A stretch of 64,000 nucleotides of DNA from the NCBI GenBank assembly GCA_025201365.1, contig JAIXMF010000007.1, forward strand, positions 496,001 through 560,000, in the 5' to 3' direction. Of this stretch, positions 1 to 64,000 are shown piece by piece (position 1 is the first letter of the stretch; each line of letters begins with the position of its first letter). Under the pieces are notes generated by a model. The model was not told the DNA's origin. It was given only the letters and a program-made list of their open reading frames with translations, and did no database searches. This DNA comes from Syncephalis plumigaleata (lineage: Eukaryota > Zoopagomycota > Zoopagomycetes > Zoopagales > Piptocephalidaceae). Position numbers and translations under genes: made by a program.

Positions 1-420
1 AGTAACACTTGGACCTGTCTAGATGCTCAAGTAATGGGCCATTTAGCGGAGATATACGCGATACAAAATGATTTAAGCCGTGCGGACGAGTGGTCCAATC
101 GAGGATTAACCCTTTCGAAGGCTGAAACAGGCCAACCAGCATGTGATGCATGTACCGGTATGATCCTCGGTAATATGGCATTGTTGAAAGAGGTGAGCGA
201 GTACAAGTGTATGAAAACGTAGAATGATTTATTTACTTGTTTGTTTGTTTGTTTGTTTGTTTAGGCTAATGGCAATATACAAGAGGCACAGCAACTATTT
301 TCACGCGCTCACAGTTACGCTAAAAAGGCGGGTGATGTTCAAGCCATGATGGAGTTTGGCATGAAAGCACGACAACTACGTAAATCAATGGAAGATAAAT
401 CAACCAATGATTCTAATTAA
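1..420 (+). CDS. C-terminal part of a TPR-repeat protein (partial)
   Basis: The reading frame is open from the first base and enters the window from the left, so the start is missing. Two exons are visible: 1-192 and 265-420, joined by a GTGAGC...TTTAG intron at 193-264 that keeps frame. The translated helical pairs (for example LAEIYAIQNDLSRADEWSNRGL followed later by GNIQEAQQLFSRAHSYAKKAGD, with its A/G/Y spacing) look like tetratricopeptide repeats, which usually act as protein-binding scaffolds. The protein ends in SMEDKSTNDSN. Too little is present to assign a family member or a location in the cell. Confidence 0.6.
237..263 (+). repeat. GTTT tetranucleotide repeat forming the intron polypyrimidine tract
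   Basis: About six GTTT units run directly into the TTTAG acceptor of the TPR-gene intron, so the microsatellite doubles as the T-rich tract before the 3' splice site. Confidence 0.8.
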
Positions 421-728
421 AATCTCTTGAACAAACAAGCATATCATACTCTTTGCTGTAAACAATCATTAGTATTACATTTATTATTGAAAATAAAACC
501 ATATTATCACTTAATATACATAGTCGTGTACAATTGTTGTATGTCTTCAATGCAAAGGATGTTCATTGATAAAGGCCTCATTATTTGCAACAATAAAAGA
601 TTGCTCACCCATTTAAATGCACAATGCAAGAATGGCTGACATCATCATCATCCCATTCGTTTCTATTTCATTTGTTTGCTATTCACCACCGCTACTAGGA
701 TTATTGTCGTCATCCCTCCAATCTAACA

Positions 729-1215
729 ATGCTTCCACCACCACAAGAAACCGTGCAACTCGCACCTCCTCTTGACGTGCCATACACTGTGGAGGAACTC
801 GCCAAACACGACGGTTCTGACCCGTCCGTGCCCACTTACGTCGCCATCAAGGGCGTCATATTCGACGTGTCCACTAGCGACCTGTACAAATCTGGTTCAA
901 AGTACGGCAAAGCTTTTGCCGGTAAGGATGCATCTCGTGTAAGTAACAAGTCTTCAAACTTATATACTATAGTAAACTAACGTATTTCTATGCTTTACAG
1001 GCTTTAGCTAAATCATCGTTGGAACTCGAAGATTGTATTGCCGACCTAAGCAACCTAACCGAGTCGGAGGTAAGAATGATGTTTTTTAATTCATTTTAGC
1101 TAAGCACTAATGATACTCACCAATGTTTGTTGTGCTTATTTAGTTGAACACATTAAATCAATGGTTTGAACGCTTTAGCAAAAAGTATAACATTGTCGGA
1201 AGAGTCGTCAACTAA
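729..1215 (+). CDS. Cytochrome b5-like heme/steroid-binding protein (MAPR family)
   Basis: Three exons (729-938, 1001-1069, 1144-1215) join in frame to give 116 residues. The sequence YTVEELAKHDG...PTYVAIKGVIFDVS...YGKAFAGKDASRALAKSSLE is the classic MAPR fold signature: the leading 'eL..yDG', the 'v..GkVfDVS' strand, and the 'y..faGkDaSRalak' helix. Family members such as fungal Dap1 bind heme and support sterol-modifying P450 enzymes. Unlike Dap1, this protein has no obvious N-terminal membrane segment; it begins with a short Pro-rich leader. It is therefore better called a soluble MAPR-domain protein than Dap1 itself. An AATAAA lies at about 1297, some 80 bp after the stop. Confidence 0.85.
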
Positions 1216-1839
1216 GCCATGACAATGATGACAATGATGATGCAGTTGCACATTATTGAACATTGTTCGTAGAATACTTGTATCTTCTCTTTGAAGAATA
1301 AAGTATTCATTTAGTATCTTTCACTTGTATAGTATGATATCCATGAAATATCGAACATTCGACCAACAAGACTATGTATGTCTAATCGCAATTGCATGTA
1401 GACTTATTTAGATGTTGTTCAATTTGGTCCGATAGCAATTGGTATTAGTACTTGTTCGAAATTACTACAAACATTCAAGTAGCGGATGTCATTTCCTTCA
1501 TATTAAGTAAATAGCACATTTATGGATAAAGTAAAAGTAGCAACACTCGCATGAGTTATTGCCATTATTTACAACATGTACTAAATGTCGCCACATGTGT
1601 TTAACTGTATTCGTACCAATTTCCATACTTGTTTGTGAAGTGAGCATTTATCCATTACGAGGATATAGCTATAAAAAGCATACTCATTAAAATTGTCGTC
1701 CTTTTTTCGGTATCTTCTAGATTATTCTGTTGTCCTCATTCCCAGTAGTCAGTATTAGATTATTAGCTTTGATTACTAGCTATACACTCAGTGAACCTTA
1801 TTAGAGCAGGACTATATCATTGAAATAAAATTACATACA
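1216..1839. other. Intergenic region, MAPR gene to secreted-protein gene
   Basis: About 620 bp without a supported gene. It holds the MAPR 3' end (AATAAA near 1297) and the promoter of the next gene. A possible TATA-like stretch (ATAGCTATAAAAAGC) lies near 1665-1680, about 160 bp before the next start. Confidence 0.5.
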
Positions 1840-2643
1840 ATGATGTTTGGATCAAGCTTAGTTAATGCTGCACTTGTCTGTGCAACCCTACTTTTATTCT
1901 GCGATGAATGGGCAACTGGTATGCCAGGATTGAGCTTAGGAAGATCAAACGTGTCACCGCCACCTCCAAGACCTAAACGACCAGAGATACGTATAAGTAG
2001 GTTTATATACTCTATATATATATATATATATATGATATTACAAAGTAACTAACTATCTATTAATTGGATTAGACTACCCTGGACTTGAAATTAAGCAAAA
2101 GTACTTTCCACTTGATGATACGGAATACATGTATGGCATTCTCACCTTACCCGATGGCGAGAAAAAAGAAGTCTACGTCACATGCGGTAATCCAAGAGTC
2201 GGGCTATTAAATGGCGCTAGTTATTATGAAGTAAGCTGCTGCTGCTTCTATTTCTTTTCTCGAAAACAAATTTACTATTACTATTATTATTTTTCTATAC
2301 TAGAAATTATGGACGGCTAAAGAAAACAATATAATCACACCAGCTATAGAGCGATTTCTGGCTGTTCCATATGACAGGTTTAATGGCGGTGATCTCAAAT
2401 GCTACATCACCTGGGGTGTATGCCATGATAATTTGGGCGTGGCCATGAGCGGTGAATTCCCTAAACATAAAGGATTTGATACTATCGCTCCTTATTACGA
2501 AAATCAAGTTAAATCCGGTATGTACTACGATTGCGTGGATGCTACCAGCTAATAATTTGCTTTTAGTTCAAAGGTTTCTACGCAATGAAATTGATATACG
2601 TTTAAGCTTCAATTATCATAGTAGGTTTATCATTGCTATATAA
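1840..2643 (+). CDS. Secreted protein of unknown family
   Basis: Four exons (1840-1990, 2073-2230, 2304-2517, 2567-2643) join in frame to about 199 residues. The first 25 or so residues (NAALVCATLLLF core) form a signal peptide. A Pro-rich segment PPPPRPKRPE follows, then a compact domain with YPGLEIKQKYFPLDDTEYM, an LTLPDGEKKEVYVTCG strand pair and KCYITWGVCHDNLG, with three cysteines that could form disulphides. I do not recognise the family. The last intron (GTATGT...GCTAATAATTTGCTTTTAG) is inferred; if it is retained, translation stops at 2552 instead, giving a shorter C-terminus. Secretion is an inference from the leader only. Confidence 0.6.
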
Positions 2644-3043
2644 ATACATCAACTAACTAACATGTATCCATTAGACGTATGCTTGAATCTAGATGATATA
2701 TCAAGGCACGTATACGTCCATTATTATTACCAAAAATCTTTAATACACATATGACTGCCATTACAATCATTTTTCCTGAATTGCAAATTATATTGTACTT
2801 CTAAAAGTGATCACATGTTGACAATTGATTATTCATTAGTACAGCAATAATAGTAATTATTTTATTATAGTCAGAGTAAGTTTCTTTGAATGAATGATTC
2901 ATTCTATCATCTTGACTTTATCGACATGAGAAGAAAAGTCACAAGATGTGTTATAATATTATTTCGACTGTTGATTTAACATACAAATAAGTGTATGCCT
3001 ACTTGTATAATCATCTCTTCCTCCTCCTTCTTCTCCTTTGTTT
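2644..3043. other. Convergent intergenic region
   Basis: About 400 AT-rich bases between the converging ends of the secreted-protein gene and the DHTKD1-like gene. I see only 3'-UTR-like sequence, with no gene, RNA or clear repeat. Confidence 0.5.
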
Positions 3044-6000
3044 CTAGGCAAGATTGGCAAATGCATCATTGAATAGTTTAGCCTTTTCTTCCTTATGCTG
3101 CTTGGCAATACCAGTTGCAGGTGCGGACAGGTTGCTCGACCAATATAGCCCAACTGATAATAATGGCATTAGTATTTGTTTACACTTTTACTATCATTAT
3201 TGCATAGGATTAAAGCTTACCGTATGTCCATTTGGTAGAATTTGTCCAAGTCGTGGTGCCATAAATGTGAAGGCACCACTATTGAGTGGTTCCTCTTGTA
3301 GCCATACATATTCTTACAATACAAATGATGATTAGCAACTATTATAATCACATAAACATAGTAATAAATTACCTGTAGCATTAGGATAATTGTTGATTTG
3401 CTCTATGAGGGCATCTCTCGGGAATGGTGCAAGTTCCTACATTAGTGAATATCGTGTAAATGATTCATATTCATTGATGCTCATTATTATTATTAAGATA
3501 CTTACTTCAACACGTATAAATGCCACCTCATCCTGTAATCCACGCGTTGCTCGCTCTTTAACAAGGTCATAGTAGACTTTACCGGATAGGAAGGCGACAC
3601 GTTTAACACTAGAATAGTAGAATAGCAACATCACTATGAATGATACGTGAATATGCATATGCCAGCTGGATTTACCTTGTTGCACTCTTTACATGTGGAT
3701 CCGACAAGACAGGCTGGAACGTCGTACTTGGACTCATATCCTTTATATCGGACGCTGCATCCTATGAATACGGTTAGTTGACATTAGATTCCTAACTATT
3801 TGCTATCGCTATCTCTTACCGCAAGACGAAGTAATGTCTTGGGCGCTACAACAATCAGCGGTTTACGGAATGGTCGACACATCTGACGGCGTAGCACATG
3901 GAAATACTGAGCGGGTGTTGTGCAATTGACGATGTGCATGTTTGGATTCACTTTAATACTAGGATCGTTGACGTTGAAACGATCATCACAAATCTAGTAG
4001 TGAAGTACAATCGATGAGGTGAGCTATGCTGTAAACCAGGATAGACTAATGTCAATAATGATTGCTAACCTGCAAGAATCGTTCCACACGACTTGATGAA
4101 TGTTCAGGACCTGCACCGTCATAACCATGCGGCAACAATAGAACCAAGCCCGATTGACGTAACCATTTAGCTATTGATTAATGAGTTGTTAGCAACTAAT
4201 TACACTCTATTCATCATCATCATCATCTAATAATAATAATAATTACATTCACCACTGGAAATATACGTGTCAATGATTACTTGGGCTGTATTGTTAAAGT
4301 CACCGAACTGGGCCTCCCAGATGTTTAGAGATTTCGGTGTTTCCAAGGACATGCCATACTCGAATCCCATGACGGCAAACTCGGATAGACTACTGTTGGC
4401 CACCTCCAACTTGCCTTGATCCGGTGCTATAGAGTTAAGCGGGATGTGTACACGCTCTGTACGCTGACACACGAGCATGGCATGACGCTGACTAAAGGTA
4501 CCACGTCCAACGTCCTGTCCACTAATGCGTACATTATAGCCTAGTAGTTGATATTGCCTAGTCAGTTCCTAATCCATTGGCTATCCCCTATAGTTCACGC
4601 TAACCTTCAAGCATCAATGAGCCAAATGCCAATGCTTCTGCCGTGGCCCAATCAATGTTCCTTCCGTCATTTATCTTTTGAAGTCTCGATTGAATATGAT
4701 AACGCTTTAGACGGGAATGGATAGTCTAGATAGATATAATAGATATAGTATGTAAATATGGTTTTGTATCTTTCTTCTTCTTCTGCTACCATATCAGTTG
4801 GACTTGCTACTGATGCTTGACCGATCTTTTCAATAAATCCTCAGAAACACCTGTCATCCAATATTAATCTTAGTATAGTCAACTACACATTCTATGCATC
4901 TACATTACCGTATCAATTTGACTAATAGTCTCGGTTGGTAGTATCATTCCATTCCATTTGCCTTTAAGATGATCAGCCTATTACTTTAATTAATACTAAT
5001 ACTTACACACATGTATATATAGCTTACCTCTGGTACATAACTGTCCGATTGTTCCATTTCCTTATCCAAATGTGTGTGTTGTTCACTACGAATGGCATTG
5101 GCATCCAACTTGGAAATGACACCATCAGTCTTGTAAGAGGATAGATCATTATTATCATGGTTAGCTAGTAATTACGATATTGTCATCGTTAACTTACAAT
5201 GAGCTTTTCTTCATACATCTGCGGTACACTCTTGCGATTGCGAATAATGTCATACATGAGTGGTTGTGTAAATCCTGGTTCATCCAATTCATTATGTCCC
5301 CAACGACGATAGGTGATCAAGTCAACCACCACATCCTAATAGGACATTGTATGGATAGATAGATAGATAGATAGATATTAGTGTCACGATTAGAAGATGA
5401 CACTTCAATTCTATTAGTGTAATAACACGTACCTTACGGAATTTGTTACGATATTCGAATGCTACTTCCATAGCACGAGCAATATCCTATTTCATTGTCT
5501 TAATATTGCAACACATCTTGCTTTTTGTAGCTACTTACCTCTGGATAGTCACCATTAACGTGTATCACTGGTGCATTGACCATTTTCCCAATATCGGATG
5601 CGTAGATCGATGAACGTGCATTCATAGCGGGTGTCGTGTATCCAAGCTGATTATTGACAATCAAGTGGATGGAACCACCTGAGGTAAAGTGCGATAGATT
5701 CGATAATCCCAATGTCTCCATTACTACTCCCTAATAGTGTATGTGCGTGTTATTACCAATGATTGCTATAAGTAAAAAGCAGCAACAACAAGTAATATTC
5801 ATACCTGACCTGTAAATGCCTAGTAAAAGTAGCCAATTAGACGAGAAACGTTTACTATAATCGCATTGACACTTACTGCATCGCCATGAATCTGGACACA
5901 CATAACACGATCACCTAGCTGGCAATTCTCGTCTGTATTCGTATCGTATAGTCCCATTTGTTTGGCTCGTGCTTTACCCAATGCAACAGGATTGACCGCC

Positions 6001-7543
6001 TGAATATCACGTATATTGATGGTATAATACATTTTAGTTCAATTCACTATCCTCATCTAATATAATTATTAAGTATACCTCTAAATGAGATGGATTGTGC
6101 AATAGTTCAACATGAATAGGTTCAGCTGCACCATAGTCGATATACGGAGTTGCACCTAATAATTAATGGTGTTAATGGCGGTCACTTCAAGCAATAGAAC
6201 AAGTCATATCCTACCAATATGTGAGAGTACATCACCAATACCGGGTATACCCGCGGGTAACTCGGAATTACCCTTGACCTTGTGGAATAGTGCTCGTGGC
6301 GAGTATTTCAACAGATCGACAAGTAGATTAAGACGACCTCGATGAGCCATACAAACAATAGCCTCTCTAACACCCGCTGATGTAGTATACGTATTATGAT
6401 TAGTGAGTGAGTATGATCGTCTAGTTAGTCATGCTCATACCATGATTTGCTTCAGAGAATAGTTGATCCAATGCTACGAGCATGCCTTCCGCTCCTTCCA
6501 ATCCGTAGCGTTTTGTTTGAGGGAATCGTTTTTGCATAAATTGGTCAAACACCTAGATCGAGTATGAGACAATTGTAAATGAAATGACTACCCCTTCCCC
6601 TCTCTGCGAGCAATACCTCAGAACGAGCTAATAGCTCATAGTAACGTTTCTTTTGCTCCGGAGTAATAGGTGGTTTCTCGAGTGATTCCACACAATGAGC
6701 GAACCATCGTCGTTCACTAGCATCCTATTAGACGATGTCAAGTAAATTGATCATTAGCTATTAGATGATGTCCATCCAGTCTTCATATAGTACTCTATTT
6801 ACCGGCATATAAGTGAACTCATAAGCGATACGGCCACAATAGGTGCTTCGTAAGTGCTCGATAATGGTGTTCAGGCTTGCCTTATTAACATAGGAGTTGG
6901 AAGAAGAGGAATTACCATCATTCATATGTAGAATGCCTATTTAGACATTTGTTAATATGATATACTAGTAATGATAACGATGATGTATGCCCATACCATC
7001 AAGATTATACTCTTTGTTTGCATCGGTTAGACCATAGCGAGACGGTTGAAGTGCCACATGCTCACTAGTTTTTTTGATTAGGATATTGTTAGGAGAAGAG
7101 CAATAGGTAGTACATGATCACTTACTCGTTCTCTTGAATCCCCAATGGATCCAATTTAGCATTACGATGTCCGTGTGTACGATAGGCAATCACTAGTCGA
7201 AGTAGATTGGCATTGTCACGTCGATTATCCAGTTGTTTATCCGTGTCTACACAGTATACGTAACATCGATTAGCCGATAGAACTGGTATCTAGTTATTAA
7301 TAGCCATTAGATCCACTTACAATCGGGCATTTGAAACTGGCGTGGACGACGATAACCATACACGCCATCATCGTGGTAGAAACGCGCTAGTGCCGGCAAT
7401 GATCTCGCTGATATCCCTGGCAATCCACGCTGATGAACGGACTTGATCGATGTTGAGGCAATACATGGACGAGTGGCACGCAAGAGTGCACTTGCTGCTG
7501 TTCCACGCGTGGTGAATTGTGCTAAGCGACGGAGAAACGACAT
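3044..7543 (-). CDS. DHTKD1: 2-oxoadipate dehydrogenase E1, DHTKD1-like, mitochondrial
   Basis: This is a thiamine-diphosphate E1 subunit of the 2-oxoacid dehydrogenase family, cut by well over a dozen short introns. The N-terminus ([18 protein letters not shown]...) is rich in Arg/Ser/Ala like a mitochondrial presequence, followed by GVYGYR, which opens mature DHTKD1 proteins. Other family landmarks are [74 protein letters not shown] and [11 protein letters not shown]. The NQLGYTT and [10 protein letters not shown] forms match 2-oxoadipate dehydrogenase better than classic 2-oxoglutarate dehydrogenase (NQIGFTT...SSPYPTDV), so the likely role is lysine/tryptophan breakdown. The C-terminus is [23 protein letters not shown]. 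One exon (5805-5819) is only 15 nt and encodes AFTGQ. Confidence 0.85.
5354..5377. repeat. GATA tetranucleotide repeat in a DHTKD1 intron
   Basis: Six GATA-type units lie inside an intron of the DHTKD1-like gene. This is a simple microsatellite, with no sign of coding role. Confidence 0.8.
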
Positions 7544-8725
7544 AACCGCACGACCGAGCTGTCTGTTTACAGTTGCGATAAGAAAAACGACGAAAAGGAA
7601 AGAAGAGTAGAGGGGAGACGAGAGAGAGAGCGAGGAAGCGAGAGAGAAGAGAGAAAGAGAAAGGAGTGGGTCGCCTTATGCCAGTACTTGTTATATTTTA
7701 TCTATTCTACGTGTGGCCATGGCATACCCTTCACAAATGGTTGGTTGCCAAAGATGGCCTGACGTCGTGCTGTGGGGCTTGATGATTGGAAGCGACAAGT
7801 CCTTTCGAATCAATCAATGAAGGGAGTACGTGTGGGGTTACAAACCTCGTGGGAAAATTATTATCCTACTGTTACGTCAAGCAAGAAAAAGGAGAGGCTC
7901 GATTGATGTGGCATCACTTTTCAGCTTGTACACTAGCGATGATATTCGTGTTTATTCTTCTTATAATTAGTATATATATCTGCTAGTGCATAATATAATG
8001 GTCTCCATCATTTATCTTTCCGTTTATGCTTCAATATATCTTTTGCAGTATTTCATGTAACTATCTACATTCGTTGACCTATTGCTACATTCAGATAGAA
8101 CGAGGATGACAATAATGATGTGATGTGATGTGATGGTGTGTTAAAATAAATTCGAGTAAGCGTTCATTTCAATTCCTATTCTGTCAACTGACCTCGAGTC
8201 AACTCATCAATGGATGGATGGGTGAGGGACATTTCTATGGCTCATTGCTCGACACAAACGCACTTTTGATTCCTCCTCACGCTTCATCTACATCTACGTA
8301 TACTGCCTGTCAGTGCCGGAGCGCAAAGTCCTCCTAGTATCCATCCCGGAGTTAAACAACCTTGCGACAACGCACCAACTGTAAGTAGCATATATCCATC
8401 CATCCATCCATCCATCTATGTATCTATGCATCCATCCGTGTATTCTATGTATATGTGGCAATAATACGTGTAGATGCGTGTGTTGTATGTTATATGGGCC
8501 AGTTTTGAGTAATTGGCCAGCTGTACTTGCCGTTTACTGGTGTCCACCATATAACTGAAAGTAACGGCTGTCAATAGTGGCAACACTAGTAGCATACACG
8601 CATATTATTGTATAGCCACGATAACACGTCTTTTTCTTTTTATTTATTTGTTGATTACTACAATATGGTTTACTGGTACTAACTCTTATGCTATGCTATG
8701 TTATGCTGTTTTCTAGTAAGCTACC
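7544..8725. promoter_or_regulatory. Divergent promoter region and 5'-UTR intron of the P1 gene
   Basis: About 1.2 kb separates the divergent DHTKD1 and ribosomal P1 genes. It contains purine-rich GAGAGA runs near 7620-7665, TGATG repeats near 8110-8135, and a CATC microsatellite at 8396-8416. A likely 5'-UTR intron of the P1 gene runs from GTAAGT at 8381 to TTCTAG at 8716, ending nine bases before the start codon. Long first introns in leaders of ribosomal-protein genes are common in fungi. An open frame at 7786-7986 lacks any family signal and was not called. Confidence 0.6.
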
Positions 8726-9201
8726 ATGTCTGACATTTCCGAAAAGGCTGTCGTCTACGCCGCTCTCATCCTCCAGGATGACAACGTAGAAATCACCGTA
8801 TGTATAAGTGTATAAACGTTCAATGGCAGTATATATTAATACAGTGTTGCTTTCCTACAGGCTGACAAGCTCTCTGCCCTCATCAAGGCCGCCGGTGTTG
8901 ATGTTGACTCCATCTGGGCCTCCATCTTCGCCAAGGCCCTCGAAGGCAAGGACCTCAGCGAGATGTTGATGAACGTTGGTGCTGGTGGTGCTGCTCCAGC
9001 TGCCGGTGGTGCCGCCGCTGCTGCTGGTGGTGATGCCGGTGCCGCCGCCGCCGAAGAGAAGGAGGAGGAGAAGGAAGAATCCGATGAAGATATGGGCTTC
9101 GGTAAGTAGATTTGCATGATGATACAGTCAGCATTACATTGTTATCGCGTATACTAATTGCAACATGATTGCTTCTTTGTACTTTAGGTTTGTTCGATTA
9201 A
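8726..9201 (+). CDS. RPP1: 60S acidic ribosomal protein P1
   Basis: Three exons (8726-8797, 8861-9101, 9188-9201) give 108 residues, the normal size for P1. The N-terminal helix domain ([39 protein letters not shown]) is followed by an Ala/Gly hinge and an acidic tail [20 protein letters not shown]. That C-terminal [11 protein letters not shown] is the signature that recruits elongation factors to the ribosomal stalk. GC content and codon choice are biased compared with neighbours, as expected for a highly expressed gene. The last exon adds only the end of Gly plus LFD and the stop. Confidence 0.97.
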
Positions 9202-9772
9202 TCGAATTGCCAATAATATCTTTTGGAAAATTAAATACGGAACCTCATCCGTACCTTCTTACTATTTACATTTACATTGTGTTTACATAGTTGCTCGTTG
9301 CATTCATGTTTATTTTGTGTCATTCAATGTTTCTAATGTGTGTTATACGAACAAATTACTATTTATTATTGCTGCTAGCTGATTCCTGTAATGTTTGCCA
9401 TTCTGGTAGCCATAATGCCTAAATACAATTACAATATTAGCTAGATATCGAATATTATTCATAGAATAGGATAGACAACAATCGTGTATTGTAATGATTC
9501 CATCTTTTCCATTACAAATCTCTACTGGCTATGCTACGATATGTTGTTTTGTAAACATAAAAGAATGTCATGTCACAATCCGTTTTAACATTGTATAGTT
9601 GAATTTACTGTTCAACTATCCCGTGTTCACGTATTGTATTTGCTATTCGACATTTACTGAAAAACCGTTAATTCGTATCAATACAATAATAGTGAATCGA
9701 TACAAATTAGAATATAGAATTCACGACTGGTAGTCTCTCGAGTCGTACGGGGAACGAGTGTCGATGATTTAA
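9202..9772. other. Convergent intergenic region after RPP1
   Basis: About 570 AT-rich bases between the ends of RPP1 and the Swd2 gene. It holds 3'-UTR sequence only; I see no gene or repeat. Confidence 0.5.
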
Positions 9773-11160
9773 CTATCGAGAGCATGCCAGTTTCTTTCTT
9801 TTCTGTTCTATTCTATTCACGTCGCATTATTTCTTACCGTTTCATTGGAACATGTCACCATTACTGCCAACTTTGGATTCCATCCTACAGCATGCACCGG
9901 TCCCGTGTGTCCTTCATGCTGAGCAATCGCTGGTGCATCAATGGCCGCGTTAACCTGCCAGATATGCACGGTGCCATCTTCCGATCCTGTTACAAATAGT
10001 TCATTATTAGTCATGCGTAGATTATACACGCCAATGTATATCAGCGTAACTCACCACCAATAACATATTGACCATCAGGTGTGAAATTGGCCTCATCACC
10101 CGATCCATTAGTGATGGCATTGTGTCCGGATAGACGTCGTTTTACTACACCTGTAAATGCATCGAGTATATAATGACACTCGCCATCTGTAGTTACTAGC
10201 AAGCTTAGTCCATCATTACTGAATTTGAGACCAGTCCAGCGTAATGGTGCAGTAACATGTCCACCAATAAAGCTGTTTAATGGAAATATTTGAAATGGTC
10301 CCTAATTGATCATTATCAGTATTGCTGCTATTACCGTTCCTTGTAGTCATCTACCTTATCTAATGATTCCAATGCATAAAGTCGAATATCACCACCAGAT
10401 TGTCCGGCAGCAAATACCTCACCTGCTTGATCCCATCCCATTACAATAGCACCATCCAAGTGTAGAACACCCTAGTGTGTTGTAGTTGATTAATCATCCA
10501 TTATCCTATACACATTTGTAATATAACTTACTTGGCAGTTATCTGATTTCAAATCCCATAGTCGAATAGTACCATCAATTGAAGCAGAAAGGAACGTGTC
10601 ATTAACGGGATTCATCTCAAGTGCAGTTACACTACAAGTAATAAGGCTTATATGAGTACATTGGCATAGATACACAGCTCAATACTCATTGATTACCGTG
10701 CTTTATGACCGCGAAAGTATCTTAAATATCGATTATCGTGCAATGACAAGTATCGTATTGTATCTAGCATAATGTCAATAGGCCGAATGCCATCCTATAC
10801 GATTATCGCACGTACCATCGCCCTTTGTCGACGCGTGAATAACATTGTTCCTATGATGAGTGAAGCGAGCAACATGACAGCCATACTTTTTACTGGGCAA
10901 CATTTTTATAATTCTATATGTTTGTTAATTAGTCAGTAATACACTACTATTACATGATATAGTCTAGATAATATGGCGTACTTTCCCTCGTGACAATCGT
11001 AAAGACAAAGACTGTCGTCTTGAGATGCGGTTAGGCAAGCATCGCCTGATTGAAAGAAATCCAACGATGTAATGATTTTCTTTTGTTCATTATGTACTTT
11101 GGCTACGTGTAGTGCCCCGAGTACACGCGGTGTCAATGTACACGTAGTATTCTGCGCCAT
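9773..11160 (-). CDS. SWD2: WD40 protein Swd2/WDR82, COMPASS and CPF subunit
   Basis: A multi-exon WD40 propeller gene. Diagnostic pieces are the first blade ([31 protein letters not shown]), [52 protein letters not shown], and [14 protein letters not shown]...[24 protein letters not shown]. These match the Swd2/WDR82 family, which links the Set1 H3K4 methyltransferase complex to RNA polymerase II and also serves 3'-end processing. The 3' end is inferred: I splice at GTAAGA after SNET to a final exon 9773-9802 that adds KRKKLACSR; without this intron the frame stops at 9817. The gene is divergent from the thioesterase gene, with about 260 bp of shared promoter. Confidence 0.85.
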
Positions 11161-11423
11161 AATATCAGAGAAATACGAATGATTACTAGGCGTAAGTAAA
11201 GGAAAGTAAAGTGAGAACTAGGAAGAAAAGGAAAGTGTATAACGCGTGTTTTTCTAGTATGCTCTATTACAATTTGAAAATGGTAATAATCATCATTATT
11301 ACAAATTACGACGGCAACTTTTGGCCGTGGTATTCGTGTTCTAACCAACTCTTATTCACCGCCGCTTATTGATATTGACTATTAAGTAGTATCTTACACT
11401 TTACAACTAGTTATACTTGTATC

Positions 11424-12009
11424 ATGGACGACTTGCCACCATTTGAAGCAGCTAAACGTTCGCAAGCCTACTTTGCTGACAATGACCAAGGATATGATAG
11501 TGTCATTCTTGGACGGGTGAGTATACAGTATACGTACATACATATGAGCTTTCTATTTATACTAAACTACGTCAAAGCTTAAACTCGAATCAGCTAGCAA
11601 GGGTCATGTTATTGTTACTATGCCGGTTGAAGAATGTCATCTGGTAACTACTATGTCAATAGTGTACGTAATGACACTAACTATACCTGTATTGATATTA
11701 GAATGGTAGTGGCAACTTACACGGCGGTGTTATCGCTAGTATTATTGATGCGGTGAGCTCGTTTGCCATTGCTAGTGCCGGTTGTTATGGTACAGGTGTA
11801 TCGACCGACCTCAATGTGAGCTATCTATCCAGTGCAAAACGAGGCGACATCATTACTATTGACTCGACTTGCACTCGACTGGGTAAGACGTTGGCCTACA
11901 CAACCACCGATATTAAGAAGGATCAACGATTATCGCTCAGGGTAGACACACCAAGTTTGTAGCGCAGGCATTTGCACTGCAACAGAAATTGCAACAAAGT
12001 AAACTCTAA
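11424..12009 (+). CDS. Hotdog-fold acyl-CoA thioesterase (ACOT13/PaaI-like), frame broken once
   Basis: Exons 11424-11516, 11578-11643 and 11702 onward encode a single hotdog domain. The conserved NGSGNLHGGVIASIIDA motif carries the catalytic-helix region (HGG...D), and GVSTDLNVSYL and TRLGKTLAYTTTDIK follow. These enzymes hydrolyse medium- or long-chain acyl-CoAs. The frame then runs to a stop at 11962, but the next family motif, AQGRHTKFVAQ, is intact in the -1 frame and leads to a natural stop at 12009. One base appears to be missing near 11927-11933, when compared with the paralogue at 38284-39119 (LLAQGRHTKFIAK). This may be a sequencing deletion or early decay. Confidence 0.75.
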
Positions 12010-12097
12010 TAACTACATGACGAATGATTACATTTATTAATGTAGCGATTATAATTGAATAAAGCGAGTATACGTGTTTATTCAATGATGATTATTG

Positions 12098-13172
12098 TTA
12101 TTGATCCATAGATTCGTTATCTGGTTTAAGGCCACGTAGCGTCAAATCGTAGACCACTTCTTCAATACGCTTGACTTCATACTAAGTAACCAAATAGGAT
12201 GCTTAGTCTTCATGTTTACACCCCTATTCAATACTATATAGGGCTTACCTTGATGCCATCAAATCGTTTTCGTAACATGTCATTCTTAAGATTCAACAAC
12301 TGGAAGCCAGAGTGCAATTCCTTGACAAACTGATAACGGAATGGATACGCGAAGTCACCGGCTGTTACCGCATTGATAGCCAATCGACTCTAATTGATGA
12401 ATGTATCATCGCTTGGTTAGTATAACGAAAAAGGCATGTACACCAGCGATAGATAATCAATTACATACCAGCTCGCTTATTAGTGTGCACAACGAGTGTA
12501 GATAATCATCAATGGTTATGTGGAATACCGTCATGGAATAGGACATATCAATGGAACTGATTGATTATATTAATAAGTCTACTTCGTTTGTTGACTTGTC
12601 TCCGTTTTACATCTTACCTCCAGCATGCTAGCCATATCATCGGCACTAATGAGTCGTTCTTCACGCAAATAAACAATAGCGGTAGTTAGGAAGCAAGCTT
12701 GTTGCACCGATCTATTCCACATGTCGGCATATCTATCAGATGGGCATGCACTAGTGAGCATGGTATGAAAGACGTGAAGTACAACACAACACGTACTTGT
12801 GATATTTATGTTCCGGTAAAAGTGAGCTCAAACGTTGTAAATGCTCACGAATACCCGTCAGTTCCTTTTCAACTTCATCGGCCACTTCATTCGCTATGGT
12901 CATTTCGTGTTAACTAGGCGGGAACACCTGCCATACTACTCGATACTCACCGAGACGAGCGGGACTAGTGTGGACGCGATTTAACACGGCATTCGCATTG
13001 CGACAAGCACGATCCAGTTCACGTACCTCCTGGCGTATTTTCTGCATAGAACACCTGCTATTCAGTAGGAGCAGCTTGACTAATTGCCGCCACTTACATC
13101 GCGTGTATCAGAGTCAGCATCCAATTGCACTTGAATACTATCAAAGAAATCGAAACTAATAGTCGTCGTCAT
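12098..13172 (-). CDS. Translin
   Basis: A multi-exon minus-strand gene. The start ATG at 13170-13172 opens MTTTISFDFFDSIQVQLDADSDTRD, followed by a helix KIRQEVRELDRACRNANAVLNRVHTSP, then QQACFLTTAIVYLREERLISADDMASML, and the highly conserved C-terminal block SRLAINAVTAGDFAYPFRYQFVKELHSGFQLLNLKNDMLRKRFDGIKYEVKRIEEVVYDLTLRGL. This block is diagnostic of translin, the octameric single-stranded RNA/DNA-binding protein that with TRAX forms C3PO nuclease. No TRAX gene is seen in the window. Translin is absent from budding yeast but present in fission yeast and many other fungi. Confidence 0.9.
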
Positions 13173-13246
13173 ACTGTAAAGAATAAACAGAAAGAAATGA
13201 TAAATATATTATCGTACTCATACGTCAACACTGTTTATTATCAATA

Positions 13247-15670
13247 TCACTTAGTATTATCATCATCGACAATTTGATATTCCAACAACGAGTCATGTAT
13301 CCTTTCCCAATGTCCTTGACTAGCATAGGACTGACATTGATCGATAAGTGTTCTCAGTTGACGCGCTAATGCTTCGTTAATACCACAAGTAGTCGTATTA
13401 TCATCGAGTATTGGCACCATTAGTGCAGACTTGTCTCCTACAACAGACAGCCAATCGGCCACCATGGAAAGTAAACGCCAAAGTGAACAAATAATTAATG
13501 GTGCCATTTGAGCTAGTCGAGCGTGTTGTCGCCGCCTTCTTGTTGACAATGTCTTTGTCGTCGTCATAGTCGTGTTTATCGATAGACTATCATATAACTA
13601 ATTGAATGTTAACCAAAATCATATCATCTTTAGTTAAAGAAAAAGTGCAAGATTCACTTACCTTATCAGCAATCATTGTCACTCCATTCACTAATGGCTC
13701 CATCGTTCCTATAGCCAATCTAACCTGTGATGCAGGACGCCATAATGTATGTAATGGTGCAAGATCCCATGTAGTCTTCCATGTAGATGTCGCATGTTTT
13801 GTATTCTCCATCATTGCCTCTAAACTCAATAGACGATTCAGTGATGTTTTACCATTATTGATAGCCTTTCTCAAATTAACTAATGGATGAAAGCGCGATT
13901 GATAATCGAGCAATACTACATCAGAACTACTCGATGATATATGATGCTTTTAGATAGTAATACAGCAATTAGGGCAGTTTGTACCGTTTGAGCTAGTGCA
14001 TCGATTCCCGCTGGTAATGTATGAGTAAATGGCCAGTTTACCTCGCCATGAGCCAGTCGATCTCGTATACGAGGTCCCTTCGGATATACAAATAAATCCA
14101 TGAGTAAATCCTAGTAATAGTGTAAATAGTTTGTGCAAGCCAATGAAGTAGAATGTCGTCCATACCATTACCGGTTCACTCAATGCCATACCTAGTAGAT
14201 TATGCTTTGGTGGTATTGTTTCATCCAAATGAATCGTTGAACTCAATATATCATCTAGTATACAGTAGAATTGCTTACTATCTGCCGTACAACATCTCTC
14301 CACCGGTAGTTGATTACTATCGATCCAGTATTTACGTAGTGTATGTTCCAGTAATGGTACTATACTGATCGTGCTATATAGCTGCTGCTCTCCAGGTGAG
14401 TATAATTTGACATTGATCGAATGGCATAATATCAAATCATCCCGCATCATATCATTGTCAAGTATTGCAATCCAATCATTGATGGAATTATGCTGCTGCT
14501 GATGATGATCAGCTGTTGTTAAACTAATCGGATCTAGATACATGAATGTTATTGTTGTTGTTGTTATTAGTCTTCAATAATGTATCTATTTACCATTATA
14601 ATAATCCAAAAGATCCACGTAAGGTCGACGCTGCACTTGGTCTATTTTTCCATTGGCATACTGGGCAATTTGCATGAATACAGCTAGTAAAAGTACAACG
14701 TAACAACGACCACAATCGCTAAATGAAGCATCTAGAAATCCGTGCCAAACAATGTTACGTAGATTCATTCCAGATGGTGGACCAATAAGCACTCGAAGTA
14801 GTAATATCTAACTAGTCGTATAAATAGAGATATGCTACAACCATCCCATCTACCTACCAGTTCATTGCCTAGTAGATCTACTAGCGATGGTACAAGAAGC
14901 AAATCACGAAGCAGAAATGGAATAGTCTCACTAGATCGATTCTGTTTCTGTGTGTATACCAACTGATAATGCATACATATATAACAATATTAGCTTTGTC
15001 TTTTCTTTTTATTACTTCTAGCAACGACTTACATCACCAAGAAATCGTTCAATTAATGCGGTAATACTCAATAAAGCCGGATACCAACCGAATGGATGAT
15101 TAGCTTGCCAATTAGCCGTTTGCATTACTATAAGCATCATCGTTAATCATAGCAATTGTAATAGTACGGTTACTCCATTTCATTATACATGATCATTACC
15201 TGTGTCTAGTGTATCGCCCAGCCAATGCTGCATCTCCACGGATATCGATGCCTTCATTGATGTTGATAAACTTGCACTATTTGTCCATTGAACTAGCGCT
15301 GTTATTCGATGTAATAGCAATGTAGCCACAATACGTAATTCTTCTGGCTTATTCGTATCATAAGCAATAGGCGTATCTATGAATATATCACATTCATCGT
15401 GTATAGGATAATCCTTCATATTTATAGTCATCATCATGATATGGCACTTTTATTCTACTATACTCTCTCTCTCTCTCCTTCTTTACCTGTTAGACTAGTC
15501 CAACGAGTACTGACCAGCTCACAAGCATCTTTCCAGTCGAGTGACAAGTGAAATAATGACGGGTCCTGCCATTCATTCGTTGTTCGACGTGCATTCTCAG
15601 TTGAAAAGTAAACAAGTCGGCGTACGTTCGCGCTGAGTGCACCACCTGGCCCGTTAACAAAGGAAGACAT
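13247..15670 (-). CDS. DUF4209/ERMARD-like protein
   Basis: A large protein spread over about eight exons. The most telling segment is [20 protein letters not shown] (near 14790-14730), which matches the 'GPxGxNLRNxxxHG' core of DUF4209 found in ERMARD (ER membrane-associated RNA degradation protein). Other parts are mostly helical, for example [27 protein letters not shown] and [27 protein letters not shown]-like helices. The last exon follows a TTAG acceptor at about 13606 and keeps frame through [24 protein letters not shown] to the stop at 13247. Function is not well understood in any fungus; the family name is an inference from the core motif. Confidence 0.6.
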
Positions 15671-15723
15671 GAAGAATATGGAATGAAAGTGTAAGATAAA
15701 GATATTCACGTTCATTTATTTAT

Positions 15724-16040
15724 TTAAGCTACACCATTTTGTCGTTTTCGTTCTTCGCGATGTGCATCCAACTATGTATATATCGTAAATAGTTAGTACT
15801 TGTTAGCTATCTTCCTCTTCCTCTTCTTCCTCTTCTATGTAGCATGCTTACCCAAATCTTTTTACAATCACGATACGCTTCAAAGTAAGCATTACATTTG
15901 CCTTTATCTCCCGGATTCTCTTCTATACAACGCAGACTCTCTTTGCTTTGCTTAGCACACGGGTCCATAAACAGCGTGACAGGTTTGCTATTGAACGCCG
16001 TTAGATCCGGTGGTGATTGTGAACTATTCGTTGTGCTCAT
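15724..16040 (-). CDS. COX23: Twin CX9C mitochondrial protein, Cox23/CHCHD7-like
   Basis: Two exons (16040-15852 and 15771-15724) give 78 residues. The sequence shows two CX9C motifs, CAKQSKESLRC and CNAYFEAYRDC, in the order and spacing of a CHCH fold, plus the DKGKC and DCKKIW features typical of Cox23. Such proteins are oxidised by Mia40 in the intermembrane space and take part in cytochrome c oxidase assembly. The second exon adds the basic tail LDAHREERKRQNGVA. The intron reads GTAAGC...CATAG. Only 53 bp separate it from the start of the downstream ERMARD-like gene on the same strand. Confidence 0.85.
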
Positions 16041-16408
16041 ATTGATAGAATGGAAAAGTGTCGGGCTAAGAGGTGAGTGCGTAGTATGACTTGCTCGTCT
16101 CTTTTATAGGAATTCAATCAATTCACAGGTTATTATTGATGAGTAAAATAAGGAATAAATACGCCATCATTTCATTTATCTACTTATAACTAATAGAAAG
16201 GTATATACTACTACTAACAGGATGTTTATTGTCGTTAATTGATTACTTGTTAGTGGTAGACTAGCGTAATAATAATAATAATAAGTATAAGTATAATAAT
16301 AATAGCAAATGCTAAGTAGCATGATATACGGTGGTGATATGGACCATAATTTTAACAAAATAAGAAACGAATGTTGGTACAAGTAGTCTGTTAGCCATCT
16401 ACACTTGA
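16041..16408. other. Intergenic region upstream of the Cox23-like gene
   Basis: About 370 bp between the Cox23-like start and the CaaX gene stop. AT-rich with an AATAAT run near 16268-16305; no supported gene. Confidence 0.5.
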
Positions 16409-18966
16409 TTAAAGTATAACACAACATCCAGCCTTATCTGGAGCAGGTGCTGTATTGGCATTGGCATTATCTACAGCTGTTCCCTCTTCCATCGTTGGTT
16501 GATTATAGATAGTAAGTGCAGGAGCTGGCTGACTAGGACGAGCTGGTATCTATATGTATATCATTGTATTAGTGATGAGTATCGAATAGTATAACTAGTG
16601 CATGAATGTTGTATACTTACAGGACCATTGGTTGAGCGTGTGCTATTGTTTCTTCCTGGTAATGGTGCCTAATATCACAATCAATAGCGTTAATAACATT
16701 GTAATGCCCAATACATTAACATTCACATTACCTGACGTTGAGGTGTCATCATACCAAGTGTGTGACCATGTCCCTATAATCAATTAATCAATTAATAAAC
16801 TAGTTAGTCAAGTTAACTGATGCTTACCTCAGAGAATGGCGACGACATTTCACTATAATAATTTGTAGTGGTAGTGTGCGAAGAACTAGGTGGCGATGGA
16901 TATGCATTAATACCACCGACATCTAAATGCGAGCCTGCAATGGAAGGATACCGTTGTGATGGTGTACGATGCATTCCACCGGGACTACCACTACCCGGAC
17001 GAGAGGCACTTCTAGCCGGTGATTTGGGCGGTCTATTGGGCTGATCCGAATGAGTTCTCGACATGCCCGCTTGATTACGCGCATTTGGCGGTGGTTTCCC
17101 GTATTTCGCTTCGTATTCCCGTCGACGCTGCGCTTCATACCATTTCTCGGTCATTTTTAATTTACGCAATCGTTCTTGCCGTTGCTCCTCCGTTTCATTA
17201 ATGCCAAATGGCGAATCGTCCTGCTCTGCGCGGTCTGCTCCTGCATTTTACGGAAGATAGCTGGTGGTACCACTTCATCGAATGCCACAGGAGTGGGTAG
17301 ATCGCCTTCTTCAAGTGAGGTAGGTCGGCCACTATTAGTAAATCCCGCCCAGAACTTCTCGCTATTATTACTGATATTGCTGACACGACTTACACGATCC
17401 TGAGGATGCAGGCCATCTTTCTGTCGATGATTACGTAGATTAGGCATGCTTTTTTGCGCCGACAAGAAAGAACTCGACTGAGGTGGCGAGTTCGTTCGAG
17501 CATACGATCCCTTGTCTGAAATGGATTAACCGAATCGTCCCATTTTGAAGAGTCCTGTGTGTGTGCGTGTGTGCGTTATACGACGATGATATATATATCA
17601 AGGAGATGAAATAATAGACAGTCTGAATTAGTATCCATGTATCAAGAGTGAACACAAGCATATGGTGTGTGTACCACAGTCACTTCTTCCGCTTCTTACC
17701 ATGATGACAAAAACTGAACTGAATAATAAACGATAAAATGCTGCTAGAAGGAAAAAGAGAGAGAAAGAAAGAGTGAAGGAGAAAGAAAACGAATTCTACG
17801 GGCAAAACGTTGTTGATGAACGAGAATAGCAATAGCCGCAGCAATGGCAGCTATTTAATAGAGCAAGTATACTAGAACTGATCAAAGTAATAGGAAACAC
17901 GCCAGGTGTGCCTGCTCCACTTATTGGCGTGCTTAGCTGGACGTGTATCAAACTAGACGGAGGTCCACAAGTACAAGTAATTTGTAAAGAAAACTCTACC
18001 GATGAAACGACAAACAGGCAAGCTAACAGGAATGTTGTAAGACGACAAGTTACGACAAACGAGTAAAAATGTGTAAGTGAAGAAGTGAATGAATGAATGA
18101 GCGAGCAAGTGTATAGAAGTGTAGAACAGTTGGCGTATATATATGTGCGTATGCGCGCGTATGCGTGTGTATGCGTGCAATATAGACGAACGTGTAGATA
18201 TGTGAAAAATAAAGCAATATCACCGAATGAATGGCGTATTTTTCTTCTTCTGTTCACTCTTCCGTTTGTGTGCGTGTTTGTGGTTCAATACACTATAGAA
18301 TATCGTTAGAGGAGCGAGTACAACAAGTGTACGTAACAATATGTCGTTAATTAAATGAAGTAGAACGAAACGTAGTAGGACAACGACACTCGAGAGAGAG
18401 AGAGAGAGACCAAACAAACCGTCCACTAATGTCTTCTTTATGGAGGAGAGGTGCAAATGCGATGGTGAACAAAAAAAAGAGTCAAGGTGGGGAGTGTGCG
18501 TGCGTGTGTATAGGCGAACAATTTGACAAGTCAGCCTTGATCTCAATATAAATGGAAATCTGCCGAAAAAAGTCGTGCTCGGATAGAATGATCTATGGCA
18601 ATAACGACTATGCTATAACCAACGAAATATGAACGGTAACAAGAAGAACATAGGACAACCAGATGTTAATATTCAATCTATCACTACGTGAATAAAAGAC
18701 ATGTCTATTTGTATCACAACTAAATGGTGAGAGTGAAAGAGAAATGAATGGCACATGATAAGCAGACTGCATAACAATGATGCATCTATACTTAGTGCCA
18801 AGCAAGTTTTTTTACACAGCAAGTGCCAATTCACAAATGGAGAGCCAGGTAGTTGGCCAAGAAATGACAATGACAATAGACATAGTGGAATCGACACAGG
18901 TCATTGGTTAATGCACTTACACGGATAGTCAAGGAGAAATGCAGCACTACTGCTTGTCTGTATCAT
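16409..18966 (-). CDS. CaaX-box protein with charged coiled coil, unknown function
   Basis: The 3' end is clear: small exons lead to a terminus ...DKAGCCVIL, a CaaX box whose final Leu predicts geranylgeranylation and membrane anchoring. The body has a Ser/Pro/Arg-rich disordered region (KSPARSASRPGSGSPGG) and a charged helix (EEQRQERLRKLKMTEKWYEAQRRREYEAKYGK). The frame upstream (SEKFWAGF...FDEVVPPAIFRKMQEQTA) and the helix lie in different frames, meeting near 17222-17237 with one base lacking. The 5' end is inferred: ATG at 18964-18966 opens MIQTSSSAAFLLDYP, and GTAAGTGC at 18920 splices in perfect phase to the TTTCAG acceptor at 17516, giving ...DYPYKGSYARTN. That intron would be 1,405 bp. 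I do not recognise the family. Confidence 0.5.
17516..18920 (-). other. Putative 1.4 kb intron of the CaaX gene
   Basis: This stretch has no supported ORF. It holds a GA microsatellite at 18391-18409 and purine-rich runs near 17755-17790. If the 5' exon at 18921-18966 is real, this is by far the longest intron in the window, where most are 50-100 nt. An alternative is that it is the promoter and leader of a shorter transcript. Confidence 0.4.
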
Positions 18967-19139
18967 AGCAGCATGTACATCATCATCATCAGCATCCTAT
19001 TACAGTTGCAATTAGCATGATTATAACTAATTAGATCAGTCAGTCTTTGTACGTTTTATTAGCGATGGTTTCAATTTCATATGTGACAATTGCACGCTAA
19101 CTAAAGTGACTTGGTTAAGAAAGTAATAAAAAAAGAGAA

Positions 19140-19330
19140 ATTGCCCTTGAATGCGAATGCGTACAGGCTATTTCCATCCAATTTGCGCAGTTAGCCATTT
19201 GTTTTTACGAATAAATAATAATTATCACTTACAAGTATTTCTACTCCGTATTTTGGGTGCCATTGTCGTTTGGGCGACAGTGTGGCGGTTGACGATACAA
19301 CCTGGTTAATTTGTTTTTTGATGTTTGGAT
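19140..19330 (-). ncRNA. Predicted Fanzor guide (omega/fRNA-like) region
   Basis: In TnpB and Fanzor systems the guide RNA is transcribed from the 3' end of the nuclease gene through the element end, and the flank supplies the guide. Here the stretch from the stop codon at 19306 to the TIR contains a short hairpin-capable motif (GTCGCCCAAACGAC, near 19264-19277 on the minus strand) and runs into the TIR. The flank just beyond would give a guide starting TACGCATTCGCATTCAAGGG. The same 3' segment is kept in the deleted copy at 31545-32061. This is inference from architecture; no transcript evidence is available. Confidence 0.35.
19164..19196. repeat. Terminal inverted repeat, Fanzor 3' side
   Basis: Begins CAGGCTATTTCCATCC and continues ...AATTTGCGCAGTTAGCC. 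It matches the reverse complement of the 23310 end with a one-base length difference in the T run and divergence after GCGCA. It is preceded by TA. Confidence 0.9.
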
Positions 19331-21601
19331 CCCTCTTGATCTTGATCTTCATTTAGTGAATGCTTTGCGGATGTACTAGGCTCAGGAGGAGAAACGGCAC
19401 TTCGTTGGAATTGTGTTGGAATACCCTTGTCCTTACGAACACTACGAATAATCTGAATAAAATTCAGACATGCAGCCATATCCCGATTCCACAAACGATG
19501 ATCGTATCTTTTAAATTCCGGGTCCTCTTTATAATCCACGTCCAGCTTGCCCTCTCGCTTCTTCTTAGCCTTTATATCTTTCATGGCCTCTTTACAAGGT
19601 TGATGTGTGCATCTAATAAAATAATTAATTAATATGTTATGATAAATAGCAAAGTGTAATAAATTGTACTTACCTTAAAAGACCATGACAGATAATTTTA
19701 TGGCTGTCTTCATGTTGCTTCGACCGAGGATTCGCAACTGGCTTGAATTTCTCGAGGGTGGGATTGTTGCAAGCTGGGCAGCACTTGCTGGTCTTGTGCT
19801 CGTCGATTAGAAAGACTTTAAACCCATGTCGTTTCAAAAGCCTTCTAAAGCCAATACCACGTATGGGCTCGTGGTATTTGGTGTGAGGAGCAGACCAGTT
19901 CCCCATCACAAATGCTGCATCCCTATCGAATTTCTCCCTTAAGTCATCAATCAGCTTTTGATCACTTTGCTGCTTGCTGATGTAGGCCGAAAGCTTCAAC
20001 TTCCTGAAAAGAGGATGTTGGGCAGAATGGGTGGTGGGATCGGTGTTGGGGAGGGTGAGAGTATCTTTATAAAAGTTGGTGAGAACCTCCGAGTGCTGTG
20101 CGCGACACTTCAGATATTTCTTATAATTCACCAGTGATACAGTGTTGCCCTGGGCTTTTGAAAGAGCTGCCTCGGCATCCAGCACCGCCTGATTCCCCTT
20201 CTTGCAGTCATCGCGAATCCTGCGGTATTCCTTCGTCCTCCGCATCTTGTCTTGATGTAGTTTCGTGTACTGATATTTGCGCTTCTCTTCCACCGTCGAG
20301 TTTTCGTGTACACAAAACAGTAAGTTTCTTCTTCCCGGGTCCACCGCCACGCATTTGCCGTCGATTGCCTTGTGATCATCAGCTTTTAATTTACTGATAT
20401 ACGGGAAGGGATCCTTTGCTGATTTCGCTCCCTCTTCCTCGGTGACCTTCTCGATGCCCTTTTTGAGGACCGTGACACCAACGCCATCGGTCTCTATTGA
20501 ATAGAAAAACTCGAGCTTGCCATCCTTTTGATCCTTGAATACCCTTCGATTGAGCTCCACAATTTGTCCCCAATGTTTCTTCTTTTTCTTCTTAAGGGCT
20601 TCCTTCCTCTCTTCATCGGTCCACTTCTTCTCCGCTTCCTTCTGCTGCTCAGTCTTCTTATCCTCATAACTGCGTCCTAATATGTTGTGGCAAAGAATAA
20701 CGGTGTCGATATGGACGTAGCATGGCGAAAACGAACGACGCAGGGGGAAGCAGTTGAAAGCCTTCAAACGGATGCGAGGGAACACGCGCGCAAGCTCAAA
20801 GAACGCCTTAAAGTGCTTCACCGGGTTTTCTTTACAGTCGTAATAAAGGCCGTTTTTACCAAAGTCGTAACGTTTATCGTAAGCATTTAAAACATTTTTG
20901 AATTTGCTGAATGCTCTGGTAAATGCGCGATCCTTTTTGGCCAACGCTTCAATCCCCCCTCGGTGTACCATCGCTAGCTTGAACTCTTTTGCTGGATCAG
21001 TGATTGCTCTGGTTCTCGCGCGAAGCTCATCAGCTTTTACATCCTCGGGCAATTCCTTCTTCATATCTTTTAGCATCTCCTTCCTCATATCCTTTAGCTT
21101 CTCCTTGACATCGAAAAACTTGTTAATAGCGCGCCGAAGAAACTCGCCAAAACGCAATCGGACGTTGTTGGTGTAAGCAACGTACATCTTCGTTGCCTCA
21201 TAACCAGCTGATTGCTGAGCATAGGCTAACTCCGGCGGTTTATAGTCAGTAAGTTTAAGGTAGTCTTTGAGATGCTTCTTGATGAATTTGCGATATCGAA
21301 CCGTTTTTTCTTTGGTCGTGCCTTTTTCCGTACGCTTGATTAAGGAAAGCCATACTTGTTTGAAGAAGTCTTCACGAATATAATTTTCGAACTTAAAGTT
21401 TCGCTTATTATGTTCTTTAAGGAATATATATTTCGCGAAGGCATAAGCATGGAAGGTCGTGGTGTGCACGATGTCTACAAAATCGCGCAAAACATCGTGA
21501 TGCTTCTTCCAACCAATGCCGGAGATAGAAGACTTCACAGCCAGAACTCGTTCACTATCGGCAGAAGTAGACGAGCCATGAGTGCCTGGCTGTGACGCCA
21601 T
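19306..21601 (-). CDS. Fanzor, eukaryotic TnpB-like RNA-guided DNA endonuclease
   Basis: Two exons (21601-19674 and 19612-19306) split by a 61-nt intron (GTAAGT...TTATTAG, falling inside an Arg codon) give 744 residues from MASQPGTHG. An in-frame non-ATG extension upstream was not used. The RuvC-like nuclease is intact: RuvC-I VAVDPGRRNLLF with Asp421; a Glu601 in LIDEHKTSK just before the zinc ribbon; the ribbon CCPAC (Cys608, Cys611) with later CHGLLRC and CTHQPC; and RuvC-III LWNRDMAACLNF with Asp687. The N-terminal half is helical and very Lys-rich, as in other Fanzors. Family members use an RNA guide to cut DNA near a short adjacent motif, probably aiding transposon retention. Looks intact and possibly active. 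Confidence 0.92.
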
Positions 21602-21652
21602 GGATGAAATGGGGTAGTATTTAATGCAATAGCAGTATGTTAAAACGAGCAC

Positions 21653-23310
21653 AGTTATAATATGAAGGGTTAATTAATCTTTTATTTTATTGTAGTATAG
21701 ACGCTTCTTTATATACGTGGCATGTTGGTAGTATTAATTGCATCAATCTATTGTACAGGGGTGAAACGCCCTGCAGACACATACAGGAAGGGTGAATCTA
21801 TTATGGTAAGTAGTATCATTTACAGCGCAGCACAGTAAGACTCGTATCATCTAGTGTCATTGTAGCAATGGTATAACGCCGCTTATAATTTAGCAATCGG
21901 TAAGCATTAATAAGTACTAATGAACTTGTTAACACTTTATTAAATATATTCTTTATTAATAAATGAGCAGAGTCTTGTAATGGGTGTTAATATATTCATT
22001 TGCTTCTACTAATACTACCATTAGCAACTTCCCCTTATCTATTTGTTAACACTTTACTAACTGTTGTTAATGGTTTACCAATCCATTCCAAGTATCCATT
22101 TCATTGTTGCTTCTCTTTCCCCTTTCCCTTTACTTCGTTACCTACATTATTTCCTCCTCCTTTACTTCGTTAACAATTCTAATATATTTTCATTCCTCAT
22201 TATCGACTGATGTATAAATTGTTAATTTTCTTTATTAGTCAATAAAAGCATTCTTTCTCTCTCTTTACCAATATGTGTCTTATTCGTGCTAATCTCTTTT
22301 CCCTTGTCATTCAGTAACACACTTATTTGTGTCAACTGCATTCTAGTTGTTTCTTTTCTTTTCTTTTCTTTTTCTCTCTCTTTAACAACACACGTCTACT
22401 TCCTCTTGACTATATGCTAGTTATTCCTTTTCCTTTTATTTACCTATTTACTTTCCCAGTAATACGCGTCTTCTTCGTGTCATTCACATTTCACTTACTT
22501 CCTCTTTCACTGTAGCATACACATTCCCAATAGCAGCTATTCTGCTATACTATCTCTATGACTTTTATTTATCTCTTTGTTTTTCTCTTGCTCTATCCTA
22601 TCTATATGCTCACTTGTCGTTATTATTACTATACCAATAAGCCTTGTTTATTGTTCGTTCTAGTCCTTTGTTTTCTATCACTGTCCTGCTTATTTATCAA
22701 TGTTTAAGCGTTCACTGTTCTCGTTGTAATATGTATCTTTCACTTTACCACTCTTTTCCGTCATCTGTTTGTATGCCACCATTACGTCATGCTTTTATTT
22801 GTATTTTTATTTGTTTACTGCCATCTACATACTCTATCTACCACTTACAAGCATACACTGCTTCTTCAAATAAACTAGCATACGTGTCATACACCCTTCC
22901 TTGCTCATTCTTTGTTCATTCGTGACAAGTCAGTCAGTCTACTAGTTACTGCTTGTTTGTTACATTGTTTATCTTGTATTCTATTTGTTCACTCGTTGCT
23001 ACTCATATGCACTCAATTGTAAGCATTATCATCATTGTTTATCTACCATGCTAATCAATAGTCACTTGTAAGTACATGACATGGCAATATTCAATTATAC
23101 TAGTACACTTGTATCGTTTACTTATAGAATTGATGATGATAGTTATCACTATCAATAAATGATCCAATACCAAATACTGAATTGTTATTATTATCATGCT
23201 ATATCAATTGACATTTCTATGATGATAATGGTGTTAACAATTGTGTTAATCTGTTTATTAATATATTGCAAATGGTAAGGATAAATGCGCAAATTGGATG
23301 GAAAAGCCTG
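21653..23310. other. Non-coding arm of the Fanzor element
   Basis: About 1.7 kb upstream of the Fanzor ORF. The + strand is pyrimidine-rich and AT-rich, with only short chance ORFs. The last 520 bases (about 22790-23310) are shared with the third element at 55737-56294, and the last 250 with the deleted copy at 31545. It likely holds the Fanzor promoter. Confidence 0.7.
23278..23310. repeat. Terminal inverted repeat, Fanzor 5' side
   Basis: Reads ...GCGCAAATTGGATGG then AAAAGCCTG and is followed by TA. Its reverse complement starts CAGGCTTTTCCATCC, matching the opposite end. Confidence 0.9.
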
Positions 23311-23361
23311 TAATAAGCTATACGTTCCTCTTCTTTGTGTGCATATTTTGTAAAGGCGATA

Positions 23362-24948
23362 ATGTCACTACACGCGCAATTGGCCACATTGGCTCATTTA
23401 CCACCGTCTGAAGATCTATTTGATCGCTTATTAACTGTTTATCGGTAAGTAATTTGTCTATTGTATATATATATATATATATATGGTGTTTGGTTATTTA
23501 ATGACGACGTATATATACTTAGTGCTACAGCTAATGCATTCCGTTCACAACCTGCCACCTCACTTGGCTTGTTACGTGTCTGCGCACGACGTATCGACCA
23601 TGTGGCACGTGTGGTAAGTAGTGGTGCACTTGCTATTACACGTTGTAATAATATGAGATAATCAACGTGGAAACAAATCTGTGATATAACATCGTTAGGT
23701 TGACGCGCAAACTGGAGGCAAACGATGTCACGAGCGATGGACGCAGGAAGCATCCAATCTATTCAACTTTGCAGCCCTGTAAGTCGATAGATTAAACAGT
23801 ACAGGCAGTGTAGCTCATGGTGCCATCATCCTTCTATTATTACCATTACTACTATAGTCGAGAAGAGGGCAATGGTGCCTTATTATTACTCGCAGGATTA
23901 TTATTACAAATCTACTTTCGTGTACGTATGTCATTAGTAGAGAGGAATAGCACATATCATACTAAGAGGGAAAAGGAATCATTAGTTGAAGATGTTCAAG
24001 TCATGCGATCGTATTGTATCAGCGGTGGATAATGCGCACATTCCAATGGAGAAATTTCCACGATCCGAGCGTGTCATGTACCAGTATTATTACGGACGCT
24101 ACTTGTTAAATCAACATCGAGTAAACGAGGTGACTAACAAGATGAATTAGTATTATTTACAAGTCTGACTATTACTATTATTATTATAGGCTGTTGATAT
24201 ACTACAGAATGCATTCCTTACATGTAGACGTGATGCTTTCAATAACAAACGGTAAGATACGCGCATACTAATGTAAATAGAAAGAAATGCAACTAAGCTG
24301 GTTCAATTCATGTAGACGTATTCTTATCTACTTAGTAGTGGCTGGCATGCTATCAGATTGCTTACCTTCTCGGAGACTACTAATGAAGTATCAATTGGAT
24401 GGACCATTTATTAATTTAATACGTGAAATGCGTCGTGGTAATCTAGCCAATTACTTTCGCGAATTATCAATCTATAGTGCATGGCATACGAATTATGGCA
24501 ATCTACTATTGTTGCATCAACGAGGCATGGCCATCGTGTATCGCTATCTATTTAGACGAGTGTAAGTTGTTACTACTCACAGCATTAGGATGAATGTTCA
24601 ATCTACTGAATATCATTGATATTATCACAGGTATCATATACAAGGATTGGCGAATGTTGATAAGCCACGTCTTCTACTAGCTGATCTAGTAATGCATGTG
24701 CATTATCGGTGGGAAAGCCGGTTGAACCGGTGCATGATGAGAATGAGATTATCTTTCTAATTGCATCCATGATACAAAGTGTAAGTAGCGCATAGTAGAT
24801 GTACAGGATTACAACGTGAATAACAAGTAATAATGCGAAATAATAGAAATATATTAGAGGTTATCTATCGATTACACATGGCTTGCTTGTCACAGCAAGT
24901 GGTTCCATAGACAAGGCATTTCCACCTATTCGAAATCGTTCCACTTAG
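23362..24948 (+). CDS. PCID2/Thp1-like PCI-domain protein (TREX-2)
   Basis: A multi-exon gene starting MSLHAQLATLAHLPPSEDLFDRLLTVYR. The order GLLRVCARRIDHVARV, LQIYFR, MFKSCDRIVSAVDNAHIPMEKFPRSERVMYQYYYGRYLLNQHRVNEA, RRDAFNNKRRILIYLVVAGMLSDCLPSRRLL, and the PCI block EIIFLIASMIQSGYLSITHGLLVTASGSIDKAFPP matches PCID2/Thp1. That protein is the PCI subunit of TREX-2, which couples transcription to mRNA export. Near 24688-24692 the frame slips: ...LLADLV continues naturally as NACALSVGKPVEPVHDE only in the -1 frame, so one base is missing, possibly from an A run. The Fanzor element ends 51 bp before the start. Confidence 0.8.
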
Positions 24949-25004
24949 TAATAGCTATTAGTATAAAATCTATCTATATGTGTTCCTATTTATTATTGTA
25001 CTAT

Positions 25005-26367
25005 TTAAATATCTTTCATATCAATATCGGAGTCTGTTAGATTAATCGTCGGTTTTAAGGATGGACTTGTCACTCGTAATCGTTCTAGGATGACTGGTAT
25101 ATCCGTGTCATTATACGTATCCCATACATTGTACAAGTTTACTAGTTGCTGAGTGACCTCTGCCACTTTATCTAATGGCGTTGAAATACCGGCAAACCAT
25201 TGTTTCAATCGATCAGATAACGATGCAGTAGATGTAGTGGAAGTATCAGTAGTCAGACTACTATTAGACATCATATTATTTATATCATCCGGTTGTAGTG
25301 TACATGTCATGTATAATGCTGCAAGTGTAATGACATGCGGTGGATAACGAAGACAAACATCAATTCGGAAACTATCATTAATCACGAACCTAGTTATATA
25401 AGTGTAGATCAATTAGTATTCTGCCATAGACGATCAATAATAGTGAATATCTCCTATTTACTTACCAAGCAGTTTGTAAGACTGACTTTGGTACTTGTAA
25501 CTCATCGCATAGACTAGCAATAGTAGATTAGACGTTAGATATACTTATACTACGTATTGATAATGAATAAATAAATAAATAAGGAATAGTAACCCACCGA
25601 GTAAGCAAGTCATAGGGATGATAAAGTACCATGTAGAAATCCATCTCTTCTAGTAGGTAAATCTCCAATTCTGCAATATCTGCTGAACTATACGCGAAAC
25701 GAGCTGCTGCTGCCGCTTTTACATCACCTTCATTGTTCATCGATGCATCTAAGTAATAAACGACATTTATCATGCTTGTAACGATACTCTAAATCATCGT
25801 GTAGACTTACGTTTTAAATACTCGCGCATTTCATTGACAAATGTACGCAAATGATGCGGTGTCTCCTCCACTTTAGCCGCTAAATACAAGCATGTACAAG
25901 CAATCGGATAAGCATCAGTGTCTCGATAAGCATTGCTGCGCATATGTAAGTATAGATTAGAGGAGATGATCACATCATCAATATCTACCTAACTTACTTG
26001 GCGTAAAAGCGTTGGAAATAGGTCATTGCCGTGGCTAGCACGCGTTGTCGTAACATCATACGTTTACCAATATTTTGAATAACTAACCAGGGGAATAATG
26101 CCCTCATTAACACTTCTTATGATATATATATATATATATATATATAGCACTCGTACTTACGATTAGTATAGTGCAATGTAAGTTTCATACGTTCAGGCCA
26201 CGTAATATACGTTAAATCACGTTCATAACCCGGTAATTTAGCAGTGGTCGGTATTAGCCATCGTTGACTATGTCAAAGGTCAATATATGCTTACTACTAG
26301 GAAGCAGTATATGCTAGCAACTACATGTAACTTACTATTGAGACGATGACCAGTAGGAGGCTGCCAT
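25005..26367 (-). CDS. Cyclin C, Mediator kinase-module subunit
   Basis: Starts MAASYWSSSQYQRWLIP at 26367, the typical N-terminus of cyclin C. The first cyclin box contains RMMLRQRVLATAMTYFQRFYAK, NAYRDTDAYPIACTCLYLAAKVEETP, and ELEIYLLEEMDFYMVLYHPYDLL. The second box shows LQVPKSVLQTAWFVINDSFRIDVCLRYPPHVITLAALYMTC and KQWFAGISTPLDKVAEVTQQLVNLYNVW. This is the partner of the CDK8/Srb10 kinase in Mediator. An Asn/Ser/Thr-rich insert sits in the C-terminal half. Several short introns interrupt it. Its stop lies only 56 bp from the stop of the converging PCID2 gene. Confidence 0.9.
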
Positions 26368-27238
26368 ATTGACTGACAGTATCAATAGTGCTGCTAACTA
26401 TAAGGGATAGAAGGATATCAAGTAGTAGTAGTATGATGTTACAAGATATATGCTTGAAGCGAGAACAACCACTATTCTACGTGTTCATATGCATACATGC
26501 ATATTATTAGTATCATTCACTCACACCAAAGGATGTAACAATAGTAGCAGTATTCATCACACCACACCTATGGCATCATGAGATTTATTAGTCCGATAAA
26601 ATTTGATTGAATTTGCCGCATACATTCATGTCCACGCACGCACGCACGCACGCTCATATCTGCACACACCGCACACATATCCACGCCACGCCACGCTTTC
26701 CTATCGCCAACTTTCTCATCTTTTCCATTTTCTACTACTTTACCACGCTCCTCTCCCTTTCATAGTCTGTAAGGACCATACTGTATTCGCTATTACAGTT
26801 GGCAGTCGTAGAAGTAGTAACCACGACAACGACGATATTCTAGAGGTGTATGCGTGATTGTGGGTAAGTAGCGACGAGTGTGTTCATTTGTTCTCCGCTT
26901 ATATTGAGTACGGGAGGTGTAGGTGTTCAAGGGTTTTCTGACCGCTTCATCCACTAAACACATCATCTGTAAGTTGCTTCTTTTTTTATTGTCTACGGCC
27001 ATTGTGTCCGACTATTGCTTTGTTATTTAGTTATTATTTGGTAAGTAGTTGCGTGAGCGTGTTCTACTTGCTGTTGAAAGGATACTATAGTCTCTATTAA
27101 GTAAAAGATAGAGTGCGTACTCTCTCATATGTTACTAATCTTCCTGATTGAGCATAGATTGTGTATTAAGGCTCATCTGCCTTGAACAATTGTTTTTAAA
27201 CGCGAAAGGTTATATAATCCAACGAGCCAACTATTACC
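26368..27238. promoter_or_regulatory. Divergent promoter region of cyclin C and PKC1
   Basis: About 870 bp. It holds a CACG repeat near 26632-26653, pyrimidine-rich leader sequence, and several GTAAG/AG pairs (for example near 26862 and 27043) that could be PKC1 5'-UTR introns. No supported coding region. Confidence 0.5.
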
Positions 27239-31316
<4,078 letters not shown>

Positions 31317-31544
31317 TATCTATAATACCGTATGATGCATATATATACCTATATATCTATATATCTATATATCTATATACAATCTAGGAGAAATGCGATA
31401 TCTAGTCCGTTTAAATAAAGAGAATCATGGGTGGAACTTTTACTACGTAATTAGGAATGATGTCATTGTAGATTAGATGTCACGTGATTTTAATAGATGC
31501 GAAAGATGATGGGTGATCATGTTCGATAAATTCGATCTTATATA

Positions 31545-32061
31545 CAGTGTTTTCCCATCCAATTTGCGCATTTATCCTTTAACATGTGCAGTTCATTAAT
31601 AAATAACTCTATACAATTGTTAACACCATTATCATTATAGAAATGCCAATTGACACAGTATTAGTAATGGATCATTTATTGCTAGCAATAACTATCATCA
31701 TCAATTCTATAAGGTAGATGATACAAATGTACTAGTATAGTTGGATATTGCCATGTCATGTACTTACAAGTAGCTATTGGTTATCGTGTATGGAATCGGG
31801 ATATGGCTGCATGTCTGAACTTCATTCAGATTATTCGCAGTGTTCGTAATGGAAGTCGTATTCCAACACAATTCCAACGAGGTGCCGTTCCTTCTAAGCG
31901 TTCAAGCAATGATGAGCAAGATCAAGAGGAACCAAACAACAAAAAACAATACATCCGTGATAGTTATCGCTATCTTACACCCCAAAATACTTGTAAGTGT
32001 TAAATATCATTTATTCATAAAAACAAAAGGCTAACTGCGCAAATTGGATGGAAAAAGCCTG
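31545..32061 (+). mobile_element. Internally deleted, non-autonomous copy of the Fanzor element
   Basis: A 517-bp copy flanked by TA (31543-31544 and 32062-32063) with ends CAGTGTTTTCCCATCC... and ...GGATGGAAAAAGCCTG. The first 230 bp match the non-coding 5' arm of the full element (end at 23310). From about 31785 it joins Fanzor codons for VWNRDMAACLNFIQIIRSVRN, including RuvC-III, through the C-terminus and the 3' TIR. Almost 3.6 kb is thus lost. The retained ORF could make at most an 81-residue fragment without the other catalytic residues. Its tail sequence has diverged (KQYIRDSYRYLTPQNTCKC). It lies 114 bp upstream of the GPDH start. Confidence 0.9.
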
Positions 32062-32175
32062 TAAAGAGCGTAACATTGATATTTTGCCTCGGAATACACA
32101 CATACGCACACACCTTTAATACGATTGTCCTACACCACTATCCCTTTACTTTATACTTCACTTTACACTCTGGCT

Positions 32176-34632
32176 ATGTGGCGTCATGCTCGCACACTAA
32201 CTGGCCGTCGCTGGCCCTTGATGCTGGCAGGTACTACTACTGCAGCAACAGCTACTTGGATGACTTATCGTTGGTCATCTCAACGTGAATCTAGTCGTTC
32301 TACTACTACACTAGCAATTCAAAATGCCCCTGAGTCAATAGAGGCCAAGTCCAGTTTATACACTCGTATGAATTCGATATGGCAACATATATCATTACCA
32401 TCGATGACGGTACATGCAGATACACTGGTAGATACGGCACCGGTACCGGCAGACTGGCATCCACCATCCCGTCAAGTGATGCTAGATCGATTGCAACAGA
32501 GTAGTCAGCCCAATGGTGCACCATTCGATTTGCTGGTTGTTGGTGGTGGTGCCACGGGTACTGGTGTGCTACTTGATGCGTCACTACGCGGACTTAATGT
32601 CGCACTAGTGGAGAAGGACGATTTCTCATCAGGTTAGTCTGGTCGATACGCGTCATTCATTGCATCTAGTTTATTGCTAGTTGATGGCTAATTATTGCTA
32701 CGTGTATCCATGTATCAGGCACGTCATCACGATCGACTAAGTTGGTCCATGGTGGTGTACGCTATCTCGAGAAGGCGTTCATGGAACTCGATTATGAACA
32801 GTATAAACTGGTACGCGAAGCATTACATGAACGTTCGGTATTTCTGCATATTGCACCATTTCTAAGTAATCAACTACCGATTATGTTGCCAATTTACAAG
32901 CAAGTATTAGCCTGTTAATTTATCAATTTGCGTAATATTGACTAATGACTGTACTAGATGGTGGCAAGTGCCTTACTACTGGGTCGGATGTAAAGTATAC
33001 GACATGCTAGCAGGCAAGGAGAACATGGAAAAGAGCTATTTCCTAACGCGTCGTCGAGCACTTGAAGCATTCCCTATGTTAAAGAATGAGGAACTAGTAG
33101 GCGCGCTCATCTACTACGATGGTATGCTCAAATGATACGTAGCATAGAGTGTGATTATTAATATACAATGGAATAGGCCAGCATAATGATGCACGTATGA
33201 ATGTAGCATTAGCCATGACAGCGGTAGCCCATGGAGCAACTGCAGCCAACCACGTCGAAGTAATGGATCTAGTCAAGGAGAAGAATGAACAAGGAGAGGA
33301 GGCGATATGTGGTGCGGTAGTGCGTGACACGCTAACCGGCAATACTTGGACGGTGAAAGCAAAGGTAAATTGTGATACTAGCTCATTTACAATATGATTA
33401 ATGTATATACTTGTACGTAATAGGGTGTGGTCAATGCTACTGGTCCATTTATAGGTTAGTATCAAATAGTAGATGATGATGATGGTGGTGATTATTCACA
33501 TTAATACTAACATATATATATGCATGTATGTACATTTGTAGATGGATTACGTAAAATGGATGAAGTCACCACTAATAACATTGTCGTACCAAGTGCCGGT
33601 GTTCATATTATACTGCCCAATTATTATGCACCTGCTAATATGGGATTAATCGATCCAAGTACAAGTGATGGACGTGTTATCTTCTTCCTTCCGTGGCAAG
33701 GCAACACAATTGCTGGCACTACTGGTAGATGGCAATAGTAGATGACATCTATAGACTACATACTAATGCGTTGTATGTTGTATTAGATTCACCAACAGAT
33801 GTTACCGATAATCCTATGCCACAAGAAGTGGAAATTCAATGGATTCTCGATGAGGTAAAACGTTACCTTAGCGAGGATGTTCAAGTACGTCGTAATGATG
33901 TACTGGCTGCCTGGTCGGGAATACGTCCATTGGTTCGTGATCCCCGTGCACATAACACGGCGGAACTCGTACGTAATCACATGATTAACGTGTCACCCGA
34001 CAAGTTGCTCACGATTGCCGGTGGTAAATGGACCACGTATCGACATATGGCCTCGGAAACGGTAGATGAAGCCATTCGCGTATTCAACCTAAAGCCTAGT
34101 ATGCCATGCACAACAGAGCATACACGCTTGTTGGGATCGCACGATTACTCGCCTACCATGTTCATCCGACTTATTCAGACATTTGGACTAGAAACGGATG
34201 TGGCCAAGCATCTAGCCGAATCCTACGGTGATCGCGCCTTTCTAGTAGGATCCATGGCCGAGCAAACAGGACGGCGTTGGCCACGTGTCGGTGAACGTAT
34301 CGCCATCGGTTACCCGTATATTGAGGCAGAAGTGAGATACGCGGTACACCATGAATATGCATGCACGGCAGTGGTAAGTATTACTAGCAATAATGATACT
34401 TATATTTAATAGCTAATATATATATATATGTACTGTATAATAGGATGTACTAGGTCGTCGTATGCGTTTGGCCTTTTTGAATGCTAGTGCCGCTCATGAA
34501 GCATTACCACGCGTCGTCGAGATTATGGCCAAAGAGCTAGGCTGGAATAAGAAACGACAACGTGAGGAGATTGAACGTGGTGAACAATTCCTACGTTATA
34601 TGGGCTATAAGCACGAAGACAATGTCATCTAA
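32176..34632 (+). CDS. GUT2: Mitochondrial FAD-dependent glycerol-3-phosphate dehydrogenase
   Basis: The N-terminus MWRHARTLTGRRWPLMLAGTTTAATATWMTYRW looks like a mitochondrial signal plus membrane segment. Then [53 protein letters not shown] gives the FAD-binding GxGxxG motif and the family signature. Further blocks are GVVNATGPFID, VPSAGVHIILPNYY, DGRVIFFLPWQGNTIAGTTDSPTDV, VLAAWSGIRPLVRDP, TIAGGKWTTYRHMA and the C-terminal domain ending GYKHEDNVI. The enzyme oxidises glycerol-3-phosphate to DHAP at the inner membrane and passes electrons to ubiquinone. About seven introns. The start at 32176 is preferred over an upstream in-frame ATG at 32125 because the targeting sequence follows it directly. 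Confidence 0.95.
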
Positions 34633-34851
34633 CATTATTACAATGACAATGATGATTTGTTGCTGTTTTTATTATTATTATCAATGTCGTTGATGTTACT
34701 CTCTATTTGATTACACAATGAAAGATGACATACGTAAATGTGCAGTACTCATATACATATAATATATAATGTGTATGTATGCATATGTGAATACATGCGT
34801 TTGTTTATTCAAATGAAATGTTAATGAGGAGTAGATTCATGATATGATTGA

Positions 34852-37557
34852 CTAAGCTTTGGGTTGATCTTGCCAAGCAAATGACTAGAATTGAACTACG
34901 TTAATAATGACGATATACGCTTGTATACTATGCAACCTACCAATTTACCCGATGGATCACCTGTAGCAATGAGAATGTTGATCACACTGATCCTCTCTTT
35001 CTCCAATAGTGCAGCCTTCATGGCAGCCTCTATCTCTGACTTTGTACGGCATAGATAGCCCTTGCCATGGAATGCTTCGGCCATTAACTCGTATCGAGCC
35101 TCTGGCAGTAAGGTGAAGGAAGGCAGTAGGGCTGATTGCTCCACCTTTTCCTGAAATCCATCTTTATCCAATCCATAGTAGATACCATTGTTATTCATGA
35201 TAATGACAATAAGTGGTAATCGGTAACGAGCAGCTGTTTCCAATTCCATTGCACTAGATGTACATTTGTTATTAGCAGTTATACTATTACTACAACTAGT
35301 ACGAATAATATCTACCTGAATCCAAATGCTGAATCACCCAGAATAGCGATAACACGTCGATTAGGATTCATCAACTGAGCTAATAGACATAAAGCGTATA
35401 TATCGATTATGTTTAGATTGTTTGAATGAGAGAAGTGTAAATCGTGCTACCTACCTGCAATAGCATATCCTAATGCAGGTCCCATTGTACCCATTGTACC
35501 TAGAATCGATCAACGCTAGTCAGCTATATGTAGATAATGTATATAGATATACTTACCAGCATCAAGTCGACTACGTGGCATTAGAATGGGAAAGATACTA
35601 CGCGAGATATCCATGGTGTTAGCACCTTCCGATACAATGACAGCATCAGATGGTACCATGGCCTGAATTGTACCAAATGTCGGGTAGTAATCAAGGGGGA
35701 AAGTATCTGCTGCCATACGCTTCACCATTGATTGCGTGTTAGTTTCAATCTTTTGTTGTAGAGCATGCAAATAGTCGGATGATGGTAGTGGTGTGGACGT
35801 GTCTTGTCGATGCTGTCCAAGTGCACCTATCAACTGACGTAGAACTGGTCTTAAATGACCCACTAGGGGAACATCAATGTTCTGAACTTGATCTAGATGA
35901 TTACAATTAATATTAGTATGATATATCAATTCATTATACATGATCGTTAATACATACTCATCTCGTCGGGTGAGATATCCACTTGAATCCATTGGACATC
36001 AGGGGAAAATCGAGGTGTTTTACCGAAATGTAGCATCCAATTGAGTCTAATGATTCATTGCGAATAAGTAATGCAATGAGTCTGTTATCATTATCTATTT
36101 CATACCTGGCACCAAGTAATAATACGACATCTGCTTGCTTAAGGGCAAGTGAACGAGCTGCCGCTATACAATGTGGATCATTGTCGGGTATAACACCCTT
36201 ACCCTAATAGTTTGATGTGTGTATCCTCATTATTAGTATGATATTGTACGATAAGTTTACACGACAGTTATTTACCATAGGAGTGGGTAACACTGGAATA
36301 CCAGTAAGATCGGCGAGTTGCTTGACTTCATCTTCTACTTGTGCATAATTGGCACTGTAATAATAAATTGATTAGCTATGTATTATTAAGAGATAGCAAC
36401 TATGACTAGACATGCTTACCCTTTACCAACAATAATTAGTGGACGTTTGGATGATAGTAGCAATTGCGCAGCCTTCTCAATCAATTGTGGATCACCCATG
36501 GGTTCATGACAAATGGTCGGTTGGCATCGATCAAACGATATACTGTCGGCGGGTACATGCGTTTGAATAATGTCGGCAGGCTAGATTGATCACTTGTATT
36601 AGACTGATCGTTACAGTTACAGTGATAGATAGCATGATACATACTAGATCGACATAACTAGCACCAGGACGTCCTTGTAATGCACTACTAAATGCTTGCA
36701 TAATCACATTGGGGATATCGGCATGATCAATCACTTGTCTTGCGTATTTGGTATGTGGTCGACAAAGTGCCACTTGATCCATGTCTTGGAATCCACCGCG
36801 TCCTGCCTGTAACGTGAGATTACATGAACATCTAGTAGTTAGACATCATCGAATGACAACAATGAATCCACACTATAGATTACCATATCACGTTCCGTTG
36901 ATCCACCGATAACTACCAAGGGCTATCGCATCAATAGTTAGCGATCTTCTATTCAGCTATTCATGTAACTACTAATAAAAGCATTACCCAACAGTTCTCC
37001 TATATAACGCAAGCATAACCATGGTTGTTAGAATACAGATTGATTAGCTAGATGATGACCACTTACCTGAGCATTGACTATACCCGCCAAAGCTATGCGT
37101 ACAATAGTTGTTAGTATGTCCATTCATGATTATGAAACTGCTTGCGTATTATTACTTACCATGTACTGCACCTGGTCCTGATACAACTAGACAGACCTAT
37201 ACAAAAGTAAATACAACATAGATGGTTGTTATTGATGTTTCCATTGGAGTATATCCATTGACTTCTTACACCAGGCTGACCGGACATGTAACCTATCAAC
37301 GTGATTATACGATTACTATCATCCATTATCATGGTTATCGCGTAGCAACATAACTTACCCCATGCTGTGGCTGCATAACTGGCCGCTTGTTCATTACGGA
37401 AACCGATAAAACGAATGCCCACTTCTTGACAAGCTTCTGCCACTTCAATGACCGGAATGCCCACGACACCAAACATAACCGTAACGCCCATTTGACGTAG
37501 AGAGCGAGCGACAATTCGGGAACCGTCCATATTGGCCATATCCGTAGTAGTAGTCAT
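34852..37557 (-). CDS. HACL1: 2-hydroxyacyl-CoA lyase (HACL1-like ThDP enzyme)
   Basis: A thiamine-diphosphate enzyme cut by about 15 introns. Key blocks are [54 protein letters not shown] (catalytic Glu in NEQA), [77 protein letters not shown], and [35 protein letters not shown] (ThDP motif GDS...NN). It matches human HACL1 throughout, which cleaves 2-hydroxyacyl-CoAs in peroxisomal alpha-oxidation. The final exon ends [10 protein letters not shown], which is not a usual peroxisomal signal. One exon (36988-36999) is only 12 nt and encodes ENCW. The start may lie at 37623 if the Thr-repeat leader is translated. Confidence 0.9.
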
Positions 37558-38283
37558 GGTAGTAGTAGTAGTAGTAGTAGCAAATGCTAATGAGTGAGAC
37601 CAGTATTGAGTAGAAGGAGACAAATAGGTCGAGGTAGTGAACTAGCGAGTGAAGGATGCTTGCAATATCGGATGATTGACTAATTGTTGTACCGATAATC
37701 TAATCACTTTTGATTGACCTTTATATACATGTAGATAGATGTATATAAATGTGGATATATTCATGTAGATCAAGTGATGTATCCTTGTTCTCTTATCGGG
37801 TACTTCAATGTATCAATACAAGTCATCGGGTATACTCATTTACCTGAATATGCATACCTCAATTTAGACAGACATAACTGGATAGGGGGGCAATAGCACA
37901 TCCTGTATTATGGTAGATTCTGGTTTATTGAGAGAGTGTCGAAAAAGTGGACTTGTCATCGAAGAAGGGGAGAGGGAGACAAAGTGAGGGTAAGAACATG
38001 AGGATCGTAAGACAGGTCACGTTGCGACAAAGCAGCATAAGCAATATGATTATTAATATTATTATTAGAACTCGTACTCTCTGCTATTATTATCCGTTTG
38101 CAGCTGTAGGTTTCGTAGGCATCCTATCATTCACCAACATCGTTATTATTAGTGGAAACAGCGTGACTCCGCATTGTGATATTGCCTTGTTACACCATAG
38201 GAAGCGATGATATCATCATGATGTGTATCAAGCATTAGATGGTAGAAGGAGCAAGGCAATGGCTTGACTAATCAACTAATCAA
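37558..38283. other. Intergenic region with GTA repeat
   Basis: Begins with a GTA microsatellite (about 37558-37580), which would encode a Thr run if the longer HACL start is used. The rest is AT-rich sequence; an open frame at 37947-38210 on the + strand has no family signal. I see nothing else here. Confidence 0.5.
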
Positions 38284-39119
38284 CTAATTAAAAATATCTT
38301 TTGTTGGAACACTACCGGCAGGAACTCGTCCGGATGCTTCCAACTCTGCTTGCATAGCACGCGACTTTGCGATAAATTTAGTGTGACGGCCCTGAGCGAG
38401 AAGTCGAGTGCCCGAGGTGATATCAACCGCAGTAAAGGCAAGCGACTTGCCTATTTTCGTACAGCGTGCATCCTAATCAACCATGAATAGACAAGTGTAC
38501 GTGGATAGGCAGGAGTACATTCCATGCACATGATGACAATCATTAGGATATGGATAGAGATGCTTTGTTTGTTTGTTCATCTGCAATGGAATAACAACAA
38601 TGACTTACAATAGTGATCACTTCATTTAATGCGGAGCCATTTAGATAGCTTACACTTAGGTCGGTGGAGACACCCGTAAGATAATCACCAGTGGAGGCGA
38701 TGGCCAATGAACCACATATATCCACGAGAGAAGCGATCATTCCACCGTGAAGTGAATCCACACGATTCTACGATAAAGCACACACACATGCACACGCACA
38801 CATGTATGATAATAAAAGTAAATTAGTGATTGATGATGATGAAGAAGGATAGAGTGTGCTACTGCTTACTAGATGTCGTTCTTCTATCTGCATGGTACAA
38901 ACAGCACGACCTGGTTCTGCCTCCACCACTTTAAGCTACATAATGAACATATTCATATAATTATTTGGATGATCATTTCCTTGTTTTATTATAGCATTTG
39001 AGTATTTATTCATCCATTTCTCTTACCTTATCAGCTAACGTGCTATCATAACCATTGGGGCGACGTAGTAATAATAAAGTGCGTCTTACAAAATCAAGTG
39101 TATTCTTTGGTACTGACAT
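38284..39119 (-). CDS. Hotdog-fold acyl-CoA thioesterase (ACOT13/PaaI-like), intact paralogue
   Basis: Starts MSVPKNTLDFVRRTLLLLRRPNGYDSTLADK and is cut by three or so introns. The hotdog domain contains VDSLHGGMIASLVDICGSLAIAS, TGVSTDLSVSYLNG, DARCTKIGKSLAFTAVDIT and LLAQGRHTKFIAKSRAMQAEL, ending VPAGSVPTKDIFN. It shares exon positions and motifs with the gene at 11424, so the two are paralogues. The longer N-terminus is Arg/Leu-rich and could be a mitochondrial signal. ACOT13-type enzymes hydrolyse long-chain acyl-CoA. Confidence 0.85.
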
Positions 39120-39339
39120 ACTGCTAATAGTAGTAGTAGCAATAGCAATAGTATATAGTAGTAATGATGACGACTACTTAACTGAATGACAACGAATGAA
39201 TTAAAAACAAAAGGTGTGTACGTGTGTGTGTGTACGCGTATTTCTATGTTTACTATTATTAATAATTAACGTGTAAACAGCAATAGTATACAATGACGAT
39301 TTGTTTATAATTGACTTTATTATGCTTGTGGGCTTCTTA

Positions 39340-40086
39340 TTAACTTGCTTGTGGATCGTTTAAGAGAAAACGTTGAGTACCACTCCATCGACGAACTATC
39401 GATGAGACATGATAGGGTGCACTTTTTGGAGACATGTCCACTACATCGGCTTGTTGTATTGGCATGCCTTTTCCACGATTAGCACTGGATCGCCATCGGT
39501 AGTCGTTAATGGGCATAGCATACTCGGTGGATGCTGTATTCTCTGATGCTTCTTCCTCGTCAGTATGCGATAATGACGTTAACGATGGACGATGCACGAA
39601 AATATGTCGATGTGCCATGGGATACCATTTCATTGAAGCACGTCGATCTAGGGAGGTGTGACGTGGATATTCATCTAGACTGCTACTATCATCTTTGTCT
39701 ACGGTGAGCATTGGGAAATCCTCCAAGTACTCCTCTTGACGACGAGACAATGACACGATTGGTGAATAAACAATGGGAGACCATAGATTCTCTTCTTGAT
39801 TGGCATCCAACTCACTACCATTACTATTGTCATCAGTATTACTGTCGAGATCCGTGTTGTCATCTTGTATATCCTCCAGTAGATTATGCACTAATGAACC
39901 GATATACCATGGCCAAGGTGGGTGTGCACCAGGATTGTGCATGTACTGCGTATTGATCTCTTCAACAATAGACGATAATGTATCTGCTGCCTGTGGGGAT
40001 ATGGATACCGGTATGGCTATAACATTCGAGAGAGCACATACGATAGCGGTAAGCAAGGTGACCTTGTATAAATGTGATAATGGCAT
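39340..40086 (-). CDS. Secreted acidic precursor with dibasic sites, unknown family
   Basis: A single-exon gene of 248 residues, unusual here because most genes have introns. The N-terminus MPLSHLYKVTLLTAIVCALSNVIA is a good signal peptide. The middle is very acidic (DIQDDNTDLDSNTDDNSNG). Arg-Arg pairs occur in LSRRQEEYLED, LDRRASMKWYPMAHR and IVRRWSGTQRF, which are possible Kex2 cleavage points, so it could be a pro-peptide. No cysteines are seen in the mature region. I do not recognise a family, and expression is unproven. Confidence 0.6.
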   Translation of the reverse strand: MPLSHLYKVTLLTAIVCALSNVIAIPVSISPQAADTLSSIVEEINTQYMHNPGAHPPWPWYIGSLVHNLLEDIQDDNTDLDSNTDDNSNGSELDANQEENLWSPIVYSPIVSLSRRQEEYLEDFPMLTVDKDDSSSLDEYPRHTSLDRRASMKWYPMAHRHIFVHRPSLTSLSHTDEEEASENTASTEYAMPINDYRWRSSANRGKGMPIQQADVVDMSPKSAPYHVSSIVRRWSGTQRFLLNDPQAS

Positions 40087-40432
40087 GTTAATACTAAGAA
40101 CTAGCTGTGAGTGACTACTAGAGAAGAAAGTTAAAAGAGTTAAAGAAGATGAACAAGCTTAATTGCCATCTATAAAGGGGTGACTATATCGCATTGCTAA
40201 TAGATTATGGCTACTTAGCAGTGTAATTTAAATGTAAACAAACAATAAATAAGCATCGGATAACGATATTGATGATGTAGATGCAGGTGTATGTGTTACA
40301 CTGAATTAGAAATGGGAGGAGAATGGCGTGTGTGAGCATATTTTGCTGTTAAAGAATCAATTCAGTAATGCCATTTGAGTCACAATAGTTGTTGATCGTT
40401 TTCCATTCAATTAATTTACTTTCTTTTACAAA
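40087..40432. promoter_or_regulatory. Divergent promoter region, secreted precursor and SART1
   Basis: About 346 bp between two divergent starts. A TATA-like CTATAAAGG lies at about 40170, roughly 85 bp upstream of the secreted-precursor start on the minus side. Nothing else is seen. Confidence 0.4.
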
Positions 40433-43311
40433 ATGAGCAGTGCCGATAATTCCAGTTCGAAGGAGATCTCACTCTCCCTAGAAGAGACCAAGTAAGTGGT
40501 GCGTATAAACAAGTGGATACGATGTTAACGATAGAATTACTATGTATAGTGCGTTGCGTATTAAGTTGGGATTGAAGCCGATAGAGGCAGGTCCATCTAA
40601 TGCAACGGCAGCGGCCGAGAACAACTATAAAGAGCAGCGCGAGAAAGAGAAGAAGGCTGCCGAGGAGAAGGCGCTAAAAGATAAGATTGAAAAGTAAGTT
40701 ACAACATGTTGCCTATTGAATCAAGGCAGAGTAGACTATTATTGGATCTGTTGTTAATATATATATATTCATGCTATTGTAGAATGCAGAATCGTGCCAA
40801 ACTATCAAAGAAACTTGAAGGGAAAGGATTGGGCGATGTCGATGCAACAGATGAAACTGAGGCTAGCGCCATGGACTGGGTGCGTCGTAGTCGTCAGAGT
40901 GAGCGGGCACGAGCCAAAGAACGCGCACTAGCTGCGAAACGTGCAAAACAACTAGAAGAGCAGGACGGCATTGTTGGTCATGCTTCCTCAAATGAATACT
41001 CGTCTGGTATGTATAGGATTGTTCATGCATGACATCTACTATGATTGCTAATCAATGAACAATGATAGATCATTTGAAAGGTCTTACGGTAGCACACGAT
41101 ATAACTGACTTTCAAGAAGGTGAAGAACAAGTTCTAGTACTGAAAGACTCTAGCATTATGGAGAATGAAGGTAGGCATACGAGTGGTGCACGATATGCAG
41201 ATGCTAATGACAATAATTGTACATTGATTTACTAGAGGAGGGAGATCAGTTGGAGAGTGTGCAACTAGCGGAGAAAAGTAAGCTAGAGCGTAATTTGGAA
41301 AATAAGAAGAAACGTCCAATCTACACGGGATACGACGATGAAGAGTTCTCCACTACCATTGGTAAGCGACCAGAGATTCTATCTCATTATGATGAGGTAA
41401 TCGATGGCAAGAAAGGCAAGGTAGGTTATTTGAAATGTATATATATATATAATGATATAGAGACATGTTATTTATTCATTATACACGTTGCATTGTATAG
41501 AGTTTTACACTGGGCAATGAAGGAGAGCAACAATCGCAGACTGATGAGCAAATGCGTCAAACGGTATCTAGTCGATTACGCGTAGAAGGAGAAAGCCTCG
41601 ATTATACCAGTAAGTGATTAGCATGATGCTATTCTTTCCTTATTGTTTACTAGATATATACTAACGTATAATCATTAGAAATGCAGATTATGAATGATTA
41701 TTACACGCAAGAAGAGGCCGATGTTACATTTAGAAAACCGCGACAAAGTAAGAAGGGAAGAAAAGTACGTAGACGACCACAAGCATCTTCTACTAGTGAA
41801 GATGTTGTCAATGACTCGGCAATGGCGTTGGATGAAGAGAAACCCGCGCCCATTGTCAGGGCTGATCTATCAAGAAGTAATCTGGTGGATGATGACGATC
41901 TACAAAAGGCACTGGCATTAGCGCGTAATACTGCTACGAAGAAACGAAATAAACGAAGTGCAGTGGAAGAGATTGCTGAGCAAGGTGAGATATTATATAC
42001 AATATACACGATATAGGTTATAGCTAATCATGTGTCATTCTAGTTAAACGTATTAAAGAGGAACCTGATTATTTGGGTACTACCATTGATAGTCTAGATG
42101 CAACTGCATCGGATAGTACAAATGGCAATGGACCACTCGTACTATCAGATACAACCGAGTTTGTTCGTGGACTAACACTTGACGTTCTACTGCCCATCAA
42201 GAAAGAGGTGGACACTGATAGTAACACAGGTAGTGGCCCAGTAGAGGGTAGATCTGCTCAGAATGCATCATCCTTGAATGGTATGGATGAGGATGAGGAG
42301 GATTCGAAGCCCGAGTATACTACTATGGATGTTGACTCTGTTATGGTAAAGAATGAACCTAATACGGATGAACCATTCGATCCAGAAAAGGCAGCAGAGA
42401 GGGTAAGTAATCAATTAGCATTCAATGGCAATTCGTTAACTAATATTGCTATCACTTGAATATAGGAAGTGGCCACCATAACAGAGGAGCCATTGGTGGC
42501 AACAGGATTAGGCGCAACAATGGCGTTATTGAAGCAGAAAGGTAAATTGTAGAGGCATGAGAAAAGGAGCATGGAACACTAATTGTAGAACTGATTGTGT
42601 GTAATCCAGGTTTAGCGGATAAACCATCTGAGCGTGAGCTACGTAATGCACGTATGGCTCAAAAACAAGTGGAATTCCAACAGGAAATACGTAAACAACT
42701 CACTCGTATGGATCGAGAACGTGATGCTGAGAAGCAACTTCGACGAGAGGCTGCCACACAATCAGGTAAACGTGGCGGCCATGCCTATGAACGGGAACGT
42801 GAACGTCAAGAGGAGGAGACACGCTACCAGGAGCAACGTCGTCAACGAGAATGGGATCTAATGATGCGCGACTATCAACCGGAAGTGAATCTCGTCTACA
42901 AGGATAAACATGGCAATCGTCTGAATGCAAAGGAGGTAGGACAAGTGCGGCGAATGCCATGCTTACGTGGCAACAGCATTGTGTGTCGTATTACAAAAGT
43001 GCATATACTCACTATTATTATTATTTCTTTGCTATTAATAGGCTTATAACGAATTGTCGCACAAGTTCCATGGAAAACAACCGGGCAAGGTGAAGACAGA
43101 GAAACGATTGAAGCGTATGGCGGAACAACAACGTCTCGATAATATGCCTAATAATGATACGCCACTCGGAGCAGCGGCAGCACTACAGGATCGACAGAAA
43201 CGCACAGGCATGCCCTATATGGTGTTGCAGCTTGGCGATACTCGACATAGCACTCATATTGGTTCGCGATCTCATGCGCCAGATGCATTATCGCGAGATG
43301 TCTTCCAATAA
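40433..43311 (+). CDS. SNU66: SART1/Snu66, U4/U6.U5 tri-snRNP protein
   Basis: A multi-exon gene with the SART-1 family layout: an N-terminal ISLSLEETNALRIKLGLKPIE motif, KEGKGLGD-like and AMDWVRRSRQSERARAKERALAAKRA, DHLKGLTVAHDITDFQEGEEQVLVLKDSSI, KKRPIYTGYDDEEF, then RGLTLD, and the C-terminal FHGKQPGKVKTEKRLKRMAEQQRLDNMPNNDTPLG. The protein stabilises the tri-snRNP and is needed for spliceosome activation. It is rich in charged coiled coil and acidic stretches. The C-terminal 'H.FHGK.pGK.KtEKRlkk' block is diagnostic. Around ten introns. Confidence 0.92.
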
Positions 43312-45226
43312 ACAGTTGTATGCATAGCTCTACATGAGGTTGATAATAATAGTAATATATATACATATATGTGTGTGTGTCTACTCGTTAATGCAGTCAA
43401 GCTGCATACATTCAGGAAATGCATATATTTTTCTATTACACTTGCCGTTGATCGTTGAATAAACAAAGTAGATGTACACCTTGTTTGCTAACTTTATCGA
43501 ATTCACACTTTATGGAATTCATTTTACTAATGAATATACCCAAGCATATACCATGAGGCATAATGATAATCGCATGACAAACAAGCATTTATGACATGGT
43601 AGTGAACTATAAAGACGATGCAACACGCTTGGACTGCATGAACTGATCCATGTGATCTATCAGCACGCGTACCATGTGGTATGGGGAAGTGAATAACTGG
43701 CTGGTTGACTGACTGACTGACTAAAAGTAGGATGGCATTGCCTATGGATGAATAGTTTTGTAGGTCACATACACGCATACACGCATACACTCACGCATAA
43801 ACACTGACATATAGACACGCGCACGCTTCATTCTACGTGCATACATGCATATCTATATATTGTTTGTTTTCTACATCACGACATTACTAGTTGTAGCATC
43901 ACTATACCGACCACATGCCTGCCTGCCTTACACATCAGGCACCTTCTTCCATTTAGTTATTATTCGTATTTTATATTATTTGTTTATTGGTAAAGATTCT
44001 ATTGCAGTAGCATACAGTAGGAAACTATTCATTACTAGTAGTAGTGTCCTGCTACTCTACTATTATTCCTTCTTATTATTATTACGCAGTGGCTACTGCT
44101 CTTCTTCGTCTAATTAATTGTCCGACCTTGACACGTCGTTGTTTGCGTTCCCGCTCCATAAAAGTATATATCCATATCTGTATGCTACGATAGTTTGTAG
44201 ATAGCTAGATAGCTAGATATATATATATATATAGTGGTGTACTCTTTTGTCCTTGGTCCCGTATATTACTGTTATTACTTTTACTACTACTACTACTACT
44301 GTCATTACTCCGTATAGTTCTCACACACAATCTACAGACCAGCGCTTTCTCTCTTTCTCTTCCTCTCTCTCTCTCTCTAGCCTTTCTCCTTCATCTATAT
44401 TGTACACAAATATCAACGTTTTGCGCCTGTCAAATACATTTAATTCTACCGGATATTAAGCCAACACGGAAAGATAGCCACGCCGTTGAAAGAAGCGATT
44501 GTCGTATCACTCGTGTCTTTCTTTTGTTCTCTATTCGCCTGCACCTTCTACTACTACTACTACTATTACTGCCTTTTACTTCAGCTCGTCTCCTTTCCTC
44601 TCTCGCTCTGTCCCTCCCTCATACAGTGTTTCTTATTACGCGAACACGCGTACTCCCTTAATTCTTGTACGTGTGTCCATCAGTGTTTGTGTGTACGTTG
44701 GCGTGTATTCGTCGTCCGCTTATTTCCTCGCTTATTCGCCCGCTCGCCACTAATAGGCCAGTTCTGTGCTGCGCTATTTTCACATATGAGCGATACCGCA
44801 TAGATTGCTGAACGGACGACTATTCTGAGCGCTAACCTTCGACGAATCCTACTCCCCTTACTCTTCTGCCATCTCCTCTTACTCTCAAGTCCAGCTAGAT
44901 TGTCAAGTCCAGTCTATTCTATCGAGCCTTGTAGTCTTGGCCACGTTTTGATGAGCTTTACTATCGCTTGCCATACATATAGTCCTCTACTTTTATCGTA
45001 ATCTATTATTATCATTATTATCAATATTATCACTGTCACTATCGTTATTGCAACTGCCCTTTTCTCCTGACGTCTTTTTTCAACAACTGCTAACAAGTGC
45101 CGACTGTGGATGTAGTATAATATAGCATATATATATATCGCACACATACACGCATACACACACACAACATTGAACATTTAAACGAAACAACAAAACGTTG
45201 TAGTAGCAGCAGTAATAATAGCAACA
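43312..45226. other. Long intergenic region upstream of RasGEF 1
   Basis: About 1.9 kb without a supported gene. It is pyrimidine-rich on the + strand, with TA repeats near 43350-43370 and 44218-44232, CTA repeats near 44283-44300, and CT repeats near 44362-44378. Short ORFs here are made of Ser/Leu/Tyr runs from these repeats. It probably holds the promoter and a long 5' leader of the RasGEF gene. Confidence 0.5.
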
Positions 45227-48200
45227 ATGACACGACTTATGGATGTTGTGGTGGCACGTCACGATTATGTACCCACCGAAGAAGGATGCATTCAATTACA
45301 TCGAGGCGATATCATTCTAGTGGTAAATCAGGATAATTCAGGCTGGTGGGATGGTATCTTGTATGAAAACCGTGAACGAGGCTGGTTTCCCAGTGAATAT
45401 GTTATGACCGCACCACAAGACGTGGTAGATAAGGTTGGTTTATTTGTTCGTGGGATTAGCAAGTTGCATTATATTAACCCTAGCCTACAGGTTATTAGTG
45501 AACAGTCAGCGGGACTAGGGCCTTCCGGTTCAGATTCGGATGAAAAAGTAACGGAAAGTGGCGAGGAAAAAGAATCGGATAATGAGGCAGTCAAGAGAAT
45601 CGACAGTTTTGATAGCGCCGCTTCAAATCAAGGTCTCGTATTAACCGCGAATAATCATTCCATGCCAAATATTCAGGAGCATAATGCACAACACTTAGCC
45701 GGTGATTTAGCAACGGAGGTAAGTATCGTTAGAATGCATCACTCCTTTCATACTCATAAATTGTTACCTATTCAGAATAAACCTGATGAATCAAACAAGG
45801 TGAGCATGCATGTTATGTATTATTGTAATCTTTAGCGTACTAATCTCGAGCATGATCCTGTAGATTCTGCCCAATTCATCGCGATCCCTCACCAATCTCA
45901 TGAATGGTCTTACCATTGATACGAGTGTCGCATCAACACCTAGTGGTAGGTTAGCATCGGCAACTCAGCCACGAACAGCACCTGTACAGTCAAGCGCATC
46001 TATACTACCAATGACACCTATGCCGCATCAACATCAACAATCACAGCAACAGCAGCAACAATTACAACAACAGCAGCAACAACAAGCTGTCCCAGTTGTT
46101 TCGTTGCAAATGCTAATCGATAATATATTGCAACCAATCGCTGAACTACGTAATATGCAAACGCTTAATGGTGACAATTGCATCAATTTCACTAATAATG
46201 TGGTGCGAGCAGTACGTAATCTACTCTATCATACTGGCGTTAAAGGAGAAGAGTCACCGGCATTGGCACAATATCCCGAATTGCGTAATGTACGTCAGAA
46301 CCTATTTATTTCCCTTAATCGACTGGTTGCCGTTTGTAAGATCATTGCCCATCAAACGCCGCCACCTAGCGACACACTTACCAACATGCACACCCATGCG
46401 CTTGGTGTGCTCGAACACGTAAAAGCCTTTATCCTGATGGCAACTGAACTGCAACTGGAACTCATCACCGAGCCACCGCCACCACCTGCTCTGCATGGCA
46501 TAGCGCGTACTCAATCGGCCAATGCGGTCGTGGCACATCAGGTACCGCTAGGTCAGCGACATGTTTCTCGTAGTATCAGTAGCGACAAGTTCCCGCCTAA
46601 CGTATTCACCTCACAGCAAGGCAGCGTGCTCTCACCCACTCATCGTTCACCGTTGGCCACGCCTACCACACCGTTTGTTTCGGATCAACACTCGCATGCA
46701 TATCATCATTCCATTATTAGCAGTGAAGCAGCCGAGCTATGCGATCTAATGGTGCAGTCAGCGGGGACCATCAAGAACGTACTCGAACGTCTAATGGCAC
46801 AGATTGAAAGTGGTAAAACCGACTCGACTAAACTTCAATTGATGGTACGTGAAACGGTGCACGAGGTGGGTCAGCTATTCTCGCTTATCGGCGATAATCG
46901 TACACCACACGCGGAACGCTACGGCGCGACCGATGATCACGACTGGTCTATTCGATTCTCGGAGAATTGCGACCGACTATTCGCCGAGATTAAGTCGATG
47001 CACTCGGCTGGCGCTGCGTTAGATCAATTCCCGGCTGATGGCGCATTAGAATACTTGCGCACATGTATCCTACGAGTTCGTAACGCACTCAATGACGTTG
47101 TACTAAGTGGACGTCAAAAGTTCGCATATCGTATCGCCGCGCATCGACGAGAAGAAGAAGAGGAAGCGGCCGCTCTTTCGCACGGCTATTCAACGAATGC
47201 CACCGATAGCATTTCGTCAGGTTCGTATGGTCGTAAATCGTCAGAACCGATGCTACGCACGTCAAGTGGCAATCCCGTATTGAACAATGATAATCCTCCA
47301 GCGACGATGAGCACCGGTAGTTTAGGACGTAAGACACAACTGGCCAATGCACCGAAATATGGCATGTCCCGTGAACGAGTAGGATCTGCGAGTGCCGCTC
47401 ATGACATGGCCAACCCGATGCAATCGCCCACAAATCGACGTGCAACCGATACATTCTCGCGTAGTCCCACGAATACCGGCAGCAACACGAAGATGATGAA
47501 ACTATTTGGCGTGGATACACCGCGTGTACCACCTCCAGCATTAAGTGTAAGTATTGAATAGCATTAGATGATTCATGAATAATAATAATGTTAATTAATT
47601 TGCTTTACGAAATAATTAGACGCAAAAACCGAAATTCCTTCTCTATGAATATGAAGAAGGTGATATCCGTTACAATATGGAGAATCAAATTAGCGGTGGT
47701 ACATGGCCTGCCCTCGTTGAACGACTTACCCCGCACGATACAGCCAAAGGTAAGTAATACGCGTGCTACTCCTGGTCAAATGTAACGAATCACTAATGAC
47801 CTGTCTACACTCTATAGATGAGGAATACGTTAACATATTCTTCCTTACTTTCCGCTGCTTTGCCTCACCGGAGAAGTTGGCAGATCAACTATTGGAGCGA
47901 TATCGTATTAAGCCACCAAAAGGTTTATCAAGTACCGAATTGAAGATTTGGTCGATGCAAAAACAAAAAACCACACGTATTCGGTAAGTGTTTACAATGA
48001 CCATTGATAGCACTTTTTTCTTACCACTAGCTCATGCTACTATTGCTGTCATTAGGGTAATCCATATGGTTAAAACATGGTTAGAAAAGTATTTCTTCCA
48101 TGGCAAGGATGAGGTTGCATTGCCGAAACTACGCGAACTAGTCACAATGAACGCAAAGATATCGCCTAATACGAGTAATCCCTTGTTGGAATTAATTGAT

Positions 48201-49801
48201 CGCAAGGTGAGTAATCATGCCGAAAAGAAATAGGCGGCAATACGCAACAATCACTACATTCCTAGTGTTAACACCATATGATGTAAATAGGCGAAAGAAA
48301 GCCACATGACTAGTATCGTGTCGTCTATCGGTAAAATGTCACCACGTACCGCACGTCATAAGCAACTTGATCGGTTTACATTAGGTAGCAGGGATAGTAC
48401 GGGTGATGTAGCACCACCATCGCCCAACTTACCACGACATATTTCCATTGCGTTAAAGACGCGCAATCTAGTCAATGTCACGGATATCGATCCATTGGAG
48501 ATGGCACGTCAACTGACCATTATCGATAGCAAGCAGTTCTGCGCCATTCAACCGTACGAGCTTATCGATCAAGAGTTTACACGTAAGGATAGTCGCGTTG
48601 CAGTTAATGTACGCGGTATGTCCGATCTTAGCAATCAAATTATTACATGGACGGCCGAGTCTATCCTATTTGAAGATGACTTGAAGAAGCGTGCCTCCAT
48701 TCTGAAATACTACATCAAATTGGCCGATGTAAGTTGTAATAATGACAATTAGCGTATCTATATACATAAATACTAACGATGTTTATAGAAATGCTTATCC
48801 TTGAACAACTATAACACTATGATGGCTATTCTTAGTGCTATACGATCAGCGCCAATCGATCGTCTTCGTAAAACATGGGAGGTAAGCTAATCACCTGTAT
48901 TATTACTATAACTTGTGTTACTATAATACTGACATCATTCATTCTTATATTAGTTGATTCCCAATAAGACGAAATATGTGCTGCAGTCATTGCAACAAAA
49001 AGTGGATCGTACCAAGAATTACAAGGAATACCGGGAGCGTATTCGTCAGTTGCCACCACCTTGCATCCCATTCTTTGGTAAGTGACTAACAATTAAAGAT
49101 ATAGGAGTACAACTAATAAGCGAAACAATCATCACAATCATTTAGGTATCTTCTTGACGGATATTATTTTCACGGCAGACGGTAATCCTGATTATAAGGA
49201 TCGATTGGTCAAATCGGATGATCAAAAACAAGAGAAGCTGATTAACTTTGAGAAATACCGCTCAATGGTTAAGATTATCCAGAATATTCAGTCATTCCAA
49301 GTGACGTATAATCTAACACCAGTTGATGAAATGCAAGATTACCTACGAGAGCGTCTCGGTGCAAGTAAGACGGGTGGCAATAGCGATCGACTCTACGAGA
49401 TGAGTTTGATCATAGAACCAAAGGATGAACCGGCAACGATGCGTCCATCATTCCCACCTCCACCATTACCGCAATCGCCTACGGAAGAGACAGTACCTAC
49501 TGCTGTTAATAATAATAGCAGTAGTAATAATGGTGCTGATTCTACTGCTCAACCTGAACCTACAACAGCAGCAGCAACTGATGTTACATCAGTCAATTCA
49601 GATGTTAAAGCATCATCACCTGTATTGGATGCAGATGAAGCAGCAGCAACAGCAGGAACAACAGCATGTACATCAGATGAAAGTGAAGTGACTCAACAGG
49701 AGGCAGCAAACAATAATGGTAACAGCGTTGCTGTCTCATCCACACCAGCATCATCTGCACCGGCACAGGCAGCTGAATCAACCGAGATTGTAGCATCATA
49801 A
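45227..49801 (+). CDS. SH3-domain RasGEF, Cdc25-like
   Basis: Starts with an SH3 domain: VARHDYVPTEEGCIQLHRGDIILVVNQDNSGWWDGILYENRERGWFPSEYV. Then come a low-complexity Ser-rich part, a polyglutamine tract (about 46035-46086), and a large helical middle region. The REM domain has YEYEEGDIRYNMENQISGGTWPALVERLTPHD, and the catalytic RasGEF domain has DIDPLEMARQLTIIDSKQFCAIQPYELI, ILKYYIKLADKCLSLNNYNTMMAILSAIRSAPIDRLRKTWE and [23 protein letters not shown]. It should activate Ras, as Cdc25 does in fungi. The tail is a Pro/Ser/Ala-rich disordered stretch. A possible intron at 45434-45490 is a multiple of three, so it may be retained. Confidence 0.93.
46035..46086 (+). repeat. CAA/CAG repeat encoding polyglutamine in RasGEF 1
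   Basis: A run of CAA and CAG codons encodes a Gln stretch with one Leu interruption. Mixed codons suggest it is older and less unstable than a pure repeat. Confidence 0.85.
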
Positions 49802-50147
49802 TTTCGAGTATTGTACGTTTATAACTTATATGCGACATGGCATCATACAACAAGCTACATTGTTATACCAACTAGTCAGAATGGTATTGGATTATGTATT
49901 CTTTATATAAAATTAATAAACATCTATACGATCAAATACTACTTTACGATATTCCTATGTATCTAGTAATCGACCTATTCATTGTTGATGTGTAAAGCTC
50001 TTCGTATTTAGATTAAATCATTAAGAAATGTTGAGCAGATTAAAACAAGCCTTTAGCATTTAGTATCAACTCGTCATCATCATCGATTCATCGATTACTA
50101 TTCTTGTATAAAATTATTTATTTACTAGTAAAAGTTAGTAGACTATA
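49802..50147. other. Convergent intergenic region
   Basis: About 346 AT-rich bases between the ends of RasGEF 1 and the F-box-like gene. An AATTAATAAA near 49910 is a likely polyadenylation signal. No gene seen. Confidence 0.5.
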
Positions 50148-51716
50148 TTAGACCGTTTGATTTATATTCCATAGAATAACCTTGTTGTCGATGACTTTCA
50201 TTAGCATATGGGGATTAATGGCCACTGTCTTACTTGCTACATCATCACAGGGAATATGGTAGGTTTTATCTGGATTATGAATATCCCTGACATAGAATCC
50301 ACCATCTGGATGTTGAGTAACCCAGAATCTACTCAATGCAAAACCGACATAAGTCAAATCGGGCGCGATCATCGTATCAACTATGATACTTTTGGATTCC
50401 AGAGAGAGTATTTTTAAATTGCTACCATTAAGGATAATAATACGATTTGGATTCGTAGCAATTTCGGGAAGATGTTCGGTAAAGGTCCCTTCGTAGCAAA
50501 TACTGTCATCACTCGCACAATGAATAAAGAACAAGTTTTGTATATCTTCTTTAGTTTGTTGATTAGTATTTGATAGTTGCGCTGAACTAGATCCATTTGC
50601 TGCATGGTTATTATCATTCTTAGATAAAACCAGTTCGTTGCTAGCAGACGCATATTGCCATACGAGTATCATTTTACCATATAGTAAGAGTCGCGAATGG
50701 CATGCACCATATTTGCGTGCAAGCGATGGAAGTGTCACGTTTATATCTTTATGAATATAGGATATATCATTTGATGTCGCCTTTAGCTTACTCCAGTTAT
50801 AGAATAGCTTGTTATCCTTGTTGCTAAAACCAAAATGAGCAGCATAGATTCTACATTTTTCAGCGTCGGCACATCTAATGACATATGTGTTCCAGTTAGA
50901 AGCACTTTCAATTCGTAATGGCTTTGGACTAGTGAGATTAAAGACACTTATAGGATAAGTCTCGGATGAGGTGGTAGGCTTTTTAAGAAGTAGCCATCGT
51001 CCCACCATGTCTACAATCTGAGTGCCTCCCTTGGTATCCGGCAACAATTTAGCTTTCATCGTTGCTAATTGGTTTCTTTGCCAGTAGACTACTGCATCGC
51101 TACTTGCTTCATTCGATCCAACTCTTTTGGGTCCAGAGAGCACAATGTACCAATTGTTAAGATCACCAGTGATACGCGCGTATGAATCAGCAGAGAAATA
51201 TGTCAGAACATTAGCGATAAATAAAAGTTTAGGCTTGGGATCGTGTTCAACGAGATAAAGCGTGTAAACATCGGTTAGAATAAGTGTACCATAAACATTA
51301 TTAGCAATAATACGCGTATTTAGCTTGTTTGTAACTCCATCAGGTAGGTTATCGGTAATATAAAGCGTATCACTAGTGATGGCTTTTTTCCGCCAATTAT
51401 TTGTTACATTCAGTCGAGCCATATAACGACGTAACCGCCTATAGTTGGACCGTATATCAGGGCATTCGTGCTTCACTGTAGTGGTTTCTTTCTTGAGCAC
51501 ATTATCATGCCAACTTTGCCAGTAATGTGTCTCATTGGTAATGGTGAAATCGCGGCAAAACAATTTCTTCCAATCAATTTCATCAGAGGATACTGAACCT
51601 AGAATACGACAACAAGCTGTAAGAAAGGCTAATAACGTATCGTCGTCCAAATACGCTGTAATACGTAATAATATACGTGCAGGTACATTGTTGATGTGAG
51701 GAGGAAGACAAGTCAT
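50148..51716 (-). CDS. F-box-like protein, single exon
   Basis: One uninterrupted frame of 522 residues. The N-terminus VPARILLRITAYLDDDTLLAFLTACCRILGSVSSDEIDWKKLFCRDF resembles an F-box (P..il..I..yL....l..f...cr......d...W..l...d), which would link to Skp1 in SCF ubiquitin ligases. The remainder repeats strand-rich segments such as NVYGTLILTDVYTLYLVEHD, MVGRWLLLKKPTT, and NKVILWNINQ, which suggests a WD40-like or irregular propeller for substrate binding. Lack of introns is unusual here and may indicate retroposition or rapid gene-family birth. Function beyond the F-box is inferred. Confidence 0.65.
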   Translation of the reverse strand: MTCLPPHINNVPARILLRITAYLDDDTLLAFLTACCRILGSVSSDEIDWKKLFCRDFTITNETHYWQSWHDNVLKKETTTVKHECPDIRSNYRRLRRYMARLNVTNNWRKKAITSDTLYITDNLPDGVTNKLNTRIIANNVYGTLILTDVYTLYLVEHDPKPKLLFIANVLTYFSADSYARITGDLNNWYIVLSGPKRVGSNEASSDAVVYWQRNQLATMKAKLLPDTKGGTQIVDMVGRWLLLKKPTTSSETYPISVFNLTSPKPLRIESASNWNTYVIRCADAEKCRIYAAHFGFSNKDNKLFYNWSKLKATSNDISYIHKDINVTLPSLARKYGACHSRLLLYGKMILVWQYASASNELVLSKNDNNHAANGSSSAQLSNTNQQTKEDIQNLFFIHCASDDSICYEGTFTEHLPEIATNPNRIIILNGSNLKILSLESKSIIVDTMIAPDLTYVGFALSRFWVTQHPDGGFYVRDIHNPDKTYHIPCDDVASKTVAINPHMLMKVIDNKVILWNINQTV

Positions 51717-51788
51717 GGTTTAATCTCGTAGAGAAGCAATAAAAGAGAGAAAGAATGTTTTTATTGACCAATAAAGACAATTAAGAAT

Positions 51789-52142
51789 TTATGCATTAGT
51801 TGATAAGGGGAAAAGAAAGTTTATGTTTAGTGTGTCGCATAACCATTGCCATTTGTGACGGAATGTCATGATGGAGGAAAGCGCTATTGTTGTGCGATAT
51901 TTTGCTCGTACAATATTCTGTAATGTGTAGGACCATGAGTTATATATATGTTGGTGATCGGATGGTTTGTTATTGTATATACTGGCTATACGGGTACTAT
52001 ATATGGCCCACAGCGCGCTAATGATAATGATATAGTTAGTAATGTTGGCTTTGTCAGAATGTAAATTGTAAGAGAGAGTAACGATTGATTTCCAATTGAA
52101 ATCTACTGACGGAGTGGTAGACAATTGATTTAGCATATCCAT
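51789..52142 (-). CDS. Hypothetical 117-residue ORF, possible LINE-derived fragment
   Basis: MDMLNQLSTTPSVDFNWKS... has a Trp/Tyr/His-rich middle (ALWAIYSTRIASIYN, WSYTLQNIVRAKYR) and ends FRHKWQWLCDTLNINFLFPLSTNA. The AlWaiy/WxxxxxxI pattern recalls the region after the reverse transcriptase in some non-LTR retrotransposons. The resemblance is weak and no reverse transcriptase is nearby. It lies just 72 bp upstream of the F-box gene start on the same strand. Confidence 0.3.
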   Translation of the reverse strand: MDMLNQLSTTPSVDFNWKSIVTLSYNLHSDKANITNYIIIISALWAIYSTRIASIYNNKPSDHQHIYNSWSYTLQNIVRAKYRTTIALSSIMTFRHKWQWLCDTLNINFLFPLSTNA

Positions 52143-52249
52143 TCAGAACTGCTGAACTGGAGGACATGACCAACGAGAACTGTATTTGTATGAAAAATGT
52201 ATAAAAAGATCGATTAACAAAGCATTCGTATTACTGAATACATAACAAA

Positions 52250-52500
52250 GCAAAAGGAATGCGATATAGCTATTAATATTCTATCATATCCATTATTAAG
52301 CTATGGCAAATACGCAAATGATGCAATGGAAGGGTTGAAGAGAAGTACGATTGGATTTAATTATTGTAAATGGGCAACAATGCACCAATAACTTGATGTA
52401 AAGTATGCATCTATTCGTAGATATTTACGTAACAACATGACGATAATGTAGCTAAAGAAAATAATCTCGTAGATACCATAGCTGTTTGTGATTGTGACTG
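52250..52500 (+). pseudogene. Decayed coiled-coil gene copy A
   Basis: Short pieces resemble the C-terminal end of the gene at 53410-54327: the equivalents of DAVIDTLSSALSDYGTYAKY, ...WITMQEELDASYASIRMYLHENL, and LIDTIVVY can be traced, but in broken frames with several stops. It is a strongly decayed tandem copy. Confidence 0.55.
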
Positions 52501-52832
52501 TTGAAGTGTCAATATGCCAGAGCATCTGTGCACTCCCCTTGGGTCCCTTTTAAAATCCCTACGCCCTTATTACTCTAACTGCTCCTGCGTTTCTAGTCTA
52601 GCAATTAACAGCGTAACTCAGCCACTTCTTTTAATTGCTTGCCACAGTTTCATTACTGGACTACGTACGCAAACGATCAATATAAATATTACTTCATTAC
52701 ACATACTGAATAAAGATTAATGACTTTTGACATCAAGCGCATACGTGTATTGCTTTTATATAATTGTACCAATTGAGTTACATCGTGTATACCAACACAG
52801 CACCGCTGTTATAATCACAATAGGGACAATTG

Positions 52833-53243
52833 ATGGAGCGTGAAGAGTACATAAAGGAGATTGCTGAGCTACATGCTCGTATTGATGAATATTCAGCAAA
52901 GTAAAAGGAGTACGATGCAGTTATCGATGTTTTATCACAAGCATTATCGGTCTATAACATACAAGCATATACAGAAAGGTTATTGGATAAATCTAATGAT
53001 AGATACAGATTTACTTTATGGGAAGCAGTGCGTCACCCTCTTACTATAGCTTATGCAAGTGCATTCGGATACTTGCATAACAGCCTGACGAAAAGTGTAC
53101 CTGAAGAGAAAAAATTTGTAGAAACCATAGCAGTTTATGATTATAACAACAATAACAACAATGACAATACAAGTCCTTCGCTAAATAAGGAGTCAGCTAT
53201 TAAATGGCAATGGTTACCTACATATTTTAATCTCATCTACTAA
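52833..53243 (+). pseudogene. Coiled-coil gene copy B, truncated, one in-frame stop
   Basis: Reads MEREEYIKEIAELHARIDEYSAK, then a TAA, then KEYDAVIDVLSQALSVYNIQAYTERLLDKS... and YASAFGYLHNSLTKSVPEEKKFVETIAVYDY. It aligns with residues in the last third of copy C, where the stop position is a CAA (Gln) codon: a C-to-T change explains it. The tail has an Asn run from AAC/AAT repeats. Lacks the long central coiled coil. Confidence 0.6.
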
Positions 53244-53409
53244 TCATCATTATTAGCTAATACGCTAGCTTCCTTCTATTTCTGTTTACTCAATAAACAG
53301 CCTTTATTATCTTATATTTATCTTCTTATCATGTCTTTTAAGGTAATGCGGTAAAGAAACAGCGTATATATTTACTTACAGGATGAACAAGTAGATAGGG
53401 CCGCAATAT

Positions 53410-54327
53410 ATGTATGAATTGCTTATTCTGAAGGGAATTCAAGCTACGAAGCAAGAAGTAACGAATGAGTTAAACTCAAAGGAAGAACAATTGATGGATG
53501 AAACAATAATTAATATGATGCTACAGCTGTTTGAAGAGAATGTTTAATTAAGAAATGAGCTGCTTGCGTTGAGATACGACTTGCTCGGATCGAAAGACGA
53601 GCAGATTAAATCGATGAAAGTCATTTGTGAATTGAGTTGCGAGAATGTTCAACTAAAGGAGCAACTTTCCATGGCTAAGGAAACGATCAAGGAGCAGGCT
53701 AGTCGCATAAATCAATTAGAAGAGAAGAGTCAACAACAACAGGAAATGAACAGCATTAAGCTTAGTACGTTGCAACAACAACTGGATAATGCTACTAAGC
53801 AGAATGAGATCAACGATATGGAGAAGCAACTACATCAAGCAAAGGAGGAGCTCAAAGAAGCACAAGAGAAGCATGCTAAAACCGAAGAGGAGCTCATACA
53901 GAAACAGCTAGAATTAGATAATTGTACAAAGGAAGTGGAAGGACGAGAAGAAGAGCTGGACAATAGGGAGGAGGAGCTGGATACACGAGAACAGTATTTG
54001 GATAAAAAGCACAAGGATGAAGTTACTAAGCTAAATACGAGTATTAATGAGTATTCATCAAAGCAAAAGGAATACGATGCAGTTATTGATACTCTATCAT
54101 CTGCATTATCCGACTATGGTACATACGCAAAGTATACAATAGAAGAGTCGAGAAAAAATTGGAATGGATTTAGTGATTGTAACTGGATAACTATGCAAGA
54201 GGAACTTGATGCAAGCTATGCATCTATTCGTATGTATTTACACGAAAACTTGAAGAATAGCGTATCTGAAGAGAAAAAGCTTATAGATACAATAGTTGTC
54301 TATAAGTATAATCACCAAAGCTCGTAA
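53410..54327 (+). pseudogene. Coiled-coil gene copy C, nearly whole, one in-frame TAA
   Basis: One frame runs from an ATG at 53410 (MYELLILKGIQATKQEVTNELNSKEEQ) to 54327, interrupted by a single TAA at 53545. After it come LRNELLALRYDLLGSKDEQIKSMK and a long Glu/Lys/Gln coiled coil (for example EKQLHQAKEELKEAQEKHAKTEEELIQKQLE). The C-terminal domain is non-coiled: YDAVIDTLSSALSDYGTYAKYTIEESRKNW ... VSEEKKLIDTIVVYKY. If translation starts internally (for example at Met 53617), about 237 residues remain. The family is unknown to me. Confidence 0.55.
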
Positions 54328-54691
54328 TTGATTAAGATGGCTCTTTGATATTACATTTGCTCATTATAATAAAATTATTGCTCTCTATCTAATGATATGT
54401 AAATGCTTCGTGTTAATTAGTAAATGTTTATTCTTACGCCTTAAAGATCATGACTGCATCCTGGCAGTTGTGTGAGCAAATCAAATTGCTAATATTCTTT
54501 TCTAATAAACCAGTTAACGCTTTATTTATAAGAACAAAAGCTAACGGCTAACATTGTTAGCCGGTTGGAAGAACTCTGGATATAGCATGTATAAGAATAA
54601 GAAATATTTTTATTTATTGGCTATAATGATACAATCTAGAATTAATACATATCATGAACAAGACTACAATCATCGATCGACGATGATTACT
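54328..54691. other. Convergent intergenic region
   Basis: About 364 AT-rich bases between coiled-coil copy C and the J-protein gene. An ATAATAAAA near 54366 could serve 3'-end formation. No gene seen. Confidence 0.5.
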
Positions 54692-55675
54692 CTACTCGTG
54701 ATCATCCGCGTAGACATGCGTCATAATGCCAAACATCATCGTTGCTCCTAGTACAGGTATTGTCAATAGTATAGACACCTCGATAGCCCGTCGAAGGAAC
54801 ACCGATTCCTCTTTCTGTAGGTTAATTCGATAATTTAGCTCATCTGCTACTTTTTGCGCAGTTGACCCATGAAATCGCGTCTTGACTCGATTGTAAGCCA
54901 TTCGATCATTGAATGGATCAAAGCTTCTATTCTCAGTATGCGTCTTGGTTCGCGATGTATCACTATTACTATTCTTGTTACGCTGATTGGCTTCGTATAG
55001 CCAGTTGGAGCGACGCCACATTCTATTACGCAGTTCGTCGCCACTCTGCGTACGGTAGATTGGACGTGTTGCTTCTTGCCATCGACGACGCTCAGTCTCA
55101 GAGGGACGCGAACGTTTGAATGGCGAGTAGCCACTTTGGCCAGCAGCCGCACCACCACCACTCCTTCGTGAAGCGGGCAACAAACGATTATCGTATTCGC
55201 GTCGTCGAGCAGGATGACCGATAACGCGATAGGCCTCCGATATCTGCTGAAACTTTTGCTTAGCTGTACGTATCGCGGATTCTCGTGTTTCAGCCGTCGA
55301 TTTGTTGGTAGTATGTTGAGCATTCAACCGATCCGGATGGAATTCAAAGCATAACTTGTAGTAACGCTTTTTGATAGCCACCTGTGTTGCATTAGACGGT
55401 ACGCCAAGTATATTGTAATAGTTTGGTTGTGCCGTCTGCGAATTACTATTGCTACTATAACACGCGTTTAGCGGTCTGAATTGCTTGAGAGAACAAACAT
55501 ATGGACAGGTAAGTAGATTATTGTTCAAAGTAGACTTTGCTTGCCACCTTGACATATACGAGACTTGTCTAGTATGCTGTATCCCGGTGGTTGCTATTCT
55601 TGCTGCATTATTAGTACAATTGGCAGCAGCAAGTGGCCAATGTGATAGCCGTGCAATACAACTACTGGTAAACAT
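54692..55675 (-). CDS. Mitochondrial J-domain protein, DNAJC30-like
   Basis: A single-exon gene of 327 residues. The N-terminus (MFTSSCIARLSHWPLAAANCTNNAARIATT) resembles a mitochondrial targeting sequence. The J domain starts at about residue 85: NYYNILGVPSNATQVAIKKRYYKLCFEFHPDRLNA...QKFQQISEAYRVIGHPARRREYDNRLL, with the HPD motif that stimulates Hsp70. A basic linker follows, then a C-terminal membrane segment IEVSILLTIPVLGATMMFGIMTHVY. J domain first and a membrane segment last is the DNAJC30 plan; that protein is linked to complex I and ATP synthase function. The third Fanzor-family element lies 61 bp upstream. Confidence 0.85.
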   Translation of the reverse strand: MFTSSCIARLSHWPLAAANCTNNAARIATTGIQHTRQVSYMSRWQAKSTLNNNLLTCPYVCSLKQFRPLNACYSSNSNSQTAQPNYYNILGVPSNATQVAIKKRYYKLCFEFHPDRLNAQHTTNKSTAETRESAIRTAKQKFQQISEAYRVIGHPARRREYDNRLLPASRRSGGGAAAGQSGYSPFKRSRPSETERRRWQEATRPIYRTQSGDELRNRMWRRSNWLYEANQRNKNSNSDTSRTKTHTENRSFDPFNDRMAYNRVKTRFHGSTAQKVADELNYRINLQKEESVFLRRAIEVSILLTIPVLGATMMFGIMTHVYADDHE

Positions 55676-55736
55676 TTCTTCTACTGATTAACAAAAGGGG
55701 AAAAGTGAGTATTGTCGTGGAAGTGAGTTTGTAGTA

Positions 55737-56294
55737 CAGGGTTTCTCCAACCGTTTAACATCTACTTTTATTAATACGTAATCTGCATATTCATTTGTTT
55801 ATTGCCATCTACATACTCTATTTACCTACAAGCATACGCTGCTTCTTCAAATAAACTGGCATACGTGTTCATGCACCCTTCCTTGCTCATTCCTTGCTCA
55901 TTCGTGACAACTCAGTCATTCTACTAGTTACTGCTTGTTTATTACATTGTTTATCGTGTATTCTATTTGTTCACTCGTTGCTACTCCTATGCACTCAATT
56001 GTAAGCATTATCAATATAGTTAATCTATCATACTAGTTTATTACTACTTGTAAGTACATGACATGGCAATATCCAACTATACTAGTACACTTGTATCGTC
56101 TACCTTATAGAATTGATGATGATAGTTATCGCTATCAATGAAGGATCCATTACTAAATTGTTATTGTTATTATTATCATGCTGTATCAATTGGTATTTCT
56201 ATGATAATAATGGTGTTAACAATTGTGTTAATCTATTTATTAATAAACTGCAAATGGTAAAGGATAAATGCGCTCACTGGCTGGAGAAACTCTG
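55737..56294 (-). mobile_element. Third, Fanzor-less member of the element family
   Basis: A 558-bp element with ends CAGGGTTTCTCCAACC and (reverse complement of the other end) CAGAGTTTCTCCAGCC, flanked by TA on the left and CA on the right. Most of its body (about 55790-56275) matches 22795-23290 of the full element in order and at high identity, including the CCATCTACATACTCTAT, AAGCATTATC and GGTGTTAACAATTGTG stretches. It has no Fanzor codons. The TIR core has drifted from CCATCCAATTTGCGC to CCAGCCAGTGAGCGC, so it belongs to a related subfamily. It is non-autonomous. Confidence 0.8.
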
Positions 56295-57017
56295 CAATAA
56301 CGACTATCGCTTACTAGTATCTATCAAATTAGCAAAGTAGCAATGATTCATATGAGTATTACTGATAGATTAGCGTGGTCACATGTACGCATTGTAGGGC
56401 AAACCATTGCTTGCATGGCAAATTCCCATTACAGCATGGCTAGTATAGGCGGGGATGGCATGCTCGCAAAGGTTGTGTACACGCATTTCAAAGGTGGCAA
56501 TTCAAAGAATGACTGTTTTCCCTAACGTCATCCACCCAAGATTTCTCAAACTAAACGTTGACAGGCGTACAAGTGTTTGCTCGCCAGTTGCCTGTCATGA
56601 TAGCAATTATAGTATTACTTTTCTATATTCAATAAATCAGCATTATGATGATAGTATAATGATATCTAGCTGTATATTTCAATATTGCCTAGCTTCATCG
56701 CTACACGTATCTCAATACAAATGCCGCATTGTTTGTTAGCAATCATGTCTAAATGATGAGCCACGAAGACCAAGGATTGACCCAGTAATTTAGGCCTTTG
56801 TGGCCCGGGAGTTCTTGCCCATTAGTTTTGACGGTGGGAATAGCCGAACATACCTTAAGCTTTAAATAGTCCCATTCAACATGTAGCTTTAGTCAACTTA
56901 CTCGTACATTTAGCATTTATCTTCTTTCTTGCATATCAGCAATCTTTCATTATCTTTACTGCATTCTGATTCTTCTCTTTCTCTTAGCATTTTCATTGTT
57001 GTTATCATAGCATTACC
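56295..57017. promoter_or_regulatory. Promoter region of the micro-exon gene
   Basis: About 720 bp with no supported gene. A CTTTAAATAG stretch near 56860 could be a TATA-like element about 155 bp before the start. The leader is pyrimidine-rich (TTCTTCTCTTTCTCTTAG near 56970-56987), which might end a 5'-UTR intron. Confidence 0.4.
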
Positions 57018-58033
57018 ATGAAGTTCTCCACTGCCAGCATTGTTGCATATGTCGCCGTCGTCGCCGTCGTCCTAGCCGGTACCACTACCGTTGAGGCAAA
57101 GCCAATACTGAATCGTCGAGGTGTGTGACTACAATAACTTGTTCATCAATCCTGTTTACAATGTAATCTAACTCACCTAATAACCTCTATTTATTAACTA
57201 ATAGAACGTAAGCCATACATAGATATGTAGTTGACGTTGTAATAGACCTCTTTGCTAATATACAATTATTGCTCTTATCATAATGGATATCATCCAATCG
57301 ATAGCTCGTAAGTAGAGTGGGCTCGATGAATAGACAAGAAAACATTAACGATTTACCTTTATTGTACACCCCATTGATCCTACTCGAGTATAGTCAGTAA
57401 GTGACACTGCATCCAACTTGCTCTATCTGGATTGTACTAAATGACCACATCCTACTTGGTGATACAAATGGTATTAATAGGATTTTGTAAGTTCCTTAGA
57501 ATGCATATACACATCTAAATTTATTAACGTTGTGTGAATAGCTTGTAAGTGATACAGTAGCTATTGCAATGTATACGTTTAGTAATTAATATCCGTTGCC
57601 TATATCGTTACTTCATCAACAGTATGTAAGTATTCCTATGGCATTTGGCATTCCTATACTAATACTTTATCAACTATTACGCATCTACTTCATACTAGTC
57701 GGTAAGTGATAATAATAGCTGATAGCTTGTCTAATTCACTAACAATACAACATTCTTTCATTTATTGCTAATTATCTCGAGTATAGGTCGTAAGTGTTTA
57801 TACCAAGTGATTGCCTTAATACTAATCCTTCTCTTCATTATCACGCTTATCATCCGATAATCATTAGGCAGTAAGTTGCAATGTTATAGCGGTACTGTTA
57901 TTGCCAGACATACTAACAATACATTATTATATTCCTATACCTAACAGTATGTGAGTATCAATGTAGCGCATATTATGTTACACGTACACTAACAAGCTAG
58001 TCCATTGTTTATTGTATGTTTGTTTCGATAGAA
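57018..58033 (+). CDS. Secreted peptide precursor assembled from consecutive 3-nt micro-exons
   Basis: Exon 1 (57018-57120, 103 nt) encodes MKFSTASIVAYVAVVAVVLA plus GTTTVEAKPILNRR and one extra base. The signal peptide is strong and Arg-Arg is a Kex2-type site. Ten micro-exons follow: AAC 57205-57207, CTC 57305-57307, TCA 57394-57396, GATTTT 57481-57486, CTT 57542-57544, TAT 57623-57625, TCG 57699-57701, GTC 57787-57789, GCA 57868-57870, TAT 57948-57950. The last exon starts at 58032 with AAAG. Every intron (55-97 nt) starts GTAAGT, GTAAGC, GTGAGT or GTGTGT, ends AG, and most have CTAAC/CTAAT/TTAAC upstream of the acceptor. Splicing all gives EPLRFSLFGRI after the Arg pair, and a stop from T + AA. 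Total 45 residues. The family is unknown. Confidence 0.85.
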
Positions 58034-58562
58034 AGGTATTTGCCCATCAATTAATAGCCACACATTAAACTAATAGCTCATGCATTACTTTTAGGAATCA
58101 AGATTATTAACGTAGCAAGCTTCGATCGATTAGAAGGAGGGAAATATTTGACACATACCGCCACTTGGCGACCATTTTCCACTTCATCGATGCCGTGTAT
58201 ATCAAGTTTTCCATTGTGACCAAATAAACCAGCTGCTTCTATAAGCTTGTCATTCATTAATAAACACATTGTATTGATTGTATCTCAAATGATTGATAAA
58301 GCCAATGTGTATATGTGTATATTGAAAACAGACAATGTTATTTTTATTTATAAATTACTAAGACAAATGGTTAAAGTATAGTTATCGCATAGTCTGACAC
58401 CTTGCTTTTGTATAGACAAGATAGTGGTCATTGCGTATATGTAAATGTAGATGAAAATGTAGATGTAGATGGAATGGGCTGCTTAAAAATAAAAGTAGAG
58501 GAAGGGAAAGGAAAGGAAAGGAGGAGGTATGTAAACTGAAATAATACTGAAACAGGTAAATA
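58034..58562. other. Region between the micro-exon gene and RasGEF 2
   Basis: About 530 bp. It should contain the 3' UTR of the micro-exon gene, possibly with another intron (GTATTT at 58036 to a TAG near 58073 or 58094). A 63-codon minus-strand ORF at 58078-58269 (containing KLDIHGIDEVENGRQVAVCV) has a coding look but no family I recognise, and was left uncalled. Confidence 0.4.
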
Positions 58563-61500
58563 TTAAACGGCATTCTTTTCACGATTTTTGTTCAAATTAT
58601 GTGCACGTCTTCCTAACTTATCATGGCCACGTAGTTCCGCGAGTGTTAACGAGCAGTAAGCATCGAATGTGGCAACAGCGGTGGGATTCGATGGATTGTC
58701 CGCTCCGGCGCCGTTTGGCCCTAATTGAACGCGACTACGCGGTGCATTCCGATTAAGTGACGAGGCGCGTGCGCGTGGTGTCACATCAGTTTCATTCGAG
58801 ACGTTCTCATTGCTGGTATTCTCTGGTCCCGCACTAGAGCAATAACGTAAAGTAATGATGTCAATAATGTGCACATCGTTATATGACGTAGACATTGCAT
58901 TTTGTACTTACTTTCGTTGTTCCAATCGCAAGCTGGCAAAGTAGAGCTTCTCGGGATCGCCGTTCGTTTCAGAGTTCTCTAGCAAGCGGCCTAAAAAGCT
59001 TTGCAATCTTGGTAGCGGCTGCGTTTGAAATGGCGACGATTGAAAGCGTTCAATTTCCATGATAAGTCGCATACTTTGCAAGTATTTGTGGAATGGAATA
59101 CGCGGCTCATTCGACATCGGTTCAGGTGATGTTGCGCCGTTGTCCATGGTGGGTCGACGTACCGGAATAGTCGGTGAGCTAGCATCATCGATAAAGGTCA
59201 AATCGCGTAGATATAAACCTATCAACAAGTAGTTAGTACATACACATACATATACATGTAGAGCAATAATGATTAGTTTACCTAAGAATGGAATACAAGG
59301 CAGTGCTATCTCACGTAGTGTTTGTCGATAGGTGGCACAGTTTCGACGATGATCAAAAACATCACGCAAATGGGTGAGTATTGCAATGTTACGTTTAGAA
59401 ATCAGCTATTTGATAATGATATATACATATACGTATATACATATTGGTTAGCAAGTATTACAATAAATAGTTATTCATCGTGGTAAACTCACCTTCCATG
59501 TGCGAGATAGTCGTTCCAATACCGAGGAATCCAATGCTGTGATAATGGCAAGAACCGCGTCTAGATTACCCAATTTGAAACAGGCATCGGCCAATTTGAT
59601 GAAATAACGTAGAATCTCTGCACGTCGCTTAAGATCCGCCTCAAATATAATAGTCTCCGTAACCCATATTGTCAACTAGATGTAACATTATTGTTATTGT
59701 TAATTACAACTCATTGAACTGAACTGGTGTACTCATCAAATGATCGCTTACCTGACGTGTAAATGCCACTACCGCTTTGACGTTAGGCGAAATAGTGTCG
59801 TCTTTCTTCGAGAATGCTTGACCGATAAGCTCGTGTGGTTCAATAAGTACGAACAAGTCCCATTCCATCAGTGTTATCTGGTTGGCCAACTCGGTTGGTT
59901 CAATGTCGAATAGCGTTAGAATACCGCTGAGTGGTGCAGCCACCGCACTTTGATGATCGAGATTAATTGAACGACGATTGCCATCGGCGGCAGAAGAGGG
60001 ATTGATCGTCCATATTGGTCGTGGTGATATGGGTCCTCCATGTCGAGTGCGTTTAACCTATACAGATATGTATATAATAAAGCATAAATGAATTAGTTAA
60101 CATTGAATGAATAAATAAATGAATAAATATATCTGTATCTATACCTTTTCTTTCATGGCAGCTAGTAGTCGTTTTGCTAGAAGCGGTGACATATGCATTA
60201 CTGGGCCGGCTACAAATCGTTTTAAATCCCTTAGACAAACTGTATCCTGCTTAGCATCCCAGTAGGATTCAAGCCATAATTTAACGATATTAAATACGCT
60301 ATTATCCGCTAAATGTTAGTAATCATTCATCTTGTTCTGTATATGTATACGTGTGTATTCTTACCGTAGACGTACTGGTACAAGTTTCTTATCGAGCCAT
60401 GTCTTGCATTCCTCGTTGTTTAGATTAGAGGGTGGCTTAAGCGCATAGCGTAGATACAACAACTGTGCGAACTCCTCCGGCTTACAAAATAATCGAAAAC
60501 AAGTCAGGAATGTTCGAGTGAATAGGGCGTCGGCAATACTGTCGTGTGGCGTCAACTGATCGACTAGTGCGCGTAATGTTCCCGATGAGACTGTTCCCTC
60601 CATGTTGTACATAAGATCCATGGGCGTGTGCTCATTCTTAAGGAACCACGGAGTGAACGGTTGTTCTGCGGCTGCCTTGGCCACTGCATGCTCGTCTACA
60701 CCAAAGAACTTTGACGCCTTACGTCGATAGGGCATTGGCTGTGGAGTTGCCGCCGCTATCGTATCATCCTTGAACACATCCGGTGAATTGAGATTGACTG
60801 GCGGTGTCTGTGGACTGAGACCACCACCACCACCACCACTACCCTGAGCTAATGGAGCCGGTGTTAGATTTGGCGTGCATCCCGGTTGAATCATCTCTTC
60901 AAACGTAGCAGCAGCCCGTGTTGCTTCACCCGGTGTTATATCCTCTACCCTTGGTATAGGAGATAAGAATGACTCTGGATCATTGCTATGCTCCTCTGCC
61001 ATCACATCATCCGCTATACTATCCGCCATAGAAGTGGTGAACATACTCAAGTCAAGTACAGGCGTTGAAATAAACTCTAAATCCGTATTAATAGCACTTG
61101 GTATGTGTGCATGACGTGATGCTCGTTTTGCGGTCTTTTCAGTTGAACTAACAAGCGTGGTTGCTGCTGCTGCTGCTACTGTAGTAGTTGTAGTAGTTGT
61201 AGTAGTGTCTTCTGTAGCATCTACCAATGGCATAGATGGCATCGGCGGTAGAACACCAAATTTATTCGATGATAGTATTTGCGCACCAAATGGTTGCATA
61301 GTCACTGATTTTCTAGATGGCACGAGTACAAATGTATCGCTACCAAACTTTGATTTATGTTTATCTTCCGCTGTAGTGGAATCGCTATTATTGTTATTGC
61401 TGTTGTCGTCGTTATCATAGATTTGAGTAAATGACAAGTTACTGTTAGTGTTGCTACTTTGTTCATGCGTAGCAGTAGCAGTAGCAGTATTATCACGAAA

Positions 61501-62703
61501 ATGGCGCTTTCGTCGAATAGGCTGCTTGTTCGATTTCTTCGCCGGTGAAGGTGGCACTGGAAAGCTATCCACTAACCGATTGATTTGTGCCTTATCCTTT
61601 TGATGAGCGTACGATGAATCCGCTCGATAAGCACTGTCGAATGAGTCAGCGCCCGATTGTGCTGTATTTGTCAGGCTTCTTGGTATAATATTCGGCGAGT
61701 TTGACTGCGACGATGGACACGAGCCGTTCGAGTTATTGAGTAATAAAGGCGAGGACGGCGTAGAGGCCGAGTGGTGTTTAACGTGAATATCCGCGTCGAG
61801 TCTCTGACTAGTAATGGCGGAAGGATGAGAATTTCCCCCAGTAAGATCATCACGCTCGGATCCCTGCGGTAATGGTATGGGTGGTGGCGATGGTGCTGCC
61901 GACGCGTGATATGAGAGACGCTGTATTAGGCGCTCGGTCGATGGATGTTTCGTTGATCCTTGGAACGACTCTTCGAGCGATTCTTTTGCTTCAGCGTGGG
62001 TAATCCAGCCTTGAGCTAGTTGTACCATCTTCAGTTGATGCACCAACTCGGCCGAACCAGCAGTTGCCGCCTTGGGACGATTGCGCCTAGTTACAACTCG
62101 TTGAGGCAGTCCAGGGCCATTGATAGTATTGCTTATGCCTGTGCCTGTACCTGTGCCTGTACCTGTGCCTGGACCTGTGCCTGGACCTGTGCTTGTACTT
62201 GAGCTTGTACTGTAGTTGGCACTTCCATCTGCATGCGTCTTCTCCTGCATACGCATGCTAGCGAGTAGGTTAGGCTCCACTGACTGTGCACGCTCCATCT
62301 GTTCGAGTAGGATTTGTGCTTCACTGCGTCCGCTATATCGATTATCCTCGTCAAGTAATGCATCGGTTGTATAGCCGGCAAACGACCCGGCTTGCACACT
62401 TGATAGTATCGGTGAAACGGCCATATAAGTTGGTTTAGGTGATCGTTGTTCTGGTAACGCAGAAGGAGTAGACGCAATAGGCATGGATGAGAATGCATCT
62501 GCAATTGTCGCAGATTCTAACATATCATCAAGCGCATAATCCGTATGGTTGGCGTGTGTAGTCGATGCAGCGTCATTATCATTACCGGTATCTTTCATTA
62601 TATTGACTCCAACTAGTGAAACGGCACTCTTTGTATGCGTAGCTGTAGAGAAGGCCAGCATGTTTGTTGACGCTTGGTCAAACTCTGATCGATGATACTC
62701 CAT
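58563..62703 (-). CDS. RasGEF (Cdc25 domain) protein 2
   Basis: Starts MEYHRSEFDQASTNML at 62703; a longer frame would need a GTG. The first exon is very long (about 780 codons) and mostly disordered Ser/Thr/Pro sequence with low-complexity tracts. The REM domain follows (MDLMYNMEGTVSSGTLRALVDQLTPHDSIADALFTRTFLTCFRLFCKPEEFAQLL), then the RasGEF domain: DIEPTELANQITLMEWDLFVLIEPHELIGQAFSKKD, ILRYFIKLADACFKLGNLDAVLAIITALDSSVLERLSRTWK, ALPCIPFLGLYLRDLTFIDDA. No SH3 domain is seen. It is paralogous to the gene at 45227-49801 but diverged. The C-terminus ends NLNKNREKNAV. Confidence 0.93.
62135..62208 (-). repeat. CCTGTG minisatellite encoding Gly-Thr/Gly-Pro repeats in RasGEF 2
   Basis: Hexamer-like units CCTGTG/CCTGTA/CCTGGA repeat about ten times. 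On the coding strand they encode alternating Gly-Thr and Gly-Pro pairs in the disordered N-terminal region. Confidence 0.85.
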
Positions 62704-64000
62704 ACTATCTAGCACAATGTGTATCTAGTGATATACTTGTGAAACACTTCTTGAACCACTCGAGTATACCTCCTATTGACTACACACTTGTACGACTGCT
62801 GTTGCTGCTGTTATTGTAGATGTTGTTGTAGTGTATTGATGGTAGTTTTCTAATTCGATCTACGTTAACTAATATTTGTATTTGGTGATGCGTCGTAGTA
62901 CACGTTGGCCAACCTAATAGTTCCTTGATTTGGAAATATAAGATAGCTTAAAAAAGGTATTCATATAAGGCCTGTGTAGTATCCGTGCCAGCCGAAATTG
63001 TATCTTGCCTATGTACTATAGTACGTGAAATGAGAGAGAAATGAGAGAGAAGAGAGAGAAGAAAGAGAGAACGAAGGTATGATATCAAAACGCAATAAGA
63101 GCACACGATTCGGCCAAGTATACTTGCTATCATAAAGGTGATTAGTCTATCTATAACGAATTATCATTCTACTTACCAGTGAAAGATTGATGCAAGTGTA
63201 ATGAAGAGAATACTATATGAAATGAAGTGAAATAGAAAGTCGTAGTAGTAGTAGTAGCTGTAGCTGTTACAGTTATTGTAGTAGTAACAAACAAACAAAC
63301 AAGTAGTAGTAGTAATATATTATATTATAGCAGTAACAGTGGTTGTAGTGAGCAATAGATAAAGTTTAAGTGTAGGCAGAGTAAAGAAGGAGGTGTGTAA
63401 TTACGTTTGAACAAGAATATTCTCAACTGCGACGATGATTAGTATTGTTTTAAACTGGTAACAAGCCAGTTTGAAAAGAAAGAAAGAAAGAAAGAAGAGA
63501 GCGGAGAAACAGACTAGTGTGTTTATGGGTGAGGTTGCGCGGATAGAAAATGAGGAAAAAGATACGCACACACAGAGAAAGAGAGCAAGAGAGAGCAAGA
63601 GAGAGAGAGAACAACAAGTCTGCCATCACAAACACACAAACGAATGGAAATGAGCAGGCCAACGCTAAACGGGGTGATGCCAATGAAGGAATAATTCAGG
63701 CACACCATACTATACAAGATATTAGATACTGCCCTACACACACTGCATCACACATACACACATGTATACATACATACATACATAAAATATATACATGCAC
63801 GGTTAGTTAATTAGTTAGTAAGTAATCTATTAATATACTCCTACACTTGTATGAGTGTAGGAGTGTAAAGTTGAGTGTGAATATTAACAAGGAAATGCTA
63901 TTGGTCGGAGTTTAATGATACGATTTTAAAGAGTAGCACACTTTAGCTGGAGAACAAAGTGGATACACAAGATGTAATTGTACGGCTAAGGTGTACTTTT
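62704..64000. promoter_or_regulatory. Upstream region of RasGEF 2
   Basis: About 1.3 kb to the window end without a supported gene. It has GTA repeats near 63243-63257, ACAA repeats near 63290-63301, GAAA runs near 63475-63496, GA-rich purine tracts near 63030-63075 and 63580-63612, and an ACATAC run near 63764-63783. These read as a long pyrimidine-rich leader of RasGEF 2. Short ORFs are products of the repeats. Confidence 0.5.
63838..63863. repeat. Perfect 10-bp inverted repeat with 6-base loop
   Basis: CTCCTACACT (63838-63847) pairs with AGTGTAGGAG (63854-63863) around the loop TGTATG. No T run follows, and no gene is adjacent within the window, so its role is unknown. Confidence 0.7.

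Follow-up and report, generated by a model that had tools for sequence, protein, structure and literature searches.

Kex2-processed repeat peptide precursors of fungi combine a signal peptide and dibasic sites with ordinary exons, and the micro-exon gene arrays of schistosomes, by the account given in the original prediction for the gene treated below, are composed of exons of 6 nt and upwards. In the schistosome micro-exon genes (MEGs), most of the coding region is made up of very small symmetrical exons, and the products are secreted or gland-linked and associated with the host interface (PMC4350168). Exons of a single nucleotide have been reported in Arabidopsis APC11 (PMC4674806) and in Fusarium CYP621A, where an intronless relative was used as evidence (PMC12940212). 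Fungal introner-like elements are similar spliceosomal introns that have multiplied within one genome (PMC4457414).

Here we analyse a stretch of 64,000 nucleotides (hereafter, the window) of the genome of Syncephalis plumigaleata (order Zoopagales), which contains a gene predicted to carry a chain of one-codon exons. The hosts of Syncephalis are Mucorales. The genus itself has been characterized as mycoparasitic (PMC10386755). With a probability of about 0.9, judging from the sequence, the window gene is a diverged member of a large S. plumigaleata family of secreted-peptide genes with one-codon exons. Its members recall Kex2-processed precursors in having a signal-peptide-like stretch and a dibasic site, and one of them (L011) has repeated dibasic-flanked segments; in the window gene, unlike the repeat precursors, there is a single dibasic site and a single peptide. 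As in the schistosome MEGs, most of the coding sequence lies in tiny symmetrical exons (471 of 560 measure 3 nt here), and by a loose MEG definition, as far as the cited account gives one, family members would be micro-exon genes and would work like them, with exon 1 of the main family being of ordinary size when set beside the tiny exons of that definition (PMC4350168). They differ from MEGs in having mostly exactly one codon per exon, up to 70 introns and a codon-plus-intron unit repeated in tandem, and we liken the two by architecture alone. APC11 and CYP621A share with this family that exons of 1-3 nt can be spliced, and the Fusarium case also the evidence from intronless relatives; in the accounts cited, however, a single tiny exon sits in an ordinary gene, whereas here whole genes consist of one-codon exons (PMC4674806, PMC12940212). 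Similar spliceosomal introns have likewise multiplied within one genome in the case of introner-like elements, but these, according to the cited text, were gained in different genes (PMC4457414); the introns described here follow one another in tandem within a single gene family, separated by exons of exactly 3 nt. Among the literature matches listed, all open-licence papers, none described one-codon exon arrays or micro-exons of Syncephalis. The tandem repetition of one codon plus one intron is part of no kind known to us or found in this literature.

Structure and kinship of the window gene

The original prediction proposed one signal-peptide exon followed by nine 3-nt exons and one 6-nt exon, a structure that we recovered both by direct reading (positions 56000-59500) and with a splice parse blind to the reading frame (Table 1). 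The ten units recur as described, with start-to-start distances of 61-100 nt instead of the 58-100 nt first given. The same peptide also emerged from the splice parse: the predicted spliced product reads MKFSTASIVAYVAVVAVVLAGTTTVEAKPILNRR-EPLRFSLFGRI, open from the signal peptide through Arg-Arg to a stop codon (T|AA) that forms, as proposed, only when the T of the last micro-exon meets the AA of the final coding exon. Exon 1 comprises 34 codons plus 1 nt, and its design and phase-1 end match those of exon 1 in the rest of the family; the gene has no phase-setting exon and stays in phase 1 throughout. The 11 coding introns measure 55-97 nt and most of them have the branch sites announced (CTAAC/CTAAT in seven, TTAAC/TTAAT or CTAAA in the remaining four).

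Table 1. Coordinates of the window gene, its second copy and the longest array (window positions unless a contig is named)
Feature	Position	Strand	Remarks
Exon 1	57018..57120	+	ATG, signal-peptide-like stretch, Arg-Arg, first base G of next codon
Intron 1	57121..57204	+	Donor GTGTGT; GTATGT in second copy (L060)
Micro-exon AAC	57205..57207	+	Direct reading and frame-blind splice parse
Micro-exon CTC	57305..57307	+	Direct reading and frame-blind splice parse
Micro-exon TCA	57394..57396	+	Direct reading and frame-blind splice parse
Micro-exon GATTTT (6 nt)	57481..57486	+	Direct reading and frame-blind splice parse
Micro-exon CTT	57542..57544	+	Direct reading and frame-blind splice parse
Micro-exon TAT (first)	57623..57625	+	Direct reading and frame-blind splice parse
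Micro-exon TCG	57699..57701	+	Direct reading and frame-blind splice parse
Micro-exon GTC	57787..57789	+	Direct reading and frame-blind splice parse
Micro-exon GCA	57868..57870	+	Direct reading and frame-blind splice parse
Micro-exon TAT (second)	57948..57950	+	Final T opens stop codon T|AA
Last coding exon AAAG	58032..58035	+	AA closes stop codon
Probable 3'-UTR intron (predicted)	58036..58094	+	GTATTT..ACTAAT..TTTTAG
L060, second copy of window gene	C375:28735-28836		Exon-1 peptide 97% identical
L004	C1:1409500-1418500	-	70 introns (71 with laxer donor cut-off)

Within the window, AG-NNN-GTRAGT units form chains of up to eight, whereas 300 first-order Markov resamples never exceed two. From these resamples, together with a genome-wide control using the reversed pattern (see below), we reject a chance chain of motifs. 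The second copy of the gene, L060, matches it at all micro-exon positions (0 of 37 different) and at most intron positions (17 of 828 different); the downstream part is near-identical and the upstream flank differs at 66 of 1491 positions. L060 is perhaps the other haplotype of the window locus. These differences are too few for L060 to serve as a strong test of the window gene or for selection to be measured. When the spliced window peptide was used to look for homologues, one candidate came up, none at E<=1, and no annotated protein matched. The window introns are barely like those of the family (similarity 0.617, against 0.588 for shuffled introns), so unit duplication is not visible in this gene, and we discarded unit similarity as a visible origin of its array, the window introns not being alike. 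That the window gene in particular is truly spliced appears likely; this estimate draws on both the pattern of the gene itself and its relationship to the family.

Abundance and anatomy of the family

Three AG-NNN-GTRAGT units in a row occur at 1500 places in the 32.6 Mb genome (807 forward, 693 reverse), compared with 15 for the reversed pattern. Grouped by hand, roughly the first hundred of these places, among the matches listed, correspond to 13 arrays, from which we extrapolate to roughly 200 arrays in the genome. A search with one exon-1 peptide as query scored 150 matches among 170 candidates, a number that takes in intronless and near-allelic duplicate copies. The common 3'-UTR exon stands directly after AG at 86 exact places (control, 0); allowing up to three mismatches yields 149 places (control, 0), but we prefer the exact count because the looser one may include intronless copies. 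The same pattern with 4-nt exons gave 51 matches (reversed control, 0), all but one of which were, by eye, other purine-rich repeats unlike these introns. Such degenerate purine-rich repeats (GTGAGTA types), encountered through this control pattern, lie on contigs C1, C2, C46, C57, C316 and further ones.

In the main family, exon 1 carries a signal-peptide-like stretch, mostly with Arg-Arg at its end, and leaves phase 1; predicted from the letters alone, it fits a signal peptide followed by a dibasic site (MKFS.. to RR). One to several short exons come next, then mostly a 5-nt (or 2-nt) exon that sets phase 0, and then a run of one-codon exons, 2 to 35 of them across 33 parsed arrays; in many of these arrays the retrieved DNA ends before the array does. 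The repeating unit is thus one codon plus an intron of ~80 nt, in tandem, and the introns are ~69-70% identical to one another within and between arrays. Where seen, the last micro-exon usually takes the form XXX-TAA-GCR, after which come an intron and the common 3'UTR; in the window gene, too, an intron probably follows the stop exon. The best-supported interpretation of the window gene remains that of the original prediction, a secreted peptide of a fungus encoded in consecutive 3-nt exons, but the wording was too narrow on three points: there is a large family and not a single odd gene; arrays elsewhere in the genome reach 70 introns; and most arrays have one whole codon per exon in phase 0, whereas the window gene is in phase 1.

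Individual arrays vary on this theme. L013 has 40 introns and a predicted product that reads MKFSAVIAIAVAVVALTSQGAVEAKRKRTSHAGKTPVCGTWLTWDPARKMCCDQRDLLLETDRIACAKPIAWS; no contiguous copy of this peptide was found in a search run without a known-match control. Ahead of its phase-setting exon, L034 carries a series of five 9-nt exons, of which two have the same sequence (GACCACGCC); these appear to be three-codon units in place of one-codon units. In L011, exon 1 (from ~3660 of the reverse-complemented locus) contains repeated dibasic-flanked segments, RRDHVPPAAFRSLE and variants, with a micro-exon array after it, and looks like a Kex2-processed repeat precursor. Peptides of L001, L013, L017, L026 and L027 contain Cys, and those of L005 and L007 are rich in Gly/Ala/Lys. 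Three spliced family peptides, the L004 product and the annotated protein P0014 matched no Pfam family above cut-off; the partial L017 peptide approached CBM_14 (PF01607) with E 0.014 and 16 bits, below the cut-off of 22.1.

A profile search for the family matched 29 proteins, none of them named as MEG. Eight of the 29 come from JGI or ENA contigs, including four (P0024-P0027) that continue beyond Arg-Arg-Gly with residues similar to those that translation into intron 1 would give here, suggesting that relatives also possess this donor. The counterpart of L044 in the NCBI annotation, model BDF22DRAFT_698013 (P0003), gives RRG-P-Q-E-W-N-E-F and then enters an intron; it seems to fit a 2-nt exon GT followed by CCT, CAA, GAA, TGG, AAT, GAG and TTT, with some predicted exons omitted.

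The proportion of 3-nt exons given above refers to exons after exon 1 in a frame-blind parse of 33 arrays, which includes near-allelic copies and leaves the window gene (L014) out of the family counts; an earlier parse of 32 arrays, window gene included, gave 452 of 540. The re-parse had a higher exon-length cap and a changed tie between the overlapping donors GTAC and GTAT; both changes were made after L054 (see below) had been seen and affect L008, L012 and L031, the TTG-TCGAAC-GCC-GTG-CTC chain of L008 and L012 having been read earlier by plain pattern. Three duplicates were dropped before counting (L015 of L001, L038 of L005, L043 of L007), and L004, L009, L011, L030, L032, L033 and L042 were dropped from the earlier parse for having another exon 1 or being intronless or misplaced.

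With these definitions, the strict units of 41 loci contain no stop in 314 triplets, where 7.4 would be expected from position-specific composition, and a wider set contains none among 417 3-nt exons, of which 321 have T or C as third base. Of 33 arrays, 29 are in phase 0 after the last odd-length exon, mostly of 5 nt (first parse, 27 of 31), a count that uses the first odd exon for L001 and L036; taking the first odd-length exon throughout, the looser count is 32 of 33. The exceptions are L003 and L006, with lesions in exon 1, and L008 and L031, in both of which an alternative 24-nt exon is visible that would restore the phase. Eleven of the 15 complete arrays were open to their terminal stop in the first parse, the others being L001 (one 2-nt unit), L003 and L006 (exon-1 lesions) and L012; after the re-parse L012 is open and L001, L003 and L006 are still not. 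In the partial array L019 an in-frame TAG begins a 6-nt exon and is avoidable only by an acceptor 3 nt downstream; this TAG could itself be the acceptor end. The frame set by exon 1 has 10 stops in 629 codons (seven in L012 in the first parse, two in L006 and the window gene's own stop), against 3 and 56 in the other two frames; one wrong frame being about as open, openness separates the right frame from only one other.

Across 390 units, information is lowest around the splice sites at the three codon positions (0.05, 0.08 and 0.27 bits), compared with 2.0 and 2.0 bits for AG, 2.0 and 1.93 for GT and ~0.45 for the least conserved intron positions near the donor, which is GTAAGT in 332 units. 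A branch-like motif, laxly defined and counted without a control, was found in 378. Because the donors are near consensus inside the intron, the three exonic bases are left free for coding. Fungal introns of ~80 nt are thought to be recognized across the intron, so exon size need not limit recognition, and a free codon beside a strong intronic donor fits splicing by one codon at a time. The pre-mRNA would then be spliced by intron definition, intron by intron, each step lengthening the exon by one codon, in an order that we infer. Exon 1 would supply the signal-peptide-like stretch and a dibasic, Kex2-type site, the 3-nt exons the mature peptide, and the stop would lie on or across the last micro-exon; the peptide would be secreted and cleaved after Arg-Arg. 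Most likely, the products are secreted peptides that are built up, and made diverse, one codon at a time, their processing, translation and function being inferred; given their secreted type and diversity, one may guess that they act where the parasite meets its host.

Joined and intronless relatives

Several loci carry in contiguous form what the arrays carry in pieces. The stop exon is joined directly to the 3'UTR at 35 places (up to two mismatches; control, 0), one of which, C1:96951, has a sequence compatible with an intron end as well, and exon 1 is joined straight onto the first micro-exons (CGTCGTGCTCCTSAA) at six (control, 0). Twelve intronless loci reached through the stop-to-UTR junctions were read (L045-L056); five have a clean frame from ATG to stop (L045, L046, L050, L052 and L053), as has L033, found in the exon-1 peptide search, and the remaining ones have lesions or no ATG at the expected place. 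L054 carries the 22-nt run GCTGTTGTCGAACGCCGTGCTC, in which the final base of exon 1 is followed directly by six joined micro-exons; these correspond exactly to those predicted in L008 and L012, and L031 has the first five as well. Found in this one of 62 loci, the run is out of frame with the ATG of L054. More generally, 1411 distinct 15-mers spanning at least three predicted junctions gave 19 contiguous matches in the DNA examined, against two from 1638 with shuffled exon order; nine of the 19 are the L054 run, three are CAT-rich, and L030/L049 is one place counted twice. An upstream TATA motif is kept in at least three of 11 intronless copies (13 of 21 intron-bearing ones), and on that ground we reject 'retrocopies' as a blanket name for these relatives, which may be intron-loss or pre-intron forms.

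The longest array, L004, which offers the most telling of these cases, has a median intron of 80 nt, a product of ~110 aa, a different exon 1 and the family 3'UTR, and its stop codon is also formed across the last intron. Its intronless paralogue L057 lies on another contig (C318). The micro-exon part of L004 alone scores 125 in alignment with L057; 200 shuffles of the exon order averaged 34.4 and did not exceed 55, and windows shifted by 1-12 nt scored 22-88. The spliced L004 product also matches P0014, which contains the reading frame of L057, by BLASTP (E 3e-12, 34% identity). L004 and L057 represent a second protein family without evident signal peptide that has its 3'UTR in common with the main family.

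These joined forms bear on what the arrays are. Satellite-like tandem repeats in which AG-NNN-GTAAGT recurs by accident, with no genes involved, might look like the main family, whose ~80-nt introns show the identity of a diverged satellite. This is exceedingly improbable: the triplets are free of stops and biased at the third base, a signal-peptide exon lies upstream and a common 3'UTR exon follows, joined relatives exist (the stop-to-UTR junctions, L004/L057 and the L054 run), and the window array has a like design without intron similarity. On the L004/L057 alignment and the stop-free triplets, we reject a pure satellite.

Also very unlikely is a scheme in which the micro-exons serve as recursive splicing steps, or most of them are skipped, so that exon 1 ends up next to the last exon and the triplets are left untranslated. 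The P0003 model, as we read it, would agree with such skipping in omitting some predicted exons. Recursive splice sites are zero-length, with AG directly before GT, whereas three bases separate AG and GT in these units; the intronless relatives contain the micro-exons; and the codon differences in the close pairs L016/L018 and L026/L035 are five synonymous and one nonsynonymous. Real splicing of the family arrays, by contrast, we consider very probable from the patterns in the DNA.

Evolution of the codon-plus-intron units

In the six closest of ten pairs of arrays, the donor hexamers differ at 0/102, 0/102, 4/108, 0/72, 0/90 and 0/108 positions and the intron interiors by 3-14%. The micro-exons of the same pairs differ by 1.5, 7.5, 3.1, 7.3, 18.9 and 2.8% (the 18.9%, in L005/L039, being due to shifted units) and are therefore not clearly slower than the introns. 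In more distant pairs (L020 against L016 and L018), micro-exons change faster, differing by 34-40% and introns by 16-18%. Between L024 and L025, a single codon has had all three of its bases replaced. Where the flanking introns are similar, unit pairs have eight synonymous and 48 nonsynonymous codon changes, which is not purifying selection. These many nonsynonymous changes, together with the exon-1 lesions of L003 and L006, the frame shift of L001 and the in-frame TAG of L019, are what one would see if the family were mainly dead, that is, composed of pseudogenes with drifting micro-exons. We regard this as highly improbable, given that in close pairs the splice donors have changed far less than the intron interiors, that none of the 417 triplets is a stop and that most complete arrays were open already in the first parse.

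Whole units come and go. L005 differs from the near-identical L039 by entire codon-plus-intron units, two adjacent introns of L005 are 100% identical, and an AAG-GCC alternation repeats in L007. These three observations argue against an origin of the introns, around real exons, from introner-like insertions between the codons of a once intronless gene with no duplication of units. Such an origin agrees with the intronless relatives, which have the same signal peptide, 5' leader and 3'UTR, and introner-like elements do occur in fungi (PMC4457414); random insertion, however, would produce varied exon lengths, whereas the great majority are exactly 3 nt long, and we hold this explanation to be rather unlikely. 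In the main family, we favour instead a [codon + intron] unit that would multiply in tandem and be copied between arrays.

Codons also change in a particular way. In 138 pairs of units, which are not independent of one another, the introns on both sides reach at least 85% identity; the codon differs in 56 of these pairs, and 43 of the 56 have two or three of the three bases changed. Pairs with different codons diverge by 0.204 at positions +7..16 after the donor and by 0.086 further on, pairs with the same codon by 0.076 and 0.056. This pattern fits the replacement of short cassettes and not point mutation. Since every exon of a run is one codon in one phase, the gain, loss, swap or skipping of a unit alters one amino acid without a frameshift, and the similar introns may act as recombination handles for swaps that would be frame-safe both in the DNA and through alternative splicing. 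We tentatively suggest, with somewhat less than even confidence, that the codon-plus-intron unit is a genetic device that diversifies secreted peptides by one amino acid at a time.

If transcripts confirm these structures, minimal exon size would be the building rule of a gene family, with 70-71 introns per ~110 codons in the extreme case. Such genes would offer a test of how the spliceosome copes when exons are too small to be recognized as exons, and they would amount to exon shuffling at the level of single codons. They would also illustrate how gene prediction can miss or mangle secreted peptides: the window peptide matched no annotated protein and the model at L044 enters an intron. Elsewhere in the window, a protein encoded at 50148-51713 (minus strand) has one outside match, which carries the name S. 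plumigaleata and shares 80% identity over 58% of its length. At 19670-21673 (minus strand), a 667-aa open frame has a weak match to a Cas12f1-like/TnpB-type domain (E 0.0067; the 17 bits fall short of the 26.3 cut-off). It possibly encodes a Fanzor-type protein.
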